A DNA stretch of 64,000 nt from Virgibacillus sp. NKC19-16 (lineage in GTDB: Bacteria > Bacillota > Bacilli > Bacillales > Amphibacillaceae). The translations under genes and the position numbers were made by a program. The first letter of the stretch is position 1. Each line of letters starts with the position of its first letter. The stretch covers positions 1,236,001 to 1,300,000 of the forward strand of contig NZ_CP074373.1 of the NCBI RefSeq assembly GCF_021560035.1. The letters run 5' to 3'. Positions 1 through 64,000 of this stretch are shown here, piece after piece. A model generated the notes under the pieces. It searched no databases and was not told where the DNA came from. It worked only from the letters and a program-made list of their open reading frames with translations.

Positions 1-342
1 CAAACGAAAAAGGGTAATCGAGCCAAAACGCAAGCCAAAGGATTAACGAAGATCATTATGGGAAGAACAGATATCGATTTTGATGATACAGAACAGTTAG
101 TTGATAGTTCGCAGACTAGGATGATTGCGGAAATCATTCAGTTTCTTGATCGTACGAATGGCTTGCAACATAAATCATTGCATGAACTCTTAGGCGAACT
201 GGAGCAGCAAATGGACAAACAAGGGCTAGCTTCGTTTACGGCATTTAAAAATCAGCATCCCGGCGATATTGCCCGTCCACGCCGGTATGAAATCGCTGCT
301 GTATTGAATCGGATTCGTACTGCAAACGTACAGCAAAAATAG
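1..342 (+). CDS. C-terminal part of a predicted ABC-class P-loop ATPase (5' end outside window)
   Basis: The frame is open from base 1, so only the last 113 residues are visible. No Walker motif lies in this part. The call rests on the tail, with a basic stretch followed by a segment around EQLVDSSQTRMIAEI and a final helical domain, which I recall from the large 'predicted ABC-class ATPase' proteins of Bacillaceae. An ATG at 58 is internal and has no ribosome binding site, so this is not a separate 94-aa gene. queG follows after 20 bases with its own strong ribosome binding site. Function unknown. The family call is from memory and moderate. Confidence 0.5.
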   Translation, partial: QTKKGNRAKTQAKGLTKIIMGRTDIDFDDTEQLVDSSQTRMIAEIIQFLDRTNGLQHKSLHELLGELEQQMDKQGLASFTAFKNQHPGDIARPRRYEIAAVLNRIRTANVQQK

Positions 343-362
343 AAAGGAGGGTCTTAGTTCTG

Positions 363-1508
363 ATGCAGACCGAGCAACTCAAGACTGAAATTATAGCCTA
401 TAGTAAAGAAATCGGTATCGATAAAATCGGCTTTGCCTCTGCAGATGTATTCGGTGAATTAAGAGAGCGCCTGAGACGCCAGCAGGAATTAAAGTATCAA
501 TCAGGCTTTGAAAAAGGATCATTGGAAGAGCGTACCGAACCAGAGCGTCTGCTTCCTGAGGCACAGTCGATCCTTTCTATTGCAATTGCCTATCCGTCCC
601 GTATGAAAGACGCACCAAAAAGTACGAAAGAAGAACGCCGTGGACTATTTGCTCGAGCTTCATGGGGAATAGATTATCACAAGGTATTACGTGAGCGACT
701 GGAAAAACTCGAAGCTTTTATCAAGGAAAAAGTTCCAGGTGTCGAAAATAAAGTGATGGTAGATACGGGAGAGCTTTCGGATCGAGCTGTAGCGGAACGT
801 GCTGGAATCGGATTTAGTGGAAAAAATACATCAATCATCACGCCGGAATTCGGCTCCTACGTGTATCTCGGTGAATTGATTACCAATATACCATTTATTC
901 CTGATGAACCGGTTGATGACAGCTGCGGGGAATGCACGAAATGTATTGATGCATGCCCAACTGGTGCGATTGTCGAGGGTGGTCAATTAAATGCCCAGCG
1001 CTGTATCGCATTTTTAACACAAACCAAAGATTTTTTACCGGATGAATTCCGTACGAAAATCGGAAATCGCGTGTATGGCTGTGATACTTGTCAGCTTGTA
1101 TGTCCGAAGAATAAAAGCATAGATTTCCACATTCATCCGGAACTTGAACCGGAGCATGATGTTGCAAAACCAAAACTTAAACCCATGCTGCAAATTTCCA
1201 ATCGTGAATTTAAAGAAACATTTGGTCATATAGCAGGTTCTTGGAGAGGCAAAAAGCCCTTGCAGCGAAATGCATTAATCGCGCTTGGACATTATAAGGA
1301 TAAAACAGCTGTAGATAAGATGATTACTGTTATGAATAATGACCCGCGTCCGGTAATCCGCGGAACAGCTGCATGGTCACTCGGAAAAATAGGTACCCCT
1401 GAAGCATATGATGCCATCACAGCAGCGATGGAAAAAGAACAGGATGAACAGGTTTTATATGAGATGCAAAAAGGAATGGATTTTCAGCAGGAAATTCCAG
1501 TCAAGTAA
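363..1508 (+). CDS. queG: Epoxyqueuosine reductase QueG
   Basis: Cobalamin- and Fe-S-dependent enzyme that reduces epoxyqueuosine to queuosine at the wobble position of GUN-decoding tRNAs, the last step of queuosine synthesis; cytosolic. The 381-aa protein carries two 4Fe-4S ferredoxin motifs, CGECTKCIDACP near residue 190 and CDTCQLVCPKN near residue 240. An Asp-rich cobalamin-binding N-terminal half precedes them. A C-terminal tail with HEAT-like repeats (around LGHYKDKTAVDKM and SLGKIGTPEAYD) follows, the arrangement seen in Bacillus QueG. The ATG at 363 follows GAAAGGAGGG. The next gene is a wall-type amidase 67 bases on, behind a hairpin. Confident. Confidence 0.93.
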   Translation: MQTEQLKTEIIAYSKEIGIDKIGFASADVFGELRERLRRQQELKYQSGFEKGSLEERTEPERLLPEAQSILSIAIAYPSRMKDAPKSTKEERRGLFARASWGIDYHKVLRERLEKLEAFIKEKVPGVENKVMVDTGELSDRAVAERAGIGFSGKNTSIITPEFGSYVYLGELITNIPFIPDEPVDDSCGECTKCIDACPTGAIVEGGQLNAQRCIAFLTQTKDFLPDEFRTKIGNRVYGCDTCQLVCPKNKSIDFHIHPELEPEHDVAKPKLKPMLQISNREFKETFGHIAGSWRGKKPLQRNALIALGHYKDKTAVDKMITVMNNDPRPVIRGTAAWSLGKIGTPEAYDAITAAMEKEQDEQVLYEMQKGMDFQQEIPVK

Positions 1509-1540
1509 ATCGTTATTAAAATCACATACTTTGCCAAGCT

Positions 1541-1570
1541 TCCCCTCCATATACTCTTTAATGGAGGGGA
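1541..1570 (+). promoter_or_regulatory. 10-bp perfect hairpin covering the ribosome binding site of the amidase gene
   Basis: TCCCCTCCAT (1541-1550) and ATGGAGGGGA (1561-1570) are perfect inverted repeats around a 10-nt loop. The 3' arm contains GGAGGGG, the only plausible Shine-Dalgarno for the GTG at 1576. The bases after the stem (TTTGTGTGG) are a poor U-tract. It may end queG transcripts inefficiently, or it may gate translation of the amidase by hiding the site. Confidence 0.6.
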
Positions 1571-1575
1571 TTTGT

Positions 1576-2424
1576 GTGGAAAAATTAAAAGAAATGTGGA
1601 TGAATTTTTTAAGAGAAGAACGAAATACAGATGATTGGTGGGTACGAAAAAAGGCTTTATGGAGGGAGCGGGAAAGTGAAATTGTCCGCATCCAGGGAGA
1701 CGCGAAAATTTATCGGAAAATCCGTTATGAGAATGAAGCAGAGTATGCATACTTACTGCATGTAGCCTATTTTATCAAGCAGGGGGATCATTTTCATAGG
1801 GAGGAGCAGGTTACACCATATAGATTCCGTTTACTTGATGGTGAAATAACAGATCATAAAGAGATAGTGCCAGCTAAGCAGCCAACAGCGAAACAGTCAA
1901 TCACTCCTGATGAAATACAGGAAAGGTCCGCACACATGCGTTTTTCCTATGACCGTCTTGCTGCAGTGCAATATGCAGAGCGTTGGTGGAACAGTTATAA
2001 CCCAAATTACAGGAAATTTGACGTGGACTGTACGAATTACGTCTCACAGTGTTTACGGGCAGGTGGTGCGCCAATGCGTGGTGCTCCGGTTAGAGAGCAA
2101 GGCTGGTGGTATCAGGATGATAATTGGAGCTTTAGTTGGGCAGTTGCTCATTCCATGAGATGGTATTTAAGTGGGTCTGAAGAAGGATTGCAAGGAAAAG
2201 AGGTCGAGAATGCGGAAGCGCTACTTCCTGGAGATATAATTTGCTATGATTTCGAGGGTGATGGGCGCTTTGATCATAATACAATCGTTGTTGCAAAAGA
2301 TTCCTATGGTATGCCGCTCGTTAACGCACATACTGATAATAGTCGCAATAGATACTGGTCTTATGAGGATTCAACAGCATGGACGCCGAATATACAGTAT
2401 AAGTTTTTTCAAATTGGTGAGTAG
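1576..2424 (+). CDS. Putative amidase-domain protein (Amidase_6 type)
   Basis: 282-aa protein whose C-terminal half (about residues 125-280) looks like the Amidase_6 'putative amidase' domain of Bacilli, a papain/NlpC-like cysteine hydrolase fold. It has DCTNYVSQCL with the likely catalytic Cys, then His in FDHNTIVV and a second His in NAHTDN. The N-terminal half is charged and Trp/Arg-rich, with no signal peptide or lipobox, so it is probably cytosolic or exported by another route. Substrate unknown; peptidoglycan peptides are a guess from the fold. The start is GTG 1576, 6 nt after GGAGGGG; upstream in-frame ATGs lack a site and fall inside queG or the hairpin. Family call good, role uncertain. 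Confidence 0.75.
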   Translation: MEKLKEMWMNFLREERNTDDWWVRKKALWRERESEIVRIQGDAKIYRKIRYENEAEYAYLLHVAYFIKQGDHFHREEQVTPYRFRLLDGEITDHKEIVPAKQPTAKQSITPDEIQERSAHMRFSYDRLAAVQYAERWWNSYNPNYRKFDVDCTNYVSQCLRAGGAPMRGAPVREQGWWYQDDNWSFSWAVAHSMRWYLSGSEEGLQGKEVENAEALLPGDIICYDFEGDGRFDHNTIVVAKDSYGMPLVNAHTDNSRNRYWSYEDSTAWTPNIQYKFFQIGE

Positions 2425-2436
2425 AAGTGGTATAAT
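2408..2436 (+). promoter_or_regulatory. Sigma-A-like promoter for trmL
   Basis: TTCAAA (2408-2413), 17-bp spacer, TATAAT (2431-2436). It overlaps the 3' end of the amidase gene and lies 35 bases before the trmL start. The -10 is perfect; the -35 is weak. Confidence 0.5.
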
Positions 2437-2470
2437 AGATTAGTTATTAAAAGTTGTAAGGAGAATGAAA

Positions 2471-2944
2471 GTGAGTTTACATGTCGTATTATTTCAACCA
2501 GAGATACCCGCTAATACCGGTAATATAGCAAGAACATGCCTTGGTACAGATACAACACTACATTTAATCCATCCACTCGGCTTTTCTACAGATGACAAAA
2601 TGCTGCGCCGAGCTGGACTGGATTATTGGAAAGATGTTGAAATTAAGGAATATGATTCATTAGATGAATTATATGAAACGTACCCGGAAGGTATATTTTA
2701 TTATATTGAAAATTTTGGTACAAAGCATTATACAGATTATGATTATAGTAATATAGATGAGGACATATTCTTTGTTTTCGGCCGTGAAACAGACGGAATT
2801 CCAAAAGAACTGTTAGAAGGGAAAGAGGATCGGTGTCTTCGGATCCATATGAATGATAAAATTCGTTCCTTGAATTTAGCAAATACAGCAGCAATTATTA
2901 TTTATGAAGCATTAAGGCAACAGCATTTTCCAAAAATGGATTAA
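2471..2944 (+). CDS. trmL: tRNA (cytidine/uridine-2'-O-)-methyltransferase TrmL
   Basis: SPOUT-class methyltransferase that 2'-O-methylates position 34 of tRNA-Leu isoacceptors using S-adenosylmethionine; acts as a dimer in the cytosol. The 157-aa protein shows the family opening HVVLFQPEIPANTGNIAR, a middle FVFGRETDGIP and the knot-forming end IRSLNLANTAAI. I choose GTG 2471, because AAGGAG (2458-2463) is 7 nt from it but only 1 nt from the upstream ATG at 2465. This also gives the normal N-terminus MSLHVVLF. It is followed directly by a terminator, so it is probably monocistronic. Confidence 0.93.
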   Translation: MSLHVVLFQPEIPANTGNIARTCLGTDTTLHLIHPLGFSTDDKMLRRAGLDYWKDVEIKEYDSLDELYETYPEGIFYYIENFGTKHYTDYDYSNIDEDIFFVFGRETDGIPKELLEGKEDRCLRIHMNDKIRSLNLANTAAIIIYEALRQQHFPKMD

Positions 2945-2982
2945 AAAAACGCCGTGCGAATTTTTCGCATGGCGTTTTATCG
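2945..2982 (+). terminator. Rho-independent terminator after trmL
   Basis: Hairpin AAACGCCGTGCGAA / TTCGCATGGCGTTTT with a short T-rich loop and a T run, starting right after the trmL stop. Confidence 0.85.
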
Positions 2983-3029
2983 TCTAGGAAATTATAAAAA
3001 TGTTGGGATGTGGATAATTAAGTAGCCAA

Positions 3030-3192
3030 ATAGGTCTCGTCCGGCTCCAGCGCCCAGCAACTAGCAAACTTCACATTCCTACACTACGATAAGTCAACAT
3101 CGGTTCGCTTGTCAGCTCACCGTGTTTCCTTTATCTCATTGCGGAATGCTCCAGTTTGTACGTTGCTAACCGGGCGCTTCCGCCTTTGTTCC
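3030..3192. repeat. GC-rich non-coding block, probable dispersed repeat
   Basis: This stretch is visibly more GC-rich than its surroundings. It has no credible gene; open frames here lack ribosome binding sites. Its run from GTCCGGCTCCAGCGCC to CGGGCGCTTCCGCC resembles a repeat I recall as scattered in intergenic regions of Bacillaceae genomes. Only one copy is in this window, so repeat status cannot be shown from the sequence. Confidence 0.35.
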
Positions 3193-3193
3193 A

Positions 3194-3298
3194 TTATTGA
3201 TTCTTTTTTGGAACACCTGGTTTTGATTGATATGCTGAAGTTAGGCAAGATGTTAAGAATACAACAATTACACCGCCTAATAATGCTAAGTCCAACAT
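3194..3298 (-). CDS. Hidden 34-aa single-span membrane peptide
   Basis: On the minus strand AAAGGAGG stands before an ATG (3298). A 35-codon frame follows, ending in TAA at 3194. The product starts MLDLALLGGVIVVFLTS, a hydrophobic segment long enough for one membrane span, and ends in a basic, Pro/Lys-rich tail (KPGVPKKNQ). Two TATAAT-like boxes lie upstream between about 3338 and 3356 on this strand. The gene is shorter than usual annotation cut-offs. I do not recognise the family. The strong ribosome binding site and clean topology (one helix plus basic cytosolic tail) argue that it is real. A role in binding a membrane complex is possible but unproven. Confidence 0.6.
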   Translation of the reverse strand: MLDLALLGGVIVVFLTSCLTSAYQSKPGVPKKNQ

Positions 3299-3399
3299 GG
3301 GATGTCCTCCTTTAGAGTTATATGTAAATTTGCGTATATTTTATTATACCCTTATTATACAGAATAAATCTTATAATTGGAAGTGTAGAACGTAAAAAA

Positions 3400-3913
3400 G
3401 GCTCTTTTCGTAAATATTGTTGTTTTAAAATCTTAGTAGTTGATATAAAACTACGACATAACTTAATGTGCCCGTTAATCCGCCGCTCCGGTAATACACT
3501 TCGCGCACCTTAGGGCGGCTGTTGAGCCTCCTTGTGCTGTCGCACTGCGGGGTCTCACCTAGGCCTCTGCTCCCGCAGGAGTCTTCGTGTATTACCTCCG
3601 CTGGTATTTCGATTACTACCCATGAACTGCATCAGTATTAATATACAAAGCATCGAACCACCTCACCAGTTCGGTATCGCTCCGGGCGGTGACTCCTGCG
3701 GGAACAAATGTCTTCGGTGGGACGAGCATTTACGCGCAGTCCCAGCACGTGTCCGAAGGCCCCGCAGCGGTGGGTTTTCCGCGAGGAGACTGAGGCCGTG
3801 CCCGCGGAAAGCATCCGCCCGGAGCGATCCCGAACGGCAATTATAGCAAATGCTAATAGCAAACAGTAGTTATGTCGCATTCTATATTTTTGTGTCAAAA
3901 GCAACAAAACAGC
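3400..3913. repeat. Interspersed element copy R1 (long imperfect terminal inverted repeats, GC-rich core)
   Basis: The left end begins AGGCTCTTTTCGTAA (3400) and runs to TACGACATAAC. The right end (about 3870-3913) is an inverted, diverged version, GTTATGTCGCATTC through GTGTCAAAAGCAACAAAACAGC. The GC-rich core (about 3475-3845) is closely similar to the inverted copy R2 at 27.1-27.55 kb. Shared segments include GACTCCTGCGGGA, GCAGAGGCCTAG and CGGACACGTG. Apparent ORFs in the core are by-products. No transposase is present, so it would be a non-autonomous, MITE-like element. R1 also carries a 39-nt hairpin segment at 3705-3743 that R2 lacks. Confidence 0.8.
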
Positions 3914-4007
3914 ATAAAAATTGAACCTGACAAAATAATGCCTCATTATTCATAAAACCGTAAAAAATGCAAATATCCTATTTAGCGCATAAATCCGGTT
4001 ACATATA

Positions 4008-4036
4008 TTGTTTCCAAGCATAAAATAGGGTATATT
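4008..4036 (+). promoter_or_regulatory. Sigma-A-like promoter of odhAB
   Basis: TTGTTT (4008-4013), 17-bp spacer, TATATT (4031-4036), about 95 bases before the odhA start. It lies between repeat R1 and the gene and is the best promoter match in the gap. Confidence 0.6.
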
Positions 4037-4130
4037 AGTTGATGAAGTCATTTGTCAGTTCTATAATGTAAATGAGTGTTAAGAATCGTTGTGAAACAGA
4101 TAAAGTTAACTTCTAATGGGGGTATAAAAC

Positions 4131-6992
4131 GTGGCACTGAATGAGGAATCCAGTGAGAGATTCTGGGAACAGTTTAATGGACCAAACATGGGGTATGTAG
4201 AAGAACAATATGATTTGTATAAAGAGGATCCGGAAAGCCTTGACGCCTCTACAAAAGAAATGTTCGACAAATACGGGGCACCTGATTGGCTAAATCAATC
4301 AAATGGTGAGACTCAAACTCTATCTGAAAAAACTTCAAAAAATGATGTTAAAAAGCTGACCTCTGCAATGAAACTTGTTGAGGCTATTCGACGTTATGGG
4401 CATTTGGAGGCAGATATTTATCCGGTTGGTCTTCAAAAGACAAGAAAATCGGAGTTAGTCGACCCCAAAAAATATGGATTAAGCGATGAAGATTTAAAAA
4501 ACATACCAGCAGAATGGTTATGGGAAAAAGCACCAAGCAATATTGAAAGCGGTTTGGATGTTATTAATGAATTTAAAAAGTATTACACGGGTACGATCAC
4601 CTATGAATATGATCATGTGAATAATGACGAAGAACGTAAATGGTTACTGGAATTAATCGAAGCTGGAGAAGCGCGGTTGGATTTATCTGATGAAGACAAG
4701 CAACAACTACTCGAACGCCTTGCACATGTAGAAGGTTTTGAAGCATTCCTTCAAAAAACATTTGTTGGTCAAAAGCGTTTTTCCATTGAAGGTTTAGAAT
4801 CAATGGTACCAATGCTTGACCAAATTGTTAAATACGCTGCTGCAGATAAAATAGAAAATATCATGATGGGAATGGCGCACCGTGGTCGACTTTCGGTTTT
4901 GGCCCATGTGTTAGGAAAACCATATGACAAGATATTCTCTGAATTCCATCATTCCCCGGATAAGGAATTAATGCCTTCTGAAGGATCGATGGGGATAAAT
5001 CATGGCTGGACCGGAGATGTGAAATATCACCTTGGTGCAACGAAGGATGTTAACGAGACAGAAACAGCAACACGTATTACATTGGCGCATAATCCGTCAC
5101 ACTTGGAATTTGTAAATCCTGTGGTTGAAGGGTTTGCACGTGCAGCACAGGATGATCGTTCCGAAAAAGGATATCCAATGCGTGATGATAGTAAAGCCTT
5201 TGGAGTACTTATTCATGGAGACGCTGCATTTATTGGTGAGGGTGTTGTTGCGGAGACGCTAAACTTGAGTGGATTGCCGGGCTATACAACAGGAGGCTCG
5301 CTTCATATTATTGCAAACAATCTGGTTGGCTACACAACAAATCAGAGGGATGGGCGTTCCACACGTTATGCAAGCGATTTAGCCAAGGGGTTTGAAATTC
5401 CGATCATTCATGTAAACGCTGACGATCCAATAGCCTGTATATCAGCGATTCGAATTGGCTATGAATATCGGAAAAAATTCCATAAGGATTTTCTTATTGA
5501 TTTAGTAGGCTATCGCCGTTATGGCCATAATGAGATGGATGAGCCAAGATCAACACAGCCAAAGCTGTATCAGGATATTGATAACCACCCTACAGCAGTA
5601 AACGTTTTTGCTAACGTATTGGAAGAAAAAGGGGTTTTGGATACAGAAGGATTTGAAGGTATACAAGAAAAAGTCGAGCGTGATCTTCGTGATATATATG
5701 AAAGCATGAAGGAAAACGAAGCAGGTCAAGCTGAGGCAGAGGCCATTCCAAAAGCCTTACGAAATGGAATTGATCAATACGAGACAGCTGTACCACTTGA
5801 TACGCTAAAATCCCTAAATAAAGGATTAATGAACCGGCCGGAAGGATTTAATAGCTTTAAAAAAGTTGAAAGAATTCTTAAACGGCGCGAGGATGCACTG
5901 AAAGAAGGCAATAAAGTAGACTGGGGTGCAGGAGAAGCGTTAGCCTATGCAACTATTTTACAGGACGGGGTTCCAATTCGCTTGACGGGCCAGGATACGG
6001 AAAGAGGGACTTTTGCTCACCGTCATCTTGTATTACATGATACAGAGAATAGTGATGAATATAGTCCACTGCACGGATTGGACGCGGCGAAGGCATCATT
6101 TGATATTCGTAATAGTCCATTATCTGAGGCAGGTGTATTAGGATTTGAATACGGGTATAGTGTTCAATCACCAAATACATTGGTTATTTGGGAAGCGCAA
6201 TTCGGTGACTTTGCGAATGCTGCCCAAGTTATATTTGACCAATTTATTTCTGCCGCTCGTGCAAAGTGGGGCGAGAAATCAAATATGGTAATGCTATTGC
6301 CGCATGGATATGAAGGACAAGGACCGGAACATTCCAGTGCGCGTTTGGAACGTTTCCTGCAAATGGCTGCAGAAAATAATTGGATTGTCGCAAATGTCAC
6401 ATCATCTGCACAATTTTTCCATTTAATTCGCAGGCAAGCCGTAATGCGTGGACGTGAAGAAGCCAGACCATTAGTATTAATGACACCGAAAAGCCTGTTG
6501 CGTAATCAACGTGTAGCGTCCGTAGCGGAAGAATTCACAGATGGTAGGTTCCAACCATTACGAAAGCAGCCAAACCCGAATGTTAAGAAAGAGAATGTAA
6601 CACGCTTACTTATAGGGAGTGGCAAAGTAATGGTGGATATCGAAGAGGAACTGGATGATTCAGAGGAAAAATTCGATTGGCTGCAGGTATTACGTCTGGA
6701 GCAAATTTATCCATTCCCTAAAAAGCAGCTGGAAGCAGAATTAAAAGATCTACCAAATGTGGAAGAAATTGTTTGGGTACAGGAAGAACCGAAAAATATG
6801 GGCAGCTGGGATTTCGTTGATGATTATTTAAGAGATCTCCTGCAGGATGGCCAAACCTTACGATATATCGGGCGTCCTAATCGTGCATCTCCTGCAGTCG
6901 GTGTACCGAATGTTCATAAAACAGAACAAAGTCAGATAATCCAAAAAGCACTCAATTCATCAAAAGGAGGAGAAACCAGTGAACGAAATTAA
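4131..6992 (+). CDS. odhA: 2-oxoglutarate dehydrogenase E1 component
   Basis: Thiamine-diphosphate-dependent decarboxylase of the 2-oxoglutarate dehydrogenase complex (TCA cycle, cytosol). It passes the succinyl group to the lipoyl arm of OdhB. The 953 aa match the family length. Recognisable parts are the N-terminal [20 protein letters not shown], the thiamine-binding region [36 protein letters not shown], and the transketolase-like C-terminal half with FEYGYSV and [20 protein letters not shown]. Start GTG 4131, after a GGGGG-type site with an 8-nt gap. It overlaps odhB by 14 bases, implying translational coupling. Confidence 0.96.
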
Positions 6993-8247
6993 AATTCCAG
7001 AACTTGCCGAATCAATTACAGAAGGCACAATTGCCGAGTGGTTAGTAAAAAAAGGGGATAAAGTAGAAAAAGGTGATCCGGTTGTCGAGTTAGAAACGGA
7101 TAAAATTAATGTTGAAGTAAACTCCGATTTCGCTGGGGTAATCACTGAAATCGTTAGCGAAGAAGGCGATGATGTAGAAGTTGGTGATGTGATCGCTAAA
7201 ATAGATGAGAACGGTGAAGCTGGCGGGGATACTACCGAAGAAGAATCCAAAGAAGAACCAAAAGAAGAATCGTCGAAAGAAAAAGCATCTATCGAAGACA
7301 AAGATGAATCTTCTAAAAAGGAAGAGCCAAAAGATGACAGTACAAATGATGTCGTTGCTTCACCGGCAGCCAGAAAACGGGCACGCGAATTAAATATTGA
7401 TTTGGGAGAAGTGAGCCCGCGTGATCCATTAGGTCGTGTCCGTCCGGAAGACGTAGACGCGGCAGCAAAAAGTAAAAATGAAAAGAAAGAGTCGAAACCT
7501 GCTAAGAAAGAAGAGACGAAGAAATCCGAGAAAACAGAGTTTGATAAACCGGTAGAGCGTATAAAAATGTCACGTCGCCGTCAAACCATTGCTAAGCGTC
7601 TCGTGGAAGCACAAGAAACGGCAGCAATGCTCACAACTTTTAACGAAGTAGACCTGACGGAAGTAATGAAAATCCGTAGTGAGCGTAAGGAAAAATTCAT
7701 TGAAAAACATGGTGTGAAACTTGGTTTTATGTCATTCTTTACAAAAGCAGTTGTAGGTGCATTGAAAGAGTTCCCATTACTTAACGCGGAGATCCAGGGC
7801 AATGAAATTGTAAAGAAAAACTTCTATGATATAGGTATTGCTGTATCTGCAGAAGATGGATTGGTAGTTCCGGTTGTACGTGATGCAGATAAACTGGATT
7901 TTGCAGGGATAGAACGTAAAATTGGAGAACTTGGTAAAAAAGCACAGGAAAATAATCTGGGACTGGATGAAATACAAGGTGGATCATTCTCAATTACAAA
8001 TGGTGGAACCTTTGGATCAATGTTATCCACTCCAATATTAAATGCGCCACAAGTTGGTATTTTGGGGATGCATAATATCCAAAAACGTGCGATGGTTATG
8101 CCTGATGATTCTATTGAAGTTCGTCCGATGATGTATATTGCACTTTCTTATGACCATCGAATCGTTGATGGTAGTGAAGCAGTTCGGTTCCTAGTACGCA
8201 TTAAACAATTACTTGAAGATCCATATGATCTATTGCTTGAAGGATAA
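6979..8247 (+). CDS. odhB: Dihydrolipoyllysine succinyltransferase (E2 of 2-oxoglutarate dehydrogenase)
   Basis: Core E2 subunit that carries the lipoyl group and transfers succinyl to CoA. Order in the 422-aa protein: a lipoyl domain (residues 1-75) with the modified Lys in [12 protein letters not shown]; a Glu/Lys/Ser-rich linker; a peripheral-subunit-binding domain around [17 protein letters not shown]; a second charged linker; and a catalytic domain (about 195-422) ending with the active-site motif [14 protein letters not shown] start at 6979 after AGGAGG that lies inside odhA. A strong terminator follows, so odhAB is a two-gene operon with no E3 gene here. Confidence 0.96.
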
Positions 8248-8255
8248 AAACATAT

Positions 8256-8294
8256 GCCCTCACTTTGATGGAATATCAGGGTGAGGGCTTTTTG
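8256..8294 (+). terminator. Terminator of odhAB
   Basis: GCCCTCAC (8256-8263) pairs with GTGAGGGC (8281-8288), followed by TTTTT. Confidence 0.85.
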
Positions 8295-8379
8295 TGCTTG
8301 GGAAATTTTGAAATTGTAGAAGTGAGAAGTACTTCTTTTGTCATTTAGTTACTTGTGGTGTAAAAGTATATTTCATCTG

Positions 8380-8709
8380 TTAATCGGAAATGGCCATTTT
8401 AAGTATCTTTACATCCGATTCCAACTCCGATACTCTCTTATTCATCGAATTTTCCATAGTAAGATGAAGCTCATAATTTTTAGCAGTTTGCGCTTTGACA
8501 ATACGTAAATCTTCGCGTATTTCATTGAATTGCTTGTCCATGGAATCCAACCGCATATTCACAGACTTAAATTGCTCATCCATAGAATCCAACCGCTTGT
8601 CCACATAATAAAACCGTTTATCTATAGAATACAGCCGCTCATCCACGGAATCAAACCGTTTATTCAAATTGCGAATTTCTGTTAATACAGTAGCCATTTC
8701 TTCACTCAT
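8380..8709 (-). CDS. Heptad-repeat coiled-coil protein of unknown function
   Basis: 109-aa soluble protein built almost wholly of tandem seven-residue units (RFDSVDERL, YSIDKRF, YYVDKRL, DSMDEQF, KSVNMRL, DSMDKQF, NEIREDL) between about residues 18 and 70. A second helix (SELESDVKILKMAI) lies at the C-terminus. This predicts a long parallel coiled coil. The repetition is visible in DNA as 21- and 42-base near-repeats, so unit number may vary between strains. I choose ATG 8709 after AGGAGGTGAG; the ATG at 8733 lacks a site. Function unknown. It is orientated against odhAB and divergent from the purine permease. Confidence 0.75.
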   Translation of the reverse strand: MSEEMATVLTEIRNLNKRFDSVDERLYSIDKRFYYVDKRLDSMDEQFKSVNMRLDSMDKQFNEIREDLRIVKAQTAKNYELHLTMENSMNKRVSELESDVKILKMAISD

Positions 8710-8886
8710 TCTACTCACCTCCTCCTGAACCATTATAGCATGCTTATCTCATTTTACATCTATCAAAAATCGTTTTTTCTATAAAAGTTAATAGGCAAAA
8801 CACAAACTTACTTAGACGAAGATTGTATTTTCCTTCCTTATAACTCTAGAAAAATATAATTTTACATAAAAAAACGTTTAATAGCC

Positions 8887-8915
8887 TTGCAAAAATACTA
8901 AAAAACGAATATTAT
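8887..8915 (+). promoter_or_regulatory. Sigma-A-like promoter of the purine permease gene
   Basis: TTGCAA (8887-8892), 17-bp spacer, TATTAT (8910-8915). The expected transcript start is about 35 bases before the GTG at 8956, too short for a purine riboswitch. Confidence 0.6.
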
Positions 8916-8943
8916 AGATTGTGTTGATTTTATTATTCGGAAA
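8900..8943 (+). promoter_or_regulatory. Candidate PurR operator: two inverted PurBoxes over the promoter
   Basis: AAAACGAATATTA (CGAA at 8906-8909) and, inverted, TTATTATTCGGAA (TTCG at 8936-8939) resemble the Bacillus PurBox with its central CGAA. The centres are 30 bp apart, as in known paired PurBoxes (two 14-bp boxes with a 16-17-bp gap). The first box covers the -10 hexamer and the second reaches the ribosome binding site. Binding by PurR would therefore block transcription of the purine permease. Confidence 0.55.
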
Positions 8944-8955
8944 GAGGGGCTAGCG

Positions 8956-10248
8956 GTGGAAAGATTATTTAAGTTTAAAGAAAACAACACAAATATTCGA
9001 ACAGAATTTGTAGCTGGGGTTACAACTTTTCTTACAATGGTTTATATTATCGTAGTAAATCCTGCTATTCTGTCTTCAGCTGGGGTACCATTTGACCAGG
9101 TTTTTATGGCTACTGTTATTTCCGCAGTGGTTGGTACATTATATATGGCATTTTTTGCAAACTATCCAATTGCTATAGCACCGGGGATGGGGATGAATGC
9201 CTATTTTGCCAGTGTGGTTGCCACACAGGGTATATCCTATCAGGTAGTTTTCGGTGCTGTGTTTTTAGCTGGTATTCTTTTTATTTTATTAAGTCTTACG
9301 CAATTACGGGAAACATTAATTTATGCGATCCCAGCATCATTAAAGTACGGAATCACATCGGGTATTGGTCTTTTCATTGCGTTTGTAGGGCTGAGAAATG
9401 CTGGTTTGGTCGTTCCAAACGATGCAAATATTGTTGGGTTAGGTGACCTGGGTGATCCGATGATACTGCTGACGATTACTGGATTGTTTATAACCTTAAT
9501 ATTGCTTGTTCTGAAATTAAAGGGTGCCCTATTTTTAGGGATGTTGGCAACAGGGCTCATTGCGTTTTTCACAGGACAACTGGAATTCACAAACGAGGTT
9601 GTTTCAATGCCTCCTATGCCGGTGTTTTTTGATATGAATATTGGTGGAGTTTTCACGAATGGTCTTTATACCGTCGTTTTCGCGTTTTTACTTGTAACGA
9701 TCTTTGATACAACCGGTACAATGATCGGTGTTGCTGAACAGGCTGGGTTCATGAAAAATGGAAATATGCCACGAGCAAAGCAAGCTCTCTTGGCAGATGC
9801 GACCGCTACAACAGTTGGTTCTATGTTCGGGACAAGCCCCGCGTCAGCATATGTTGAATCCACCTCAGGCGTTGCAGCAGGTGGGAGAACGGGGATGACA
9901 TCTGTCGTAGTAGCAGCCTTATTTGCATTATCCGTTTTCTTTACGCCCATCATTCAGATTGTCGCAAACATTCCTGCGATAACATCACCTGTATTAATTA
10001 TCGTTGGTTGTTTCATGATGGAGGGACTGTCTAAAATTGACTGGAAAACCTTTGACGAAGCATTTCCGGCTTTTGCGGTTATTCTTACCATGCCATTTAC
10101 ATCAAGTATTGCCACAGGAATAGCTATTGGATTTATCACATATCCGCTATTGAAGCTCGTAGGTGGGAAAGGAAGAGAAGTACACTGGATATTATATTTG
10201 TTTGGTGTGATTTTTGTACTGCAAATGATTTTCTTCCCTATGCATTAA
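8956..10248 (+). CDS. pbuG: Guanine/hypoxanthine permease, NCS2 (AzgA) family
   Basis: Membrane importer for hypoxanthine/guanine for purine salvage. The 430-aa polytopic protein has the AzgA/PbuG opening (MERLFKFKEN, then TEFVAGVTTFLTMVYIIVVN) and the substrate-site stretch APGMGMNAYFA. A long hydrophobic series includes IFDTTGTMIGVAEQAG and GTSPASAYVESTSGVAAGGR, both diagnostic. GTG start after AAGAGGGG. Monocistronic, with the PurBox-like operator upstream. The close paralog pbuO cannot be fully excluded. Confidence 0.88.
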   Translation: MERLFKFKENNTNIRTEFVAGVTTFLTMVYIIVVNPAILSSAGVPFDQVFMATVISAVVGTLYMAFFANYPIAIAPGMGMNAYFASVVATQGISYQVVFGAVFLAGILFILLSLTQLRETLIYAIPASLKYGITSGIGLFIAFVGLRNAGLVVPNDANIVGLGDLGDPMILLTITGLFITLILLVLKLKGALFLGMLATGLIAFFTGQLEFTNEVVSMPPMPVFFDMNIGGVFTNGLYTVVFAFLLVTIFDTTGTMIGVAEQAGFMKNGNMPRAKQALLADATATTVGSMFGTSPASAYVESTSGVAAGGRTGMTSVVVAALFALSVFFTPIIQIVANIPAITSPVLIIVGCFMMEGLSKIDWKTFDEAFPAFAVILTMPFTSSIATGIAIGFITYPLLKLVGGKGREVHWILYLFGVIFVLQMIFFPMH

Positions 10249-10427
10249 TGGATTGAAAACCTAAGGCAAAAGCGATTGGGTGGGTTGAAACGCGTTATAT
10301 TGGGAACAACTAATTACATGATATAACAAAATGCAGAATAAACAATCTCTTGCATGACGTCTGACGACTTGGTACAATTACCTATGCTGTATGAAAGCAG
10401 TTACAACTAGAGATGGGGAGGATTATA

Positions 10428-11615
10428 GTGGAGGTTATTTTAGGATTATTAGCAATTGTAGTAGTAATTGGCATCGCATTTTTGATGTCTAATGATAAGA
10501 AAAACATTAATTTTAAAGCTATTGGCATTATGCTGGTAATACAATTGTTGATAACTTGGTTTATGTTCTCAACACAAATTGGACAAGCAATTATAAATGG
10601 AATATCAGCAGTGTTTAATAAATTAATTGAATTTGGAACAGAAGGAATAAACTTTGTGGTAGGTGGGTTTGAGATTCAAGAGGGGGGCGTTTTCTTTTTT
10701 AACGTCTTGTTACTGATTATCTTTTTCGCAACCCTGCTCCAAGTTTTAACGTATTTAAAAGTTCTACCTATAACTATTAAATATATTGGCGGTCTTATTT
10801 CAAAAATTACAGGCTTACCAAAAATTGAATCGTTTAATGGTGTGAACAGTATCTTTTTTGGGCAGTCTGAAGCTTTAATAGCGATTAGATCACAATTCCA
10901 CCATTTAACTCATAATCGACTGTACATCGTTAGTGCTTCTGCCATGAGTTCTGTGTCAGCGTCTATTGTAGGTTCTTTTCTTCAGATGATGCCAGCGGAA
11001 TATATTTTGTTGGCACTACCATTAAACATGTTCAGCGCATTGATGGTTGCATCTGTTGTTGCACCTGTTACAGTTCCGGAAGAAGAAGATTATGTGGATG
11101 TAAAAAATGTCTCAAATGATAGAAGTATTTTTGAAGCAATGAGTAACGGCGCGCTTGAAGGTGGTAAAATTGCATTAATTGTTGCTGCGATGCTAATTGC
11201 ATTTATTGCTTCTTTGGAATTAGTAAACTGGTTGATTCAATTAGTGTTTGCCGGCGTAACATTACAACAGATTTTAGGATATATTCTTGCCCCAATTGGT
11301 TTATTAATGGGGATAGCCCCAAGTGAAGTCATTGAAGCGGGCTCCATAATGGGGACGAAAATAGTGACAAATGAGTTTGTAGCAATGCTTGCATTCGAGC
11401 CATTGCTTGATGAGATGTCAGAGAAAACAATTGGTATTGTAACCGTATTTCTGACAAGTTTTGCTAACTTCTCATCTATTGGAATTATTGCCGGAACCGT
11501 GAAAGGTATTGACGGTGATAAGGCGGCTACTGTTTCAGGTTTTGGCATGAAATTGTTGATAGGCTCTATATTAGCATCAATTTTATCCGCTACAGTCGCA
11601 GGTCTTTTCTTATAA
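10428..11615 (+). CDS. nupC: Concentrative nucleoside transporter NupC
   Basis: CNT-family cation-coupled nucleoside importer in the cytoplasmic membrane. The 395-aa product has N-terminal helices, a nucleoside-recognition domain and the conserved C-terminal core. Clear motifs are GQSEALIAIR, IVSASAMSSVSASIVGSF and TNEFVAMLAFE followed by TSFANFSSIGIIAGT. GTG 10428 is chosen because GGGGAGG sits 6 nt before it. The ATG at 10413 would leave the site inside the gene. The neighbouring purine-base permease suggests a shared nucleobase/nucleoside salvage region, although each gene has its own unit. Confidence 0.9.
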   Translation: MEVILGLLAIVVVIGIAFLMSNDKKNINFKAIGIMLVIQLLITWFMFSTQIGQAIINGISAVFNKLIEFGTEGINFVVGGFEIQEGGVFFFNVLLLIIFFATLLQVLTYLKVLPITIKYIGGLISKITGLPKIESFNGVNSIFFGQSEALIAIRSQFHHLTHNRLYIVSASAMSSVSASIVGSFLQMMPAEYILLALPLNMFSALMVASVVAPVTVPEEEDYVDVKNVSNDRSIFEAMSNGALEGGKIALIVAAMLIAFIASLELVNWLIQLVFAGVTLQQILGYILAPIGLLMGIAPSEVIEAGSIMGTKIVTNEFVAMLAFEPLLDEMSEKTIGIVTVFLTSFANFSSIGIIAGTVKGIDGDKAATVSGFGMKLLIGSILASILSATVAGLFL

Positions 11616-11624
11616 ATAATAAAC

Positions 11625-11658
11625 AAACAGCAGCCTTCGTTCGTAGGGGGCTGTTTTT
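11625..11658 (+). terminator. Terminator of nupC
   Basis: AAACAGCAGCC and GGGGGCTGTTTTT form an imperfect stem followed by a T run, 10 bases after the nupC stop. Confidence 0.7.
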
Positions 11659-11713
11659 AATGTTTATAATCAACTTTGTAAGGAAAAATATATAGTAAGA
11701 GGTGAATGATAAG

Positions 11714-13140
11714 ATGAGTGAACAATTTAATCTTTTTATTGATGGTAAATGGATAGCAAGAGAAGAAAAGCTGGAAGTTCTTAATAAATATACACAAGAA
11801 ACCTATGCAACTATTTCTAAAGCTTTTGAAAAGGATGTAGACCATGCCATAGAAAGTGCTGAGGAAGCCTATAAATCAAAGCAATTAGCCCCTTATGAAC
11901 GTTTTGAAATTTTAAAAAAGGTTACTGAACTCTTGCGGGCAGAGAAAGAGGAATTAGCAAAAACAATGGTGGCGGAAGCTGGAAAACCGATGAAGCAGGC
12001 ACGAACGGAAGTTGACCGTGCTGTTCAGACAATGGAACTTTCTGCAGAGGAAGCGAAGCGAATTAGCGGACATGGTGTGCCTGTAGAAGCTGCCCCAGGA
12101 TCAGAAAACCGAATGGCATTTACAATCCGTGTTCCGGTAGGGGTCGTCGGAGCGATTACGCCATTTAATTTTCCTTTAAACTTAGTAGCACATAAGATTG
12201 CCCCCGCACTGGCTGCAGGAAATGCAGTTGTCCTAAAACCGGCAAGCGCAACACCTGTAACTGCTCTAAGATTAGCGGCTTTGTTTGAAAAAGCAGGTCT
12301 ACCAGCAGGTTTACTGAATGTAATTGTTGGTTCGGGTTCTGTAATTGGAAAACAAATGCAACAGGACGAACGTATTTCCACTTATACATTTACCGGCAGT
12401 GCTGAAGTTGGATTAAAATTGAAGCAAAACACAGGACTAAATAAGCTGATATTGGAACTTGGGAACAACTCACCGGTTATTATCGATAAGGAAGCAGACT
12501 TGGATAAAGCAGCAGCTACACTGTCTTCAGCAGGATTCGCGTATGCAGGTCAGACCTGTATTACACCACAGCGTCTGTATGTGCATACAGACGTTAAGGA
12601 AGAATTTCAGGAAAAATTGACAGAAGCGATGAAGGACCTTGTCGTCGGTGACCCAAATGATGAAGACACAGATGTAGGACCTATGATTTCTGAGGAGGAA
12701 GCAAAGCGCGCTGAAGAATGGGTAAAAGAAGCTCAGCAGAACGGTGCAACAATAGTTACAGGCGGAAAACGCACTGGAGCAATGTATGATCCAACAGTGC
12801 TGAGCGAGGTGAAGGGGGATATGCTGGTTGTTTACGAGGAAATTTTTGCACCAGTAGTTAGTATTATTGAATATAACCATTTAGATGAATGTATTGAGGA
12901 ATTAAACAAATCACCGTACGGACTTCAAGGTGGAATATTCACCAAAAATCTTGATACTGCTTTTTATGCAGCACGGAATGTGGAAGTCGGGGGTTAATTA
13001 TTAATGATTCATCCCAATACCGTGTTGATCTCATGCCATATGGAGGAGTGAAAGATAGCGGTTGGGGCAAAGAAGGTCCTAAATATTCCATTGAAGAAAT
13101 GACCGAAGAAAGGCTAGTTGTATTGAATTTGGATGAATAG
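11714..13140 (+). pseudogene. NAD(P)-dependent aldehyde dehydrogenase, frameshifted near the C-terminus
   Basis: Aldehyde dehydrogenase superfamily, nearest in feel to lactaldehyde/GapN-like enzymes. It has PVGVVGAITPFNFPLN, FTGSAEVG, the general-base Glu in LELGNNSP and the catalytic Cys in GQTCITP. Translation from ATG 11714 (after AGAGGTG) stops at TAA 12995-12997, right after NVEVGG. The missing tail continues in another frame from 12994: [13 protein letters not shown], then [15 protein letters not shown] to TAG 13140. Five Gs stand where six in-frame bases are needed, so one base is missing. The joined product would be about 475 aa, the normal length. The cut removes the C-terminal oligomerisation strand. 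It could be a real mutation or a homopolymer read error. Confidence 0.85.
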
Positions 13141-13151
13141 CTTACTGTAGC

Positions 13152-13188
13152 TGATATAAAGCGAGGTGAAACTCCCTGCTTTATATCA
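13152..13188 (+). terminator. 11-bp perfect hairpin after the aldehyde dehydrogenase gene
   Basis: TGATATAAAGC (13152-13162) and GCTTTATATCA (13178-13188) are perfect inverted repeats around a 15-nt loop. No T run follows, so termination strength is uncertain. Confidence 0.5.
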
Positions 13189-13310
13189 ACATTCACATGT
13201 TTCTGTTTCGTATATAAGATACTTCCTTTTTTTATCTATTTCTATTACACTTTAGAATGTAATCATAAAGATTATTACACCGTTTTTAAGATAGAAAGGA
13301 AGTACTATTT

Positions 13311-14381
13311 ATGAGAAAAAAACGCATCCTCTTCACTGGTGGGGGGAGTGCTGGCCATGTTATTGTGAATCTTGCATTGATCCCTGTGTATGCACGCGCG
13401 GGATGGGAAATTGATTATATAGGGTCAAAAGATGGAATTGAAAGAAAGCTTATCGGAGAATTGGAGGATGTTACCTATCATCCCATTTCAACCGGGAAGT
13501 TGCGCCGCTATATGTCAAAAGAAAACCTGAAGGATCCGTTTAAAGTACTGAAAGGGACCATGCAGGCATGGAGGATTATTGGCAAGCGAAAGCCTGCAGT
13601 CATTTTTTCCAAAGGCGGATTTGTCTCCGTTCCAGTCGTAGCAGCTGCTAAATTGCGTAACGTGCCGGCAGTTATTCATGAATCGGATTACACGCCGGGT
13701 CTTGCGAATAAAATTGCCATTCCCTTTGCAAAAAAAGTTCTAGCAACCTTTGAAGAAACAATGCAATATCTCCCTGAACCAAAGAGAGAATATGTTGGTG
13801 CTGTGATTCGCGAAGAGCTTTTCCAAGGGAATAAAGAAAAGGGGCTGGCATTCGCTGGATTGACAAAAGAAAAACCAGTTTTACTCGTGATGGGAGGCAG
13901 TGGTGGTGCTGAGAAAATAAATGAAACACTCAGAGAAAGCCTCTCTGAATTGTTGCCATCCTTCCAAATTATCCATATTTGTGGTCAAGGAAAAGTAGAT
14001 CACTCTATTAATGAAGAGGGATATGCACAGTTTGAATATGTAAATGAAGAGTTAAAGGATATTTTTGCGGCAACAGATTTTGTATTATCAAGGGCGGGCT
14101 CCAATGCAATATTTGAATTTTTAGCATTGCGTATCCCTATGCTGCTCATCCCGTTATCGAAACAAGCAAGCAGGGGGGATCAAATTATCAATGCAAAATC
14201 ATTCGCTGAAAAAAGATATGCTCGAGTGCTTGAAGAGGAATCATTAACGATAGAGGTATTGGTTAGGGAACTTCAGCAACTAAGAGAGTTTTCATCAATT
14301 ATGACCGATCATATGAAAGAATATAAAAGTGAAAAAGCACGTGAACGTGTGATGGAGATCTTAGAAGAAAACATGAAATAG
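13311..14381 (+). CDS. murG: MurG-type UDP-N-acetylglucosamine transferase (peptidoglycan lipid II synthesis)
   Basis: GT28 glycosyltransferase that adds GlcNAc to lipid I to form lipid II at the inner face of the membrane. The 356-aa product has the N-terminal G-loop GGGSAGHV (residues 10-17) and [15 protein letters not shown] with [12 protein letters not shown]. The C-terminal domain has [11 protein letters not shown] and the UDP-GlcNAc site [27 protein letters not shown] start after GAAAGGAAG. It stands alone, not in the mur/fts cluster, so it may be the second MurG found in several Bacilli rather than the division-cluster copy. Confidence 0.88.
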
Positions 14382-14387
14382 GACGAA

Positions 14388-14430
14388 ACTCCCTTGTCTG
14401 GCTACGGCTAATCAAGGGAGCTTTTTTATT
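14388..14430 (+). terminator. Terminator of murG
   Basis: CTCCCTTG and CAAGGGAG pair across a 16-nt loop and are followed by CTTTTTTATTTTT. Confidence 0.85.
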
Positions 14431-14762
14431 TTTGATGATAAGGAGAGTTATCGATAGATATAGAGATAAATAAGCTGATAGATGCATTTTAACTCATGTA
14501 TTGCCATATTATAACAACTTTTGCCGTATTTTAGCTGTTTAGCATATTTGTAGAATTATGTCGAGTTCGGTAAACTAATATCATTGTTTGCAGGCAGCCA
14601 TCAAGGAAATTTCATTCGTGTCATCCTCTGTAAATGGAATTTCAATCCACTTTTTTTACGACCGAGATATGCCATCCACATATTCTATTAAAATTAGTAA
14701 TGGGTATTCATTTCATTTTGTTAAATCATTAAAAATAAATATAAAAAGGAGTAAAGAAATTT
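14431..14762 (+). promoter_or_regulatory. Upstream region of the first quaternary-amine transport operon, with a candidate promoter
   Basis: This 330-base AT-rich gap holds no credible gene. A possible promoter is TTGTAG (14548-14553), 17-bp spacer, TAAACT (14571-14576), giving a leader of roughly 180 bases. I see no riboswitch, no clear operator and no sigma-B-type box. AAAAGGAG before the ATG at 14763 is the ribosome binding site. Confidence 0.4.
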
Positions 14763-15785
14763 ATGAAGAAGTTAATCATTTTAATTTGTGCTACTGTATT
14801 AGTAGTGCTTTCTGCCTGTGGGGATTCAGATGGAAATGGAGATTCCGGCTCAGACGAAGCAGGGGGAGAGGGAATTGACACAATTGTATTATCTGATGCT
14901 GGTTGGGACAGCAATCGTGTTCACAATAGTATTGCACAAACGATCATTGAAGAAGGTTATGGCTATGATACAGACGTTACAGCTGGAACAACAGCAGCTA
15001 CGTTTCAAGGTCTTATAGAAGGTGACATTAACGTTTACATGGAAGCATGGACAGATAACATAAAAGAAATTTACACAGAAGCAATTGAAGCAGGGGATAT
15101 TGAAGAGGTTTCTGTTAACTTTGACGATAATAATCAAGGCCTATATGTACCAACATATGTCATTGAGGGTGACGAGGAGCGAGGTATTGAGCCAATGGCA
15201 CCTGATTTACAAACAGTTGAAGATTTAAAGGATTACCCGGAAGTGTTTGAAGACCCTGAAGATCCTGGCAGAGGAAGAGTTGTGAATGCTCCAAGTGGAT
15301 GGGCTGTTCAAGAAGCAATTGATGCGAAATTCGATATCTATGGATTGGACGCGACAATGAATAATTTCATGCCTGGTTCTGATGCTGCGATCGTGGCAGA
15401 TCTTACAGACGCATACAATGCAGGTGAAGCTTGGGTAGGATACTACTGGTCACCAACTGCTGTAACGGCTACGATGGATTTAACTTTACTGGAAGAGCCT
15501 GAATATGATGAAGCAGAATGGGAAGAAACAAAAGCAACAGAATTTCCTCCAAATGATGTTACGGTTGCCGTTCATAAAGATTTGCCGGAGCAAGCACCGG
15601 ATGTCGTAGAGTTTTTGAGTAACTATGAAACGAGCAGCGACCTTACTGAGCAAGCTTTAACATATATGGATGAAAATGATGCTACGCCTGAGGAAGCTGC
15701 AAACTGGTGGATGAACGAACATGAGGATATTTGGACAAGCTGGGTACCTGAGGATGTAGCTGAAACAGTGAAAGAGGCGTTGTAA
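14763..15785 (+). CDS. Substrate-binding lipoprotein of a glycine betaine/choline-type ABC transporter (ProX-like)
   Basis: Extracytoplasmic binding protein anchored at Cys19 (lipobox VLSAC), followed by a Gly/Asp/Ser-rich spacer. The 340-aa, very acidic protein belongs to the OpuAC/ProX superfamily (PF04069 type), with DAGWDSNRVHN, VYMEAWTDNI, NAPSGWAVQEAI and EAWVGYYWSPT. These Trp/Tyr residues are of the kind that form the aromatic cage for quaternary amines. Its layout is nearer E. coli ProX than the two OpuAC-like proteins at 58-60 kb. It is the first gene of an operon with the permease and ATPase below. The exact substrate (betaine, carnitine, choline) cannot be read from the sequence. 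Confidence 0.85.
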   Translation: MKKLIILICATVLVVLSACGDSDGNGDSGSDEAGGEGIDTIVLSDAGWDSNRVHNSIAQTIIEEGYGYDTDVTAGTTAATFQGLIEGDINVYMEAWTDNIKEIYTEAIEAGDIEEVSVNFDDNNQGLYVPTYVIEGDEERGIEPMAPDLQTVEDLKDYPEVFEDPEDPGRGRVVNAPSGWAVQEAIDAKFDIYGLDATMNNFMPGSDAAIVADLTDAYNAGEAWVGYYWSPTAVTATMDLTLLEEPEYDEAEWEETKATEFPPNDVTVAVHKDLPEQAPDVVEFLSNYETSSDLTEQALTYMDENDATPEEAANWWMNEHEDIWTSWVPEDVAETVKEAL

Positions 15786-15792
15786 TAAAATA

Positions 15793-15825
15793 GAAGCAGC
15801 TGGCCGCTTGGTTAGCTGCTTCTTG
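15793..15825 (+). terminator. Intercistronic hairpin between binding protein and permease genes
   Basis: GAAGCAGCT (15793-15801) and AGCTGCTTC (15814-15822) are perfect inverted repeats. The following bases TTGAGGTT are a weak U-tract, so this is likely a partial terminator or a 3'-end stabiliser. It would give more binding protein than membrane subunits. Confidence 0.6.
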
Positions 15826-15859
15826 AGGTTAACAAATTATAAAGAGGTGAAATGGGTTT

Positions 15860-16711
15860 ATGGGGAATTTTCCTGATATACGCACAAATCTAGGTGATTA
15901 TGCAGATCAGATTGTAAGTTTTTTAGATTCATCGTTAGAAGGTTTTTTTGATTTTATATTTTTTATATCATCCCGTACCATTGGAGGAATTGCTGACTTT
16001 TTAACATTGATGCCATGGTGGTTATTTATTATATTTATTATTTTGGTGGGATGGTATTTTAAATCGATATTTTCGGGTATTCTTTATGGCCTTTTTGTAT
16101 TTTTAATAGGAACATTTGGCCTTTGGGAAGATATGATGACAACAATTGCTATTATCGTAACGGCTGTTTTGATTTGTTTATTAATAGGTATTCCTTCAGG
16201 GATATGGATGGCATTTAGTAAACCTGTCTCGAATATACTGCGCCCCATCCTTGATGCAATGCAAACAATGCCAAGTTTCGTTTATCTGATCCCGGCCATT
16301 TTCTTTTTCGGATTAGGTAATGTATCTGCTATTTTTGCAACGTTAATATATGCTGTACCGCCTGTTATCCGCCTGACGGAATTAGCGATACGTGGTGTGG
16401 ACAAGGATGTAATTGAATCAGCTGAGTCATTTGGTTCATCGAAATTGCAAACACTGAGAAAAATTCAGCTCCCGCAAGCACTGCCTACGATTATGGCAGG
16501 GGTTAACCAAACAACAATGATGGCACTGGCAATGGTCGTTATTGCTTCCATGGTAGGAGCTTCAGGTCTAGGGGAGCAAGTACTTGTATCGATTAACCGT
16601 ATTGATATTGCTTTAGGTTTTGAGGCAGGCATTAGTATTGTATTTTTAGCTGTTATCATTGATCGTGTCACGAATGGTATAGCAGATAAATTTCAAAAGC
16701 ATAGGAGGTAA
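15860..16711 (+). CDS. Glycine betaine/proline-type ABC transporter permease (OpuAB/ProW family)
   Basis: 283-aa membrane subunit. It has an N-terminal pair of hydrophobic segments, then the BPD_transp_1 domain (about residues 90-275), with PILDAMQTMPSFVYLIPAIFF and the EAA-like coupling loop around ESAESFGSSKLQTLRKIQLPQA. ATG 15860 follows AGAGGTGA with a 9-nt gap; the ATG at 15852 is in another frame. Preceded by the binding-protein gene and followed 8 bases on by the ATPase gene. It is a clear paralog of the OpuAB at 63.1 kb. Confidence 0.9.
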   Translation: MGNFPDIRTNLGDYADQIVSFLDSSLEGFFDFIFFISSRTIGGIADFLTLMPWWLFIIFIILVGWYFKSIFSGILYGLFVFLIGTFGLWEDMMTTIAIIVTAVLICLLIGIPSGIWMAFSKPVSNILRPILDAMQTMPSFVYLIPAIFFFGLGNVSAIFATLIYAVPPVIRLTELAIRGVDKDVIESAESFGSSKLQTLRKIQLPQALPTIMAGVNQTTMMALAMVVIASMVGASGLGEQVLVSINRIDIALGFEAGISIVFLAVIIDRVTNGIADKFQKHRR

Positions 16712-16719
16712 GCGATCAA

Positions 16720-17928
16720 ATGTCAAAAATTAAGATAGAACATGTATCAAAAATCTTTGGACCAAAACCAAAATCCGTTATCCCGATGATAAAGAGCGGC
16801 AAGACAAAGGAAGAGATTTTAACAGAAACGAATCATACGGTTGGCGTATATGACGCTTCTCTAGAGATCAAGCAAGGAGAAGTGTTTGTAATTATGGGGT
16901 TGTCAGGTAGTGGAAAGTCAACCTTTATCAGATGTTTTAATCTATTAAACAAACCAACAGATGGGTCCATTTATATCGATGATGAAGATATTACGAAATA
17001 CAGTACGGATCAGCTGAAGAAAGTAAGGCAGGAAAAAATAGCAATGGTTTTTCAGCATTTTGGATTATTCAATCATAAAACTATTCTGGCAAATGTGGAG
17101 TATGGTTTAGAAATTCGCAACGTATCGAAAGAGGAGAGGCATAAAATAGCGCTTGAAAATATTGAAAACGTCGGATTAAAAGGCTATGAAAATAAATATC
17201 CTGATGAATTATCCGGTGGGATGCAACAACGTGTTGGGCTAGCGCGGGCTCTGGCAAATGATCCGGAAATACTACTGATGGATGAACCATTTAGTGCACT
17301 CGACCCACTGATTCGCAGGGAAATGCAATTGGAGCTATTGGACATACAAGAGCGATTGCAAAAAACGATTGTTTTCATCACACATGATGTGAATGAAGCA
17401 TTTAAACTAGGTGATCGTGTTGCGGTGATGAAAGATGGTCGTATCGTTCAGGTTGGTACACCGGAAGAGATTATAGAAGCACCGGCAAATGATTATATTT
17501 CCGATTTCATTAAAGATATTGATCGTTCGAAGGTATTTCAAGCAGAGCATGTTATGATTAAGCCGAATGCTCTTGTGTCTATCAAGGATGGCTTAAAGGT
17601 AGCGGTTAAGGAAATGGAAGAAAACGGAATATCAAGTGTGTTCGTTGTCGATCGGGGCCGTCGCTTGCAGGGCATTATAACAATTGATGATGCCATAAAA
17701 GGGGTAAAGGAAAAACAAACATTAGAGGATGTTCTTCTCCATGATGTTACCGTCGTAAAAAGGGACGAGTATGTCAATGAATTAATCCCGAAAGTGCTTG
17801 AATCTAAGTTTCCGCTTGCAGTAGTGAATGACGAGGAGAAAGTAGTCGGATTTGTTTTACGGATTCATGTATTGGCTGGGTTGGTTTCGAGTGACATTGA
17901 AGAGAGTGAAGAATATCATGATGCGTAA
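16720..17928 (+). CDS. Glycine betaine/proline-type ABC transporter ATPase with tandem CBS domains (OpuAA/ProV family)
   Basis: 402-aa ATPase. The Walker A is GLSGSGKST, the signature LSGGMQQRVGLARAL, Walker B ILLMDEPFSALD and the switch His in FITHDVNEA. The C-terminal 120 residues form two CBS motifs (around LKVAVKEMEENGISSVFVVD and LIPKVLESKFPLAVVND). In OpuA-type transporters CBS pairs sense ionic strength and in some cases bind cyclic di-AMP, so this copy may be osmotically gated. ATG after AGGAGG. Last gene of the operon. The order SBP-permease-ATPase is the reverse of the Bacillus opuA order at the right edge of the window. Confidence 0.93.
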   Translation: MSKIKIEHVSKIFGPKPKSVIPMIKSGKTKEEILTETNHTVGVYDASLEIKQGEVFVIMGLSGSGKSTFIRCFNLLNKPTDGSIYIDDEDITKYSTDQLKKVRQEKIAMVFQHFGLFNHKTILANVEYGLEIRNVSKEERHKIALENIENVGLKGYENKYPDELSGGMQQRVGLARALANDPEILLMDEPFSALDPLIRREMQLELLDIQERLQKTIVFITHDVNEAFKLGDRVAVMKDGRIVQVGTPEEIIEAPANDYISDFIKDIDRSKVFQAEHVMIKPNALVSIKDGLKVAVKEMEENGISSVFVVDRGRRLQGIITIDDAIKGVKEKQTLEDVLLHDVTVVKRDEYVNELIPKVLESKFPLAVVNDEEKVVGFVLRIHVLAGLVSSDIEESEEYHDA

Positions 17929-17963
17929 TATATTAGGACTCTTTCTTAATTTTAAGTAACTTG

Positions 17964-18046
17964 TCTATATCTTTTCTGTCAAAAGCAACAAATGTTTTCG
18001 GTGGGACGAACCTTTGGTGCAGTCCCAATCTTTTAGAAAACAGCCT
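17964..18046. repeat. Interspersed element R4: solo end carrying the ~36-nt hairpin cassette
   Basis: TATATCTTTTCTGTCAAAAG and GCAACA (to 17990), then ATCTTTTAGAAAACAGCCT (to 18046), together match one terminal repeat of the R1-R3 family. In R3 the corresponding stretch runs without interruption. Here 36 bases are inserted (17991-18026), ATGTTTTCGGTGGGAC through GCAGTCCC. The same unit sits in the core of R1. Confidence 0.6.
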
Positions 18047-18090
18047 AAAAAGCAGCTAAGCCCATTTGGGTTAGCTGTTTTTTTAGGCTG
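18041..18090. terminator. Bidirectional terminator between the ABC operon and the germination operon
   Basis: CAGCCTAAAAA, GCAGCTAA and CCC pair with GGG, TTAGCTG and TTTTTTTAGGCTG around a 4-nt loop. The stem has an A run on one side and a T run on the other, so it can serve both converging units. Its outer CAGCCTA is also the end of repeat R4. Confidence 0.85.
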
Positions 18091-18098
18091 CGTTTCGT

Positions 18099-19235
18099 TT
18101 ACTGAACGGTTCCGTAATTTATGAGCTTTACATCCACATTAAAATCCATGGCTGCATCCGGGAACTTCTCATGCCATTCTTCGGAGGTTAATTTGCCATT
18201 CTCCTTATGAATCCGATAAAGCTTACCGAGGCCAAACGGATCGGTATTGGCCTCCTGCAAATTACTCAAAAGTTCGTTATATTGGTTTTGGATTTCTTTT
18301 TCTATTTCTCTTTCCAGCAAATTGAACACATGTTCATTTTTTATTTCCATTTCTTCTGAGGTTTCAAACAAGTTTGCCTCAATTATGATATTTGTTTGAA
18401 AGCGAGGCTGATCTATATCCGTTAATTTTGTGTTACTTCTCGCATCCGTAATCAAAAGATCAATATTTAGCCTCTCCTCATCCCCGGTGTCTTCAATATA
18501 TTGTGCAAAAGGCTCTTTTGGAAGAGAAATATTAAAAGGCTTGTCGCTTATATTTCTTTGAAACAGATTAACAAGAAAAGCATCATCCATCGATATGTCA
18601 CCAACATATTTGCTCTCTCTTAATAGTGCCATACCAATTAATTCTGGTTTACTTCCTTTGATACCAATCAGTGGCAGCATCGGATCCTCTCCAGGACTAT
18701 GATTTACACGGTTAAAATTATAAAATGAAACATCCGGAATCGAATTTTCCTTAATTTCCTTTTCAATTATTCCCTGTAGATGCTGTGCGATATTAATTCC
18801 GGTGCTTTCTTGCCCTGTTGTAAGTAATTCTTTGGCAGTTGTATTGCTTACAGCTGGATACAACATTTCAGATGCGCGGGAATCACGAACTAACGTATTT
18901 AAATAAGGCAAAATACCATTTTGTGCAGTTTCCTTTCCGTAAAGAACTAAACGGATTTGGCCGGAGTTTAGGTCATAACTTGTTTTTGAGCCAGTGCTGT
19001 GGAAGGCTTCCCTGATGGTACTCCCTGTTCCAGAAAGTGTCTGTGCGATGCTGTCTGCCTGAGCATTGAATTGAAAAGCAATACTAGTTACATCGAGTTG
19101 CTCCGGTTTGTCTTCTGCAAAATCGACACCATATGCATTTATAATCGCAAGTGTTTCGATTTCTTTCATCGGTACACAGCCTGTCAGCAACATCAATGTT
19201 AGAAACAATGGGAGAAATTTGCTACGGGGATACAT
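18099..19235 (-). CDS. Spore germination lipoprotein, Ger(x)C family
   Basis: C subunit of a GerA-type germinant receptor, a lipoprotein on the outer face of the inner spore membrane. The 378-aa protein starts MYPRSKFLPLFLTLMLLTGC with the lipobox Cys at residue 20, then VPMKEIETLAIINAYGVDF, typical for the family. ATG 19235 is chosen since AAGGAGG lies 8 nt upstream; an earlier in-frame start adds a nonsense tail. It overlaps the B gene by 14 bases. It is the last gene of the operon, ending at a shared terminator. Which receptor (GerA, GerB or GerK type) cannot be settled by eye. Confidence 0.9.
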   Translation of the reverse strand: MYPRSKFLPLFLTLMLLTGCVPMKEIETLAIINAYGVDFAEDKPEQLDVTSIAFQFNAQADSIAQTLSGTGSTIREAFHSTGSKTSYDLNSGQIRLVLYGKETAQNGILPYLNTLVRDSRASEMLYPAVSNTTAKELLTTGQESTGINIAQHLQGIIEKEIKENSIPDVSFYNFNRVNHSPGEDPMLPLIGIKGSKPELIGMALLRESKYVGDISMDDAFLVNLFQRNISDKPFNISLPKEPFAQYIEDTGDEERLNIDLLITDARSNTKLTDIDQPRFQTNIIIEANLFETSEEMEIKNEHVFNLLEREIEKEIQNQYNELLSNLQEANTDPFGLGKLYRIHKENGKLTSEEWHEKFPDAAMDFNVDVKLINYGTVQ

Positions 19236-20355
19236 GACGGTTGCCTCCTTTTTTCCTTCGCCACTTTTTCTTTGCAAATACGAGCGGCAGAAGCAAAAGC
19301 GGATATATATACACAAGCCAAAATCCGGCTTTGCTCGTACGGTTAGTAAATTCTTGAATGAGAAAATGGTTATCTAGAAAGAAACAGGAAATAACTAACA
19401 GAGCTGCCGTTATATATAGTGTGATTTTTTGGGGAATACGGTACAGCCGCTTCAATCCATAGGTCATTCCCCATGTAAGCAGAAGCATATTCGGCAGGAC
19501 GACCATCATCCATGTGGTTACAACAATATAGTCAAAGCGTTCAAGAAAGGGAAGGGATTGCATTTTATACAGATTCAATAATGCCCATTCTCGTGTCTTC
19601 ATTTGTTCCGGACTGAAGAATCCGATTGATATCACTGTGATAATAAGAATGATTGCGGCTGTCCATACAATAGCCATATATACTGGCTTTTTTGCCTTTT
19701 CTTTGTTTTGGATAAACGGATATATTAAAAAAAGTATTTCAAACCCCATAAAGGTATAAGAGGTAGCGTAGGCGCCATGAATCAGTTCTGTAAAAGACGC
19801 TTGAAACATCGGGCGAAAATGGGAAATATCCGCCTGTAACGCTGGATCAATTAACAAGAAAATCACCCATATGGAAAGGAAGAAAAAGATAAAAGAAACC
19901 CCTACTATCACCCGAATACCTCCCAATACGCTATAAATAATGAGGCTTATTAAAAGCAGTCCCAGCACGAGATTGCTTAACTCGGGAAAAATGTAGATTT
20001 TCACAACTTCGATATACATAATGAATACCGACACCAACGCAACTGCAAAGTAGATGATATAGATTGTACCAAGTAATTTGCCAAGCCATTTGCCAAAAAT
20101 ATCAACCTGAATGCCGAGTATATCTGCATTATCATATTGATTCAGAATAAGAAACATACTAAAGATAACTAGGAGTATAAAGAGAAGGGCGATGATGATG
20201 GATATCCATGCATCCTGCTGCGCCTCTAAATAAACGAGCCTTGGTGTCCCCATCAACCCGACCCCTAATTGGATGAAGGAGATAATGAAAAACAGGTAAA
20301 ATGCCTGAATACGGAGGTTTGGTTTTACGTTGACATTGAGATCCACTTGGTTCAC
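19222..20355 (-). CDS. Spore germination permease-like protein, GerAB/GerKB family
   Basis: B subunit of the germinant receptor, a 377-aa polytopic membrane protein of the amino-acid-permease (APC) fold thought to bind the germinant. About ten hydrophobic segments are visible, with the family start QLGVGLMGTPRLVYLEAQQDAWIS and the region YTFMGFEILFLIYPFIQ. The predicted GTG start directly abuts the A gene stop, so translation is probably coupled; an in-frame GTG four codons on is an alternative. Middle gene of three on the minus strand. Confidence 0.9.
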   Translation of the reverse strand: MNQVDLNVNVKPNLRIQAFYLFFIISFIQLGVGLMGTPRLVYLEAQQDAWISIIIALLFILLVIFSMFLILNQYDNADILGIQVDIFGKWLGKLLGTIYIIYFAVALVSVFIMYIEVVKIYIFPELSNLVLGLLLISLIIYSVLGGIRVIVGVSFIFFFLSIWVIFLLIDPALQADISHFRPMFQASFTELIHGAYATSYTFMGFEILFLIYPFIQNKEKAKKPVYMAIVWTAAIILIITVISIGFFSPEQMKTREWALLNLYKMQSLPFLERFDYIVVTTWMMVVLPNMLLLTWGMTYGLKRLYRIPQKITLYITAALLVISCFFLDNHFLIQEFTNRTSKAGFWLVYIYPLLLLPLVFAKKKWRRKKGGNRHVSP

Positions 20356-21858
20356 CTACTCATCGATATCCTTTTTCTTAACTGCTTTTCGTTTTCTAAA
20401 ACGTATTAAATCTTTTGGGTGATAGGAGGCAAAGCGCTTGTATTGCCTTTGCATTGGCAGCCTGTACAGTACTTTATTAAAATCCTCCCACCGGAATGGA
20501 TATATAGGCGCAAGATAAGGGCGCCCGAGTGATTTTAGCTTTAATAAATGGATAATAAGGAAACAAATACCAAACATCATTCCGACCATACCTAGTGTTC
20601 CAGCTAAAATAATCATTGGAAAGCGAATAATACGTACAGACGTGCTCATCAGATAATTGGGTATCGTAAAGGAAGCCAGTGCACTTAAGGCAACAAGAAC
20701 AACGAGAAAGTTACTCGTTATTCCCGCCTGAACGGCCGCCGTTCCAATCACGACACCGCCAACAATACCGATTGTTTGTCCAATTTTCGTTGGTAATCTG
20801 GCCCCAGCTTCCCGTAGAAGTTCAATGAAGAATTCAAGCACTAATACTTCATAAATGGGAGGAAATGGTACCGCAGCCCTGGATTCACCGATGGTAATCA
20901 ATTCCTGAGTCGGGATAACCTCGTAATGAAATGTTGTTGCGGCAACATATGCAGGGGTGAGCAATACCGCGACGAAAATGGCAATAAATCTCAGGATTCG
21001 TAGAAATGTGCCGGCATTCCAACGCATATATAAATCTTCTGTCGATTCAAAAAAACTAAAAAAGGAAGTGGGCGCGATAAATGCATCTGGACTGTTTTCA
21101 ACCAATACGCCAATCTTTCCTTTGATCACAGAATAAGTAAAACGATCGGGCAGTTCTGTTAAGTAAAACTGCGGGAAGATGGTTGATGAAGAATCCTCAA
21201 TATATTGCATTAACACAGAAGCATCATCAATCTCATCAACTTCTAAATCCTGCAGGCGCTGTCGCATTGTATTGATATCTGTATCATTGGCAATGGACTT
21301 TAAATAAATTATACGCACTTCACGCGGAGCCCTTTTTCCAACCTCCAGTTTTTCCAGCACCAAATCCGTCGATCTAATACCATAGCGGACAATATTCAAA
21401 TTGGTGACAATGGATTCCGTAAACGCTACTTTTGGGCCTAACACTAAGGATTCCGATTCCGCCTGTTGCAAATTCCTTTTTTCTTTTTTTGATAGAAGAT
21501 AGCTGACAACAGCGTCTTCCCCTTCCACGTAGACAAAGACCTCCCCAATCATAATTTTATGAAGGATGTCTTCCAATTTATCTTTTGTATCACTTCCACC
21601 TAACGGAATTTCATTCAAAACAGATTTCTTGGACCATTCCTTTTGCATACTTAATAATGGCTTTAACAAGTAATTTTCCGCCATTTCCACTTCAACCATG
21701 TAACCTATAAAAAACACAGCTACTCTTTTGTTTTCTTGTTCATAAATGGAAAAGATTAAGTCTGGATTATTTTCAAACTTACTCTCCATGATTCTTTTCA
21801 ATTCGTCGACTTTTAATGGGAAGATACGATTCGATTGTCTTTTTCTTCTATTTCTCAT
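20356..21858 (-). CDS. Spore germination protein, GerAA/GerKA family
   Basis: A subunit of the germinant receptor. The 500-aa protein has a basic start (MRNRRKRQSNRIF) and a soluble N-terminal half. The conserved middle has LPDRFTYSVIKGKIGVLVENSP and STEDLYMRW. The membrane half has TPAYVAATTFHYEVIPTQEL and the signature AAVPFPPIYEVLVLEFFIELLREAG, followed by GARLPTKIGQTIGIVGG. ATG 21858 follows GGAGGT. First gene of the operon; its expression is expected in the forespore, but I could not pick a convincing sigma-G promoter. Confidence 0.93.
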   Translation of the reverse strand: MRNRRKRQSNRIFPLKVDELKRIMESKFENNPDLIFSIYEQENKRVAVFFIGYMVEVEMAENYLLKPLLSMQKEWSKKSVLNEIPLGGSDTKDKLEDILHKIMIGEVFVYVEGEDAVVSYLLSKKEKRNLQQAESESLVLGPKVAFTESIVTNLNIVRYGIRSTDLVLEKLEVGKRAPREVRIIYLKSIANDTDINTMRQRLQDLEVDEIDDASVLMQYIEDSSSTIFPQFYLTELPDRFTYSVIKGKIGVLVENSPDAFIAPTSFFSFFESTEDLYMRWNAGTFLRILRFIAIFVAVLLTPAYVAATTFHYEVIPTQELITIGESRAAVPFPPIYEVLVLEFFIELLREAGARLPTKIGQTIGIVGGVVIGTAAVQAGITSNFLVVLVALSALASFTIPNYLMSTSVRIIRFPMIILAGTLGMVGMMFGICFLIIHLLKLKSLGRPYLAPIYPFRWEDFNKVLYRLPMQRQYKRFASYHPKDLIRFRKRKAVKKKDIDE

Positions 21859-22042
21859 ATGTACCTCCAACTAACAGATGCTATTTGGATAGTATGTATG
21901 AAGGTGGTTTAAATTATGTAAGGGTAAATAAGTAATTGAATTCAGTTCGTATAGTAGTAATGACTTATTTTTCTGAAAGTCGATTGTCTAAATTTAGCGA
22001 ATGGTTTATGATAGATTTACCAGTAATATAAGGGGTGGGGAA

Positions 22043-22261
22043 ATGGCAGCGTTTATCCGTAATTGCCGATTGTGTAAGGAACCAATGGAAAGCAGTCCAT
22101 TCATGATGTGCGAAACATGTCTTAGGGAAACGGATAGGGTTCGCAATTTCATTCGTAAAAACCCACATGTTTCAATTAAAGAAATTTCTTTATCAACCGA
22201 TATTCCCCAGGAAAAAGCACAAAACATGATAAAGCTGATTTTTGGAAGAAAAACAGTTTGA
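22043..22261 (+). CDS. Small zinc-ribbon protein with a C-terminal helical domain
   Basis: 72-aa cytosolic protein with two CxxC pairs (CRLC near residue 9 and CETC near residue 25), likely binding one zinc ion. A short helix-turn-helix-like tail follows (HVSIKEISLSTDIPQEKAQNMI). ATG 22043 follows GGGGTGGGGAA. The layout recalls small flagellar/competence-locus proteins such as YvyF, but I do not recognise it firmly. It is divergent from the germination operon and closed by a terminator. A role in DNA or RNA binding is only suggested by the fold. Confidence 0.65.
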   Translation: MAAFIRNCRLCKEPMESSPFMMCETCLRETDRVRNFIRKNPHVSIKEISLSTDIPQEKAQNMIKLIFGRKTV

Positions 22262-22313
22262 GTACTGATGTACAATTGATTCATCCCTTTTTCGAATATC
22301 TTTTTAGAAATTT

Positions 22314-22341
22314 AAGGTCACACCGGTTTGTGGCCTTTTTT
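22314..22341 (+). terminator. Terminator of the zinc-ribbon gene
   Basis: AAGGTCACA and TGTGGCCTT pair with one wobble or mismatch, followed by a T run. Confidence 0.75.
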
Positions 22342-22454
22342 GGTCATGTAGACGCTTGCTTTTTTATGAATTTACGTAAACATGGTAAAATAGAAGAACA
22401 TATACGAAAAGGATTATTAAAAATTGAAAAATGCTCTATGGTCGGGGTGACTTT

Positions 22455-23279
22455 ATGGATAAAGATGAAGGAAAAAAGAATCATGACGTGATCGATGAGG
22501 ATTTATATGAAGAATTTGATGATGAAGAGCTATATGAACTCGTACAGGAAGAACGCCGGAAAGCATTCGAAAAGGATAGACAGGAAAAAGAAGAAAGAAA
22601 ATCGAAACGTCCATTTCCGAAATGGGCGTTTTGGCTTATTGCTGCTGTTATGGCCTTCAATGTGGTTGCACTACTCCCACAAACGTTTTCCATACCAGCA
22701 ATTGATTTCTTAATGACATCAGCAAAACTCTCCACGAGTGAGGATATTCAAGCAGATAAAGAAGCGGTAGTCGTAATAGAAACAGAAGACAGTAAGGGGA
22801 CAGGCTTTGCTGTTACTAGTGATGGTACGATATTGACGAACCACCATGTGATCGAAGGGGAAGAGGAGGTTATGGTAGCATTTCCGGAAGAAGGTCTTTT
22901 TTCTGCGGAGATAAAAGATACATATCCTCAGATTGACTTAGCAGTACTCGAGACAAATGCATCCCAGCAATTTCCACATCTCACGCTTGCTGATGAAACG
23001 AATTTTGAGCAGAATGAAGCCATTCATTTTATTGGAAATCCATTGCAATTTAATGGTATTGCAAATGAAGGAAATATCATTGGTTACACACAATTAGAGG
23101 GTTGGGAGGAAGAAGTACTGATGATCGAAGCACCTGTTTACCGTGGAAATAGCGGTAGCCCGGTTATGAATGAAGAGGGAGAAGTGATTGGTGTGATTTT
23201 TGCTACACTGAATCACGATACCCATGGCCGGGTAGGACTTTTTGTGCCAATTGATTATTATTATGCGCATAGCCAGTAA
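22455..23279 (+). CDS. Membrane-anchored trypsin-like serine protease (S1C/DegP-like, no PDZ)
   Basis: 274-aa protein. A very acidic cytosolic N-terminus (EEFDDEELYELVQEERR) is followed by one membrane span (about residues 57-75) and an extracytoplasmic protease domain. The triad is visible: His in ILTNHHVIEG, Asp in QIDLAVLE, Ser in YRGNSGSPVMN. It is much shorter than HtrA because it has no PDZ domain. ATG 22455 follows GGGGTGAC. Probable role in envelope protein quality control or processing; target unknown. Confidence 0.85.
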   Translation: MDKDEGKKNHDVIDEDLYEEFDDEELYELVQEERRKAFEKDRQEKEERKSKRPFPKWAFWLIAAVMAFNVVALLPQTFSIPAIDFLMTSAKLSTSEDIQADKEAVVVIETEDSKGTGFAVTSDGTILTNHHVIEGEEEVMVAFPEEGLFSAEIKDTYPQIDLAVLETNASQQFPHLTLADETNFEQNEAIHFIGNPLQFNGIANEGNIIGYTQLEGWEEEVLMIEAPVYRGNSGSPVMNEEGEVIGVIFATLNHDTHGRVGLFVPIDYYYAHSQ

Positions 23280-23346
23280 AATTGTTTTAAATGACACGGA
23301 GGAGGGTATTAAAAATATATAACACGTTTTAAAGGAGGAAATCCTA

Positions 23347-24048
23347 TTGTTTTTCACATCAGACTTAAAAACATACAATATCGATGCATCAGATGGAGAA
23401 ATGGGTAAAATAAAAGACGTATATTTTGATGATAAGAAATGGGCAATCCGATACGCGGTTGTCGATACAAGAAAATGGCTACCGGGAAGAAAGGTACTGT
23501 TGTCACCTAGATCATTCATTAATTTGAATGAAGCAAACGAGAATTTGGAAGTGGAATTCGATAAAGAAACGATTCGAAATAGCCCTTCGATCGCAGACGA
23601 ACAAGCTGTTTCAAAAGAAGCTGAAAAATCCATAATTGGATATTACGGCTGGAGCAGATATTGGATAGGTAACCCACTTTGGGGAATTGAGTATGGATCG
23701 CTTGAAGAACCTACCGAAGCAAAAATACAGCGTGATCAACAAATGGATGAGTCTCAGGAATATGACTTGCGAAGTGAAGATGAAACAATTGGTTTTAAGG
23801 TTCACGCCAATGATGGAAAAATCGGTAGAGTTGCAGATATGATCTATGATAATGAATCCTGGAAAATTCAATATGTTGTTGTTAGAAGCAGTAAGAGCAT
23901 GGTTGAGGAGGAGTATTTTGTTTACACTCCTGAAGATATTGAATCCGTGGACTGGTTCGGAGAAGATATCTATGTAAAAGATTCTTTGGAAAATGTCAAT
24001 CAAAGTACAATATATAAAAATAAAGCAGACATTTTACTCGAACGATGA
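23347..24048 (+). CDS. Protein with two PRC-barrel domains
   Basis: 233-aa soluble protein with two PRC-barrel-like repeats. The first is about residues 3-75 (DASDGEMGKIKDVYFDDKKWAIRY). The second is about 140-215 (HANDGKIGRVADMIYDNESWKIQYV). An aromatic linker (YYGWSRYWIGNPLWGIEY) joins them. TTG start at 23347, since AAAGGAGGAAA lies 8 nt before it and no ATG fits. PRC-barrel proteins of this kind are common in stress-adapted Bacillaceae, but their job is not established. It is monocistronic, with a strong terminator after it. Confidence 0.85.
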   Translation: MFFTSDLKTYNIDASDGEMGKIKDVYFDDKKWAIRYAVVDTRKWLPGRKVLLSPRSFINLNEANENLEVEFDKETIRNSPSIADEQAVSKEAEKSIIGYYGWSRYWIGNPLWGIEYGSLEEPTEAKIQRDQQMDESQEYDLRSEDETIGFKVHANDGKIGRVADMIYDNESWKIQYVVVRSSKSMVEEEYFVYTPEDIESVDWFGEDIYVKDSLENVNQSTIYKNKADILLER

Positions 24049-24055
24049 AATGGAA

Positions 24056-24098
24056 GCAAACAAAAATGCCTCCTGTAACCGGAGGCATTTTTGTTTGC
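24056..24098. terminator. Strong bidirectional terminator
   Basis: An 18-bp perfect inverted repeat: GCAAACAAAAATGCCTCC (24056-24073) and GGAGGCATTTTTGTTTGC (24081-24098) around a 7-nt loop, with A and T runs inside the stem. Confidence 0.9.
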
Positions 24099-24345
24099 TG
24101 CTATTGGACGCTGGTAACTTATTTTTAAAGAGAATGTAATTGTTTTGAGATAGCCTAAAGACTAAGTGGTACGTTAAGATTAATCATACATTAATAGGTA
24201 AATGTAATTCTAGAAATAGAGATGGTGAATGAATGATGATATATAATTTAAATAAATATAAATATAAATATAAATGTAAGCTAATCACAGTCAAAATTAA
24301 TAATAATAAAACGAATTTTATAATGGCTGGAGGTGTATTAGCTTG

Positions 24346-25074
24346 ATGATGAGTAAGTCATTACAAGTCAATCCACTTGATGCTATGATTGCCTCAGCAC
24401 AGCAAGGGGATCACACCGTCCAAAATCACCTTTTAAAGACATACCAGCCATTTATAGCTAAATGTGTTTCTGAAGTCTGTAAACGATATATAGATCCAAA
24501 GCGGGATGATGAGTTCAGTATCGGGCTATCAGCCTTTAATGAGGCAATTCTGGCTTATTCTACGGAGAGAGGATGTTCCTTTTTATCGTTTGCGAGTCTT
24601 GTCGTCAAGCGTAAAGTGATTGATTATATTCGTTATATGCAAAAAAAGCCCCAAGCTGTGTCATTGGATGAAAGTTATGATACAGAAAAAATGGAAAACC
24701 CAATAGAAACAATTGCTGCGGGAAAAAAGTACAAGCAGGAACAAGAGGCCTGGTATCGTAGAGATGAAATTATGGACTTTAAAGAAAAGCTTGATACCTA
24801 TAAGCTGACACTTGAAGAGTTGACGCATTTGTCACCAAGGCACAGAGATGCTCGTGATTCTGCTGTTTATACAGCCAGGGTCATCTATGAAAATGCAGCT
24901 TTGCGAGAATATGTGCAACGAAAGAAAAAATTGCCAATTAAGCATTTGATGAAACATGTGGATGTCAGCAAAAAAACATTGGAGCGAAACCGGAAATTCA
25001 TATTAGCGATGTTTATCGTTCTCAGTGAAGATTATGTGTATCTTAAAGATTACTTAAAGGGGGTGGGTCAGTGA
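24346..25074 (+). CDS. sigI: RNA polymerase sigma factor SigI
   Basis: Heat- and envelope-stress sigma factor. The 242-aa protein has a sigma-70 region 2 (FSIGLSAFNEAILAYSTERGCSFLSFASLVVKRKVIDYIRY). Instead of a canonical region 4 it has the SigI-specific C-terminal domain (KKLPIKHLMKHVDVSKKTLERNRKFILAMFIVL). ATG 24346, or TTG 24343, after GGAGGTG. It overlaps rsgI by the four bases GTGA. SigI operons are usually autoregulated, but I did not find a clear CCCCC/CGAA promoter in the AT-rich 240 bases upstream, which contain short TATAAA repeats. Confidence 0.93.
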   Translation: MMSKSLQVNPLDAMIASAQQGDHTVQNHLLKTYQPFIAKCVSEVCKRYIDPKRDDEFSIGLSAFNEAILAYSTERGCSFLSFASLVVKRKVIDYIRYMQKKPQAVSLDESYDTEKMENPIETIAAGKKYKQEQEAWYRRDEIMDFKEKLDTYKLTLEELTHLSPRHRDARDSAVYTARVIYENAALREYVQRKKKLPIKHLMKHVDVSKKTLERNRKFILAMFIVLSEDYVYLKDYLKGVGQ

Positions 25075-25757
25075 AAAAAGGGATCGTAATGGAGCAGCAT
25101 CGTCGTTATACCATTATTATGACCAGAGAAGGGACGTTTCAAAAGACGATCCCAATCAAAGATGCTGCTATCGGCGCGGAAGTTTCCTATAAAGGATTTA
25201 AAACAGGGGCTCCTACCGTTATTACTGTGCAAACACGATTACTTGTTATCGTACCTGTACTGGTGTTACTTCTTGTGCCTTTTTATTTGGCAATGGATAA
25301 AAATGAAACATATGCTTATGTAAATGTTGATGTTAATCCAAGTATTGAACTCGTGATTGATGAGAACCTTGATGTTGATTCCATTCGTCCAATAAATAGG
25401 GATGCAACTAAGCTCGTGAATGAATTAACAGGGTATCAGGATACACAATTGGACAAAGTAATTAGCATGATTATGAAAAAAAGTGAAGAGGCAGAACGAA
25501 TAAATGAAGGAAAAAATATGTTGGTTGGCTTCAGTTATATGAATAAAGAGTCAAACAACAATCCTATTTCTGATAACCTCAAACAACTCTCAGCGAAGGA
25601 TCCTGATTGGGAAATTGTAACCTTTCGTGTCCCAAAGGATGTAAGAGACACAGCGAGAAAAGAAGATAAATCGATGAATGAGAAAGAAAAAGAAATTATA
25701 CATACATTTTATCATACCGAAAAAGATAATCATTCTGAAGATGACGATAAACAATAA
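25071..25757 (+). CDS. rsgI: Anti-sigma-I factor RsgI
   Basis: Membrane anti-sigma factor that holds SigI until a signal arrives. The 228-aa protein has a cytosolic RsgI N-terminal domain (residues 1-55), one membrane span (LLVIVPVLVLLLVPFYLAM, about 58-76) and an outer domain beginning with the conserved YVNVDVNPSIELVID. A charged Glu/Lys/Asp tail ends it. GTG start overlaps the sigI stop, so the two are translationally coupled. The outer domain is short and has no carbohydrate-binding module, like the Bacillus rather than the clostridial type. Confidence 0.93.
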   Translation: MKKGIVMEQHRRYTIIMTREGTFQKTIPIKDAAIGAEVSYKGFKTGAPTVITVQTRLLVIVPVLVLLLVPFYLAMDKNETYAYVNVDVNPSIELVIDENLDVDSIRPINRDATKLVNELTGYQDTQLDKVISMIMKKSEEAERINEGKNMLVGFSYMNKESNNNPISDNLKQLSAKDPDWEIVTFRVPKDVRDTARKEDKSMNEKEKEIIHTFYHTEKDNHSEDDDKQ

Positions 25758-25796
25758 AGAGGCCCATTCCAATCCATTTGGCATGAGCCTCTTTTT
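25756..25796 (+). terminator. Terminator of sigI-rsgI
   Basis: AAAGAGGC and GCCTCTTTTT form the outer stem, with extra pairing of CCAT.CC with GG.ATG inside. Confidence 0.8.
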
Positions 25797-25819
25797 ACGA
25801 AGCAAACGTCCATGCTTCC

Positions 25820-26056
25820 TTATACTTCCATTACAATCGCTGGTTCGTATTTCATTGCGTGGTCTATATAATAAAGTAGGTTATCGTGGGAATTCATAAT
25901 TTTTTCCTGGTCAAGTGAGTAATGGTATGCATTTAAGAAAAGCTGGATTTTCTTTGACAACATGTCATCTTCCGTCCTTACCATAACCACAAGCAAGTCA
26001 TCCCACTGTCCCCAGAGCGTGTAGTACAGTGCCTTATCATAATCCGGAATATCCAT
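25820..26056 (-). CDS. Small YhdB-like protein of unknown function
   Basis: 78-aa acidic cytosolic protein, MDIPDYDKALYYTLWGQWDD at the start, with LSKKIQLFLNAYHYSLDQE in the middle. It resembles from memory the Bacillus YhdB-type family. ATG 26056 follows AAGGAGGGG. Convergent with rsgI across a 60-base gap holding the terminator. No enzymatic motif is visible. Confidence 0.65.
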   Translation of the reverse strand: MDIPDYDKALYYTLWGQWDDLLVVMVRTEDDMLSKKIQLFLNAYHYSLDQEKIMNSHDNLLYYIDHAMKYEPAIVMEV

Positions 26057-26222
26057 TTTTCCCCTCCTTAAAAAGTAAGGATACTGATAGCTTTCCCGTA
26101 TTTTATATATAATGAGGGAAAGAAAAATGGTGTGCTTACCATAATTAGGTTTTCAAACAAAATAGGTATAATACTATTTCACTGTTACATACTAAAAACA
26201 AATTAGTAAGGAGGAATTACAA

Positions 26223-26930
26223 ATGAAGTGGAAAATCTTTAGTGTTTTAGCTGTGCTTGTCTTAGTACTTGCAGCATGTCAAGGAGGAGGCAATGGTGAT
26301 GGCAATGGAAATAATCAAGAGGGTGCAACTGACGGAAACAACGTTGAACAAACTCGGTTTAATAACGCCGGGGACGGAATGAATGATGATCGAGATAACA
26401 CAATGCGAAGAGATTCGGAGAGAAATCAGGATACAAACCGAAATAACAATAACCAAGGAAATAACAATCCAGGAAATAACAACCAGGGAAATAATCAGTA
26501 TGATGTTGCCGAGGAAGCTGCAGAGCAAATAACGAACCAAGTAGATGAAATTGACAATGCATATGTACTTACAACGGAAAATAATGCATATGTTGCAGCT
26601 GGATTAGATAACGATAACAACAATAACAACAACAATAACAATAATAATAACAACATGAATAACAATAATAACACGAATAACAATAACGGCACTATAAATA
26701 ACAACAACCAGGATAATGGCGATGAGTTAACCGATGACGTTAAAGAAGAAATATCTGGTATCGTAAAATCAGTCAATAATGATATCGATAATGTTTATAT
26801 TTCAACAAATCCGGATTTCGTTGATTTAACGAATAATTATGTTGATGATGTAAATAATGGCGAACCGATTGAAGGATTCTTTGATCAATTCGGTAATATG
26901 GTTGAAAGATTATTCCCAGAAAATCAATAA
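26223..26930 (+). CDS. Asn-rich sporulation-type lipoprotein (YhcN/YlaJ family)
   Basis: 235-aa lipoprotein with lipobox VLAAC (Cys at residue 19), a Gly/Asn-rich spacer, and then two YhcN/YlaJ-like half-domains. These are around YDVAEEAAEQITNQVDEIDNAYVLTTENNAYVAAGL and VKEEISGIVKSVNNDIDNVYISTNPDFV. They are split by an Asn tract of about 40 residues (roughly 132-170). The tract is encoded by mixed AAC/AAT codons, so it is a protein-level repeat more than a pure DNA slippage run. Such proteins are found in the spore inner membrane/coat. ATG after AAGGAGG. Monocistronic. Confidence 0.85.
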   Translation: MKWKIFSVLAVLVLVLAACQGGGNGDGNGNNQEGATDGNNVEQTRFNNAGDGMNDDRDNTMRRDSERNQDTNRNNNNQGNNNPGNNNQGNNQYDVAEEAAEQITNQVDEIDNAYVLTTENNAYVAAGLDNDNNNNNNNNNNNNNMNNNNNTNNNNGTINNNNQDNGDELTDDVKEEISGIVKSVNNDIDNVYISTNPDFVDLTNNYVDDVNNGEPIEGFFDQFGNMVERLFPENQ

Positions 26931-26950
26931 ATAATAACTTCCTTAAGAAG

Positions 26951-26988
26951 AACGAGTGTCTCATGTATCATATGAGCACTCGTTTTTA
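26951..26988 (+). terminator. Terminator of the spore lipoprotein gene
   Basis: AACGAGTG and CACTCGTTTTT, with CTCAT/ATGAG inner pairing, then T run. Confidence 0.85.
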
Positions 26989-27077
26989 AATTTTGCACTA
27001 GAAAAAGTCAGCAACATATGCTATTGTTATACATATAATTCATACTATCCATAGTTAATTACTATGTTTTAATAAGT

Positions 27078-27550
27078 GGCTGTTATCTAAAAGTTTGTTG
27101 TTTTTGACACAAAAGATATAGACTGCGATGTAATTAAAATTTGTTTTAACCGCCGTTCGGGGGAACGGAGGGCGGGTGCTTTCCGCGGGTACGGCCTCAG
27201 CCTCCTCGAGAAAACCACACTGCGGGGTCTTCGGACACGTGCTATTCCCGCAGGAGTCACCGCCCTCCGCTCACCCGAACTAGTAAGTTGATTAATGCTT
27301 TGTATATTAATATGGATGCACTTCATTGGCAGTAACCCAAATACCAGCGGAGGAAATACATGGAGACTCCTGCGGGAGCAGAGGCCTAGATGAGACTCCG
27401 CAGTGCAGCGAGCACAAGGAGGCTCATCAGCCGCCCGCGGAAAGCGGAATGTATTTCCGTAGCGGCGGGTAAAAAGTAATTTCAAGTCACGTCGCTTTTT
27501 ATATCAACTGCGAAGATTTAAAAGCAACAAAACTTACGAAAAGAGCCTAA
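27078..27550. repeat. Interspersed element copy R2, inverted relative to R1
   Basis: The left end GGCTGTTATCTAAAAG runs through TGTTTTTGACACAAAAGATATAGA. The right end is TATATCAACTGCGAAGATTT through ACTTACGAAAAGAGCCT. These match the terminal repeats of R1 and R3. The GC-rich core (about 27150-27475) is the reverse complement of the R1 core, without the 39-nt hairpin segment. The right end stops about 20 bases before the yrrT start, so the promoter of the cysteine operon must lie in or before the element. A long minus-strand frame inside it is an artefact of the repeat. Confidence 0.8.
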
Positions 27551-27573
27551 TAAAATAATGGAGCTGAATGCTT

Positions 27574-28221
27574 ATGGGACGGGAGTTTCTTGGTATATTT
27601 GATGAGTGGGCCAAAGATTATGATACCAGTGTGGCAGGATTAGATCCGCAATATGAAGCAGTGTTTAATGGGTACGAGAGGATTCTGGATGAAGTAGTCA
27701 GGTATTCAAGTGGAACTGTACTTGAATTTGGTGTTGGAACCGGCAATTTATCGGAAAAACTGATCCAAGCTGGACATCAGGTTATAGGAGTTGAACCTTC
27801 CTCTGCAATGCTGGAAATAGCAGCAGAAAAATTACCTGAGCTTACGTTATTGGAAGGGGATTTTTTAAATTTTCCAGACGCAGGCTCAATAGAGACAATT
27901 GTAAGCACGTATGCATTTCATCATTTAACAGATCGTGAAAAAGATACAGCAATTAGACAATTCGCTGAAATGTTGCCTGAAAATGGAAAAATTGTTTTCG
28001 GTGATACGATGTTTAAATCCATTGCTGCGAAGGAATCAATGATTGAAAATGCTAAAGATAAGGGATTTTTCGAGTTAGCCGAAGACCTCGAGCGGGAATA
28101 TTATACAACAATCGATGTACTGCAAAACATTTTCGTAAAGTACAATTTTGATGTAACATTTAAACAGGAGAACGATTTTGTTTGGATCGTAAAAGCAAAT
28201 AAATTTAAGAGGAGCGGTTAA
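27574..28221 (+). CDS. yrrT: SAM-dependent methyltransferase YrrT
   Basis: Class I methyltransferase. The 215-aa protein has the SAM motif [15 protein letters not shown] (about residues 43-57), [14 protein letters not shown] and the motif-IV-like STYAFHHL. The N-terminus [17 protein letters not shown] is that of Bacillus YrrT, encoded at the head of the methionine-to-cysteine operon. Its substrate is unproven; producing S-adenosylhomocysteine would feed the pathway below. I choose ATG 27574, 10 nt after GGAG, over ATG 27568. Gene spacing to luxS is 2 bases. Confidence 0.9.
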
Positions 28222-28223
28222 AC

Positions 28224-28685
28224 ATGGCAGAGAAAATGAATGTAGAAAGCTTTAATCTTGATCACACAAAGGTAAAAGCACCATATGTAAGATTAGTTGG
28301 CGTAACGGAAGGTTCGAGTGGGGATAAGGTTTATAAATATGATATCCGGTTTAAACAACCGAATAAAGAGCATATGGAAATGAGCGGTTTGCATTCAATC
28401 GAACATTTAATGGCGGAAAACATTCGAAATCATATGGATAATGTACTTGATATCGGGCCAATGGGTTGCCAAACCGGATTTTATCTATCAATTATAAATA
28501 ACGATAATTATGATGAAGTATTGGATGCATTAGATAAAACACTACAGGACGTATTAGCAGCAGGTGAAGTTCCTGCATGTAATGAAGTGCAATGTGGTTG
28601 GGCTGCCAACCACAGTCTGGAAGGTGCTAAGGAGATTGCCCGTGAGATGTTGGGCAAAAGAACGGAGTGGCACGAAGTTTTCTAA
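28224..28685 (+). CDS. luxS: S-ribosylhomocysteine lyase LuxS
   Basis: Fe(II)-dependent enzyme that splits S-ribosylhomocysteine into homocysteine and DPD, the precursor of autoinducer AI-2. The 153 aa carry the metal motif HSIEHLMAE (HxxEH), the catalytic Cys in [10 protein letters not shown] and the third metal ligand in [10 protein letters not shown] start after AAGAGGAGCGG. It sits where Bacillus subtilis has mtnN in the yrrT-mtnN-mccAB operon. Homocysteine made here can be used directly by MccA. The upstream nucleosidase must be encoded elsewhere. Confidence 0.97.
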
Positions 28686-28698
28686 GTGAGGCGAAAAC

Positions 28699-29625
28699 AT
28701 GGCAATTTACAAGTCAATTCAAGCATTAATTGGGGAGACTCCTTTACTGGAAATTACCAAATTCCCACTTCCAAAAGGGGTGCGTTTGTTTGCAAAGCTG
28801 GAATTTTTCAACCCGGGTGGAAGTGTGAAGGATAGGCTCGGCGAGGAATTAATTGATGATGCATTAGCAAGTGGTGCCATTAAGGAAGGTGGTACGATTA
28901 TCGAGCCAACTGCCGGAAATACTGGCATCGGCTTAGCGCTAGCGGCACTAGATAAAAATCTTTCGGTGATTTTTTGTGTCCCGGAGCATTTCAGCCAGGA
29001 AAAGTTGTCGATCATGAAGGCGCTCGGTGCTCGTATTATTCAAACACCTAAAAAGCAAGGCATGTCAGGCGCTATTGAAAAAGCGAAACAACTAGTGGAC
29101 GAAATTCCTAACAGTTTTGCTCCACAGCAATTTTCTAATCCTGCTAATACAAGGACCTATTATAAAACTTTGGGACCGGAGCTATGGCATGATTTAAACG
29201 GGGAAGTGGATATATTTGTTGCAGGTGCAGGTACTGGTGGCACGTTTATGGGGAGTGCGCAATATCTGAAAGAAAAGAATCCTAATATCAAAACAGTGAT
29301 CGTTGAACCAGAGGGATCGATTATCGCAGGTGGGGAGGCTGGCCCACACCTGACAGAGGGTATCGGCATGGAGTTTTTACCGGAATATATGGATCGCTCT
29401 TATATGGATCAGATCCATACAGTTTCAGATGAAGACGCGTTCCGGTTTGTGAAGGAACTCGCTAGAAAAGAGGGCCTGCTTGTTGGCAGTTCTTCCGGAT
29501 CAGCGATGTTTGCTGCATTACAGGAAGCAAAAAATGCAAAGTCTGGAATGAATATTGTAACCGTTTTTCCGGATGGAAGTGACCGTTATTTAAGTAAAAA
29601 TATTTATTCAGGTAAAGGAGAATAG
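28699..29625 (+). CDS. mccA: O-acetylserine-dependent cystathionine beta-synthase MccA (CysK-like)
   Basis: PLP enzyme of the reverse transsulfuration route. It condenses homocysteine with O-acetylserine or serine to cystathionine. The 308-aa fold-type II protein has the PLP lysine at about residue 44 in NPGGSVKDR, the substrate loop EPTAGNTGIG and the phosphate-binding GAGTGGTFMG. On sequence alone it could be a cysteine synthase; the operon decides for MccA. ATG after AGTGAGGCG, 13 bases after luxS and 2 bases before mccB. Confidence 0.9.
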   Translation: MAIYKSIQALIGETPLLEITKFPLPKGVRLFAKLEFFNPGGSVKDRLGEELIDDALASGAIKEGGTIIEPTAGNTGIGLALAALDKNLSVIFCVPEHFSQEKLSIMKALGARIIQTPKKQGMSGAIEKAKQLVDEIPNSFAPQQFSNPANTRTYYKTLGPELWHDLNGEVDIFVAGAGTGGTFMGSAQYLKEKNPNIKTVIVEPEGSIIAGGEAGPHLTEGIGMEFLPEYMDRSYMDQIHTVSDEDAFRFVKELARKEGLLVGSSSGSAMFAALQEAKNAKSGMNIVTVFPDGSDRYLSKNIYSGKGE

Positions 29626-29627
29626 GG

Positions 29628-30764
29628 ATGCGGGCAAAAACAAAAATGATTCATGGCGGAATTACAGGTGATGAACAAACTGGCGCTGTTTCTGTACCGA
29701 TTTACCAGGTAAGTACGTATAAACAGGAAAGTGCAGGTAATCACGGAGGGTACGAATATTCACGGACAGGAAACCCGACAAGACATGCGTTAGAGACAGT
29801 AATTGCTGATTTGGAAAACGGGAAATCCGGTTTTGCATTTGGATCGGGAATGGCTGCTATAACTTCTGTGATGATGTTATTTGATACGGGTGATCACATT
29901 GTAATGACGGATGATGTCTATGGTGGCTCCTATCGACTAATGACGAGCGTGATTAATCGCTTTAAATTGGATCATGATTATGTTGATACCAGTTATCCCG
30001 AAAAAGTGGAAGCAGCTATTCAAGAAAATACAAAAGCGATATTTATTGAAACACCGACAAATCCATTATTAAAAATAACAGATTTAAGGAAGATGGCTGA
30101 AATCGCTAAAAAACATAACCTGCTTCTGATTGTAGATAATACATTTGCGACGCCATATTGGCAACAACCACTTGATCTTGGGGCAGATATTGTACTGCAT
30201 AGTGCTACAAAGTATATCGGAGGCCATAGTGATGTCGTTGCGGGACTAGTAGCAGTGAATTCTGCTAAATTAGCTGAGGACATTCATTTCATACAAAATT
30301 CAGTAGGTGCAGTGCTGGGACCACAGGATTCATGGCTGTTGATGCGCGGGATTAAAACGCTTGGCTTGCGTATGGAAGCAATCGAGACAAACACAAAAAA
30401 GATCATGGAATTCCTGCAAGATCATGATCACGTTTCTAAAATTTACTATCCCGGTCTAAACAGTCATCCAGGGCATGAAATCGCTGCGAGCCAGGCAACA
30501 GGTTTTGGCGGTATGTTATCCTTTGATGCAGGCAGCGGAGAAAAAGCTGATGAGGTATTGGATAAGGTGACCTATTTCACACTAGCTGAAAGTTTGGGTG
30601 CGGTGGAAAGTTTAATCTCTATACCAGCAAAAATGACCCATGCATCAATTCCAAGGGAAAGACGACTGGAACTTGGAATTACAGACGGACTGATTCGGTT
30701 ATCTGTCGGTATTGAAGATGCAGATGATTTAATAGAAGATTTAAAAAATGCATTAGATGTATAA
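29628..30764 (+). CDS. mccB: Cystathionine gamma-lyase / homocysteine gamma-lyase MccB
   Basis: PLP enzyme that splits cystathionine to cysteine, 2-oxobutyrate and ammonia. The 378-aa Cys/Met-metabolism family protein has YEYSRTGNPTRHALE, GSGMAAI and DNTFATPYWQQPL. The PLP lysine is in HSATKYIGGHSDVVAG, and the end is ARLSVGIED-like (IRLSVGIEDADDLIEDL). Last gene of the operon. Together with LuxS and MccA it turns the by-product of SAM use into cysteine. A terminator follows. Confidence 0.93.
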   Translation: MRAKTKMIHGGITGDEQTGAVSVPIYQVSTYKQESAGNHGGYEYSRTGNPTRHALETVIADLENGKSGFAFGSGMAAITSVMMLFDTGDHIVMTDDVYGGSYRLMTSVINRFKLDHDYVDTSYPEKVEAAIQENTKAIFIETPTNPLLKITDLRKMAEIAKKHNLLLIVDNTFATPYWQQPLDLGADIVLHSATKYIGGHSDVVAGLVAVNSAKLAEDIHFIQNSVGAVLGPQDSWLLMRGIKTLGLRMEAIETNTKKIMEFLQDHDHVSKIYYPGLNSHPGHEIAASQATGFGGMLSFDAGSGEKADEVLDKVTYFTLAESLGAVESLISIPAKMTHASIPRERRLELGITDGLIRLSVGIEDADDLIEDLKNALDV

Positions 30765-30769
30765 GGGGG

Positions 30770-30800
30770 GGATGGCCTGATGGGCTGTCCTTTTTCTTTC
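30770..30800 (+). terminator. Terminator of the yrrT-luxS-mccAB operon
   Basis: GGATGGCC and GGGCTGTCC pair with two G-T wobbles, followed by TTTTTCTTTC. Confidence 0.65.
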
Positions 30801-30852
30801 TAACTATGCTATGCTAAAATAAATAGAACATGAATTCAAGGAGGAATGGCAG

Positions 30853-32226
30853 ATGAGTGAAAAAGCATTAGCCTACATAAAAGAAAATCGTGATGATTTA
30901 TTGGGGCGATTAAATGATTTCTTATCGATTCCCAGTGTGAGTACAGACAGTGCACATAAACAAGATATAGAAGAAGCAGCAGGATTTTTGGTTACATATT
31001 TAACAGATATTGGTTTTGAAAATGTAGAGAAGCAGAAAACGCCCGGGCATCCACTCGTGTATGCGGAATATAACGGGGCTGGTTCGGATGCACCGACAGT
31101 GTTATTCTATGGCCATTATGATGTGCAGCCAGCAGATCCACTTGAACTATGGGATAGTGATCCATTTAAACCGGAAGTAAGAGACGGACGTGTTTTTGCT
31201 CGTGGTTCCAGTGATGACAAAGGACAAGTATTTATGCACCTTGCTGTTTTCGAAGCATATATGAAAACAGACGGGAAGCTACCACTAAATGTGAAAGTGT
31301 GTATTGAAGGAGAAGAAGAGATTGGCAGTGAAAATCTATACGACACTTTACACGAGAAAAAGGAACAATTTGATGCTGATTTTGCAGTAATCTCTGATTC
31401 CGGTATGGTTGCAGAAAATCAGCCAACCATTTTATATGGATTAAAAGGCTTCACAGGTATCGAAATCAACGTAACAGGGCCTGATCATGATCTACATTCC
31501 GGCATGTATGGCGGGGCAATTCGTAATCCAATTATGGCACTGAGTCACATTCTGGCTTCTATGAAAAATGAGGAAGAGGTTATTACCGTTGATGGTTTTT
31601 ATGATGATGTGGAACCATTAACAGAAGAAGAAAGAAAATTAATTGCAGATGTCGATGGAGAAAATTATCCTGAAGCAACAGGTGCACCTGAAACAGTATC
31701 TGAAGAAGGATATACAGCAAAAGAACACACCATGGCGCGCCCAACCTTTGAGGTAAATGGCATGTATGGCGGTTATCAAGGAGAAGGAACCAAAACCATT
31801 ATCCCTTCATCAGCTACTGCAAAAATCACCTGCCGCCTTGTGCCAGGGCAGGACCCGGAAAAAATACAAGGATTGCTCGAGGATCATGTAAGGCGAGTAG
31901 CTCCAACAGGCGTAACGGTGGATGTAAAAAAAGAAAAATTATCAGCAAAAGCTTATAAAGTAGAACCAGAACATGATTTGATTAAAAAGGCGGCAAATAG
32001 CTATACAAAAGCATTCGGCAAGGAAACAGTATATGTACGAATGGGCGGATCCATCCCTGTTGTAGAATGGATTGAGGGAATTTACGGTATGCCGATTGTG
32101 TTACTGGGCTTCGGAACGCCTGATGATCGTCTGCATTCTCCTAACGAAAGCTTTCCATTGGATAGCTTTGATAAAGGAATGGAGACCTTGGTTTATTATT
32201 GGAATGAAGTGAATGGAAATAAATAG
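30853..32226 (+). CDS. M20-family dipeptidase
   Basis: 457-aa di-zinc peptidase. Metal and catalytic motifs are FYGHYDVQP (about residue 87), GSSDDKGQ, IEGEEEIGSEN (catalytic and ligand Glu) and the C-terminal His region DDRLHSPNES. The dimerisation insert begins near HSGMYGGAIRNP. No signal peptide, so it acts on peptides in the cytosol. Homologs in Bacilli are annotated as dipeptidase; the true substrate is unknown. ATG after AAGGAGG. The SDR gene follows 56 bases on. Confidence 0.9.
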   Translation: MSEKALAYIKENRDDLLGRLNDFLSIPSVSTDSAHKQDIEEAAGFLVTYLTDIGFENVEKQKTPGHPLVYAEYNGAGSDAPTVLFYGHYDVQPADPLELWDSDPFKPEVRDGRVFARGSSDDKGQVFMHLAVFEAYMKTDGKLPLNVKVCIEGEEEIGSENLYDTLHEKKEQFDADFAVISDSGMVAENQPTILYGLKGFTGIEINVTGPDHDLHSGMYGGAIRNPIMALSHILASMKNEEEVITVDGFYDDVEPLTEEERKLIADVDGENYPEATGAPETVSEEGYTAKEHTMARPTFEVNGMYGGYQGEGTKTIIPSSATAKITCRLVPGQDPEKIQGLLEDHVRRVAPTGVTVDVKKEKLSAKAYKVEPEHDLIKKAANSYTKAFGKETVYVRMGGSIPVVEWIEGIYGMPIVLLGFGTPDDRLHSPNESFPLDSFDKGMETLVYYWNEVNGNK

Positions 32227-32282
32227 GTGTATACCTTGCTTTTAAATGATTGAGATGTACTGATATATAAAGAGGTGAGAGG

Positions 32283-33032
32283 ATGAAATTTGCCATCATT
32301 ACCGGAGTTTCGAAAGGGTTGGGAGAATCTATTGCAACATTATTTCTGGAATCCGGCATCAATGTAATTGGAATATCACGAAGTACAAATGAAAAATTAT
32401 CGAAGCTCGCTGATCAAAACAATAAAAGATACATGCATTACCCTTGTGATTTAGGGGATATATCAGCCTTAGAAGATACATGTAAAGCTATTAGTGAAGA
32501 AGTTTTTACAGAAGAGCTTACATTACTCTACGTTGTAAATAATGCAGCCGTAATAGAACCTATTGATCAAGCAATGAATACGAAAGCTGAAAGCCTAGCA
32601 AATCACATACAAGTAAATACAATCGCTCCAATGGTTTTAATGAATTTCTTTTTGAGGAAAGCTACAGATGCGCGTGTTCCCCTTTTCGGTGTAACCGTTA
32701 CTTCAGGTGCTGCCGATAGACCAGTAAGCGGCTGGAGTGCTTACTGCACGGCAAAAGCAAGTATTAACATGTATACACAGACGGTCGCACTGGAACAAGG
32801 AAACACAGAAAATAAAGTCATTGCATTCAATCCTGGTATTATGGATACAAATATGCAAGAGCAACTTCGTAAAAGCTCGAAGGAAGCATTTACAGAAGTA
32901 GAAACGTTCAAAGATTATAAACAAAATAACCTATTAAAAGACACCGATGCAGTTGGTAGTGTGCTTGTCGACATCCTTACAGATGACGACATTGAAAATG
33001 GCAAAATATATAATGTAGCGGATTATTTATAA
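32283..33032 (+). CDS. yueD: Short-chain dehydrogenase, benzil reductase type (YueD-like)
   Basis: 249-aa NADP-dependent SDR. It has the nucleotide motif TGVSKGLG (residues 8-15), the NNAA motif in VVNNAAVIEP, and a catalytic Ser/Tyr/Lys set in VTSGAADRPVSGWSAYCTAK. The form of the C-terminus (NPGIMDTNMQEQLR) matches Bacillus YueD, known in vitro as (S)-benzoin-forming benzil reductase. The natural substrate is not known. ATG after AGAGGTGAGAGG. Confidence 0.85.
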   Translation: MKFAIITGVSKGLGESIATLFLESGINVIGISRSTNEKLSKLADQNNKRYMHYPCDLGDISALEDTCKAISEEVFTEELTLLYVVNNAAVIEPIDQAMNTKAESLANHIQVNTIAPMVLMNFFLRKATDARVPLFGVTVTSGAADRPVSGWSAYCTAKASINMYTQTVALEQGNTENKVIAFNPGIMDTNMQEQLRKSSKEAFTEVETFKDYKQNNLLKDTDAVGSVLVDILTDDDIENGKIYNVADYL

Positions 33033-33123
33033 ATGTTCATTTAGCACTGTGTATACGCCCTTCCTAATTCTTTTTCTCTGCATATATTGTATAGTAATCC
33101 GAAAAAAACAGGGAGGGAAATAA

Positions 33124-33243
33124 ATGGGTGCAGGTAAAACAGGATACGGCTCTGGCTTTGCGCTTATAGTCGTATTATTTATATTGTTAATTATTATCGG
33201 TACCGCTTATACAGGTGGTGCAGGCGGCTACGGTGGCTATTAG
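33124..33243 (+). CDS. YjcZ-family sporulation peptide (39 aa)
   Basis: 40-codon gene, ATG 33124 to TAG 33243. The product has a Gly-rich start ([14 protein letters not shown]), one membrane helix ([15 protein letters not shown]) and a Gly/Tyr-rich end (GGAGGYGGY). This is the layout of the small YjcZ-type peptides of spore formers, some of which are found in spores. GGGAGGG lies 7 nt upstream. A terminator follows at once. It is short enough to be missed by default gene finders. Confidence 0.88.
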
Positions 33244-33249
33244 TAAGTA

Positions 33250-33295
33250 AAAGAGAGGCGGCGGACTTTAAGTTTCCGTTGCCTCTCTTGTTTTG
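33250..33295 (+). terminator. Terminator of the YjcZ gene
   Basis: AAGAGAGGC (33251-33259) and GCCTCTCTT (33281-33289) with inner CGG/CCG pairing, then GTTTTG. Confidence 0.85.
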
Positions 33296-33309
33296 TTAGT
33301 GATTTAAAA

Positions 33310-33430
33310 TGGGACGGAAGAATCGAGCGGAGAGCAGGGGGATCAACTTGGGCGCAGCGAGAAACAACCGCACAGCAAAAGAGTCAACTCGGAGGTCCGC
33401 TCTTTTATGGATCCCCGCGCCCCAACATCT
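33310..33430. other. Structured GC-rich non-coding block before the ythPQ-type operon
   Basis: No gene is visible. AAAAGAG (about 33377) and CTCTTTT (about 33400) can form a terminator-like stem for the minus-strand operon. In addition GAGCGGA and GGGGGATC near the left side are matched by TCCGCTC and GGATCCCC on the right, in an interleaved order. The block may be a further dispersed repeat; only one copy is present here. Confidence 0.35.
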
Positions 33431-33458
33431 AACCTCTAAAACAGGTTAACGTTTTTTC

Positions 33459-35102
33459 TCATAACCGCTGCTGTTCATTTGCATTAATTTTTCTCTGAAG
33501 CAATTTGTGAACGATGCCTACAGCAATAATTAAACAAGCAAGTAAGACGAGTGAAGTCATCCACAGACCTTGAACGTTATTCATATTCCATATAAAAAGT
33601 ACCATCACACCGAATATACCTACTGTATACAAAAGAGAGAATAAGCCCGTCATTCTTGCTTTAAATACTTCCTGCTCATCTGTCCAATTTAGCTTAGGGG
33701 ACAAGAAATCAAGATACGTTCCTAAAGCGCTTGTAAACCAGCTTGCACCTAAGGTGAGTACCAACCAATGTAAAATGATAATTGCTGGAATTTGCAGAAC
33801 CATAATGAAAACAACTAAAAATAATAAAATCGTAATTAAATTGATTGCCCAGGCCGTAGCTATTTTACTAAAGAATACCTGCTTTGGATGTAAAGGTAGA
33901 AATAAATTAGCCTCCCAACTCTTTCCTTCCCGTGAAATAGATGAGATAGATGTAGCATTTGTAGCTAAAATAAATACCACTGCAATAAACATTAGAAGTA
34001 AGCTTTCTTTTTCAGAAAACATCTGCATAAAACCTGCTAGTGATTCATTACTGGAATCGAGCATTAATATGATCACAATAAAAACAGGACCAAATAATCC
34101 CTGAATCACACATTGCATTAAAAAAGTTGGAGTTCTGAAAATAATGCGCAACTCTTTTAGAATATAGGATAGCCATACGGGCCTCTTGGTCATTTGTTTT
34201 TTTACTTTCTTTTGAGCTATTTTCTTTTTATTACCAGCCCCAATACCTAATACCCCTTTTAAATAAAGTAACTGACCCATCCAAATGAAGAGAAGAAAAG
34301 CAGCTATACTTATCCCTATCAAAGCAGCAAAGGAGAGAACACCAATCCAAGTCGTGCTTTCTGTAAGTGCTAATGTACTCACAAATGCAGGGGGATAGAA
34401 AGCCGTAATTAATTGAAGGACATCATCCCTTTCCTGGATAAAGGCCGCAAAATTTGCAGAGATATCATCAGAATTTGTATTAAGTCGCAGGAATACATTG
34501 ATGAAAATAATAAAGAATAACGAAAAAACGCCTGCAAGTACTTTTGAACGATCCTTGTTTTTAGCCACATTGACAAAACGCATGAGAACCATCACCAGGA
34601 TGGAAGCAATCGTAAAAGGTATAATAGGCAGCAATAAAAATATGATGACTCCGAATAAATAATATAAAATAGAAGCCCCACTTACACTTCCATAAAAGTA
34701 AAATGCTGGTAAAAAGATAGCTCCGGCAGTGAGATACAGGTACAAAAAAGGACTAGCTGCTTTTCCTAGCAATAGTTGATAGGGTTGAAGCGGAAATGGA
34801 ATGAATGATTGAATATCCTCCGCGAAATAAAATGCACTCACAACGGTTACAATACTAATTAGAAATAAAAGCATATGAAGGATTAAAAACAGAATTCCAA
34901 GAATTAGTGATTCCTGTCCGAATGGTTGCAGTAATTCATATAAAACCCTAACCATACTATTTACAAGACTTATGTATAGCCCCACAAATGGCAATAGGAT
35001 AAAGGCTGCAATAACAAAGACCCAAACCTGTGAACTGTTTCTTCCGGCTTTCGAATATTGCATCTTGAGCATTGTCTTCATAACGAGCCATGCTTTATTC
35101 AT
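33459..35102 (-). CDS. ythQ: ABC-2-type exporter membrane subunit (YthQ-like)
   Basis: 547-aa polytopic protein with about twelve hydrophobic segments in two sets, separated by a basic cytosolic loop (KKKIAQKKVKKQMTKRP). Features such as FAEDIQSFIPFPLQPYQLLLGKAASPF and SISREGKSWEANLFLPLHPKQVFFSKIA are those of the large ABC-2 permeases next to YthP in Bacillus. It overlaps the ATPase gene by 8 bases, so the two are coupled. Cargo unknown. Confidence 0.8.
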   Translation of the reverse strand: MNKAWLVMKTMLKMQYSKAGRNSSQVWVFVIAAFILLPFVGLYISLVNSMVRVLYELLQPFGQESLILGILFLILHMLLFLISIVTVVSAFYFAEDIQSFIPFPLQPYQLLLGKAASPFLYLYLTAGAIFLPAFYFYGSVSGASILYYLFGVIIFLLLPIIPFTIASILVMVLMRFVNVAKNKDRSKVLAGVFSLFFIIFINVFLRLNTNSDDISANFAAFIQERDDVLQLITAFYPPAFVSTLALTESTTWIGVLSFAALIGISIAAFLLFIWMGQLLYLKGVLGIGAGNKKKIAQKKVKKQMTKRPVWLSYILKELRIIFRTPTFLMQCVIQGLFGPVFIVIILMLDSSNESLAGFMQMFSEKESLLLMFIAVVFILATNATSISSISREGKSWEANLFLPLHPKQVFFSKIATAWAINLITILLFLVVFIMVLQIPAIIILHWLVLTLGASWFTSALGTYLDFLSPKLNWTDEQEVFKARMTGLFSLLYTVGIFGVMVLFIWNMNNVQGLWMTSLVLLACLIIAVGIVHKLLQRKINANEQQRL

Positions 35103-35820
35103 CGTTAGTCAACTCCAGGAACACTTCTTCCAAAGATTGATCAGATTGATACTGATCACGCATCTCCTCTATTTCTCCATGAAAAATAAGCTCTCCCTTA
35201 TTTATGATCGCAACTTCATCACATAATTGTTCTACAACCTCCAGCCCGTGACTGGAGAAGAATACGGTGTTTCCTTCATTGGCATGCTCTCGCATCATGT
35301 CTTTTAACATATATGAAGATTTAGGATCGAGCCCAGTTAGCGGTTCATCCAAAATCCAAATGGCCGGATCATGGATTAACACACCGGTAACAATGATTTT
35401 CTGGCGCATACCATGGGAATAGGTTTGAATATAATCACCAAGTGCATTATAAATATCAAATTGTTTTGTCAGTTGTTCTATTCTTTCTTCCCGAATTTCT
35501 TTTGGGAGGTCAAATATATCAGCGATGAAATTTAAGTATTCGATTCCTTTTAGTCGCAGAAACATATCGGGGTGATCCGGGACATAGCCGAATAGCTTCT
35601 TTGCAGCAAGGGGATTTTTTTCAATATCCAGGCCGTTAAGTATAATCTGCCCGCTATCAATCGGCAGAATTCCTGTGATCATCTTAATCATGGTTGATTT
35701 ACCGGCACCATTAGGCCCTAAAAATCCAACAATTTTACCGTCAGGAACGGTTAAATTTAACGCATTAATCGCCTTCTTTTTACCTGGAAAATTTTTATTA
35801 ACGCCTTTAATTTCGATCAA
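35095..35820 (-). CDS. ythP: ABC transporter ATP-binding protein (YthP-like)
   Basis: 241-aa single ATPase domain. Walker A is GPNGAGKST, the signature SHGMRQKIIVTGVL and Walker B IWILDEPLTGLD, with the H-loop FFSSHGLEVVEQL. The signature SHGMRQK is that of exporter-type DrrA/EcsA-like ATPases. TTG start at 35820 after AGGGGG. It partners the 547-aa membrane protein, forming an exporter of unknown cargo. It is divergent from map. Confidence 0.85.
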   Translation of the reverse strand: MIEIKGVNKNFPGKKKAINALNLTVPDGKIVGFLGPNGAGKSTMIKMITGILPIDSGQIILNGLDIEKNPLAAKKLFGYVPDHPDMFLRLKGIEYLNFIADIFDLPKEIREERIEQLTKQFDIYNALGDYIQTYSHGMRQKIIVTGVLIHDPAIWILDEPLTGLDPKSSYMLKDMMREHANEGNTVFFSSHGLEVVEQLCDEVAIINKGELIFHGEIEEMRDQYQSDQSLEEVFLELTNDE

Positions 35821-35973
35821 TGGTATTTCCCCCTAAGTAGTGTTTACCTACTGAAAGTGGCTTTGTTTTATGGTACACTATATTGTAGATTTTGCTACCT
35901 AAACATGTATAATAAATAGTTTAACATATCCATATTGTATAACGTATTTTGAGGAAAAAGAAAGGAAGAAATT

Positions 35974-36726
35974 ATGATTACAAGAAAAAGCAAGCGCGAA
36001 ATTGAAAAAATGCAAGCAGCAGGAGATTTGCTGGTTCAAGCACATAAGGAAATTGCAAAGATGATTAAGCCTGGTATTACCACAATGGAAATTGATACAT
36101 TTATAGAGGGTTTTTTAGCCGATCATGGAGCAACTCCAGAGCAAAAGGGGTTTAATGGTTATCCATATGCGATTTGTGCATCGATTAATGATGAGATTTG
36201 TCATGGATTTCCAAGGGAGGAAAAATTAAAAGACGGGGATATCGTAACCATTGATATGGTCGTTAATCTGAATGGTGGCCTCGCCGATTCTGCATGGACC
36301 TATGCTGTGGGGGATGTGGACGAAAAAGGCAAACGATTGCTGGAAGTGTCAAAAGTGTCTTTGGATAAAGCGGTTGAACAGGCGCAAGTCGGTAATCGTA
36401 TTGGCGATATTGGCCATGCAGTTCAGGAATATGCTGAAGGGGAAGGCTTCTCGGTTGTACGTGACTTTACTGGTCACGGTATTGGGCCAACGATACATGA
36501 AGAACCGCATATTCCGCATTTCGGCTTGCCGAATAAGGGACTTCGCTTAAAACAAGGCATGGTTATTACCATTGAGCCAATGATCAACGAAGGAACCTGG
36601 AACAGTCAGATGGATGCGAATAACTGGACAGCCAGAACCGTTGACGGGGGACGTTCTGCACAATATGAACATACGATTGTGATTACAAAAGACGGCCCAC
36701 TTTTAACCACGGATCAGGATAAATAA
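35974..36726 (+). CDS. map: Methionine aminopeptidase type I (YflG-like)
   Basis: 250-aa metalloprotease that removes the N-terminal Met from new proteins. Ligands are visible: VTIDMVVNLNGGLADSAWT (two Asp), DFTGHGIGPTIHEEP (His), ITIEPMINEG (Glu) and QYEHTIVI (Glu). ATG after AAAGGAAG. It lies outside the ribosomal-protein cluster and resembles the second Bacillus enzyme YflG more than the essential MapA; a further map gene is therefore expected elsewhere. The next gene follows after 15 bases. Confidence 0.9.
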   Translation: MITRKSKREIEKMQAAGDLLVQAHKEIAKMIKPGITTMEIDTFIEGFLADHGATPEQKGFNGYPYAICASINDEICHGFPREEKLKDGDIVTIDMVVNLNGGLADSAWTYAVGDVDEKGKRLLEVSKVSLDKAVEQAQVGNRIGDIGHAVQEYAEGEGFSVVRDFTGHGIGPTIHEEPHIPHFGLPNKGLRLKQGMVITIEPMINEGTWNSQMDANNWTARTVDGGRSAQYEHTIVITKDGPLLTTDQDK

Positions 36727-36741
36727 GCTAGGGGGTGTCAT

Positions 36742-37506
36742 ATGCGCGTTGTATCTATTTGTCCAAGTAACACGGAAATTGTAGATTATTTAGGAAAAAC
36801 CGATCAATTAGTTGGCGTCGATAATTTTTCCGATTGGCCTAAGTCAGTACGGGAACTGCCGAAATTGGGTCCGGATCTTTCCATTGATATGGATAAGGTT
36901 GCAGCTTTAGAGCCGGATCTTGTGCTTGCATCACTAAGTGTTCCTGGAATGGAAAAAAATATTGAAGCATTGGATGAGCGCAAACTACCATATATTATTT
37001 TAAACCCGAATTCGTTGGAAGAAATTGCAACTGATATTAAGAAAGTTGCTGTCGCTCTGGATTGTGAAACATTAGGAGAGGAGAAGGCCGGCGAATTCAT
37101 AGCAGAAGTAGAAAGCTTCCGGGAAAAAGCTTCTAATCAATCGGATAAGCCAACACTCTACTGGGAATGGTGGCCAAAGCCTATTTTTACTCCAGGATCT
37201 GTCAATTGGCTAACAGAAATAAGTGAACTTGCCGGAGCTGAAAATATTTTTGCAACCGAAAATGTGGCAAGTGTTCAAACAGACTGGGATGATGTGAAAG
37301 AACGTAACCCGGATCATATTTGTATGGTCTGGGTCGGGGTGAAGGAAGAAAAGATGAACCCCAAGATTGTTAAAAAGCGTCCCGGATGGAGTGAGATGAA
37401 GGCCATTCAGAATGGTACTATTCATGTACTTGAGGAATCATTATTTTGCAGACCCTCACCACGGCTACTTGAGGGTTTGCGTAAATTAGTTCAAACCATT
37501 TATTAA
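36742..37506 (+). CDS. BtuF-like cobalamin/metal-chelate-binding protein without signal peptide
   Basis: 254-aa protein with the periplasmic-binding-protein fold of the BtuF/FhuD class. It has VVSICPSNTEIVDYLGKTDQLVGVD at the N-terminus and EPDLVLASLS, PTLYWEWWPKPIFTPGSVNWL and the C-terminal CRPSPRLLEGL. There is no signal peptide or lipobox, and the fold begins at residue 2, so it is cytosolic unless the start is wrong. No transporter genes are near. It could bind or sense a corrinoid or chelate in the cytosol. It may be co-transcribed with map. GTGTCAT before the ATG offers only GGGGGTGT as a site. Confidence 0.75.
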   Translation: MRVVSICPSNTEIVDYLGKTDQLVGVDNFSDWPKSVRELPKLGPDLSIDMDKVAALEPDLVLASLSVPGMEKNIEALDERKLPYIILNPNSLEEIATDIKKVAVALDCETLGEEKAGEFIAEVESFREKASNQSDKPTLYWEWWPKPIFTPGSVNWLTEISELAGAENIFATENVASVQTDWDDVKERNPDHICMVWVGVKEEKMNPKIVKKRPGWSEMKAIQNGTIHVLEESLFCRPSPRLLEGLRKLVQTIY

Positions 37507-37510
37507 TGAT

Positions 37511-37547
37511 AAGGTTGCCTGAGGATTTTTCCCAGACAACCTTTTTT
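37511..37547 (+). terminator. Terminator after the BtuF-like gene
   Basis: AAGGTTGCCTG and CAGACAACCTT pair with one mismatch, followed by TTTTT. Confidence 0.85.
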
Positions 37548-37604
37548 AGTTGAGGAATGTTTGCGGTCGCCAGCTGCTTGTGTAAAAACAGGAAGATTCT
37601 ATGT

Positions 37605-38969
37605 TTAATTTTTCAAAGATCTCCCACCAAATATAATGGTAATCAAAGGACTTAATAAACAAAAGAAAGCAAATGGTAAATACGTAAGCACAGGAACTCC
37701 TAGTACGTCTGCGATAAACACCCCACATACACTCCAAGGGACAAGTGGGTTGATGACAGTACCGGCATCTTCCAGCGTTCGCGAAAGCGCCTTATTGGAA
37801 AGCCCTGCCTTTTGATAAACTCCCTTGTAGGTTTCGCCTGTTAGCATAATGGAAAGATACTGCTCCCCAATCAATACGTTTACCCCAATGGCAGTTGCGG
37901 CAGTCGAAACAATAATGGTTCGTACTCGCTTAAGTTTTTCCTGAAAAGCAGATAAAATACTTGGGATGATACCTGTTACAAACAAGAGCCCGCCAAATCC
38001 TAAAGCTAAAATAACGAGAGAAACGGTGAAGAGCATACTATTTATGCCGCCCTTCGTTAACAGCTCGTTCACTGGTTCAAATTCGGTTGTGGCTGTATAT
38101 CCACTAAACCAGATGTTCCATATATCCGACCATCCAAGTCCACTCGTGATGCTTGCAAGTAATGTGGCAATCACACTACTGATCCCCAGCGCAATAAATG
38201 CAGGTATTTTAAACATAGTACAAAATACCAATATAAGTAAGGGGATCCATGATGTCCAATGAATGAGATTGGTTGCATCAAGTGATGCCTGATAGTTATT
38301 TCCGCCCTGAGTTGAAATTGCCTGATCCGGTGATAATAGGACAAATAAAATAAACGAGATTATAAAAGCAGGAATTGTTGTTAGACTGATATGCTTAATA
38401 TGCTCAAATAAATCTACGCCTACAATCGTTGATGCAAGATTGGTTGTATCTGATAATGGAGACATTTTATCGCCAAAGAAGGCACCTGAAACAATCGCAC
38501 CGGCAGTGATCGCCATCGATGCATCCATCGCACTTCCCATTCCAATAAAAGCCACTCCAATGGTCGCCGTGGTTGTCAGGGAACTCCCGAGTGAAACGCC
38601 AATAATGCCAGTAATAGCAAATACAATCCCATAAAACCATGTTCCACCAATAAATGAGAATCCTGTATTGATTAATGCAGGAATGGTACCACTAATCATC
38701 CAACTGCTGATGAGAATTCCGATTATTAAAAATAGGAAGACAGCACCCATGCCGGATTTTGCCCCGGTTATCATTGCTTCCTCCAGAGCTTTAAATGGAA
38801 TTCGCCGCATTAATCCATACGCAACAAGAACGAATATACCAAGCAATATCGGGATATGGGGGTCTGCTCCTAATCCAACGATAAAATAGCTGATTAAACC
38901 AACAATGACGATAAAAAAGATAATCGACTCGGCAACATGCGGGTTATATTTCGGTTTGACTGGGAACAT
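37605..38969 (-). CDS. NhaC-family transporter under tyrosine T-box control (likely tyrosine uptake, YheL-like)
   Basis: 454-aa polytopic membrane protein of the NhaC family, usually labelled Na+/H+ antiporter. Diagnostic parts are GAVFLFLIIGILISSWMISGT, SLGSSLTTTATIG and GAFFGDKMSPLSDTTNLAS. A complete T-box leader precedes it, with a UAC (Tyr) specifier. From memory, T-box surveys proposed that YheL-type NhaC proteins import tyrosine. Control by uncharged tRNA-Tyr argues for tyrosine, perhaps with sodium, rather than simple sodium export. ATG after GAAAGGAGATC. The family call is certain; the substrate is inferred. Confidence 0.88.
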   Translation of the reverse strand: MFPVKPKYNPHVAESIIFFIVIVGLISYFIVGLGADPHIPILLGIFVLVAYGLMRRIPFKALEEAMITGAKSGMGAVFLFLIIGILISSWMISGTIPALINTGFSFIGGTWFYGIVFAITGIIGVSLGSSLTTTATIGVAFIGMGSAMDASMAITAGAIVSGAFFGDKMSPLSDTTNLASTIVGVDLFEHIKHISLTTIPAFIISFILFVLLSPDQAISTQGGNNYQASLDATNLIHWTSWIPLLILVFCTMFKIPAFIALGISSVIATLLASITSGLGWSDIWNIWFSGYTATTEFEPVNELLTKGGINSMLFTVSLVILALGFGGLLFVTGIIPSILSAFQEKLKRVRTIIVSTAATAIGVNVLIGEQYLSIMLTGETYKGVYQKAGLSNKALSRTLEDAGTVINPLVPWSVCGVFIADVLGVPVLTYLPFAFFCLLSPLITIIFGGRSLKN

Positions 38970-38993
38970 GCGTTGATCTCCTTTCTGTTTGAA

Positions 38994-39222
38994 AATAAAA
39001 AAAGCCCCATCCCTAAATAGGGACGAAGCTCACTCTCCGCGTTACCACCCTGGTTGATGAACATTAACGTTCAACCACTCATGTAAAAAATCCACTACAC
39101 CTGAATGTGTAATTCAATTATTTCCTGCCAGAGCTTGCACCAACCGCTCCATCTCTTTTGCTGATCAGAAAAATAATCTACTTCGCATTCTTGGATTAAC
39201 GTATTCATTTAGATTAATATCG
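38994..39222 (-). ncRNA. T-box riboswitch, tyrosine type
   Basis: On the minus strand the leader has a Stem I closed by GAATG/CATTC, with the loop-E pair AGTA (5' side) and GAA (3' side). The specifier TAC is at 39111-39109 followed by A. The distal AGAGATGG and GGTGCAAGCTCTGG elements follow. The T-box sequence AGGGTGGTAACGCGG (39051-39037) contains TGGT for the tRNA ACCA end, which fits the discriminator A of tRNA-Tyr. A terminator, AGCTTCGTCCCT/AGGGATGGGGCTTTTTTT, ends at about 38994. Uncharged tRNA-Tyr would permit read-through into the NhaC-type gene. Confidence 0.9.
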
Positions 39223-39252
39223 AATATACACTGTAACCACAGCGTATGTCAA
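39223..39252 (-). promoter_or_regulatory. Sigma-A promoter of the T-box leader
   Basis: TTGACA (39252-39247), 18-bp spacer, TATATT (39228-39223) on the minus strand. A perfect -35 element placed directly before the T-box leader. Confidence 0.8.
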
Positions 39253-39338
39253 CATTAATTTTCAAGTTAAGGGACTTTTTTATTTTTTGAAAATCAGATA
39301 TAATAGTTTGAATTATTGTTTCAGAGAGGGGATGGAAA

Positions 39339-40070
39339 GTGGGAACGAATGCAGCTGGAAATCAGAATAAATCACCATCTATATATATGCTCCAAAGAGG
39401 ACTCGCTACCGGACTACCCATTATGCTAGGCTATCTGCCAATTGCGATAACGTATGGAGTTTTAGCGAAACAGGCGGGGATGTCTTTATCCGAATTAACG
39501 TTGATGAGTGTCATGGTTTTTGCGGGGGCTAGTCAACTTATGGGCGCGAATATGATCGCAGTTGGAGCCGGCGCTTTAGAAATTATTACCGCTACGTTTG
39601 TATTGAACTTCCGGCATTTTGTGATGAGCTTATCCTTTATGAATCAATTGCGGAATATTAAATTAAAATGGAAGGCCCCATTATCATTGGGATTAACGGA
39701 TGAAACGTTTGCAGTAGCTGCTTTAAACCCGAAAGAAGCAAAAATGGAAAAAGGAGTACTTTTTTATACAGCAATTATTTTAATGGCTTATTTGTCATGG
39801 ATTTTAGGCTCCTTTCTAGGTGGGGTACTTGGGGAAGTTATTCCGGATCGATTGAGTCAGAGTATGGGAATTGCATTATATGCGATGTTTATTGGTCTAT
39901 TAATACCTTCTGTGAAAAAAGAACTGAAAGTCGGCTTAATTGCAATTATAGCGATGCTGATTAATGCAGTTTGTGTTTATTTGGGCATGAGTACGGGCTG
40001 GGCTATTGTGCTTGGCACGATCATTGGTGGAATGAGTGGAATCTATTTGCTGAAGGAGGAGCGGGCATGA
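39339..40070 (+). CDS. azlC: Branched-chain amino acid exporter large subunit AzlC
   Basis: 243-aa membrane protein that with AzlD exports branched-chain amino acids or analogues. It shows GLATGLPIMLGYLPIAITYGVLAKQAG, MVFAGASQLMGANM and NFRHFVMSLSF, all family marks. GTG 39339 follows GAGAGGGGATGG. It is divergent from the tyrosine T-box promoter, 90 bases away. It overlaps azlD by four bases (ATGA). Confidence 0.92.
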   Translation: MGTNAAGNQNKSPSIYMLQRGLATGLPIMLGYLPIAITYGVLAKQAGMSLSELTLMSVMVFAGASQLMGANMIAVGAGALEIITATFVLNFRHFVMSLSFMNQLRNIKLKWKAPLSLGLTDETFAVAALNPKEAKMEKGVLFYTAIILMAYLSWILGSFLGGVLGEVIPDRLSQSMGIALYAMFIGLLIPSVKKELKVGLIAIIAMLINAVCVYLGMSTGWAIVLGTIIGGMSGIYLLKEERA

Positions 40071-40360
40071 TTTTTTTAATTATTATTGGCATGTCACTTG
40101 TCACAATGATCCCGAGGATAATTCCTGCTTTTGTTGTAGATAAATTGGAATTTCGTGATTGGGTAAATCGCTGGTTAAACGCCATACCATATGCAGCACT
40201 GGGGGCGCTTATTTTCCCAGGGATATTATCGGTTATACCGGAGCGGCCTTATATTGGATTGATAGGCGGGATTGTGGCAATTGGATTGGCATATATCGGA
40301 TTAAATGTTATTTTGGTTGTTATTGGTGCTATTATTACTGTATTTCTTATATCGATGTAA
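40067..40360 (+). CDS. azlD: Branched-chain amino acid exporter small subunit AzlD
   Basis: 97-aa membrane protein with about four hydrophobic segments and the family motif VTMIPRIIPAF near the N-terminus, then LNAIPYAALGALIFPGIL. ATG 40067 has AAGGAGGAGCGGGC in front of it, inside azlC. A longer in-frame extension upstream is out-of-frame azlC sequence. Forms the AzlCD pair; a terminator shared with the CDF gene follows. Confidence 0.92.
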   Translation: MIFLIIIGMSLVTMIPRIIPAFVVDKLEFRDWVNRWLNAIPYAALGALIFPGILSVIPERPYIGLIGGIVAIGLAYIGLNVILVVIGAIITVFLISM

Positions 40361-40391
40361 CCAGGTTGCCTGGGATTGCTGACATGCATAT

Positions 40392-40432
40392 AGAGAAACA
40401 GGCTGTCGCGGGCGGGCAGCCTGTTTCTCTAA
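40392..40432. terminator. Bidirectional terminator between azlCD and the CDF gene
   Basis: AGAGAAACAGGCTG (40392-40405) and CAGCCTGTTTCTCT (40417-40430) are perfect 14-bp inverted repeats. The right arm overlaps the stop codon of the minus-strand CDF gene. Confidence 0.85.
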
Positions 40433-41292
40433 TACGGTTCAATATGAATATGCGCGTACATGATATGGTGTTTGCTGGCCAGGTAATTTTCAATACGGTC
40501 TGTAATATCATGGCTTTCTTGAACAGTTAACCCGGGGTCGACAAGAATCGTGATTTCAATAAATGCCTGATTGCCATGTATACGGCCTTTGGCATCAACG
40601 ACTTTTTTTACCTCAGGAACTTTGGAGATACTTGTTTGTATTTGTTCCATTTGTTTCTCGTCAAAACCGTCTGTAAGTGTATGTGTTGCATCTTTAAATA
40701 TATCCCAAGCAGTTTTACAAATAATTATTCCTACCATTAATCCCGCTAACGGATCCAACCAAAAAAGACCGAATTGTGCACCAATAATACCGATAAATGC
40801 TCCGATACTTACCAACGCGTCGGATCGATTATCCTGTGCTGCCGCATATAAAGCACTGCTTTGTACTTTTTTGGCAAGCTTCACATTATAGAAGTAAACG
40901 AGAAACATAACTAGCGCAGATCCAATGGCAACCCAGGCTGTTACTAAATCGGGCTGAACAGACTCTTGTGAGATCACTTGTTGAATGGTATCAAAAATAA
41001 CTTGTAATCCAATAAACATCATAATAAACGCTGCAAATAAAGATGCAACTGTTTCTGCTCGATAATGGCCATAATGATGATCTTCATCTGGCGGCTTACG
41101 TGAAATTTTCAGGCCGACTAGAACGGCAATGGAGGCCACCACATCGGTAGTATTATTTAAACCGTCCGCACGCAAGGCTTCTGAATTACCAACTTCGGCA
41201 ACGATCAGTTTAACAACGGCTAAAATAATATAGGCACCAATACTAAGCCATGCCCCTTTTTCTCCTCTTTTTAAGTTATCAGAATGGTTCAT
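40429..41292 (-). CDS. Cation diffusion facilitator, manganese/zinc-type exporter
   Basis: 287-aa CDF protein with six membrane segments and a C-terminal cytosolic ferredoxin-like domain. Metal-site sequences are ALRADGLNNTTDV in helix 2 and AAAQDNRSDALVSIG in helix 5; DEDHHYGHYRAETVASL lies between. These resemble the Bacillus MneP/MneS manganese exporters more than the zinc-type HxxxD proteins. The C-terminal domain ends HIMYAHIHIEPY. ATG 41292 follows GGAGG; the upstream TTG lacks a site. Metal inferred, not proven. Confidence 0.85.
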   Translation of the reverse strand: MNHSDNLKRGEKGAWLSIGAYIILAVVKLIVAEVGNSEALRADGLNNTTDVVASIAVLVGLKISRKPPDEDHHYGHYRAETVASLFAAFIMMFIGLQVIFDTIQQVISQESVQPDLVTAWVAIGSALVMFLVYFYNVKLAKKVQSSALYAAAQDNRSDALVSIGAFIGIIGAQFGLFWLDPLAGLMVGIIICKTAWDIFKDATHTLTDGFDEKQMEQIQTSISKVPEVKKVVDAKGRIHGNQAFIEITILVDPGLTVQESHDITDRIENYLASKHHIMYAHIHIEPY

Positions 41293-41486
41293 ATCATAGC
41301 CTCCTGCCAATCTTTAACATTCTACCAAAGTAGTGTGTGGTGGGTCTAGAGAAACATTCAAGCATCAGGGTATATGTATTGGAAAACTCAAAGTAAGTTT
41401 AGTATGGTAAAAATCACATGGAGCATTCATTTTTAAATATTTCCCCAGGGCTTTAACCTAAATTTATAAAATATAAGCATTTTGCG

Positions 41487-41515
41487 TTGCAATTATTTGA
41501 AAAATCTAAGATAAT
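41487..41515 (+). promoter_or_regulatory. Sigma-A-like promoter of the 77-aa gene
   Basis: TTGCAA (41487-41492), 17-bp spacer, GATAAT (41510-41515), 29 bases before the ATG. Confidence 0.6.
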
Positions 41516-41544
41516 AGGGAAAAGGAACAAAGGGGGAGTGTTCC

Positions 41545-41778
41545 ATGAAAAAGGAAAAACTGGTGTATCGATTTTATCGGTATGAGGGGAAAATCCTTAA
41601 AGCCAGAAAAGAAATCCCATTTGAATTTAAACTAACAGCAAGAATGATGTTGGATGAACAATGTTTTATGTGGAATAAAGAAAAATTAGAAGAAGCAATT
41701 AATAACGCTATTGAAACTGGTAATAAAGCAGAATTTATACACTTAAGTGAATCATTCAAGCAATATGTTTGGGAGTAA
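41545..41778 (+). CDS. Small IDEAL-domain-like protein
   Basis: 77-aa soluble protein. The basic N-terminus (MKKEKLVYRFYRYEGK) precedes a C-terminal helical pair (MMLDEQCFMWNKEKLEEAIN, then ETGNKAEFIHLSESFKQY). The latter half is close to the IDEAL domain, a short two-helix motif found in competence-related and small Bacillus proteins. ATG after GGGGGAG. Own promoter and terminator. Role unknown. Confidence 0.7.
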   Translation: MKKEKLVYRFYRYEGKILKARKEIPFEFKLTARMMLDEQCFMWNKEKLEEAINNAIETGNKAEFIHLSESFKQYVWE

Positions 41779-41789
41779 TACCAGAACCT

Positions 41790-41825
41790 TGTAGCCTTGC
41801 CTTCGTTATGGCGAGGCTATTTTAT
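41790..41825 (+). terminator. Terminator of the IDEAL-like gene
   Basis: TAGCCTTGCC and GGCGAGGCTA pair with one mismatch, followed by TTTTA. Confidence 0.75.
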
Positions 41826-41935
41826 GCGGTTAAAAAGGTAAGAATGGGAAAACAAATTTAGCAGAAGAATAGCAGGTAGAGGTACAGGAAAATTATTACG
41901 AAAATTATTTAAATAGAGCAAGAATGGCATGATTA

Positions 41936-41963
41936 TTTCAATATCCACAAAATTTGATACAAT
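41936..41963 (+). promoter_or_regulatory. Sigma-A-like promoter of fumC
   Basis: TTTCAA (41936-41941), 16-bp spacer, TACAAT (41958-41963), 31 bases before the fumC ATG. Confidence 0.5.
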
Positions 41964-41994
41964 AGTAGAAGATTGAAACATAGGGGAGGACAAA

Positions 41995-43383
41995 ATGATG
42001 GATTACCGTGTAGAAAAAGATACAATAGGGGAAATAAATGTACCTGCAGCTAAATATTGGGGTGCGCAAACTGAGCGAAGTAAGCAAAACTTTCCAATTG
42101 GAAATGAAAAAATGCCGACAGAGATTATCAAGGCTTTTGCCATATTGAAGAAAAGCGCGGCAAAAGCAAATAACGACCTTGGTCTGTTGGATAATAAAAA
42201 AGCGGAGGCTATTTTCTATGCAGCCGACCAAATCCGCGATGGTAAATTAAATGATCATTTTCCTTTGGTTGTTTGGCAAACAGGCAGTGGGACGCAATCG
42301 AATATGAATGTCAACGAAGTTATGGCTTATGTAGGCAATCTGTGGTTGGAGGAGGACGGTAGTGACCTGAAACTTCATCCAAATGATGATATTAATAAAT
42401 CACAGAGTTCCAACGATACCTATCCAACTGCGATGCATATTGCTTCTGTTCTAAAACTGGAGGATACGGTGCTTCCGGCTGTCCGCACATTAAAAGATAC
42501 ATTGAAGGTAAAAGTCGACGAATTTCAGGATATTGTAAAAATTGGTCGGACACACCTGCAGGATGCAACGCCTTTAACACTTGGACAGGAAATAAGCGGC
42601 TGGCATCGCATGCTGGAAAAATCCGAAATGATGATTAACGAGAGCATGCATTATTTAAGAGAGCTTGCAATCGGTGGAACAGCAGTAGGGACAGGCTTAA
42701 ACGCACATCCGGAATTTTCAGAACGTGTCTGTGCGGCAATTAATGAATTCACGGGGAAAAATTTCATCTCTGCACCAAATAAATTTCACGCATTAACAAG
42801 TCATGATGAAACCGTTTATGCACATGGAGCATTAAAGGCGTTGGCAGCAGATATGCTGAAAATAGCGAATGATGTTCGTTGGCTGGCAAGCGGTCCACGC
42901 AGTGGCATTGGTGAAATTACCATTCCGGCAAACGAGCCAGGTAGCTCAATTATGCCAGGGAAAGTTAACCCGACACAAAGTGAGGCAGTAACAATGGTGG
43001 CAACACAAGTGATGGGAAATGATGCAACAATTGGCTTTGCGGCAAGCCAGGGTAATTTTGAATTAAACGTATTCAAGCCGGTAATTGCTTATAATTTCTT
43101 GCAATCCAGTCAAATTTTGGCAGATAGCATCCTATCATTTAATCAGCGCTGCGTTCAAGGTATTGAACCAAACCATGAACAGATTGAAAAATATTTAAAT
43201 GATTCATTAATGCTAGTAACTGCATTAAACCCACATATAGGCTATGAAAATGCAGCTAAAATAGCAAAAAAGGCCTTTAGTGATAACGCAACGCTGAAAG
43301 AGACAGCGGTAGAGCTGGGATTATTAACTGCAGAGGAATTTGAGAAATACGTTAATCCCGAAGAAATGACATATCCAAAATAA
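41995..43383 (+). CDS. fumC: Fumarate hydratase class II
   Basis: Iron-independent fumarase of the TCA cycle. The 462 aa are of normal length. Marks are [25 protein letters not shown], the His-containing [16 protein letters not shown] and the superfamily signature [16 protein letters not shown] 41995 after GGGGAGG; an ATG directly follows at 41998. Monocistronic. Confidence 0.97.
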
Positions 43384-43389
43384 AATATT

Positions 43390-43430
43390 AAAAACGGTTG
43401 TCCCACTCATGACGGGGCAACCGTTTTTTT
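43390..43430 (+). terminator. Terminator of fumC
   Basis: AAAACGGTTGTCCC and GGGGCAACCGTTTTTTT pair with one mismatch and a T run. Confidence 0.88.
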
Positions 43431-43506
43431 GAACAATTTACCAACGATAATTTGTGATAAGTTGAAGTAATTTGCTCACACTATTGATTACAGGGAGGTG
43501 AAAAAC

Positions 43507-43704
43507 ATGGCTAATAACAATTCAAATCAACTAGTTGTACCTGGCGTACAGCAAGCACTTGATCAAATGAAAACTGAAATCGCTCAAGAATTTGGCGTTA
43601 ATTTAGGTGCTGATTCAACCTCACGTTCTAACGGGTCTGTTGGTGGAGAAATCACGAAAAGACTTGTTCAAACTGCTCAACAACAAATGAATGGACAATC
43701 TTAA
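43507..43704 (+). CDS. Alpha/beta-type small acid-soluble spore protein
   Basis: 65-aa DNA-binding spore protein that protects DNA and is an amino-acid store at germination. It contains the germination-protease site region [13 protein letters not shown] and the second conserved box [21 protein letters not shown] 43507 follows GGGAGGTG; the in-frame GTG at 43498 is part of the ribosome binding site. Expressed in the forespore, presumably from a sigma-G promoter that I could not define. Confidence 0.96.
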
Positions 43705-43750
43705 TAACAATGGCTATTAGAGGTATCAACCTCTAAGTGAGTTAATTGAT

Positions 43751-43788
43751 AGAGGGAAAGCTTTCAGACAGCTTTCCCTCTATTTTAA
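43751..43788 (+). terminator. Terminator of the SASP gene
   Basis: AGAGGGAAAGCT and AGCTTTCCCTCT are 12-bp perfect inverted repeats followed by ATTTTAAT. Confidence 0.88.
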
Positions 43789-43906
43789 TATATAGCACAG
43801 ATATCATACGTACTGAAAAGAATCGCTACTGCTCATTTCTGGGCTTTATAATCCCTTTGATCTAAACTAGGACAAGCTTTGAAGGCCGCTTTGGTCACTG
43901 AGAGCG

Positions 43907-44007
43907 TCATGACTACCATAACCCCGAAAAATGATGCTTTTGACGTCGTCATGGGTAGTTCATGGCTACCGTAAAACTGAAAATGATGTCTCTAACGTCG
44001 CCATGGG
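43907..44007. repeat. Two imperfect tandem copies of a ~50-bp unit
   Basis: The first unit, GTCATGACTACCATAACC through GACGTCGTCATGGG (43907-43955), is repeated as TTCATGGCTACCGTAAAA through AACGTCGCCATGGG (43959-44007). The copies share CATG.CTACC.TAA, AAAATGATG and ACGTCG.CATGGG. They are non-coding and lie just after the msmX stop. Purpose unknown. Confidence 0.65.
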
Positions 44008-44012
44008 AACAA

Positions 44013-45110
44013 TTATCTTATCCGTAATTCAGTTTCCTGATCAAAGAAATGTGCACCGTTCAAATCAAATGCTAAGTCGATACTTGCGCCTCCGGTAATA
44101 TCTGATCGTGAATCAACTTTCGCAACAAAGTCCTGCTCTTTTACTTTTGAGTATAGATATGTTTCTGCTCCCATTAATTCAGCAACATCAATTTCTGCGG
44201 TAATTTTTGTATCTGGTGAAGCATCAAGAAATGCTGGTTCGTCATGAATATCTTCCGGGCGAATGCCAAGTGTAACCTCTTTGCCAACATACCCCTGATC
44301 ACGCAGCATTTTCATTTTACCTTCCGGGATTTTTATTTTTATTTCCTCCATTTCAAATTGGCCATCAGTTAATTTTCCAGTAAGGAAATTCATAGACGGA
44401 GAACCGATGAATCCGCCAACAAATATATTATCAGGCTTGTCATAAACCTCTTTTGGTGCTCCGACCTGTTGAATAAATCCATCCTTCATAACAACAAGGC
44501 GGGTTGCCATTGTCATAGCTTCTGTTTGGTCATGGGTTACATAGATTGTAGTTGTCTTTAAGCGTTGGTGCAGCTTTTGTATTTCAGCACGCATTTGTAC
44601 ACGTAATTTAGCGTCCAAGTTGGATAAAGGCTCATCCATTAGGAATACCTTGGCGTCCCGAACAATAGCACGTCCCAAAGCAACACGCTGACGTTGCCCA
44701 CCTGACAGTGCTTTTGGTTTACGATCCAGGTACGCTCCCAGTCCTAAAATTTCGGCAGCATTATTAACGCGAGCCTCAATTTCATCTTTTTTAAATTTAC
44801 GAAGTTTTAATCCGAATGCCATATTATCATAAACGTTCATATGTGGATACAACGCATAGTTCTGAAAAACCATTGCAATGTCACGATCCTTCGGTGCAAC
44901 ATCATTCATTTTTCGGTCATCAATGTATAGTTCACCCTCTGAAATTTCCTCCAGGCCAGCAATCATCCGTAATGTCGTTGATTTCCCACAGCCAGATGGC
45001 CCAACAAACACAATAAATTCTTTGTCTGTTATGTCTAAATTGAAATCATCTACTGCAATAACATTCTTGTCATAGGTCTTTTGTATGTTTTCCATACGTA
45101 ATTCAGCCAT
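44013..45110 (-). CDS. msmX: Multi-sugar ABC transporter ATPase MsmX
   Basis: 365-aa ATPase that in Bacillus energises several sugar importers. Walker [10 protein letters not shown], signature [15 protein letters not shown], Walker [13 protein letters not shown], plus a C-terminal regulatory TOBE-like domain ([11 protein letters not shown]). No permease or binding-protein genes are adjacent, as expected for the shared ATPase. ATG 45110 follows GGAGGAG. A cre-like box lies just upstream, hinting at CcpA control. It is followed by tandem repeats and no clear terminator. Confidence 0.92.
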
Positions 45111-45127
45111 TAGTATCTCCTCCATTT

Positions 45128-45143
45128 ATGTAAGCGATTTATT
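45128..45143 (-). promoter_or_regulatory. Candidate CcpA site (cre) before msmX
   Basis: ATGTAAGCGATTTATT matches the Bacillus cre consensus WTGNAANCGNWNNCW except for one position. It lies about 18 bases upstream of the msmX start, where CcpA could act as a roadblock. Confidence 0.4.
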
Positions 45144-45199
45144 AACTTAATTGTATAAAAAGAGAGGTAAATAAGGAATAGGAAACATGACCAAATATA

Positions 45200-46090
45200 T
45201 TAGTCACTTTTGTGCATGTTTGCCAGTATCGCTAAATATACAATCATTGCTTGGTTGAATTGCCGTATATCCACACCTGTTTTTTCAATAAATTTATCCA
45301 ATCGATATTGCAGACTGTTTCGGTGCATATATAATTCCTTTGCCGCAAGTGATACATTTAAATTGCATTCGATAAAGGTTTTGATTGTATGTAGGACGTC
45401 TTCATTCGTTTTAAATTCTTTTAGAACGATTGCAGTTATTTCACTTCGTAATTGCACGTCTGTTAGATCCAGGAGAATATAGGAAATAGCATCGATATAG
45501 GTTATAACGGATTTATCCGAGTATGCAAATGCCGTTTTAGCGCCCTTAATAAATGAATGGTAATACTGGTCTATATTCTTTAGATTATCCAAATATGGCC
45601 CCACCAGAAATTTAATTTTTACATACAGATCACTCATTAATACATCAATAATTTGACCGTAAGAAATGTTTTCTTCTGTATCAGCTGTTTGTTCTTCAAT
45701 TATTATGCCTTCATGTTCATTTTCCCATAAAATAGGGGCGGGTTTTGTGAAAAATTCATCAAGGGCTTCTTTAAATAATTTTGGGTCTGTTTGATTTTTC
45801 TTAATGGAAAAATAGACAAATCGATAGGGAGTTACCGCTTCGATCAGGGCTCCGTTGTTTATTCGATTTTTCCACGTCTTTTCATGTTCTGTAGGTACGG
45901 GAAATTGTATATCATAGGGCGTCAGAAAAGCAGCTAATATCGATGTATCTTTCTTTGTTAATTCACTTTTATCAATTCCGATAATTTCGTTCGTTTCTGT
46001 GATAAACCATTGGTAATTTCCGGTTGCCTTATTGAAATCATCGCTATATATAATCATGGATGGAAAAATATTTTGCAATTGTTTTAACAT
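45200..46090 (-). CDS. yxkF: PucR/CdaR-type transcriptional regulator (YxkF-like)
   Basis: 296-aa regulator whose last 60 residues form the PucR C-terminal helix-turn-helix (IECNLNVSLAAKELYMHRNSLQYRLDKF). The N-terminal 220 residues have no clear ligand domain by eye. In B. subtilis a similar gene, yxkF, stands before msmX in the same order. ATG 46090 is chosen because AGAGAGG lies 9 nt upstream. The frame continues upstream into repeat R3, and that extension (YQKQQSYRKQ) is translated repeat. It may be co-transcribed with msmX. Confidence 0.8.
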   Translation of the reverse strand: MLKQLQNIFPSMIIYSDDFNKATGNYQWFITETNEIIGIDKSELTKKDTSILAAFLTPYDIQFPVPTEHEKTWKNRINNGALIEAVTPYRFVYFSIKKNQTDPKLFKEALDEFFTKPAPILWENEHEGIIIEEQTADTEENISYGQIIDVLMSDLYVKIKFLVGPYLDNLKNIDQYYHSFIKGAKTAFAYSDKSVITYIDAISYILLDLTDVQLRSEITAIVLKEFKTNEDVLHTIKTFIECNLNVSLAAKELYMHRNSLQYRLDKFIEKTGVDIRQFNQAMIVYLAILANMHKSD

Positions 46091-46111
46091 GTTAAAAAAC
46101 CTCTCTTTTGT

Positions 46112-46312
46112 AGGCTGTTTTCTATAAGATTGTTGCTTTTGATACAAAAGATATAAAAGACGACATAGTGAAAATTCATTTGGAAACGCTAGTTGAGAGC
46201 AGGGATTCGCTCCGGAAACACACTTCGCTGACCCGAATGGCGTTTATAGCACTTATGTCGTCTTTTACATCAACTACGAAGATTTAAAGCAAAATACTTA
46301 CGAAAAGAGCCT
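46112..46312. repeat. Interspersed element copy R3 (short, 201 bp)
   Basis: The left end AGGCTGTTTTCTATAAG runs through TTGTTGCTTTTGATACAA to AAAGACGACATA. The right end TATGTCGTCTTTTACATC runs through TTACGAAAAGAGCCT. The two are imperfect inverted repeats of about 60 bp. The core is a short remnant containing CTCCGGAAACACACTTCGC, which resembles the edge of the R1 core (CTCCGGTAATACACTTCGC). This is the clearest view of the element's termini. Confidence 0.8.
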
Positions 46313-46422
46313 TTTTATATTAGAAAAGGCATACCCGATTTCATTGATATTTCACGAATTAGTATACATGAATCTTTACGTTTGTTATAGTTACTTTTAG
46401 AATAACTTAAGGAGGTAGTGTC

Positions 46423-46782
46423 GTGCCAAATATTTATGATAGCGCGTATGACTTAGAAAAAGCAATTCGTGAAAGTGATGAGTTTAAAAATTTGCAAGTT
46501 GCCTATGAAGCGGTGATGGCTGACGAATCTGCAAAGCAAATGTTTGATAATTTCCGTGATACCCAAATGAGTTTACAGGAAAAACAAATGCAGGGACAGG
46601 AAATCACGGAAGAAGAGGTACAAAAAGCTCAACAAGTTGTCGAACTCGTTCAACAGCATAGTGAAATTTCCAAATTAATGGAAGAGGAACAGCGCTTGAA
46701 CACAGTGATCAATGATGTGAGCCGTATTATTACTGCACCATTAGAAGAGCTGTATGGCAGCCCGGAAGAACCAACTGAATAA
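46423..46782 (+). CDS. yheA: YheA/YmcA-type UPF0342 protein
   Basis: 119-aa helical protein of the YlbF/YmcA/YheA superfamily, with MPNIYDSAYDLEKAIRESDE and QQHSEISKLMEEEQRLN as YheA marks. GTG start after AAGGAGGTAG. Relatives YlbF and YmcA act in an RNase Y-associated complex; the role of YheA itself is not established. It begins the run of genes that follows the B. subtilis yhe/yha region. Confidence 0.88.
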   Translation: MPNIYDSAYDLEKAIRESDEFKNLQVAYEAVMADESAKQMFDNFRDTQMSLQEKQMQGQEITEEEVQKAQQVVELVQQHSEISKLMEEEQRLNTVINDVSRIITAPLEELYGSPEEPTE

Positions 46783-46790
46783 TAAGAAGA

Positions 46791-46828
46791 AACTTACAGG
46801 ATTTGATTGATTCTGTGAGTTTTTTTTA
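46791..46828 (+). terminator. Terminator of yheA
   Basis: AACTTACAG and CTGTGAGTT pair with one mismatch or wobble, followed by eight Ts. Confidence 0.75.
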
Positions 46829-46904
46829 TTGTTTTTAAGCAGGAATATCCAAAACAATGTCGAATAGGTTGAGATAGATAAACATCAAAAAAGGAGTTGT
46901 TTAT

Positions 46905-47675
46905 ATGGACACTGTAATAATGGAAAGTCAAAACAATATATCCTATATTTATCTAAACCGTGCCGATCGCTATAATGCATTAGATAAAGAAATGCTGGAA
47001 AGATTACTTGAGGTAACAGAGACGGTTGAAAAGAATGACGATAAAGTTGTCATTTTGGCCGGATATGGGAATGCCTTCTCCGCTGGAGGAGATGTCGGAA
47101 TGATGAAGGATTTTGCGGATAAGGAATTTTTTGATGGCGTAATGAGTACTATAGGAAAAATTGTGCTAAAACTATATATGATGCCAAAGATTGTCATTTC
47201 AGCTGTCCAGGGATCTGCTGCCGGGTTAGGCTTGAGTTTAGCATTAACGGCAGACTACGTCATTGCCCAAAATAAATCGAAGTTAGGGATGCTATTCATT
47301 GGAATTGGTTTGGCACCAGATGGGGGAGGACATTTTCTGTTGAAAGAGCGTCTTGGTACCAATAAGGCCAAGCAATTCACCTGGGGTTTAAAACAAGTAG
47401 GTGGTGAGCAAGCAAAGGCAATGGGGCTTGTCGATATACTGACAGATAAACAAGTAGTTGAAGAGTCAACAGACATGGGGCAAAGGCTTCTAGCTACACC
47501 ATTAACGGCAATGCTTAAAACAAAAATGATATATCATTCGAAACAAAAAGAGACACTCGAATACTATGTGGAGGAAGAAAGAAAAGCACAATGGGAGTTA
47601 AGACATACGGAGGACCACCAGGAAGGTGTACAGGCATTTTTAGAAAAAAGAAAGCCGAAATTTAAAGGTAAATAG
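46905..47675 (+). CDS. yhaR: Enoyl-CoA hydratase/isomerase family protein YhaR
   Basis: 256-aa crotonase-fold protein. The oxyanion-hole segments are FSAGGDVGMM (about residue 58) and GSAAGLGLSLAL (about 105), and the catalytic-side loop is IGLAPDGGGHFLL. Position and sequence agree with Bacillus YhaR. The Glu pair used by classic hydratases is not obvious: the second site reads PDGGG, as in many non-hydratase crotonases. The reaction is therefore uncertain. ATG after AAGGAG. Confidence 0.85.
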   Translation: MDTVIMESQNNISYIYLNRADRYNALDKEMLERLLEVTETVEKNDDKVVILAGYGNAFSAGGDVGMMKDFADKEFFDGVMSTIGKIVLKLYMMPKIVISAVQGSAAGLGLSLALTADYVIAQNKSKLGMLFIGIGLAPDGGGHFLLKERLGTNKAKQFTWGLKQVGGEQAKAMGLVDILTDKQVVEESTDMGQRLLATPLTAMLKTKMIYHSKQKETLEYYVEEERKAQWELRHTEDHQEGVQAFLEKRKPKFKGK

Positions 47676-47680
47676 GAGAA

Positions 47681-47722
47681 AAACGACTTCATGGAAAAAT
47701 GGATGAAGTCGTTTGCTCTTTC
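47681..47722. terminator. Terminator between yhaR and yhzC
   Basis: AAACGACTTCAT (47681-47692) and ATGAAGTCGTTT (47703-47714) are 12-bp perfect inverted repeats, usable from both sides. Confidence 0.8.
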
Positions 47723-47908
47723 TTACCGATGAAATAATATTAATTTCCCGTCCGGGGTTACACAGCGATGGGTATGCTCGCTGTATCCTTCTTTCTCCAA
47801 ACGTGATTGGCCGATTTTCTTTGCTTCGTCATCGTTTCCAGCCTCAAAAGACTCATCCAATAACTTTTCGCCGGTTTGTGCAAAAACAGTTAATGCATAT
47901 GTTTTCAT
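47723..47908 (-). CDS. yhzC: YhzC-family small protein
   Basis: 61-aa protein, MKTYALTVFAQTGEKLLDES at the start, with EGYSEHTHRCVTPDGKLILFHR at the end, the hallmark of the small YhzC family. ATG 47908 follows AAGGAGG; an upstream in-frame start has no site. Its position between yhaR and yhaQ agrees with the Bacillus order. Function unknown. Confidence 0.85.
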   Translation of the reverse strand: MKTYALTVFAQTGEKLLDESFEAGNDDEAKKIGQSRLEKEGYSEHTHRCVTPDGKLILFHR

Positions 47909-48057
47909 CGTAAAACCTCCTTGACCTGCTAGTATTAGTATTCTTGATAAATTACAAAAATCCTGCTTAAATGAGAAAGTCATTATTTTTAAAAAATGAA
48001 ACTATTAATAAGTAAAAACGTATAGTATTATATTTGTATGGGAAAGGGGAGAGAAAG

Positions 48058-48957
48058 TTGACGTTGAAAATCAAAGATGTAACGAAACGGTTTGGCAAAC
48101 ATACGGCAGTAGATCATCTTTCACTTGAAATACCGGAAAAAGAGATGTTTGGATTCTTAGGTGGAAATGGCGCAGGAAAGACAACAACCTTCCGTATGAT
48201 CTTAGGGTTATTGGACATTACAGAAGGAGAAATTACCTGGAATGGTGACACGATTAGCTATGACAAAAGTCATTTGATCGGTTACCTGCCAGAGGAAAGA
48301 GGACTTTACCCAAAATTAAAGGTGAGGGATCAAATTATTTATCTCGGCAAATTACGAGGGATGCGTAAAAGTGAAGTGGTCACAGAATTAGAAGCATGGC
48401 TCAAGCGATTCAAAGTGCCGGAATACATGGATAAAAAAATAGAAGAATTATCGAAGGGAAATCAGCAAAAAATCCAATTTATTTCTGCAATCATTCATAA
48501 ACCTAAACTACTAATCTTGGATGAGCCGTTTTCCGGGCTGGATCCGGTTAACGTAGAAATGCTGAAAGAAGCTGTTATTGATTTGAAAGAAAGAGGCACA
48601 TCGATTGTATTCTCATCCCATCAAATGGAGCATGTGGAAGAACTTTGTGAGCATTTATGCATTTTACATAAAGGCAAACCAGTTGTTCAGGGGACTCTAA
48701 GGGAGATAAAACGGTCTTATGGTAGAAAGAACTTAGTTATTCACGCAGCAATTCCTCTAGAATTCTTACGAGATTATCCCGGTGTTGTTAGTTATAAAAA
48801 AGTAACAGAAGGCTGTGAGCTGCAAATTGAAAATGAAGATGTCTCTCAAGGAATTTTTAGGGAATTGCAGGGAAAAGGATTTGTTCGTAAATTTGAACTG
48901 GAAGAGCCTACCTTAAATGATATTTTCATTGAGAAAGTTGGTGCTTCTTATGAATAA
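48058..48957 (+). CDS. yhaQ: ABC transporter ATPase YhaQ (NatA-like)
   Basis: 299-aa exporter ATPase with Walker A GGNGAGKTT, signature LSKGNQQKIQF, Walker B LLILDEPFSGLD and H-loop FSSHQMEHVEEL. A C-terminal domain of about 75 residues ends it. The closest known relatives are NatA-type sodium-extrusion ATPases. TTG 48058 is chosen since GGGGAGAG is 6 nt upstream and this gives the usual N-terminus. It overlaps yhaP by 8 bases. Confidence 0.9.
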   Translation: MTLKIKDVTKRFGKHTAVDHLSLEIPEKEMFGFLGGNGAGKTTTFRMILGLLDITEGEITWNGDTISYDKSHLIGYLPEERGLYPKLKVRDQIIYLGKLRGMRKSEVVTELEAWLKRFKVPEYMDKKIEELSKGNQQKIQFISAIIHKPKLLILDEPFSGLDPVNVEMLKEAVIDLKERGTSIVFSSHQMEHVEELCEHLCILHKGKPVVQGTLREIKRSYGRKNLVIHAAIPLEFLRDYPGVVSYKKVTEGCELQIENEDVSQGIFRELQGKGFVRKFELEEPTLNDIFIEKVGASYE

Positions 48958-50200
48958 ATTCTGGATCATACTGTCACATACGTTCATGACACGTGTGAAA
49001 TCAAAAGCATTTTTAATAAGTACCATCATCACACTATTATTTATTGTTGGGGTCGCTAATATTCAAACAATCGTGGATGCCTTTTCGGATGATAGCAGAG
49101 ATCAAATCGCTGTAATAGATGAATCGGGTGAACTATTTGAGCCTTTAAGCCAAAGTGTGGAACAATCAGATGAAAACATGGAACTTGTTTCATTCAATGG
49201 CTCTGAAGAAGAGGCAAGAACGGCTATACAAGAGGAAGAGTATCAGGCATTCATTGTATTATCCTTAAATGAAAATCAATTACCTGAAAGCATCTATTAC
49301 GCAAATGATATTTCAGGCACCGGGAATCAAATGGTTATTGAACAACAACTACAGCAATTAAAAGTAGTACTGGCCACACAGCAGGCGGGTATTGACGCGG
49401 CAACGTTGGAGGAAATATATGCACCAGTGACATTTGAAACGGTGGCACTGGATGAAACAGCAAAGACTTCTGAGGAGCTCAGTCAAACTAGAGGAATTGT
49501 TTATATCATGCTATTTGTGTTATACATGGCGATTATCATTTACGGGCAGATGATAGCAACCGATGTAGCAACGGAAAAGTCATCAAGAGTTATGGAAATT
49601 CTCGTATCCAGTGCTCCGCCTGTTACTCACATGTTTGCAAAGATTGCCGGCATAGCTTTACTGGGTTTAGCGCAGGTAGGTTTATTTGTTGGCATCGGAT
49701 ATGCATTGATTATGTCAAAACAGGATGAGTTAACAGGTGGTATTTTTGAATACTTGGGAATTCAGGATGGATCTGCCTCGGTATATATTTATGCGTTTGT
49801 ATTTTTTATACTCGGCTATTTACTATATGCAACACTTGCAGCAATGCTTGGAGCACTGGTCAGTAGAGTGGAGGATGCCAATCAAATGATGATGCCGATG
49901 ATCATGTTAATTATGGTTGCATTTTTCATTGCGATGTTTGGCTTAAGTACGCCGGATTCTGCACTTGTTAAAATAACTTCCTTTATTCCATTTTTCGCAC
50001 CAATGATCATGTTTTTACGTGTCGGAATGCTGGATATCCCAGCATGGGAAGTTGCTTTATCCATTGGATTATTAGTAGCAACAATCGTACTTTTAGCAAT
50101 CATTGGGGCGCGTATCTATAAAGGTGGAGTACTCATGTATGGGGGAACGAATTCGTTAAAAGATTTGAAAAAGGCGTTCATGTTATCGAAGAAGGAATAG
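48950..50200 (+). CDS. yhaP: ABC exporter permease YhaP (NatB-like)
   Basis: 416-aa ABC-2 membrane protein. One N-terminal span, a large outer loop (about residues 45-170), then five or six membrane segments, including IATDVATEKSSRVMEILVSSAPP, the family signature. ATG 48950 lies within the end of yhaQ, so translation is coupled. With YhaQ it forms a NatAB-like exporter; sodium export is possible and would suit a salt-tolerant organism, but is not shown. Confidence 0.9.
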   Translation: MNKFWIILSHTFMTRVKSKAFLISTIITLLFIVGVANIQTIVDAFSDDSRDQIAVIDESGELFEPLSQSVEQSDENMELVSFNGSEEEARTAIQEEEYQAFIVLSLNENQLPESIYYANDISGTGNQMVIEQQLQQLKVVLATQQAGIDAATLEEIYAPVTFETVALDETAKTSEELSQTRGIVYIMLFVLYMAIIIYGQMIATDVATEKSSRVMEILVSSAPPVTHMFAKIAGIALLGLAQVGLFVGIGYALIMSKQDELTGGIFEYLGIQDGSASVYIYAFVFFILGYLLYATLAAMLGALVSRVEDANQMMMPMIMLIMVAFFIAMFGLSTPDSALVKITSFIPFFAPMIMFLRVGMLDIPAWEVALSIGLLVATIVLLAIIGARIYKGGVLMYGGTNSLKDLKKAFMLSKKE

Positions 50201-50207
50201 ATGTCTA

Positions 50208-50242
50208 AAAAAGAGGTCACTTTTTAAGTGGCCTTTTCGTTT
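50208..50242 (+). terminator. Terminator of yhaQP
   Basis: AAAAGAGGTCACTT and AAGTGGCCTTTT form a stem with one wobble, followed by CGTTTTCG. Confidence 0.7.
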
Positions 50243-50302
50243 TCGAACGTGCATTCGCAGGCCGTTTTTGATAAAATAGAGTTCGAGAGTAGAGGTGTAA
50301 AA

Positions 50303-51529
50303 ATGGCAAAGCAAATTTCATTTATCCATGCAGCAGATCTTCATTTAGATAGTCCGTTTAAAGGACTAGCAGATACACCTGAACATATTTTTTCGGAAAT
50401 ACTGGAAAGTACATTTACTGCGCTTGATCATTTGATGCAAGTTGCGGTTGATAAACAAGTTGATTTTGTGCTGCTTGCAGGCGATTTATTTGATAATGAA
50501 AAACAAAGCTTAAAGGCACAGATACGTTTGCGGCGAGCTTTTGGAAAACTTAAAGCCCATGACATCCAAGTCTATGCATCGCATGGAAACCATGATTACA
50601 TAAATGGAAATATTCATCCGGTTACCTATCCTGATAATGTACATATTTTTCCGGATGAAAAGGTGAGGCAATTTGTATATCGAAAAGATGATCAAACAGA
50701 GGTGGCTATTTATGGTTTTAGCTATGAAAATCGCGCTGTGTTAACGAAAAAGGCAGATGAATATGCGATTACGGATCCTTCCATTCCATTTCATATTGCC
50801 ATGCTTCACGGGAGTGTCGGGAACAATACAGAGCATGACACATATGCTCCTTTTCAAATCAGTGATTTAGTGGAACGTAACTTTCATTACTGGGCACTTG
50901 GTCATATTCATCAGCGGGAAATGTTAAAGGAAGATCCGCCGATTGTTTATCCTGGAAATATTCAGGGACGACATCGAAAAGAAACCGGGGAAAAAGGCTG
51001 TTACCATGTAGTACTAACAGAAACAGGTGCCGATATGTCGTTTATTCCACTTCAGGCCATACAATTTCATGTGTTAACGATTGATGTATCGACGTGCGGG
51101 GAAGTTCATCAAATCGAAAATAAAATTCAAGATGATCTGACAAATCGGGTTTCCACTACACCAATGCTGATAGACTTGACGCTAACTGGTGATAATCCAA
51201 AACTCAAGGAATGGGAGAATGAAAAATATCTTGATGAGGTTGTGGAGCTTGTTAATGAAACAGTAAGCCATAACCAAAATTGGAAGTTTATTTTCCGGTA
51301 TTCGGTTGAAACTTATCATTCTTTATTAGATACAGATTTATATAAAGGGGAACATTTTATTGGAGAATTAGCCCGTCATTTTGAAGAAGTATCGATCCAG
51401 CCATTTATGAAGGAATTATATCAGCACAAGCAGGCGCGAAAATATATAGAACCGTTAAATCAAACGGACGAAGAGTTTATAAAAACGGAAGCGCAGCAAT
51501 TATTGTTTAATGATCTCGTTAAAGATTGA
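50303..51529 (+). CDS. yhaO: Mre11/SbcD-like DNA exonuclease YhaO
   Basis: 408-aa metallophosphoesterase. Di-metal motifs are HAADLHLDSPF, LAGDLFDNE, YASHGNHDY, IAMLHGSVG and LGHIHQREM. A helical C-terminal part probably contacts YhaN. The neighbour yhaN encodes the Rad50-like partner, so the two act together in DNA-end or structure processing. ATG 50303 follows AGAGGTG; the longer frame lacks a site. Lies 11 bases before yhaN. Confidence 0.93.
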   Translation: MAKQISFIHAADLHLDSPFKGLADTPEHIFSEILESTFTALDHLMQVAVDKQVDFVLLAGDLFDNEKQSLKAQIRLRRAFGKLKAHDIQVYASHGNHDYINGNIHPVTYPDNVHIFPDEKVRQFVYRKDDQTEVAIYGFSYENRAVLTKKADEYAITDPSIPFHIAMLHGSVGNNTEHDTYAPFQISDLVERNFHYWALGHIHQREMLKEDPPIVYPGNIQGRHRKETGEKGCYHVVLTETGADMSFIPLQAIQFHVLTIDVSTCGEVHQIENKIQDDLTNRVSTTPMLIDLTLTGDNPKLKEWENEKYLDEVVELVNETVSHNQNWKFIFRYSVETYHSLLDTDLYKGEHFIGELARHFEEVSIQPFMKELYQHKQARKYIEPLNQTDEEFIKTEAQQLLFNDLVKD

Positions 51530-51540
51530 GGTGAGTCAGA

Positions 51541-54510
51541 TTGAAACTAATGCATGCAAATATATACGGTTTTGGCAAATGGGTGGATTATGATATTGAA
51601 TTTACGAGTGAATCAGCTATAATCATCTATGGAGAAAATGAATCCGGTAAATCAACCTTGCAGAAATTCATTCTGTTTATGTTATTTGGCCTTACGCCGA
51701 AGCAGCGTGATTTTTACCGTCCAAAAACAAGTGGTAAAATGGGCGGAAGGCTCACAATAATTGATCCGACCGCAGGCAAATATACGATTGAGCGATTGGA
51801 TGAGGTAAGAAACGGTGCGGCAACATGTTTAACCGCTGATGGGAATGAGCATGATGAAGAGTGGTTGAAAGATCGTTTGAACGGGATGACCTATGGCACG
51901 TATCAATCTATTTTTTCCTTTTCAGCTTTTGATTTACATGCACTTAAAGAAATGAAAGAGGATGATCTTGGGGAAGTGTTGCTCGGGATTGGTTTAACCG
52001 GGGCTAATAATATTTACTCCATTGAAAAAAAGTTAGATAATCAAATTGGCGAATTATTTAAACCCTATGGAAAAAAACCAATGATTAATCAGCAGCTTGA
52101 CACATTGAACGAACGCTTTTCGAATCTACATACATTTAAAACTGAAGAAGCATTGTACCGGGAAAAGAAAGCAAAAGCAACTTTTTTAACAGACGAAATT
52201 AAAGCAATGCAAGAGACTATTCAACAGGAAAAAAAGAACCTCTTTTCCATTGAAAAGCATCAACATGCATTACCAATTATCCATGATTATCACCATTACA
52301 CAAATCAATTAGTAAGCTATCCGGCTGAAATTGACTTCCCAGAAAATGGTGTAAATCGTCTGGAGAAAATAAATGAAAAATTACTCCCGTTAACGAGTGA
52401 ACTAGCTGTATGGAAGGATAATCAAAAACAGTATCAGAAAAAAATAGCAACGCTAAAGGAAGAGTTGGAAGATAAATCTGTTTACGATCATGGACAGGAA
52501 ATTCTTCGTAAAAAGGAACAATATAAACAAAATGAAAAAGAGTTCGAAAGACTTCAGATAGCAATTAATAAACGGGAAACGCAAATAAGCACAGGTCTTA
52601 ATGAACTAAACACCGGGTTAACAGCAGCAGATTTGGCTTCGCTTGATATCCCTTTTTACATCGAAAATACATGGAATCAGTTAAAAAATGATGCAAATCA
52701 GCTTCATTTGGAAAAAAGCCAGATGCAGCAAGAAAGAAATCAGGCAAAACAGCAACGAAATTATGTAATCAATCAGCAGCAGGAAATAGAAGAAGGATTA
52801 CTATCAGAAGAACGTTATTATGAACTTCAGGATAAAATGAATGAACAGAGACAATATAATATAGTCCAAAAGCTAAAATTGGAGTCAGCTGATAAACGAA
52901 AAGAATGGGAGAAAAATAAACAAGCCAAAGAAAAGAATAGCAAGAGTATTTTACTTACAAGTATGCTCCTTTCCTTACTAGTAGGGATAGTTGGGATTAT
53001 CACAGATAGCACATTGCTTTTCTATCTCATACCATTATTTTTAATCATCGGCTTCGTACAATGGCTGTGGGGGAAAAGCACTATCAAAGATATAGAAAAT
53101 ATGCTGCTTCAAGAAGATTTTCAGGCACCTGCGTTTCAGATAACAAATGAAGAAAAAGAAGAAGCGGAAAAGTTACTTGCGCTTCATAATAAAAGTGAAA
53201 ATGAATTAGATTCCTTAAAGGAACAAGTGAAAGCCATAGATGTGCAGTTCATTAAAATGGATGAAAAGCGCAGAATGCTTGAGGAGAGGGAGGAGCAATT
53301 AAATACGCGAATAAGGGCGCAATATGAAACCTATCCATTTTTGCAGGAAGTCGAAATCAGTTACTGGCCAGAGTTCTTCCATCAATTGAAACAACTAGTA
53401 ACATTAGACCGAGAGCGGCAGCAATTTTACGAGGAATTCAATCAACTACAAGATATTCAGAAAGTATTTCATCAGGAAGTTAACAGGTTTTTACAATCTA
53501 AAAATGGGGAAAACCCTACTACATCGATGGATCATTCATTTGAAATGGTTGAACAATTAACAAATGCCTATCAAACAGCAATCAAACAGCTGGAAAACTA
53601 CGCAAATTTAGTCGAAGAAAATAATGAACAACAACGTGTAACAAAGCAAAAGATGGATACGTATAAAAAAGAAATAACTGCTTTACTTGAGATTGCACAA
53701 GTAGAAACCGTAGACGAATTTTATAGAAAATCAAAACAACTGGAAGAGAAACAGGAAATCGAAGCAACAATAACTAAAAGCCTTGATCAGCTCAGCGTTA
53801 CTTTCTCGCAAGCTTCCTTGAAAAACCTGCTTGAAGCGAATCCGGATCAAGATGAATTGGAAGTTGCTCATCAGCAGTCGCAATCTAAAATCGATCAGTT
53901 TGAAACAGATATAAATGAAAAACGTCATCAACTTGCTGATGTAAATGCAACGCTTAAGACGTTGGAATCATCTGAATCGCTTTCTGAGACAACACATCGA
54001 TTTCAGATGGAGACCGAGCAATTAAATAAACATGCGAAACAATGGGCTATACTGAAGACAGCCAAGGAAATGCTTGCTCTTACCAAGCGTAATTACCGGG
54101 ATAAATATTTAAGTAAAGTGATCGATCGAACGTCCAATTACTTTAAAAAAATGACAGGGTCTACTTATCTCAAGGTATATGCTCCTATTGGTAATAAGCC
54201 ATTTCAAGTAGAAGCAAATGACAACCTGCGATATACAGTGAATGAATTATCTCAAGGGTCTATTGATCAGTTATATGTAGCATTACGGTTAGCGGTAAGT
54301 GAGATAATGAGTGACAAGCATCGATTGCCATTTATTATAGATGATGCGTTCGTACATTTTGATACGCTACGTACAAAGCGAATAATAGAAATCGTGGAGG
54401 AAATCGCTGAAGAGCAGCAAATAATCATTTTTACGTGTAAGGAAGAGGTAGTAGAAGCTTCAAAAAATGCTGAAATTGTCCGGCTGAGAAATACGATTCG
54501 CATAAATTAG
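51541..54510 (+). CDS. yhaN: Rad50/SbcC-like ATPase YhaN with central membrane segments
   Basis: 989-aa SMC-like ATPase: N-terminal Walker A GENESGKST (about residue 38), long coiled coils, and C-terminal signature LSQGSIDQLYVALRLA with Walker B LPFIIDDAFVHFD. Near the middle (about residues 470-510) there are two hydrophobic stretches, ILLTSMLLSLLVGIVGII and LLFYLIPLFLIIGFVQWLWG. These replace the zinc-hook apex of classical Rad50 and may fix the apex in the membrane. No CxxC hook was seen. TTG start after GAGGTGAG. Partner of YhaO. Confidence 0.92.
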   Translation: MKLMHANIYGFGKWVDYDIEFTSESAIIIYGENESGKSTLQKFILFMLFGLTPKQRDFYRPKTSGKMGGRLTIIDPTAGKYTIERLDEVRNGAATCLTADGNEHDEEWLKDRLNGMTYGTYQSIFSFSAFDLHALKEMKEDDLGEVLLGIGLTGANNIYSIEKKLDNQIGELFKPYGKKPMINQQLDTLNERFSNLHTFKTEEALYREKKAKATFLTDEIKAMQETIQQEKKNLFSIEKHQHALPIIHDYHHYTNQLVSYPAEIDFPENGVNRLEKINEKLLPLTSELAVWKDNQKQYQKKIATLKEELEDKSVYDHGQEILRKKEQYKQNEKEFERLQIAINKRETQISTGLNELNTGLTAADLASLDIPFYIENTWNQLKNDANQLHLEKSQMQQERNQAKQQRNYVINQQQEIEEGLLSEERYYELQDKMNEQRQYNIVQKLKLESADKRKEWEKNKQAKEKNSKSILLTSMLLSLLVGIVGIITDSTLLFYLIPLFLIIGFVQWLWGKSTIKDIENMLLQEDFQAPAFQITNEEKEEAEKLLALHNKSENELDSLKEQVKAIDVQFIKMDEKRRMLEEREEQLNTRIRAQYETYPFLQEVEISYWPEFFHQLKQLVTLDRERQQFYEEFNQLQDIQKVFHQEVNRFLQSKNGENPTTSMDHSFEMVEQLTNAYQTAIKQLENYANLVEENNEQQRVTKQKMDTYKKEITALLEIAQVETVDEFYRKSKQLEEKQEIEATITKSLDQLSVTFSQASLKNLLEANPDQDELEVAHQQSQSKIDQFETDINEKRHQLADVNATLKTLESSESLSETTHRFQMETEQLNKHAKQWAILKTAKEMLALTKRNYRDKYLSKVIDRTSNYFKKMTGSTYLKVYAPIGNKPFQVEANDNLRYTVNELSQGSIDQLYVALRLAVSEIMSDKHRLPFIIDDAFVHFDTLRTKRIIEIVEEIAEEQQIIIFTCKEEVVEASKNAEIVRLRNTIRIN

Positions 54511-54560
54511 CAAATAATGATAAACTATTTCTAGACAATATGCAGATGGAGGGACATCCA

Positions 54561-55109
54561 TTGCCAGAGGAAAACGAAGAAAAAAACTGGGAAAAATATG
54601 ATGAAACGATTCAACGATTTATTCAGGTCATCGCAAAAAATATGAATTTGTATGGGATTACACCTTCTGTAGGGCGATTATATGGCGTCTTATATTTTGC
54701 TGATCAGCCAATGACACTGGATGATATGCGAGAAGCATTGGTAATGAGTAAAACAAGTATGTCAACAGGGGTCCGGGCGTTATCCGAGATGAGAATGGTA
54801 GAATCCACGTTTAAGCGAGGGATTCGAAAAGACCTATATCGGTCAGAGGAAGATTGGTACAAATCCTTTACCTCTTTATTTGGTAACCGCTGGCGCCAGC
54901 AAACCGAAACAAATATTGAAGAAGCCGAAGAAACCATAGCTGAGTTAAATGAGCTAATGGCTGATACAGCAGATGAAAAACTAAAAAGTAAAATAGAAGA
55001 TGATTTGGAAAGACTGCATTATGCAAAAAATTATTATGAATGGTTAATGAAGTTAATTAAGGTCATGGAATCCGGAGAGATTTTTGAGTATATTCCAAAA
55101 AACAAATAA
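54561..55109 (+). CDS. GbsR/MarR-type transcriptional regulator (choline/betaine-responsive family)
   Basis: 182-aa regulator with a winged helix (GITPSVGRLYGVLYFADQPMTLDDM, then SKTSMSTGVRALSEMRMV) and a helical C-terminal domain. It is a clear relative of the regulator at 60848-61348: both have LTLDDM.EAL..SKTSMST. B. subtilis GbsR and OpcR, of this family, control betaine synthesis and uptake. TTG 54561 follows GGAGGG with a 7-nt gap; ATG 54540 has no site. It sits between yhaN and yhaM, which are neighbours in B. subtilis, so it looks inserted. Confidence 0.85.
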   Translation: MPEENEEKNWEKYDETIQRFIQVIAKNMNLYGITPSVGRLYGVLYFADQPMTLDDMREALVMSKTSMSTGVRALSEMRMVESTFKRGIRKDLYRSEEDWYKSFTSLFGNRWRQQTETNIEEAEETIAELNELMADTADEKLKSKIEDDLERLHYAKNYYEWLMKLIKVMESGEIFEYIPKNK

Positions 55110-55118
55110 AAAACAGGC

Positions 55119-55194
55119 AGAGATTGACATAAAAGAATAGGTTTGTATGCAATGCATGTTGCATCAGCCGGTTTTTTCGTCAATCTCTTTTTTA
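55119..55194 (+). terminator. Large terminator hairpin after the GbsR-type gene
   Basis: AGAGATTGAC (55119-55128) and GTCAATCTCT (55179-55188) are perfect outer arms followed by six Ts. The 50-nt interior holds the palindrome ATGCAATGCATGTTGCAT. Confidence 0.7.
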
Positions 55195-55216
55195 AACAGG
55201 GGGAGGAAGTTTCAGG

Positions 55217-56167
55217 ATGGTAAAGGGAATTGGATATGCCGCAATTGGTGATGTGTTTGATGGTTATATGTTAATTAAAGAGGCAACCAAAGGTGTTGCA
55301 AGCAATGGAAAGCCTTTCTTAACCTTAATTTTGAGAGATGCTACAGGTGAAATCGATGCAAAGCTGTGGGATGCGTCAAAAGAGGATGAAACGGTATTTA
55401 TACCGGAACAAATAGTCAGACTTGGTGGTGAAGTGAATCAGTTCCGCGGGAAGGCGCAGCTGAAAATCAAGTCTGTACGCCCCGCACAACCTACAGACGG
55501 TGTCCGGGTCTCAGACTTCGTTGAAAAGGCTCCGGTTGAAAAGGAAATTTTATCGGAAAAGTTAACAGAGGTAATTTTTGAGATGGAGAACCCAGTAATG
55601 CAGCGAATCGTTCGGGCATTTATTAAAAAATATCAAGAAGCATTACTAACGTACCCGGCTGCTTCTAAAAATCATCATGAATATGTTTCCGGGCTGGCCC
55701 ATCATATTGTAAGTATGCTTGCCATTGCAAGGGAGCTACATAATTTATACCCTGAACTTAATAAGGATTTATTGTATGCAGGTATTATATTACATGATCT
55801 TGGCAAGCTAAAAGAATTATCAGGAGTAGTGACGACAAGCTATACAACGGAAGGGAAGTTGTTAGGACATATTCCTATGATGGTGGAGGAAATCGGTTTA
55901 ATGGCGAAAGAACTGCAAATTGAAGGAGAAGAAGAAGTATTAATTCTACAACATTTAGTATTAAGTCATCATGGAAAAGCAGAATGGGGAAGTCCAAAGC
56001 CGCCATTAGTCCGTGAAGCAGAAATCCTGCATCTCATTGATTTAATGGATGCAAAAATGAATATGTTAAATCGTGCGTTAGATAAAGTGAAACCGGGTGA
56101 ATTTACAGAACGATTATTTGCTATGGATAACCGGGCATTTTATAAACCTCTATTCGAGGAAAAATAA
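55217..56167 (+). CDS. yhaM: 3'-5' exoribonuclease YhaM
   Basis: 316-aa exoribonuclease, also able to act on DNA. An N-terminal OB-fold nucleic-acid-binding domain (residues 10-95, [19 protein letters not shown]) and an HD phosphohydrolase domain (about 155-290) are seen. Metal motifs are [25 protein letters not shown] and [14 protein letters not shown] after GGGGGAGGAAG. It has its own transcription unit, perhaps with yhaL. Confidence 0.95.
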
Positions 56168-56233
56168 AGTCATTATTTCATCTCCTTGTACATATATATG
56201 GGATTATAAGGATGGACAAGGGAGGCTATATAA

Positions 56234-56434
56234 ATGATACTTGGAGTACCTTGGTGGGTTTTTGTAATGATCATTTGTATATTTCTTAGTGGCTATATGG
56301 CGTTTAGAACGATGCGGGCAGATCAACGCCTCCAGCAACAGTTTATTGAGCGTGAAGGGAAAGTATACATGGATCGCATGGAGGCAGAGCGCCAATATAG
56401 AAATGAACAAAGAGAACGGCAAATATCAGATTAA
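56234..56434 (+). CDS. yhaL: Sporulation protein YhaL
   Basis: 66-aa protein with one N-terminal membrane helix (VPWWVFVMIICIFLSGYMAF) and a basic, Arg/Gln/Glu-rich cytosolic helix. Matches the small YhaL family, which lies between yhaM and prsA in Bacillus and is linked to sporulation. ATG after GGGAGG. Followed directly by a strong terminator. Confidence 0.9.
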   Translation: MILGVPWWVFVMIICIFLSGYMAFRTMRADQRLQQQFIEREGKVYMDRMEAERQYRNEQRERQISD

Positions 56435-56466
56435 AAAAGGCTAATACATGTGTATTAGCCTTTTAA
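56433..56466. terminator. Terminator between yhaL and prsA
   Basis: AAAAAAGGCTAATACA and TGTATTAGCCTTTT are perfect inverted repeats with A and T runs; serves both converging genes. Confidence 0.9.
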
Positions 56467-56490
56467 CCTAGCTGAAGGGTGCCGAAATTA

Positions 56491-57513
56491 TTACCCTTCT
56501 GCATTCTCATCGCTATTCTCTTCTGTTTCGGAGTCTTCTGAGCCTTCTTCAGATTCAGTATCTCCAGATTCACTGTTGGAATCACCTTCAGATTCACTGT
56601 CAGACCCATTTTCAGATTCAGTATCACCAGATTCTTGTTCATTTTGCTGTGCTTCTTCCGGTGGGGCAAACAAACCTTCAAATTCTTCAAGTTGCACTTC
56701 GATATTTGCATCTTGCATTAATTGGTTCATTTTTTGCTGGGACGCGGCTGGGTCTATTTGTTCTAAAGCCAGCTCATCACGAATACTGTCTTTCACATCT
56801 TCATATTCACCAATCGATTCTTCTGCCTCACGTTTATCATTTACTTTGATAATATGAAAACCATGCTGTGTGGCGACAGGATCGCTAATTTCTCCCTCTT
56901 CCATGCTATAGGCTGCATCTTCAAATGGAGGTACCATATCACCTACAGAGAAATACCCAAGATTGCCACCGTCTTCTGCTGTGCCATCTGTTGAATATTC
57001 ACTGGCTAGCTCTGCAAAGTCAGCACCATCATCAAGTTGCTCTTTCACTTCATTTGCGGTTTCTTCGTCTTCAACTAAAATGTGTTGTGCGTCAATTTCT
57101 GTATTCCTGCGATCATATTCTGCTTGAATTTCTTCTTCTGGAATTTCTACGTCTTCTGTAAGAGCTTGTTGCTGTAACATGCTAATACGTACTACTTCCC
57201 GGTATGCTTCTTCGTCAGGGATACCCTGCTGTTGAAGTGCCATTTCAAATTGTTCACCTAACTGATCTTTTGCTGCTTGTACTTCTTCATCAACGGCAGC
57301 TTCATCTACTTCATAATTATTTTCTAAAACCTGTACCGTCATTAACTCCTGCAACATGGCTTCACCATGACGGTCTTTTAACTCTTGATAAAACTCGTCC
57401 TGCGTAATATTTCCTGCATCTGATTCAACAACCGTTTCTTCCCCTGAATCAGAGCATGCTGCTAAAGTTAATACGCCTGCTGTAAGTGTTACAGCCATTG
57501 CCAGTTTTTTCAT
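56491..57513 (-). CDS. prsA: Foldase lipoprotein PrsA (parvulin-type peptidyl-prolyl isomerase)
   Basis: 340-aa lipoprotein that folds secreted proteins at the membrane-wall boundary. Lipobox LTLAAC gives Cys20. Then come an N-terminal chaperone helix domain, a parvulin domain (around DAQHILVEDEETANEVK, NLGYFSVGDMVPPFE and QHGFHIIKVND), and the closing chaperone helix. After these comes an extra tail of about 50 residues made almost only of Ser, Glu, Asp, Gly and Asn, not present in B. subtilis PrsA. It is very acidic, as in salt-adapted secreted proteins. ATG 57513 after AGGAGTG. Confidence 0.95.
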   Translation of the reverse strand: MKKLAMAVTLTAGVLTLAACSDSGEETVVESDAGNITQDEFYQELKDRHGEAMLQELMTVQVLENNYEVDEAAVDEEVQAAKDQLGEQFEMALQQQGIPDEEAYREVVRISMLQQQALTEDVEIPEEEIQAEYDRRNTEIDAQHILVEDEETANEVKEQLDDGADFAELASEYSTDGTAEDGGNLGYFSVGDMVPPFEDAAYSMEEGEISDPVATQHGFHIIKVNDKREAEESIGEYEDVKDSIRDELALEQIDPAASQQKMNQLMQDANIEVQLEEFEGLFAPPEEAQQNEQESGDTESENGSDSESEGDSNSESGDTESEEGSEDSETEENSDENAEG

Positions 57514-57606
57514 TCTACGAACACTCCTAATCTTATTGTTACATTTTACTAACACATTGATAAATATACCATAGTTTTGTGGCAGAAAAATAGTTTTTAT
57601 GTATAA

Positions 57607-57792
57607 TTAAACCATTACATTCAAAACTCGTACATAACCATTCACAAGTAAGACGACAAGCATAAAATTAATCACTCGAAAAAACTTTTTCTGATCCGCT
57701 ATTTTCATTTCCATTATTCTACAAAATTTATCATTTAAAACGTTAAAAATAAGCAAGACCGCCAGCCCGAAAATCACAAAATAAATAATCAA
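57607..57792 (-). CDS. Small two-span membrane protein, unknown
   Basis: 61-aa frame starting at TTG 57792, with GGGGGAGG 9 nt before it. Two hydrophobic segments (IIYFVIFGLAVLLIFNVL and VINFMLVVLLVNGYVRVLNV) flank a charged loop (EMKIADQKKFFR). I do not recognise it. The good ribosome binding site and hairpin topology favour a real gene. It lies upstream of prsA on the same strand. Confidence 0.55.
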   Translation of the reverse strand: MIIYFVIFGLAVLLIFNVLNDKFCRIMEMKIADQKKFFRVINFMLVVLLVNGYVRVLNVMV

Positions 57793-57903
57793 TAAAATAA
57801 CCTCCCCCTAAAGGATACCTAGCCTTTCTCTTTCTATGTATAATTATAACTGTACCAAAATATTAACGATCTGAACAGTGTGGATTTAAATTTGAGTCGA
57901 AAT

Positions 57904-57944
57904 AAAAATGGAACAGAGGCGATGCAACGCCCTGTTCCATTTAC
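57904..57944 (-). terminator. Terminator of the first orphan binding-protein gene
   Basis: AAATGGAACAG and CTGTTCCATTT are perfect 11-bp inverted repeats, directly after the stop codon of the minus-strand gene, with a T run (ATTTTTATT) in that direction. Confidence 0.8.
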
Positions 57945-57947
57945 TGC

Positions 57948-58961
57948 TTATTCTCTTGGTACGCCGTCAAGCCATTCATCAACTTGATCAGGGTTATTTT
58001 CAATATATTCCCGGACAACTTCAGCGGGGTCCCGATCTTCCGCATGAACTTTCGGCATCATTTCGTCAATCATCTCATAACTTTCATCATATTGCTCGAG
58101 CACTTTGTAAGCTCTTGGGGCATCTTCTTCCAGACCTTCGCGAGCTACCGTGAAAATCTGGTCGCCATCTCCACCGTAAATTTCTTGTGGATCCTCAAGC
58201 ATTTTCAAATCCAATGTACCGAAAATCCAATGTGGTTGCCAAAGCGGTACAATAATCGGCTCTTCATTTTCAACGGCATCCTGCAGTGTAGTAAGCATCG
58301 CCGCTTCAGAGCTTGATGTCAGCTCCCAATTATCCAAACCGTATGCTTCGAAAGCTTCCTGTGTATTTTCCATGATTCCAGCGCCAGGATCTATTCCGAC
58401 AACCTGCCAATCAACTGCTTCACCGAGCTCTTCATTATCCTTCAAGTCTTCAAGTGAATTCACATCTTCCATGTAACTTGGGACACCCAAAGATAGCGGT
58501 GCCTCATCAAGCACCTGTTTGACTTGAACAATATCCTCCTCATACTGTTCCCAGTACGCTCCGTGCGTTGCTGGGAGCCAAGCGGATGTATGGAAATCGG
58601 CTGAACCATCAGCAACACTGGACCACATCGCCCCAGCCTCTACTTGCGCTAGTTCAACATCGTAGCCGACCATCTCAAGCAAAGCACCCAGCATATGTGT
58701 ACTAACTGTTTCTCTTGCCCAAGCCACGTATGGTTGAGTTAATTCTTCCTGACCTATTTCAGGCCCTTCACTTGTTTCCTCAGAGCCCTCATCGTCAGAG
58801 GCTTCACTGCTTGTTTCCTCGCTGCTATCCCCACCACATGCAGCTAAGAACATCGTAAGGAACAAGACTAAAACTATTAAACCAAATTTGAATTTACGAT
58901 CTTTAAATATTGAAAAAACCCCCTTAAATGATATTATATTTGCATACTTAGCAGGTTCCAC
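57948..58961 (-). CDS. Orphan glycine betaine-binding lipoprotein, permuted OpuAC type; start codon unclear
   Basis: OpuAC-superfamily binding lipoprotein, very acidic. Lobe order is QPYVAWARETV...TSAWLPATHGAYW first, then VVGIDPGAGIM...VPLWQPHW. This is circularly permuted against the neighbour at 59365, but all three cage Trp motifs are kept. The GTG at 58961 gives 337 aa with the lipobox Cys only at residue 42 and a poor site. A perfect AAGGGGG (58925-58919) stands 8 nt before an ATA codon (58910). Starting there puts Cys at residue 25 and gives an N-terminus like the neighbour (FKDRKFKFG). I suspect an ATA start or a mutated ATG. No permease or ATPase is adjacent; it may serve OpuA. Confidence 0.85.
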   Translation of the reverse strand: MEPAKYANIISFKGVFSIFKDRKFKFGLIVLVLFLTMFLAACGGDSSEETSSEASDDEGSEETSEGPEIGQEELTQPYVAWARETVSTHMLGALLEMVGYDVELAQVEAGAMWSSVADGSADFHTSAWLPATHGAYWEQYEEDIVQVKQVLDEAPLSLGVPSYMEDVNSLEDLKDNEELGEAVDWQVVGIDPGAGIMENTQEAFEAYGLDNWELTSSSEAAMLTTLQDAVENEEPIIVPLWQPHWIFGTLDLKMLEDPQEIYGGDGDQIFTVAREGLEEDAPRAYKVLEQYDESYEMIDEMMPKVHAEDRDPAEVVREYIENNPDQVDEWLDGVPRE

Positions 58962-59287
58962 GTCCCTGTTAAGTAAAGTACAACTAGGTAATAGTGCCCA
59001 GTTGCACCAACAAATGACTATTTTTAATCATATCAAATAAGCTGGTATTCTCAAAATGAGTATTTCCAAGATATTGAGTATAAACAATAGTCTAATCAAG
59101 ATAAAGCTTGCTAAATGAACATATTAAACTATTTTCACCATTTTAAAGGTTTTTCGTAAGTATTACAAAAGTAAAAATAATAGAAGTTTGATAAAGTAAA
59201 ACAGAGGAATTCTAAGTAAGATACATATTATATGATTAGTGTATTATCACTTTACAATTTAGTAGAGAATGTAATCGATTTTGGATT
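58962..59287. other. AT-rich divergent intergenic region between the two orphan binding-protein genes
   Basis: About 330 bases with no credible gene on either strand. It must hold the promoter of the minus-strand gene and any shared operator. I find no convincing palindrome or riboswitch here. The plus-strand promoter lies just to the right. Confidence 0.4.
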
Positions 59288-59317
59288 TTGTAATTATAGT
59301 AATGCAAGATGTATACT
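59288..59317 (+). promoter_or_regulatory. Sigma-A-like promoter of the second orphan binding-protein gene
   Basis: TTGTAA (59288-59293), 18-bp spacer, TATACT (59312-59317), 47 bases before the ATG. The layout is the same as the candidate opuA promoter at 61524-61553 (TTGTAA, 18 bp, TATAGT). Confidence 0.6.
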
Positions 59318-59364
59318 AATTAATGGTCTAAACATTCATATATATGTAATCAAGGGGGAGACAC

Positions 59365-60264
59365 ATGTTTAAAAAAATTTTAGGGATAACGTCCGTTTTG
59401 ACTTTATCGATAGTATTAGCAGCTTGTGGAGGAAGTGAAGAAGCTACTGATGAAAATGCTTCTGTTGGCGAAGCGGTCGAATATGAGATCGTTGGAATTG
59501 ACCCAGGGGCTGGTATTATGGGGCAAACGGAGGACGCATTATCTGCGTATGGTCTTGAAGACAACTGGGAACTCAGGGAGAGCTCTGGTGCTGCTATGGC
59601 AACGGAATTAGGCAGCGCAATTGATGAAGAAGAGCCGATTATTGTGACTGGCTGGATCCCTCACTGGAAATTTTTTGAGTATGATCTGAAAATGTTGGAA
59701 GATCCACAAGAGGTTTATGGTGGTGAAGAAAATATAAACACTCTTGTACGTCTTGGTTTAGAAGAAGACTTGCCTGGTGCGTATACATTTTTTGACCAAT
59801 TCCAATGGGAGCCGGATCATCTGCAAGACGTTATGTTGAAAATTGAAGAAGGATTATCAGAACAAGAAGCTGCACAAGAATGGGTTGAAGAAAATGAAGA
59901 CTTGGTTAATTCCTGGGTTGAAGGAGCAGAGTCTGGAAACGGAGCGGAAGTAAGAGTTACGTATGTTGCCTGGGCGGATGTAATTGCTAGTTCAAATGTC
60001 GCCAAATACGTATTGGAAAATGAATTGGATTATCAAGTTGAATTAATTCAAGTGGAACCAGGTCCAATGTTTGCTAGTGTTGCGGACGGAAGTGCGGATG
60101 CAATGATTGGAGCGTGGCTACCTTCAACACATGGGGCTTACTATGAAGAGTATGAAGGAGATTTTGAAGATTTAGGAGTGAACTTGACCGGTACACGGAA
60201 TGGTCTTGTTGTTCCTGAGTATATGGATATTGATTCCATTGAAGATTTAATAGAAGATGAATAA
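59365..60264 (+). CDS. Glycine betaine-binding lipoprotein OpuAC-like (orphan, canonical lobe order)
   Basis: 299-aa lipoprotein, lipobox IVLAAC with Cys21, then an acidic spacer. It has the B. subtilis OpuAC order: VGIDPGAGIM and VTGWIPHW in the first half, then VTYVAWADV, SVADGSAD and IGAWLPSTHGAYY in the second. The three Trp residues match the betaine cage of OpuAC. ATG after GGGGGAG. It stands alone between its promoter and a very strong terminator, so it must use ATPase and permease subunits made elsewhere, probably the opuA genes 1.6 kb away. Betaine or a related osmolyte is the probable ligand. Confidence 0.9.
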   Translation: MFKKILGITSVLTLSIVLAACGGSEEATDENASVGEAVEYEIVGIDPGAGIMGQTEDALSAYGLEDNWELRESSGAAMATELGSAIDEEEPIIVTGWIPHWKFFEYDLKMLEDPQEVYGGEENINTLVRLGLEEDLPGAYTFFDQFQWEPDHLQDVMLKIEEGLSEQEAAQEWVEENEDLVNSWVEGAESGNGAEVRVTYVAWADVIASSNVAKYVLENELDYQVELIQVEPGPMFASVADGSADAMIGAWLPSTHGAYYEEYEGDFEDLGVNLTGTRNGLVVPEYMDIDSIEDLIEDE

Positions 60265-60288
60265 AATAATATAGTAGGTGTGACACCT

Positions 60289-60330
60289 AATGAATCCATT
60301 TTGATAGATTATCAAAATGGATTCATTTTT
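60289..60330 (+). terminator. Very strong terminator
   Basis: 17-bp perfect inverted repeat AATGAATCCATTTTGAT (60289-60305) and ATCAAAATGGATTCATT (60311-60327) around a 5-nt loop, followed by TTT. Confidence 0.9.
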
Positions 60331-60482
60331 AGATATCGCAAAGTTTTTGAATCGTTTTCTCGAAGAAAGAAGGTGATTTTCATTTTATAAATGATTTTTG
60401 CTTTTATTCCTTAAAATTAGTGGTAAAATATGCTTAAATGAAACGAAATTTTTTAAATTGCTATTTGAGGGGGTTTTCGCCA

Positions 60483-60839
60483 TTGAAAACGTTAAATAAT
60501 AATGATACAACGTCCTTTCATTTACAATTACTTTCCACAATCATGGATCTGAATGCGTACCCACTTATTCATCTAATTATAGAACATAATATTACATATA
60601 AAGAGTTTGAGGAAATGATGCATTTGCTGCAAAAGTTAGAAGATCAATTCAACATTCAAAGAGAAGAAGGGTTTCTGGATTTTACATCTTTATTGGTAGA
60701 ATTTGCGGGTATGCTTACGGAAAAGCTTGATCCTAACAATACAATTTACGCACTAAAAAAAGAAGGATATTATCCTTCTTTAATGGCTGAATTCACGCTT
60801 ATCATAGAACGAGAGGAAAAAAGGATGAGACGAGGTTGA
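60483..60839 (+). CDS. yhaI: DUF1878 family protein YhaI
   Basis: 118-aa helical cytosolic protein: FHLQLLSTIMDLNAYPLIHL, EEMMHLLQKLEDQFNIQREEGF, LVEFAGMLTEKLDP and YALKKEGYYPSLMAEF, in the pattern of Bacillus YhaI (DUF1878). TTG 60483 follows GAGGGGG; the ATG at 60438 has no site. In B. subtilis yhaI lies a few genes beyond prsA. Here it is separated from prsA by the two binding-protein genes, which supports insertion of the osmolyte genes into the yha series. Function unknown. Confidence 0.8.
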   Translation: MKTLNNNDTTSFHLQLLSTIMDLNAYPLIHLIIEHNITYKEFEEMMHLLQKLEDQFNIQREEGFLDFTSLLVEFAGMLTEKLDPNNTIYALKKEGYYPSLMAEFTLIIEREEKRMRRG

Positions 60840-60847
60840 TCCTCGAA

Positions 60848-61348
60848 TCAGTCCTCCTCAATTCCTGTTTCCTTCATTTTTCTGAATAAATTTTCTACAA
60901 GGATATGAAATTGCAAAATATCATGCGTACGCTTATCCAGAGTTGTGAGTTCTTCAGATGATTCCTTTTTCTTTTTCTCGTTAATAAGATGTTTATTATC
61001 CTCTAAGGCATCTTTTTGATGTTTCGTAGTATCAAGCCATTTATTAATATAGGAATTCATAAATGTTTTAAATAATTGATTATTGGCTTGATATAAATCC
61101 TTTCGAACCCCTTTTTTCCATACACGTGTAACAAGGTTTAAATCTGATAATGAGCGAATGCTTGTGCTCATGGAAGTTTTGCTTTTACCTAATGCCTCAC
61201 TCATATCATCTAAGGTTAATGGTTCTTCAGATAAGTATAAATAAGCAAACAAACGCGCTTCTACGGGACTTAAACCAAAGTTTCCAACTGTTTTTGAGAA
61301 TTCGAGCATTAGATTATCTCTAATTTCTTCATTGTTAGGGATGTTCAT
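60848..61348 (-). CDS. GbsR/MarR-type regulator divergent from opuA (OpuAR-like)
   Basis: 166-aa regulator with a winged helix (GLSPVEARLFAYLYLSEEPLTLDDMSEAL, then KSKTSMSTSIRSLSDLNLV) and a Lys/Glu-rich helical C-terminal part. Belongs to the GbsR family that represses betaine uptake and synthesis genes and responds to choline or related ligands. It reads away from the opuA operon, the usual place for a local regulator. ATG after AGGAGG. Ends 8 bases from the yhaI stop. A paralog lies at 54561-55109. Confidence 0.88.
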   Translation of the reverse strand: MNIPNNEEIRDNLMLEFSKTVGNFGLSPVEARLFAYLYLSEEPLTLDDMSEALGKSKTSMSTSIRSLSDLNLVTRVWKKGVRKDLYQANNQLFKTFMNSYINKWLDTTKHQKDALEDNKHLINEKKKKESSEELTTLDKRTHDILQFHILVENLFRKMKETGIEED

Positions 61349-61471
61349 GTAAATCCTCCTAAAGCCTTGCTAAGATAAGGTTACACTAAATCCCATTAGA
61401 TTGAAAATTGATAGTTTGATAGTATTTTGAAGGAATTTGAAGTAAATCAAAGATACATCCATATAAATTCC

Positions 61472-61489
61472 GTACAGAATAAACTGTAC
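61472..61489. promoter_or_regulatory. 18-bp palindrome, candidate operator of the GbsR-type regulator
   Basis: GTACAG, six-base spacer AATAAA, CTGTAC: perfect dyad symmetry. It lies 124 bases upstream of the regulator start and 35 bases before the -35 box of the candidate opuA promoter. No second copy was seen at the other transport genes, so the assignment is only positional. Confidence 0.4.
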
Positions 61490-61523
61490 AAAAAATATAT
61501 ACAAAAATAATGGAATTTAAGGG

Positions 61524-61553
61524 TTGTAATATAAATGCAATATGGTATATAGT
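61524..61553 (+). promoter_or_regulatory. Candidate sigma-A promoter of the opuA operon
   Basis: TTGTAA (61524-61529), 18-bp spacer, TATAGT (61548-61553). It would give a leader of about 285 bases that contains the 24-codon ORF and two hairpins. Confidence 0.5.
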
Positions 61554-61697
61554 ATTAAAAGTGAGCGATACGAGGCAGTTAAATTTAACATTTAATCCAA
61601 TATACATTATTGGTGTTGTTTTATGGATTTTATCTGATTAAAAAGTCGCATGACTATTATCCTCGTTGCATGAGATTGCCTTAAAAAGGAGGAAAAA

Positions 61698-61772
61698 ATG
61701 GACATGGCAGGGCTCTTGAGTCTCTGTGCTACGGACAAACTCTATCAAAGTTTGTTTTATCTATTAAACTAA
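61698..61772 (+). CDS. Possible 24-codon leader peptide ahead of opuA
   Basis: AAAAAGGAGG lies 5 nt before ATG 61698. The frame runs 24 codons to TAA (MDMAGLLSLCATDKLYQSLF and four more). Codons 13-20 overlap a hairpin, ACAAACT (61735-61741) and AGTTTGT (61749-61755), followed by TTTATC. A ribosome on this ORF would open the hairpin, as in attenuators. No codon run suggests a specific amino acid. It could also be chance, but the ribosome binding site is better than that of many genes here. Confidence 0.4.
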   Translation: MDMAGLLSLCATDKLYQSLFYLLN

Positions 61773-61808
61773 CAGCAGTATTTGTAAAAAATCCTGTATA
61801 AAAAAGAG

Positions 61809-61830
61809 TAACGACAGTATTTTGTCGTTA
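61809..61830 (+). promoter_or_regulatory. Hairpin directly before the opuAA ribosome binding site
   Basis: TAACGACA (61809-61816) and TGTCGTTA (61823-61830) are perfect 8-bp inverted repeats around a 6-nt loop, touching the AGTGAGGTGA site for the ATG at 61845. It may stabilise the 5' end or modulate ribosome entry. Confidence 0.5.
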
Positions 61831-61844
61831 AGTGAGGTGAAAAC

Positions 61845-63050
61845 ATGAGTAAAATAAAGGTAGACCGATTAACGAAAATTTTCGGCAGGCGTCCGAAACA
61901 AGCTGTCAAATACCTAGATGAAAATAAATCAAAGGATGAAATTCTGGAGTTAACTGGGATGACAGTGGGTGTTAATCAAGCTACATTCGATGTTCAGGAT
62001 GGCGAAGTCTTTGTGATCATGGGCCTATCTGGCAGTGGTAAATCTACACTCGTTCGTATGCTGAACCGTTTGATCGAGCCAACCTCTGGTGATGTTTGGT
62101 TTGATGATGAAAACATAACAGAAATGAATAAGGAGCAACTTCGAGAAGTTCGAAGGAAAAAAATGAGCATGGTTTTCCAGAACTTTGCTTTGTTGCCGCA
62201 TAAATCGATTCTTAAGAACGCTGAATACGGTTTGGAAATCCAGGGAATTGATAAAGAGGAACGGGAAAAGAAGGCTCGTGAAGCGCTTGAACTAGTTGGT
62301 CTCGGCGGCTATTTGGAGAAGTATCCAAATGAGCTTTCCGGCGGTATGCAACAGCGGGTCGGTCTGGCAAGAGCTCTAGCCAATGATCCGGAAATCCTTC
62401 TCATGGACGAGGCGTTCAGTGCACTGGATCCGTTAATCCGAAAAGATATGCAGGATGAATTGATGGATTTGCAGCAATCCGTACAAAAAACCATCATCTT
62501 TATTACACACGATTTGGATGAAGCACTTCGGATCGGTGACAGGATTGCCCTGATGAAAGATGGTGCCATTGTACAGATTGGTACAGCCGAAGAGATTTTA
62601 ATGGATCCTGCCGATGATTATGTTAGTCGCTTCGTTCAAGATGTCAATCTTGCCAATGTATTCACAGCGAGTCATGTGATGAAGCGTGCTGAAACAGTGA
62701 CGGTTGACAGGGGCCCAAATGTTGCCCTCAGGTTAATGAAAGAAAATGGTGTCTCCACGATTTATGTGGTTGATAAAAAACAGAAGTTGCTCGGTTATGT
62801 AACGGCAGACCAGGCAGCATCTGCAGCTAAAGAAAGTAAAGGCCTGGAAGATATTCTTACATCCGATATCCCGACTGTAAACCCGGACACATTACTTGGT
62901 GATATATTTGAACCGATGGCTGATGACAAAGCGCCACTGTCCGTTGTAGATGATTCGGGCAAGTTGGTTGGGATTGTTGTCAGAGGGGCAATTATCGGTG
63001 CTCTCGCCGGGGATGATAAGGTATTGAACGGAAATGGGGGTGAAGAATAA
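61845..63050 (+). CDS. opuAA: Glycine betaine ABC transporter ATPase OpuAA with tandem CBS domains
   Basis: 401-aa ATPase of the OpuA osmoprotectant importer. Walker A is GLSGSGKST, the signature LSGGMQQRVGLARAL and the H-loop FITHDLDEA. Walker B reads ILLMDEAFSALD, with Ala where the paralog at 16.7 kb has Pro. The C-terminal CBS pair lies at about residues 280-395 (VALRLMKENGVSTIYVVD and FEPMADDKAPLSVVDD), the ionic-strength or nucleotide-sensing module of the family. ATG after AGTGAGGTGA. It abuts opuAB with no gap. Confidence 0.95.
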   Translation: MSKIKVDRLTKIFGRRPKQAVKYLDENKSKDEILELTGMTVGVNQATFDVQDGEVFVIMGLSGSGKSTLVRMLNRLIEPTSGDVWFDDENITEMNKEQLREVRRKKMSMVFQNFALLPHKSILKNAEYGLEIQGIDKEEREKKAREALELVGLGGYLEKYPNELSGGMQQRVGLARALANDPEILLMDEAFSALDPLIRKDMQDELMDLQQSVQKTIIFITHDLDEALRIGDRIALMKDGAIVQIGTAEEILMDPADDYVSRFVQDVNLANVFTASHVMKRAETVTVDRGPNVALRLMKENGVSTIYVVDKKQKLLGYVTADQAASAAKESKGLEDILTSDIPTVNPDTLLGDIFEPMADDKAPLSVVDDSGKLVGIVVRGAIIGALAGDDKVLNGNGGEE

Positions 63051-63893
63051 ATGGATGAAAGAGCAGGAACATTTCTCCCCAAACTTCCGTTAGCAGAATG
63101 GGTGGAAGCATTTGTTGACTTTTTGACGTCTTCGTTCGGGGCAGTATTTGATGCTATCACTGCAGTAATTGGATTCATTACGGAGAATTTTGTAGTAGTG
63201 CTTGAGTTAGTCCCACCGATTTTGCTAATTGTAGTTGTAGCACTTCTGGCATGGTGGATTGTAAATTGGAAACTTGGACTTTTTGCACTTGTTGGTCTTG
63301 GCCTTATCAACAATCTTGGCTATTGGCCGGAAACACTGGAGACGGTAGCACTTGTTATTGTCTCGGTTGTCGCGTCGATGATTATCGGAATTCCGGTTGG
63401 TATTTGGATGTCTCAGAAAAAATCCGTCGAGACGGTGATTACACCGATTCTGGATTTCATGCAGACGATGCCAGCATTTGTTTATTTGATTCCGGCGGTC
63501 GTCTTCTTCAGCCTTGGCATGGTGCCTGGTGTTGTAGCTACTATTATATTCTCCATGCCGCCTACTGTAAGGCTCACAAACCTCGGTATCCGGCAGGTGG
63601 ATCAGGAACTTATTGAAGCATCCAATGCATTTGGTTCATCAACCGGTCAGAGACTGGGGAAAGTGCAAATACCACTTGCTATGCCATCAATCATGGCAGG
63701 TATTAACCAGACAATCATGCTTTCACTATCGATGGTTGTCATCGCTTCAATGGTTGGGGCTCCCGGTCTTGGTACAGTTGTATACAGAGCTGTTACACAG
63801 GTTGCGATCGGACCAGGATTTGAAGGTGGCCTGTCCCTTGTTATCGTTGCGATGTTACTTGACCGCATTACAAAAGGGGCAGTTAAAAATTAA
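63051..63893 (+). CDS. opuAB: Glycine betaine ABC transporter permease OpuAB
   Basis: 280-aa membrane subunit with an N-terminal pre-domain (LPLAEWVEAFVDFLTSSFG), and then the permease core with PILDFMQTMPAFVYLIPAVVFFS and the coupling loop EASNAFGSSTGQRLGKVQIPLA. ATG directly follows the opuAA stop (TAA ATG); the site GGGGGTGAAG lies in the end of opuAA. Forms OpuA with the ATPase and the lipoprotein downstream. Confidence 0.95.
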   Translation: MDERAGTFLPKLPLAEWVEAFVDFLTSSFGAVFDAITAVIGFITENFVVVLELVPPILLIVVVALLAWWIVNWKLGLFALVGLGLINNLGYWPETLETVALVIVSVVASMIIGIPVGIWMSQKKSVETVITPILDFMQTMPAFVYLIPAVVFFSLGMVPGVVATIIFSMPPTVRLTNLGIRQVDQELIEASNAFGSSTGQRLGKVQIPLAMPSIMAGINQTIMLSLSMVVIASMVGAPGLGTVVYRAVTQVAIGPGFEGGLSLVIVAMLLDRITKGAVKN

Positions 63894-63911
63894 GCATGTA
63901 ACCGGGTTTTT

Positions 63912-63933
63912 CCGCATCATTCAGGTGATGCGG
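63912..63933 (+). promoter_or_regulatory. Intercistronic hairpin between opuAB and opuAC
   Basis: CCGCATCA (63912-63919) and TGATGCGG (63926-63933) are perfect inverted repeats; no T run follows (ATCCCGAA). Probably an RNA-stability element at the border of the binding-protein gene, comparable to the hairpin at 15793-15825 in the other operon. Confidence 0.5.
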
Positions 63934-63978
63934 ATCCCGAACATATAGAAACATTATTTTAAGGGAGGTCAATTTATT

Positions 63979-64000
63979 ATGACTAAGAAATTTAGATTAT
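63979..64000 (+). CDS. opuAC: Start of OpuAC, betaine-binding lipoprotein (cut by window edge)
   Basis: ATG 63979 with GGGAGG 10 nt upstream begins MTKKFRL, a basic signal-peptide start. From its position after opuAA-opuAB this should be the operon's binding protein. Only seven codons are visible, so the assignment is by context. Confidence 0.6.

Follow-up and report, generated by a model that had tools for sequence, protein, structure and literature searches.

Two neighbouring, divergently transcribed genes of Virgibacillus sp. NKC19-16 encode betaine-binding proteins of one family in which the two lobes follow each other in opposite orders, and the question raised by this locus is whether one gene was permuted out of the other on the spot or whether two types of older standing have come to lie side by side. 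The stretch of DNA analysed (referred to below as the window) comprises 64,000 nt (GCF_021560035.1, NZ_CP074373.1, positions 1,236,001–1,300,000, forward strand). Both open reading frames named in a preliminary description of this DNA were confirmed (57948–58961 on the minus strand, 59365–60264 on the plus strand), and the gene order is prsA, the divergent pair of substrate-binding protein (SBP) genes, yhaI (DUF1878), a GbsR/OpuAR-like regulator, opuAA, opuAB and a third SBP gene, which is linear. The features referred to in the text are:

57948..58961, minus strand: linear betaine-binding protein, predicted lipoprotein (lobe A then lobe B), OpuAC family PF04069, 'AB1' clade; no transporter genes in its own unit
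58431..58745, minus strand: lobe A of the linear protein (YVAW ... SAWLPATH; two cage tryptophans and the carboxylate histidine), by lobe HMM
57957..58433, minus strand: lobe B of the linear protein (GIDPGAGIM ... LWQPHW; third cage tryptophan), by lobe HMM
59365..60264, plus strand: permuted betaine-binding protein, predicted lipoprotein (lobe B then lobe A), Bacillus subtilis OpuAC topology; no transporter genes in its own unit
59458..59940, plus strand: lobe B of the permuted protein (GIDPGAGIM ... GWIPHW), by lobe HMM
59944..60261, plus strand: lobe A of the permuted protein (YVAW ... GAWLPSTH), by lobe HMM
59160..60352, no strand: segment with the permuted gene and about 200 bp upstream, missing in congener G002 (167 bp there) and kept in congener G001
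60438..60839, plus strand: DUF1878 protein (YhaI), syntenic marker of the locus
60848..61348, minus strand: GbsR/OpuAR-like regulator of the opuA operon, assigned by synteny and similarity
61845..63050, plus strand: opuAA, ATPase with CBS domains, of the complete opuA operon
63051..63893, plus strand: opuAB, permease; the operon's own linear SBP gene lies beyond the window end (L013:3980-4948)

The preliminary description had called both genes of the pair orphan, which holds for their own units but not for the neighbourhood, where the full opuA operon (61845–63893 plus the linear SBP gene) starts 1.6 kb from the pair. A profile search found 10 PF04069 binding proteins in the Virgibacillus genome, four with OpuA-, OpuC- or ProX-type transporter genes and six without any beside them. 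Elsewhere in the window a further SBP, ProX-like, is encoded together with permease and ATPase genes of its own (14763–17929), and two GbsR/CudC-like regulators share one locus (54540–55109 and 60848–61348), one of which sits between yhaN and yhaM, an arrangement conserved in many genomes of the family. In congener G001, opuAA is split into two overlapping ORFs (L071:11750-12996; a possible frameshift or sequencing error). A promoter scan of the intergenic region gave 8 matches against 6.6 expected from shuffles, with nothing above the shuffles.

Lobe order and ligand of the two proteins

Both proteins belong to the PF04069 family (210.7 and 210.6 bits, curated cut-off 21.2). The profile runs along the minus-strand protein as a single collinear stretch (profile 7–256) and matches the plus-strand protein in two swapped stretches (profile 114–257 at residues 33–176, then the 2–111 part). 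Likewise the plus-strand protein can be aligned with B. subtilis OpuAC (2b4l) in a single run of 267 residues (E 3e-78), and the minus-strand protein meets it in two swapped stretches; the L. lactis OpuA substrate-binding domain (SBD; 3l6g) is collinear with the minus-strand protein and swapped relative to the plus-strand protein. The proposal that the two neighbours are circular permutations of each other therefore stands: they are 50% identical over 261 positions only when the lobes of one are swapped. Aligned half by half, lobe A matches lobe A (49%, E 1e-27) and lobe B matches lobe B (51%, E 3e-50), and no cross-lobe match of A with B in this comparison was better than chance. For the whole proteins the permuted register scores 592 (130/261 identical) and the linear register 399 (83/170 identical), against a mean of 27 and a maximum of 60 in 200 shuffles. 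Structure models made without deep alignments were too poor to use (mean pLDDT 41 and 36), and the topology of both proteins is settled by sequence because solved homologues exist.

The plus-strand protein thus has the B-A order, with the cut in the interlobe linker, and resembles B. subtilis OpuAC (the permuted glycine/proline betaine-binding lipoprotein of OpuA) in lobe order and cage motifs, but unlike opuAC its gene stands alone, without opuAA-opuAB in its unit; it lies between the divergent SBP gene and yhaI, and the opuA operon close by includes a linear SBP of its own. The minus-strand protein has the A-B order and shares lobe order and cage with the L. lactis SBD (3l6g / 7ahc; linear, permease-fused). 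The two do not form one linear clade by descent, since the L. lactis SBD belongs to a clade, AB2, nested among permuted proteins, whereas the minus-strand protein belongs to AB1, which is separate in the trees. GbsU of Halobacillus and Virgibacillus (PMC6207618), whose gene adjoins those for glycine betaine synthesis, is likewise linear, a lone lipoprotein that has the betaine cage but no neighbouring transporter genes. By synteny, however, the minus-strand gene is not GbsU, as it does not lie beside gbsR-gbsAB; the Virgibacillus genome has its own gbsR-SBP-betB-like locus (L015), the SBP of which branches apart from the minus-strand protein. GbsR-type regulation of opuA has been described (PMC6207618), as have lone binding proteins (GbsU).

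That all three tryptophan motifs of the cage are retained, as originally claimed, was verified by alignment to 2b4l and 3l6g, and the motif with the carboxylate histidine is likewise kept in each (YVAW, AWLPxTH and WxPHW in both proteins). Because this cage holds the trimethylammonium group, both proteins are most likely betaine binders, predicted lipoproteins with glycine betaine or proline betaine as ligand. It is possible, if rather doubtful, that the two serve different ligands (e.g. betaine and choline, carnitine or a catabolised betaine) instead of one shared import system: they have no common operon, and orthologues of the permuted gene adjoin an SSF symporter (L102) and lie near a Rieske oxygenase with VanA_C (L103), but the cage motifs of the two are identical and both fall far below the cut-off of the choline-binding model (ChoX, TIGR03414; 139.9 and 123.1 bits against 379), so that a choline-binding identity was rejected for both. 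The Salinibacillus orthologue near the Rieske/VanA_C oxygenase is at L103:5723-6757. The Virgibacillus genome has a second permuted SBP (G000:2956124-2957023) with an altered cage region (AWLPVGAASYY) and no transporter genes beside it; it lies beside a divergent cluster of Rieske-type ferredoxin, ferredoxin reductase, aldehyde dehydrogenase and amidohydrolase genes (L014:1030-7024), an arrangement also present in G001 and G002, and it could supply a quaternary amine for catabolism.

We suggest that both SBPs of the pair would feed the neighbouring OpuA in trans, besides the operon's own SBP, and perhaps other Opu permeases too. Either topology could dock, as the folded proteins should be the same, and docking of the plus-strand protein is plausible because, in the permease tree, the window permease groups most closely with those that have a permuted SBP of their own (96/80).

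Origin of the divergent pair

The binding proteins, from genomes sampled within the class Bacilli, were cut into lobes and set in one register, and trees were built for lobe A, lobe B and both concatenated. In all three, each window protein falls with high support in a separate clade of a single topology. The clade of the plus-strand protein is permuted throughout and contains proteins of Lentibacillus jeotgali, Lentibacillus sp. CBA3610, Salinibacillus xinjiangensis, congener G001 and G015; identity is 79–82% to the first three (the close relatives in a scan of named genomes) and 76% to G001 and G015. Its orthologues in L. jeotgali, CBA3610, Salinibacillus and G015 lie at unrelated loci. The minus-strand protein is in the linear-only clade AB1 together with the SBP of the adjacent opuA operon, which is its nearest paralogue (52% identity).

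These results bear directly on the two origins originally envisaged. Duplication with permutation in place is not borne out by the lobe trees. A history in which the pair arose at the window by duplication, inversion and permutation of one copy is suggested by the adjacency and divergent orientation of the genes and by the roughly 50% identity of each lobe, but it is refuted by the lobe trees, which separate the two proteins with high support. The resemblance of the plus-strand lobes to others also speaks against it: they are 76–82% identical to those of permuted orthologues elsewhere, several of them at other loci, and 63% identical to an operonic permuted SBP of another family, against 50% to the neighbour. 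We regard such an origin as extremely improbable.

The other origin, acquisition of a second type, fits the distribution of the plus-strand gene. The divergent pair recurs in G001. In G002 the linear gene and the opuA operon are present but the permuted gene is missing, the difference being a clean indel; of three species sampled in the genus, two thus carry the permuted gene at this position, flanked by the linear gene and yhaI. As the minus-strand protein is more similar to that of G002 (91%) than to that of G001 (84%), G002 is the closer to the window genome, and the most economical history is that the permuted gene arrived and was later lost from G002. The minus-strand gene is a paralogue of the binding-protein gene of the adjacent opuA operon, and the plus-strand gene belongs to the B. 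subtilis OpuAC-type branch and has been relocated; because each belongs to its own old lineage, the swap did not occur at the window. The two neighbours are thus very probably paralogues, both of them betaine-binding lipoproteins anchored in the membrane, that stem from separate, old topological branches of OpuAC and were juxtaposed by relocation, within a wider family in which lobe order is labile and has changed at least twice.

Lobe order in the opuA operon

Evidence that lobe order is labile came from a second linear clade, AB2, which consists of the L. lactis SBD and several SBPs of opuA operons and which fell inside the permuted clade in the first tree. AB2 groups with permuted operon SBPs in the separate lobe trees (83/85 for lobe A, 100/98 for lobe B), and in a tree of 114 proteins it is nested within sets supported at 99/98, 100/96 and 99/92. 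A single origin of the B-A order, with all permuted proteins held together, was rejected by the AU test in three data sets (dlnL 72, p 5e-5; dlnL 82, p 0.0015; dlnL 44, p 4e-8); the first value is optimistic because the group had been noticed on that tree before testing, and the rejection was repeated in the two later data sets, to which sequences had been added. Permuted proteins and AB2 as one clade were not rejected (p 0.21), so two order changes suffice. At least two changes of lobe order are required, and the simplest course begins with A-B, turns to B-A and ends with A-B again.

Both orders are also found in one position of a locus that is conserved across the family (prsA - yhaI - gbsR - opuAA - opuAB - SBP - (SBP) - yhaH - hit). 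The first SBP slot of this operon holds a B-A gene in some species and an A-B gene in others, even within one genus: in genus g21 a B-A gene is followed by a second B-A gene in G253, G261, G283, G291 and G295, and a single A-B gene is present in G225, G245, G276 and G287. Elsewhere an A-B gene in slot 1 precedes a B-A gene in slot 2 (G006, G213, G219, G240 and G019) or two such genes (G215). The 15 B-A and 26 A-B proteins of slot 1 fall together in one clade (99/96), and slot-2 proteins with their stand-alone relatives form another, all permuted (22 rows, 100/99). Nucleotide alignments of the operon are collinear through opuAB (71–79% identity); comparing G225 and G215 with G253, and G240 with G261, the match includes the leader peptide, beyond which each lobe is found in the swapped position at 72–77% nucleotide identity. 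The leader peptides of slot 1 are alike in the two orders (e.g. MFKRNWKRLGIAAGLSLSLFAAGC for A-B and MLKHNWKRLGLTLGLSLTLFAAGC for B-A). In the permease tree, A-B and B-A slot-1 operons are mixed within a single clade (100/100), and since the slot-1 genes do not sort with their permeases, this suggests that exchange of alleles between species, and not only permutation in situ, moved slot-1 genes. Permuted slot-1 proteins as one clade were not rejected by the AU test (p 0.195), so the direction of change inside slot 1 is supported by the nesting and not by that test. Judging by these comparisons, a change of lobe order in place did happen, not at the window but in opuA operons of related genera.

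The interlobe linker of the AB2 proteins is about six residues shorter than that of AB1, and lobe A is preceded by a segment (GKEIEL) that resembles the B-to-A linker of the permuted form. Over seven residues this segment is 55% identical to slot-1 permuted linkers, as against 16–29% for the linear clades AB1, AB1b, AB0 and ABout and 34% for AB3, a similarity that is partly expected because lobe A of AB2 and the slot-1 permuted proteins are related. AB2 might instead be an unchanged relic of the ancestral order, around which B-A arose several times independently, and branching among the deeper permuted groups is indeed poorly resolved in places. We consider this very unlikely: it needs many independent changes from A-B to B-A, all with one cut point in the interlobe linker, in place of two changes, and the B-A subclades do have a common cut point where different ones would be expected; AB2 is nested at three successive supported levels; and it carries the B-A-like linker before lobe A. 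Nor does recombination seem a likely source of the tree position of AB2, whether as a chimera or by conversion of its lobes from an adjacent permuted copy. A-B and B-A copies do occur in tandem in several genomes, but both AB2 lobes cluster with slot-1 permuted proteins rather than with the slot-2 type of the tandem, and the AB2 leader peptide also matches slot 1. A chimera of slot-1 lobe A with slot-2 lobe B was unsupported, both lobes being slot-1-like.

Circular permutation in this family is, in our judgement, probably reversible: an OpuA SBP that had passed from A-B to B-A would have reverted to A-B in a single slot of a conserved operon, and L. lactis OpuA would descend from the re-linearised form. 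Further returns may include AB3 (Paenibacillus-type) and the AB1 clade of the window, and the permeases of both nest among those of permuted systems. AB3 (L111, L113, L115, L116 and L118) is a further linear clade whose permeases group with Paenibacillus-like permuted systems, and it possibly represents a second return to A-B.

Possible route of the proposed return and wider meaning

Duplication followed by deletion is the general route proposed for circular permutation, and tandem permuted copies, present in the opuA operon of g21 and of G008, are a plausible substrate of the return step. In a B-A-B-A chain the two inner lobes make up an A-B unit, so that loss of the outer lobes from such a tandem would restore A-B. 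As slot 1, and not slot 2, is what AB2 resembles in either lobe, the tandem at the return step would have paired slot 1 with itself. In G008 the second permuted copy is frameshifted near the end of lobe B (L082:7762-8732). Fusions of the permease with B-A-B-A in one chain of 862–868 residues occur in several Paenibacillus-like genomes, a lineage different from that of the re-linearised proteins. OpuAB fused to two permuted SBDs is found at L122-L124 and L126 (genomes G067, G172, G141 and G183) and likewise in G116, G130 and G162; we found no published description of a two-SBD B-A-B-A OpuA chain.

The preliminary description was right that permuted forms of this superfamily are already known. 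The CPSARST paper (PMC2395249), in the part available, reports permuted glycine betaine-binding proteins, comparing 2b4l with the ProX structures 1r9l and 1sw1; this is the same phenomenon as at the window, but seen between distant structures, and that part of the paper describes neither reversal of the order nor switching within one slot. The B. subtilis and L. lactis OpuAC proteins have been compared structurally (44% identical, with nearly the same site; PMC2861598), and a text search of that article found no mention of permutation. No report of a repeated or reversed permutation was found in the literature searched, outside which most subscription papers fall.

The pair in the window is a new instance of known families, and what is new is the switching of order in the same slot. 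Natural circular permutation is usually treated as rare and one-way and is inferred between distant proteins. Here both orders occupy one operon slot in species of one genus, at about 73–75% DNA identity per lobe, and together with the tandem and fused B-A-B-A copies this makes the steps of a permutation readable from living genomes. The same steps are directly testable in a transporter with an available structure and assays, and a natural pair is thereby at hand for asking whether a permease cares about the threading of its binding protein.
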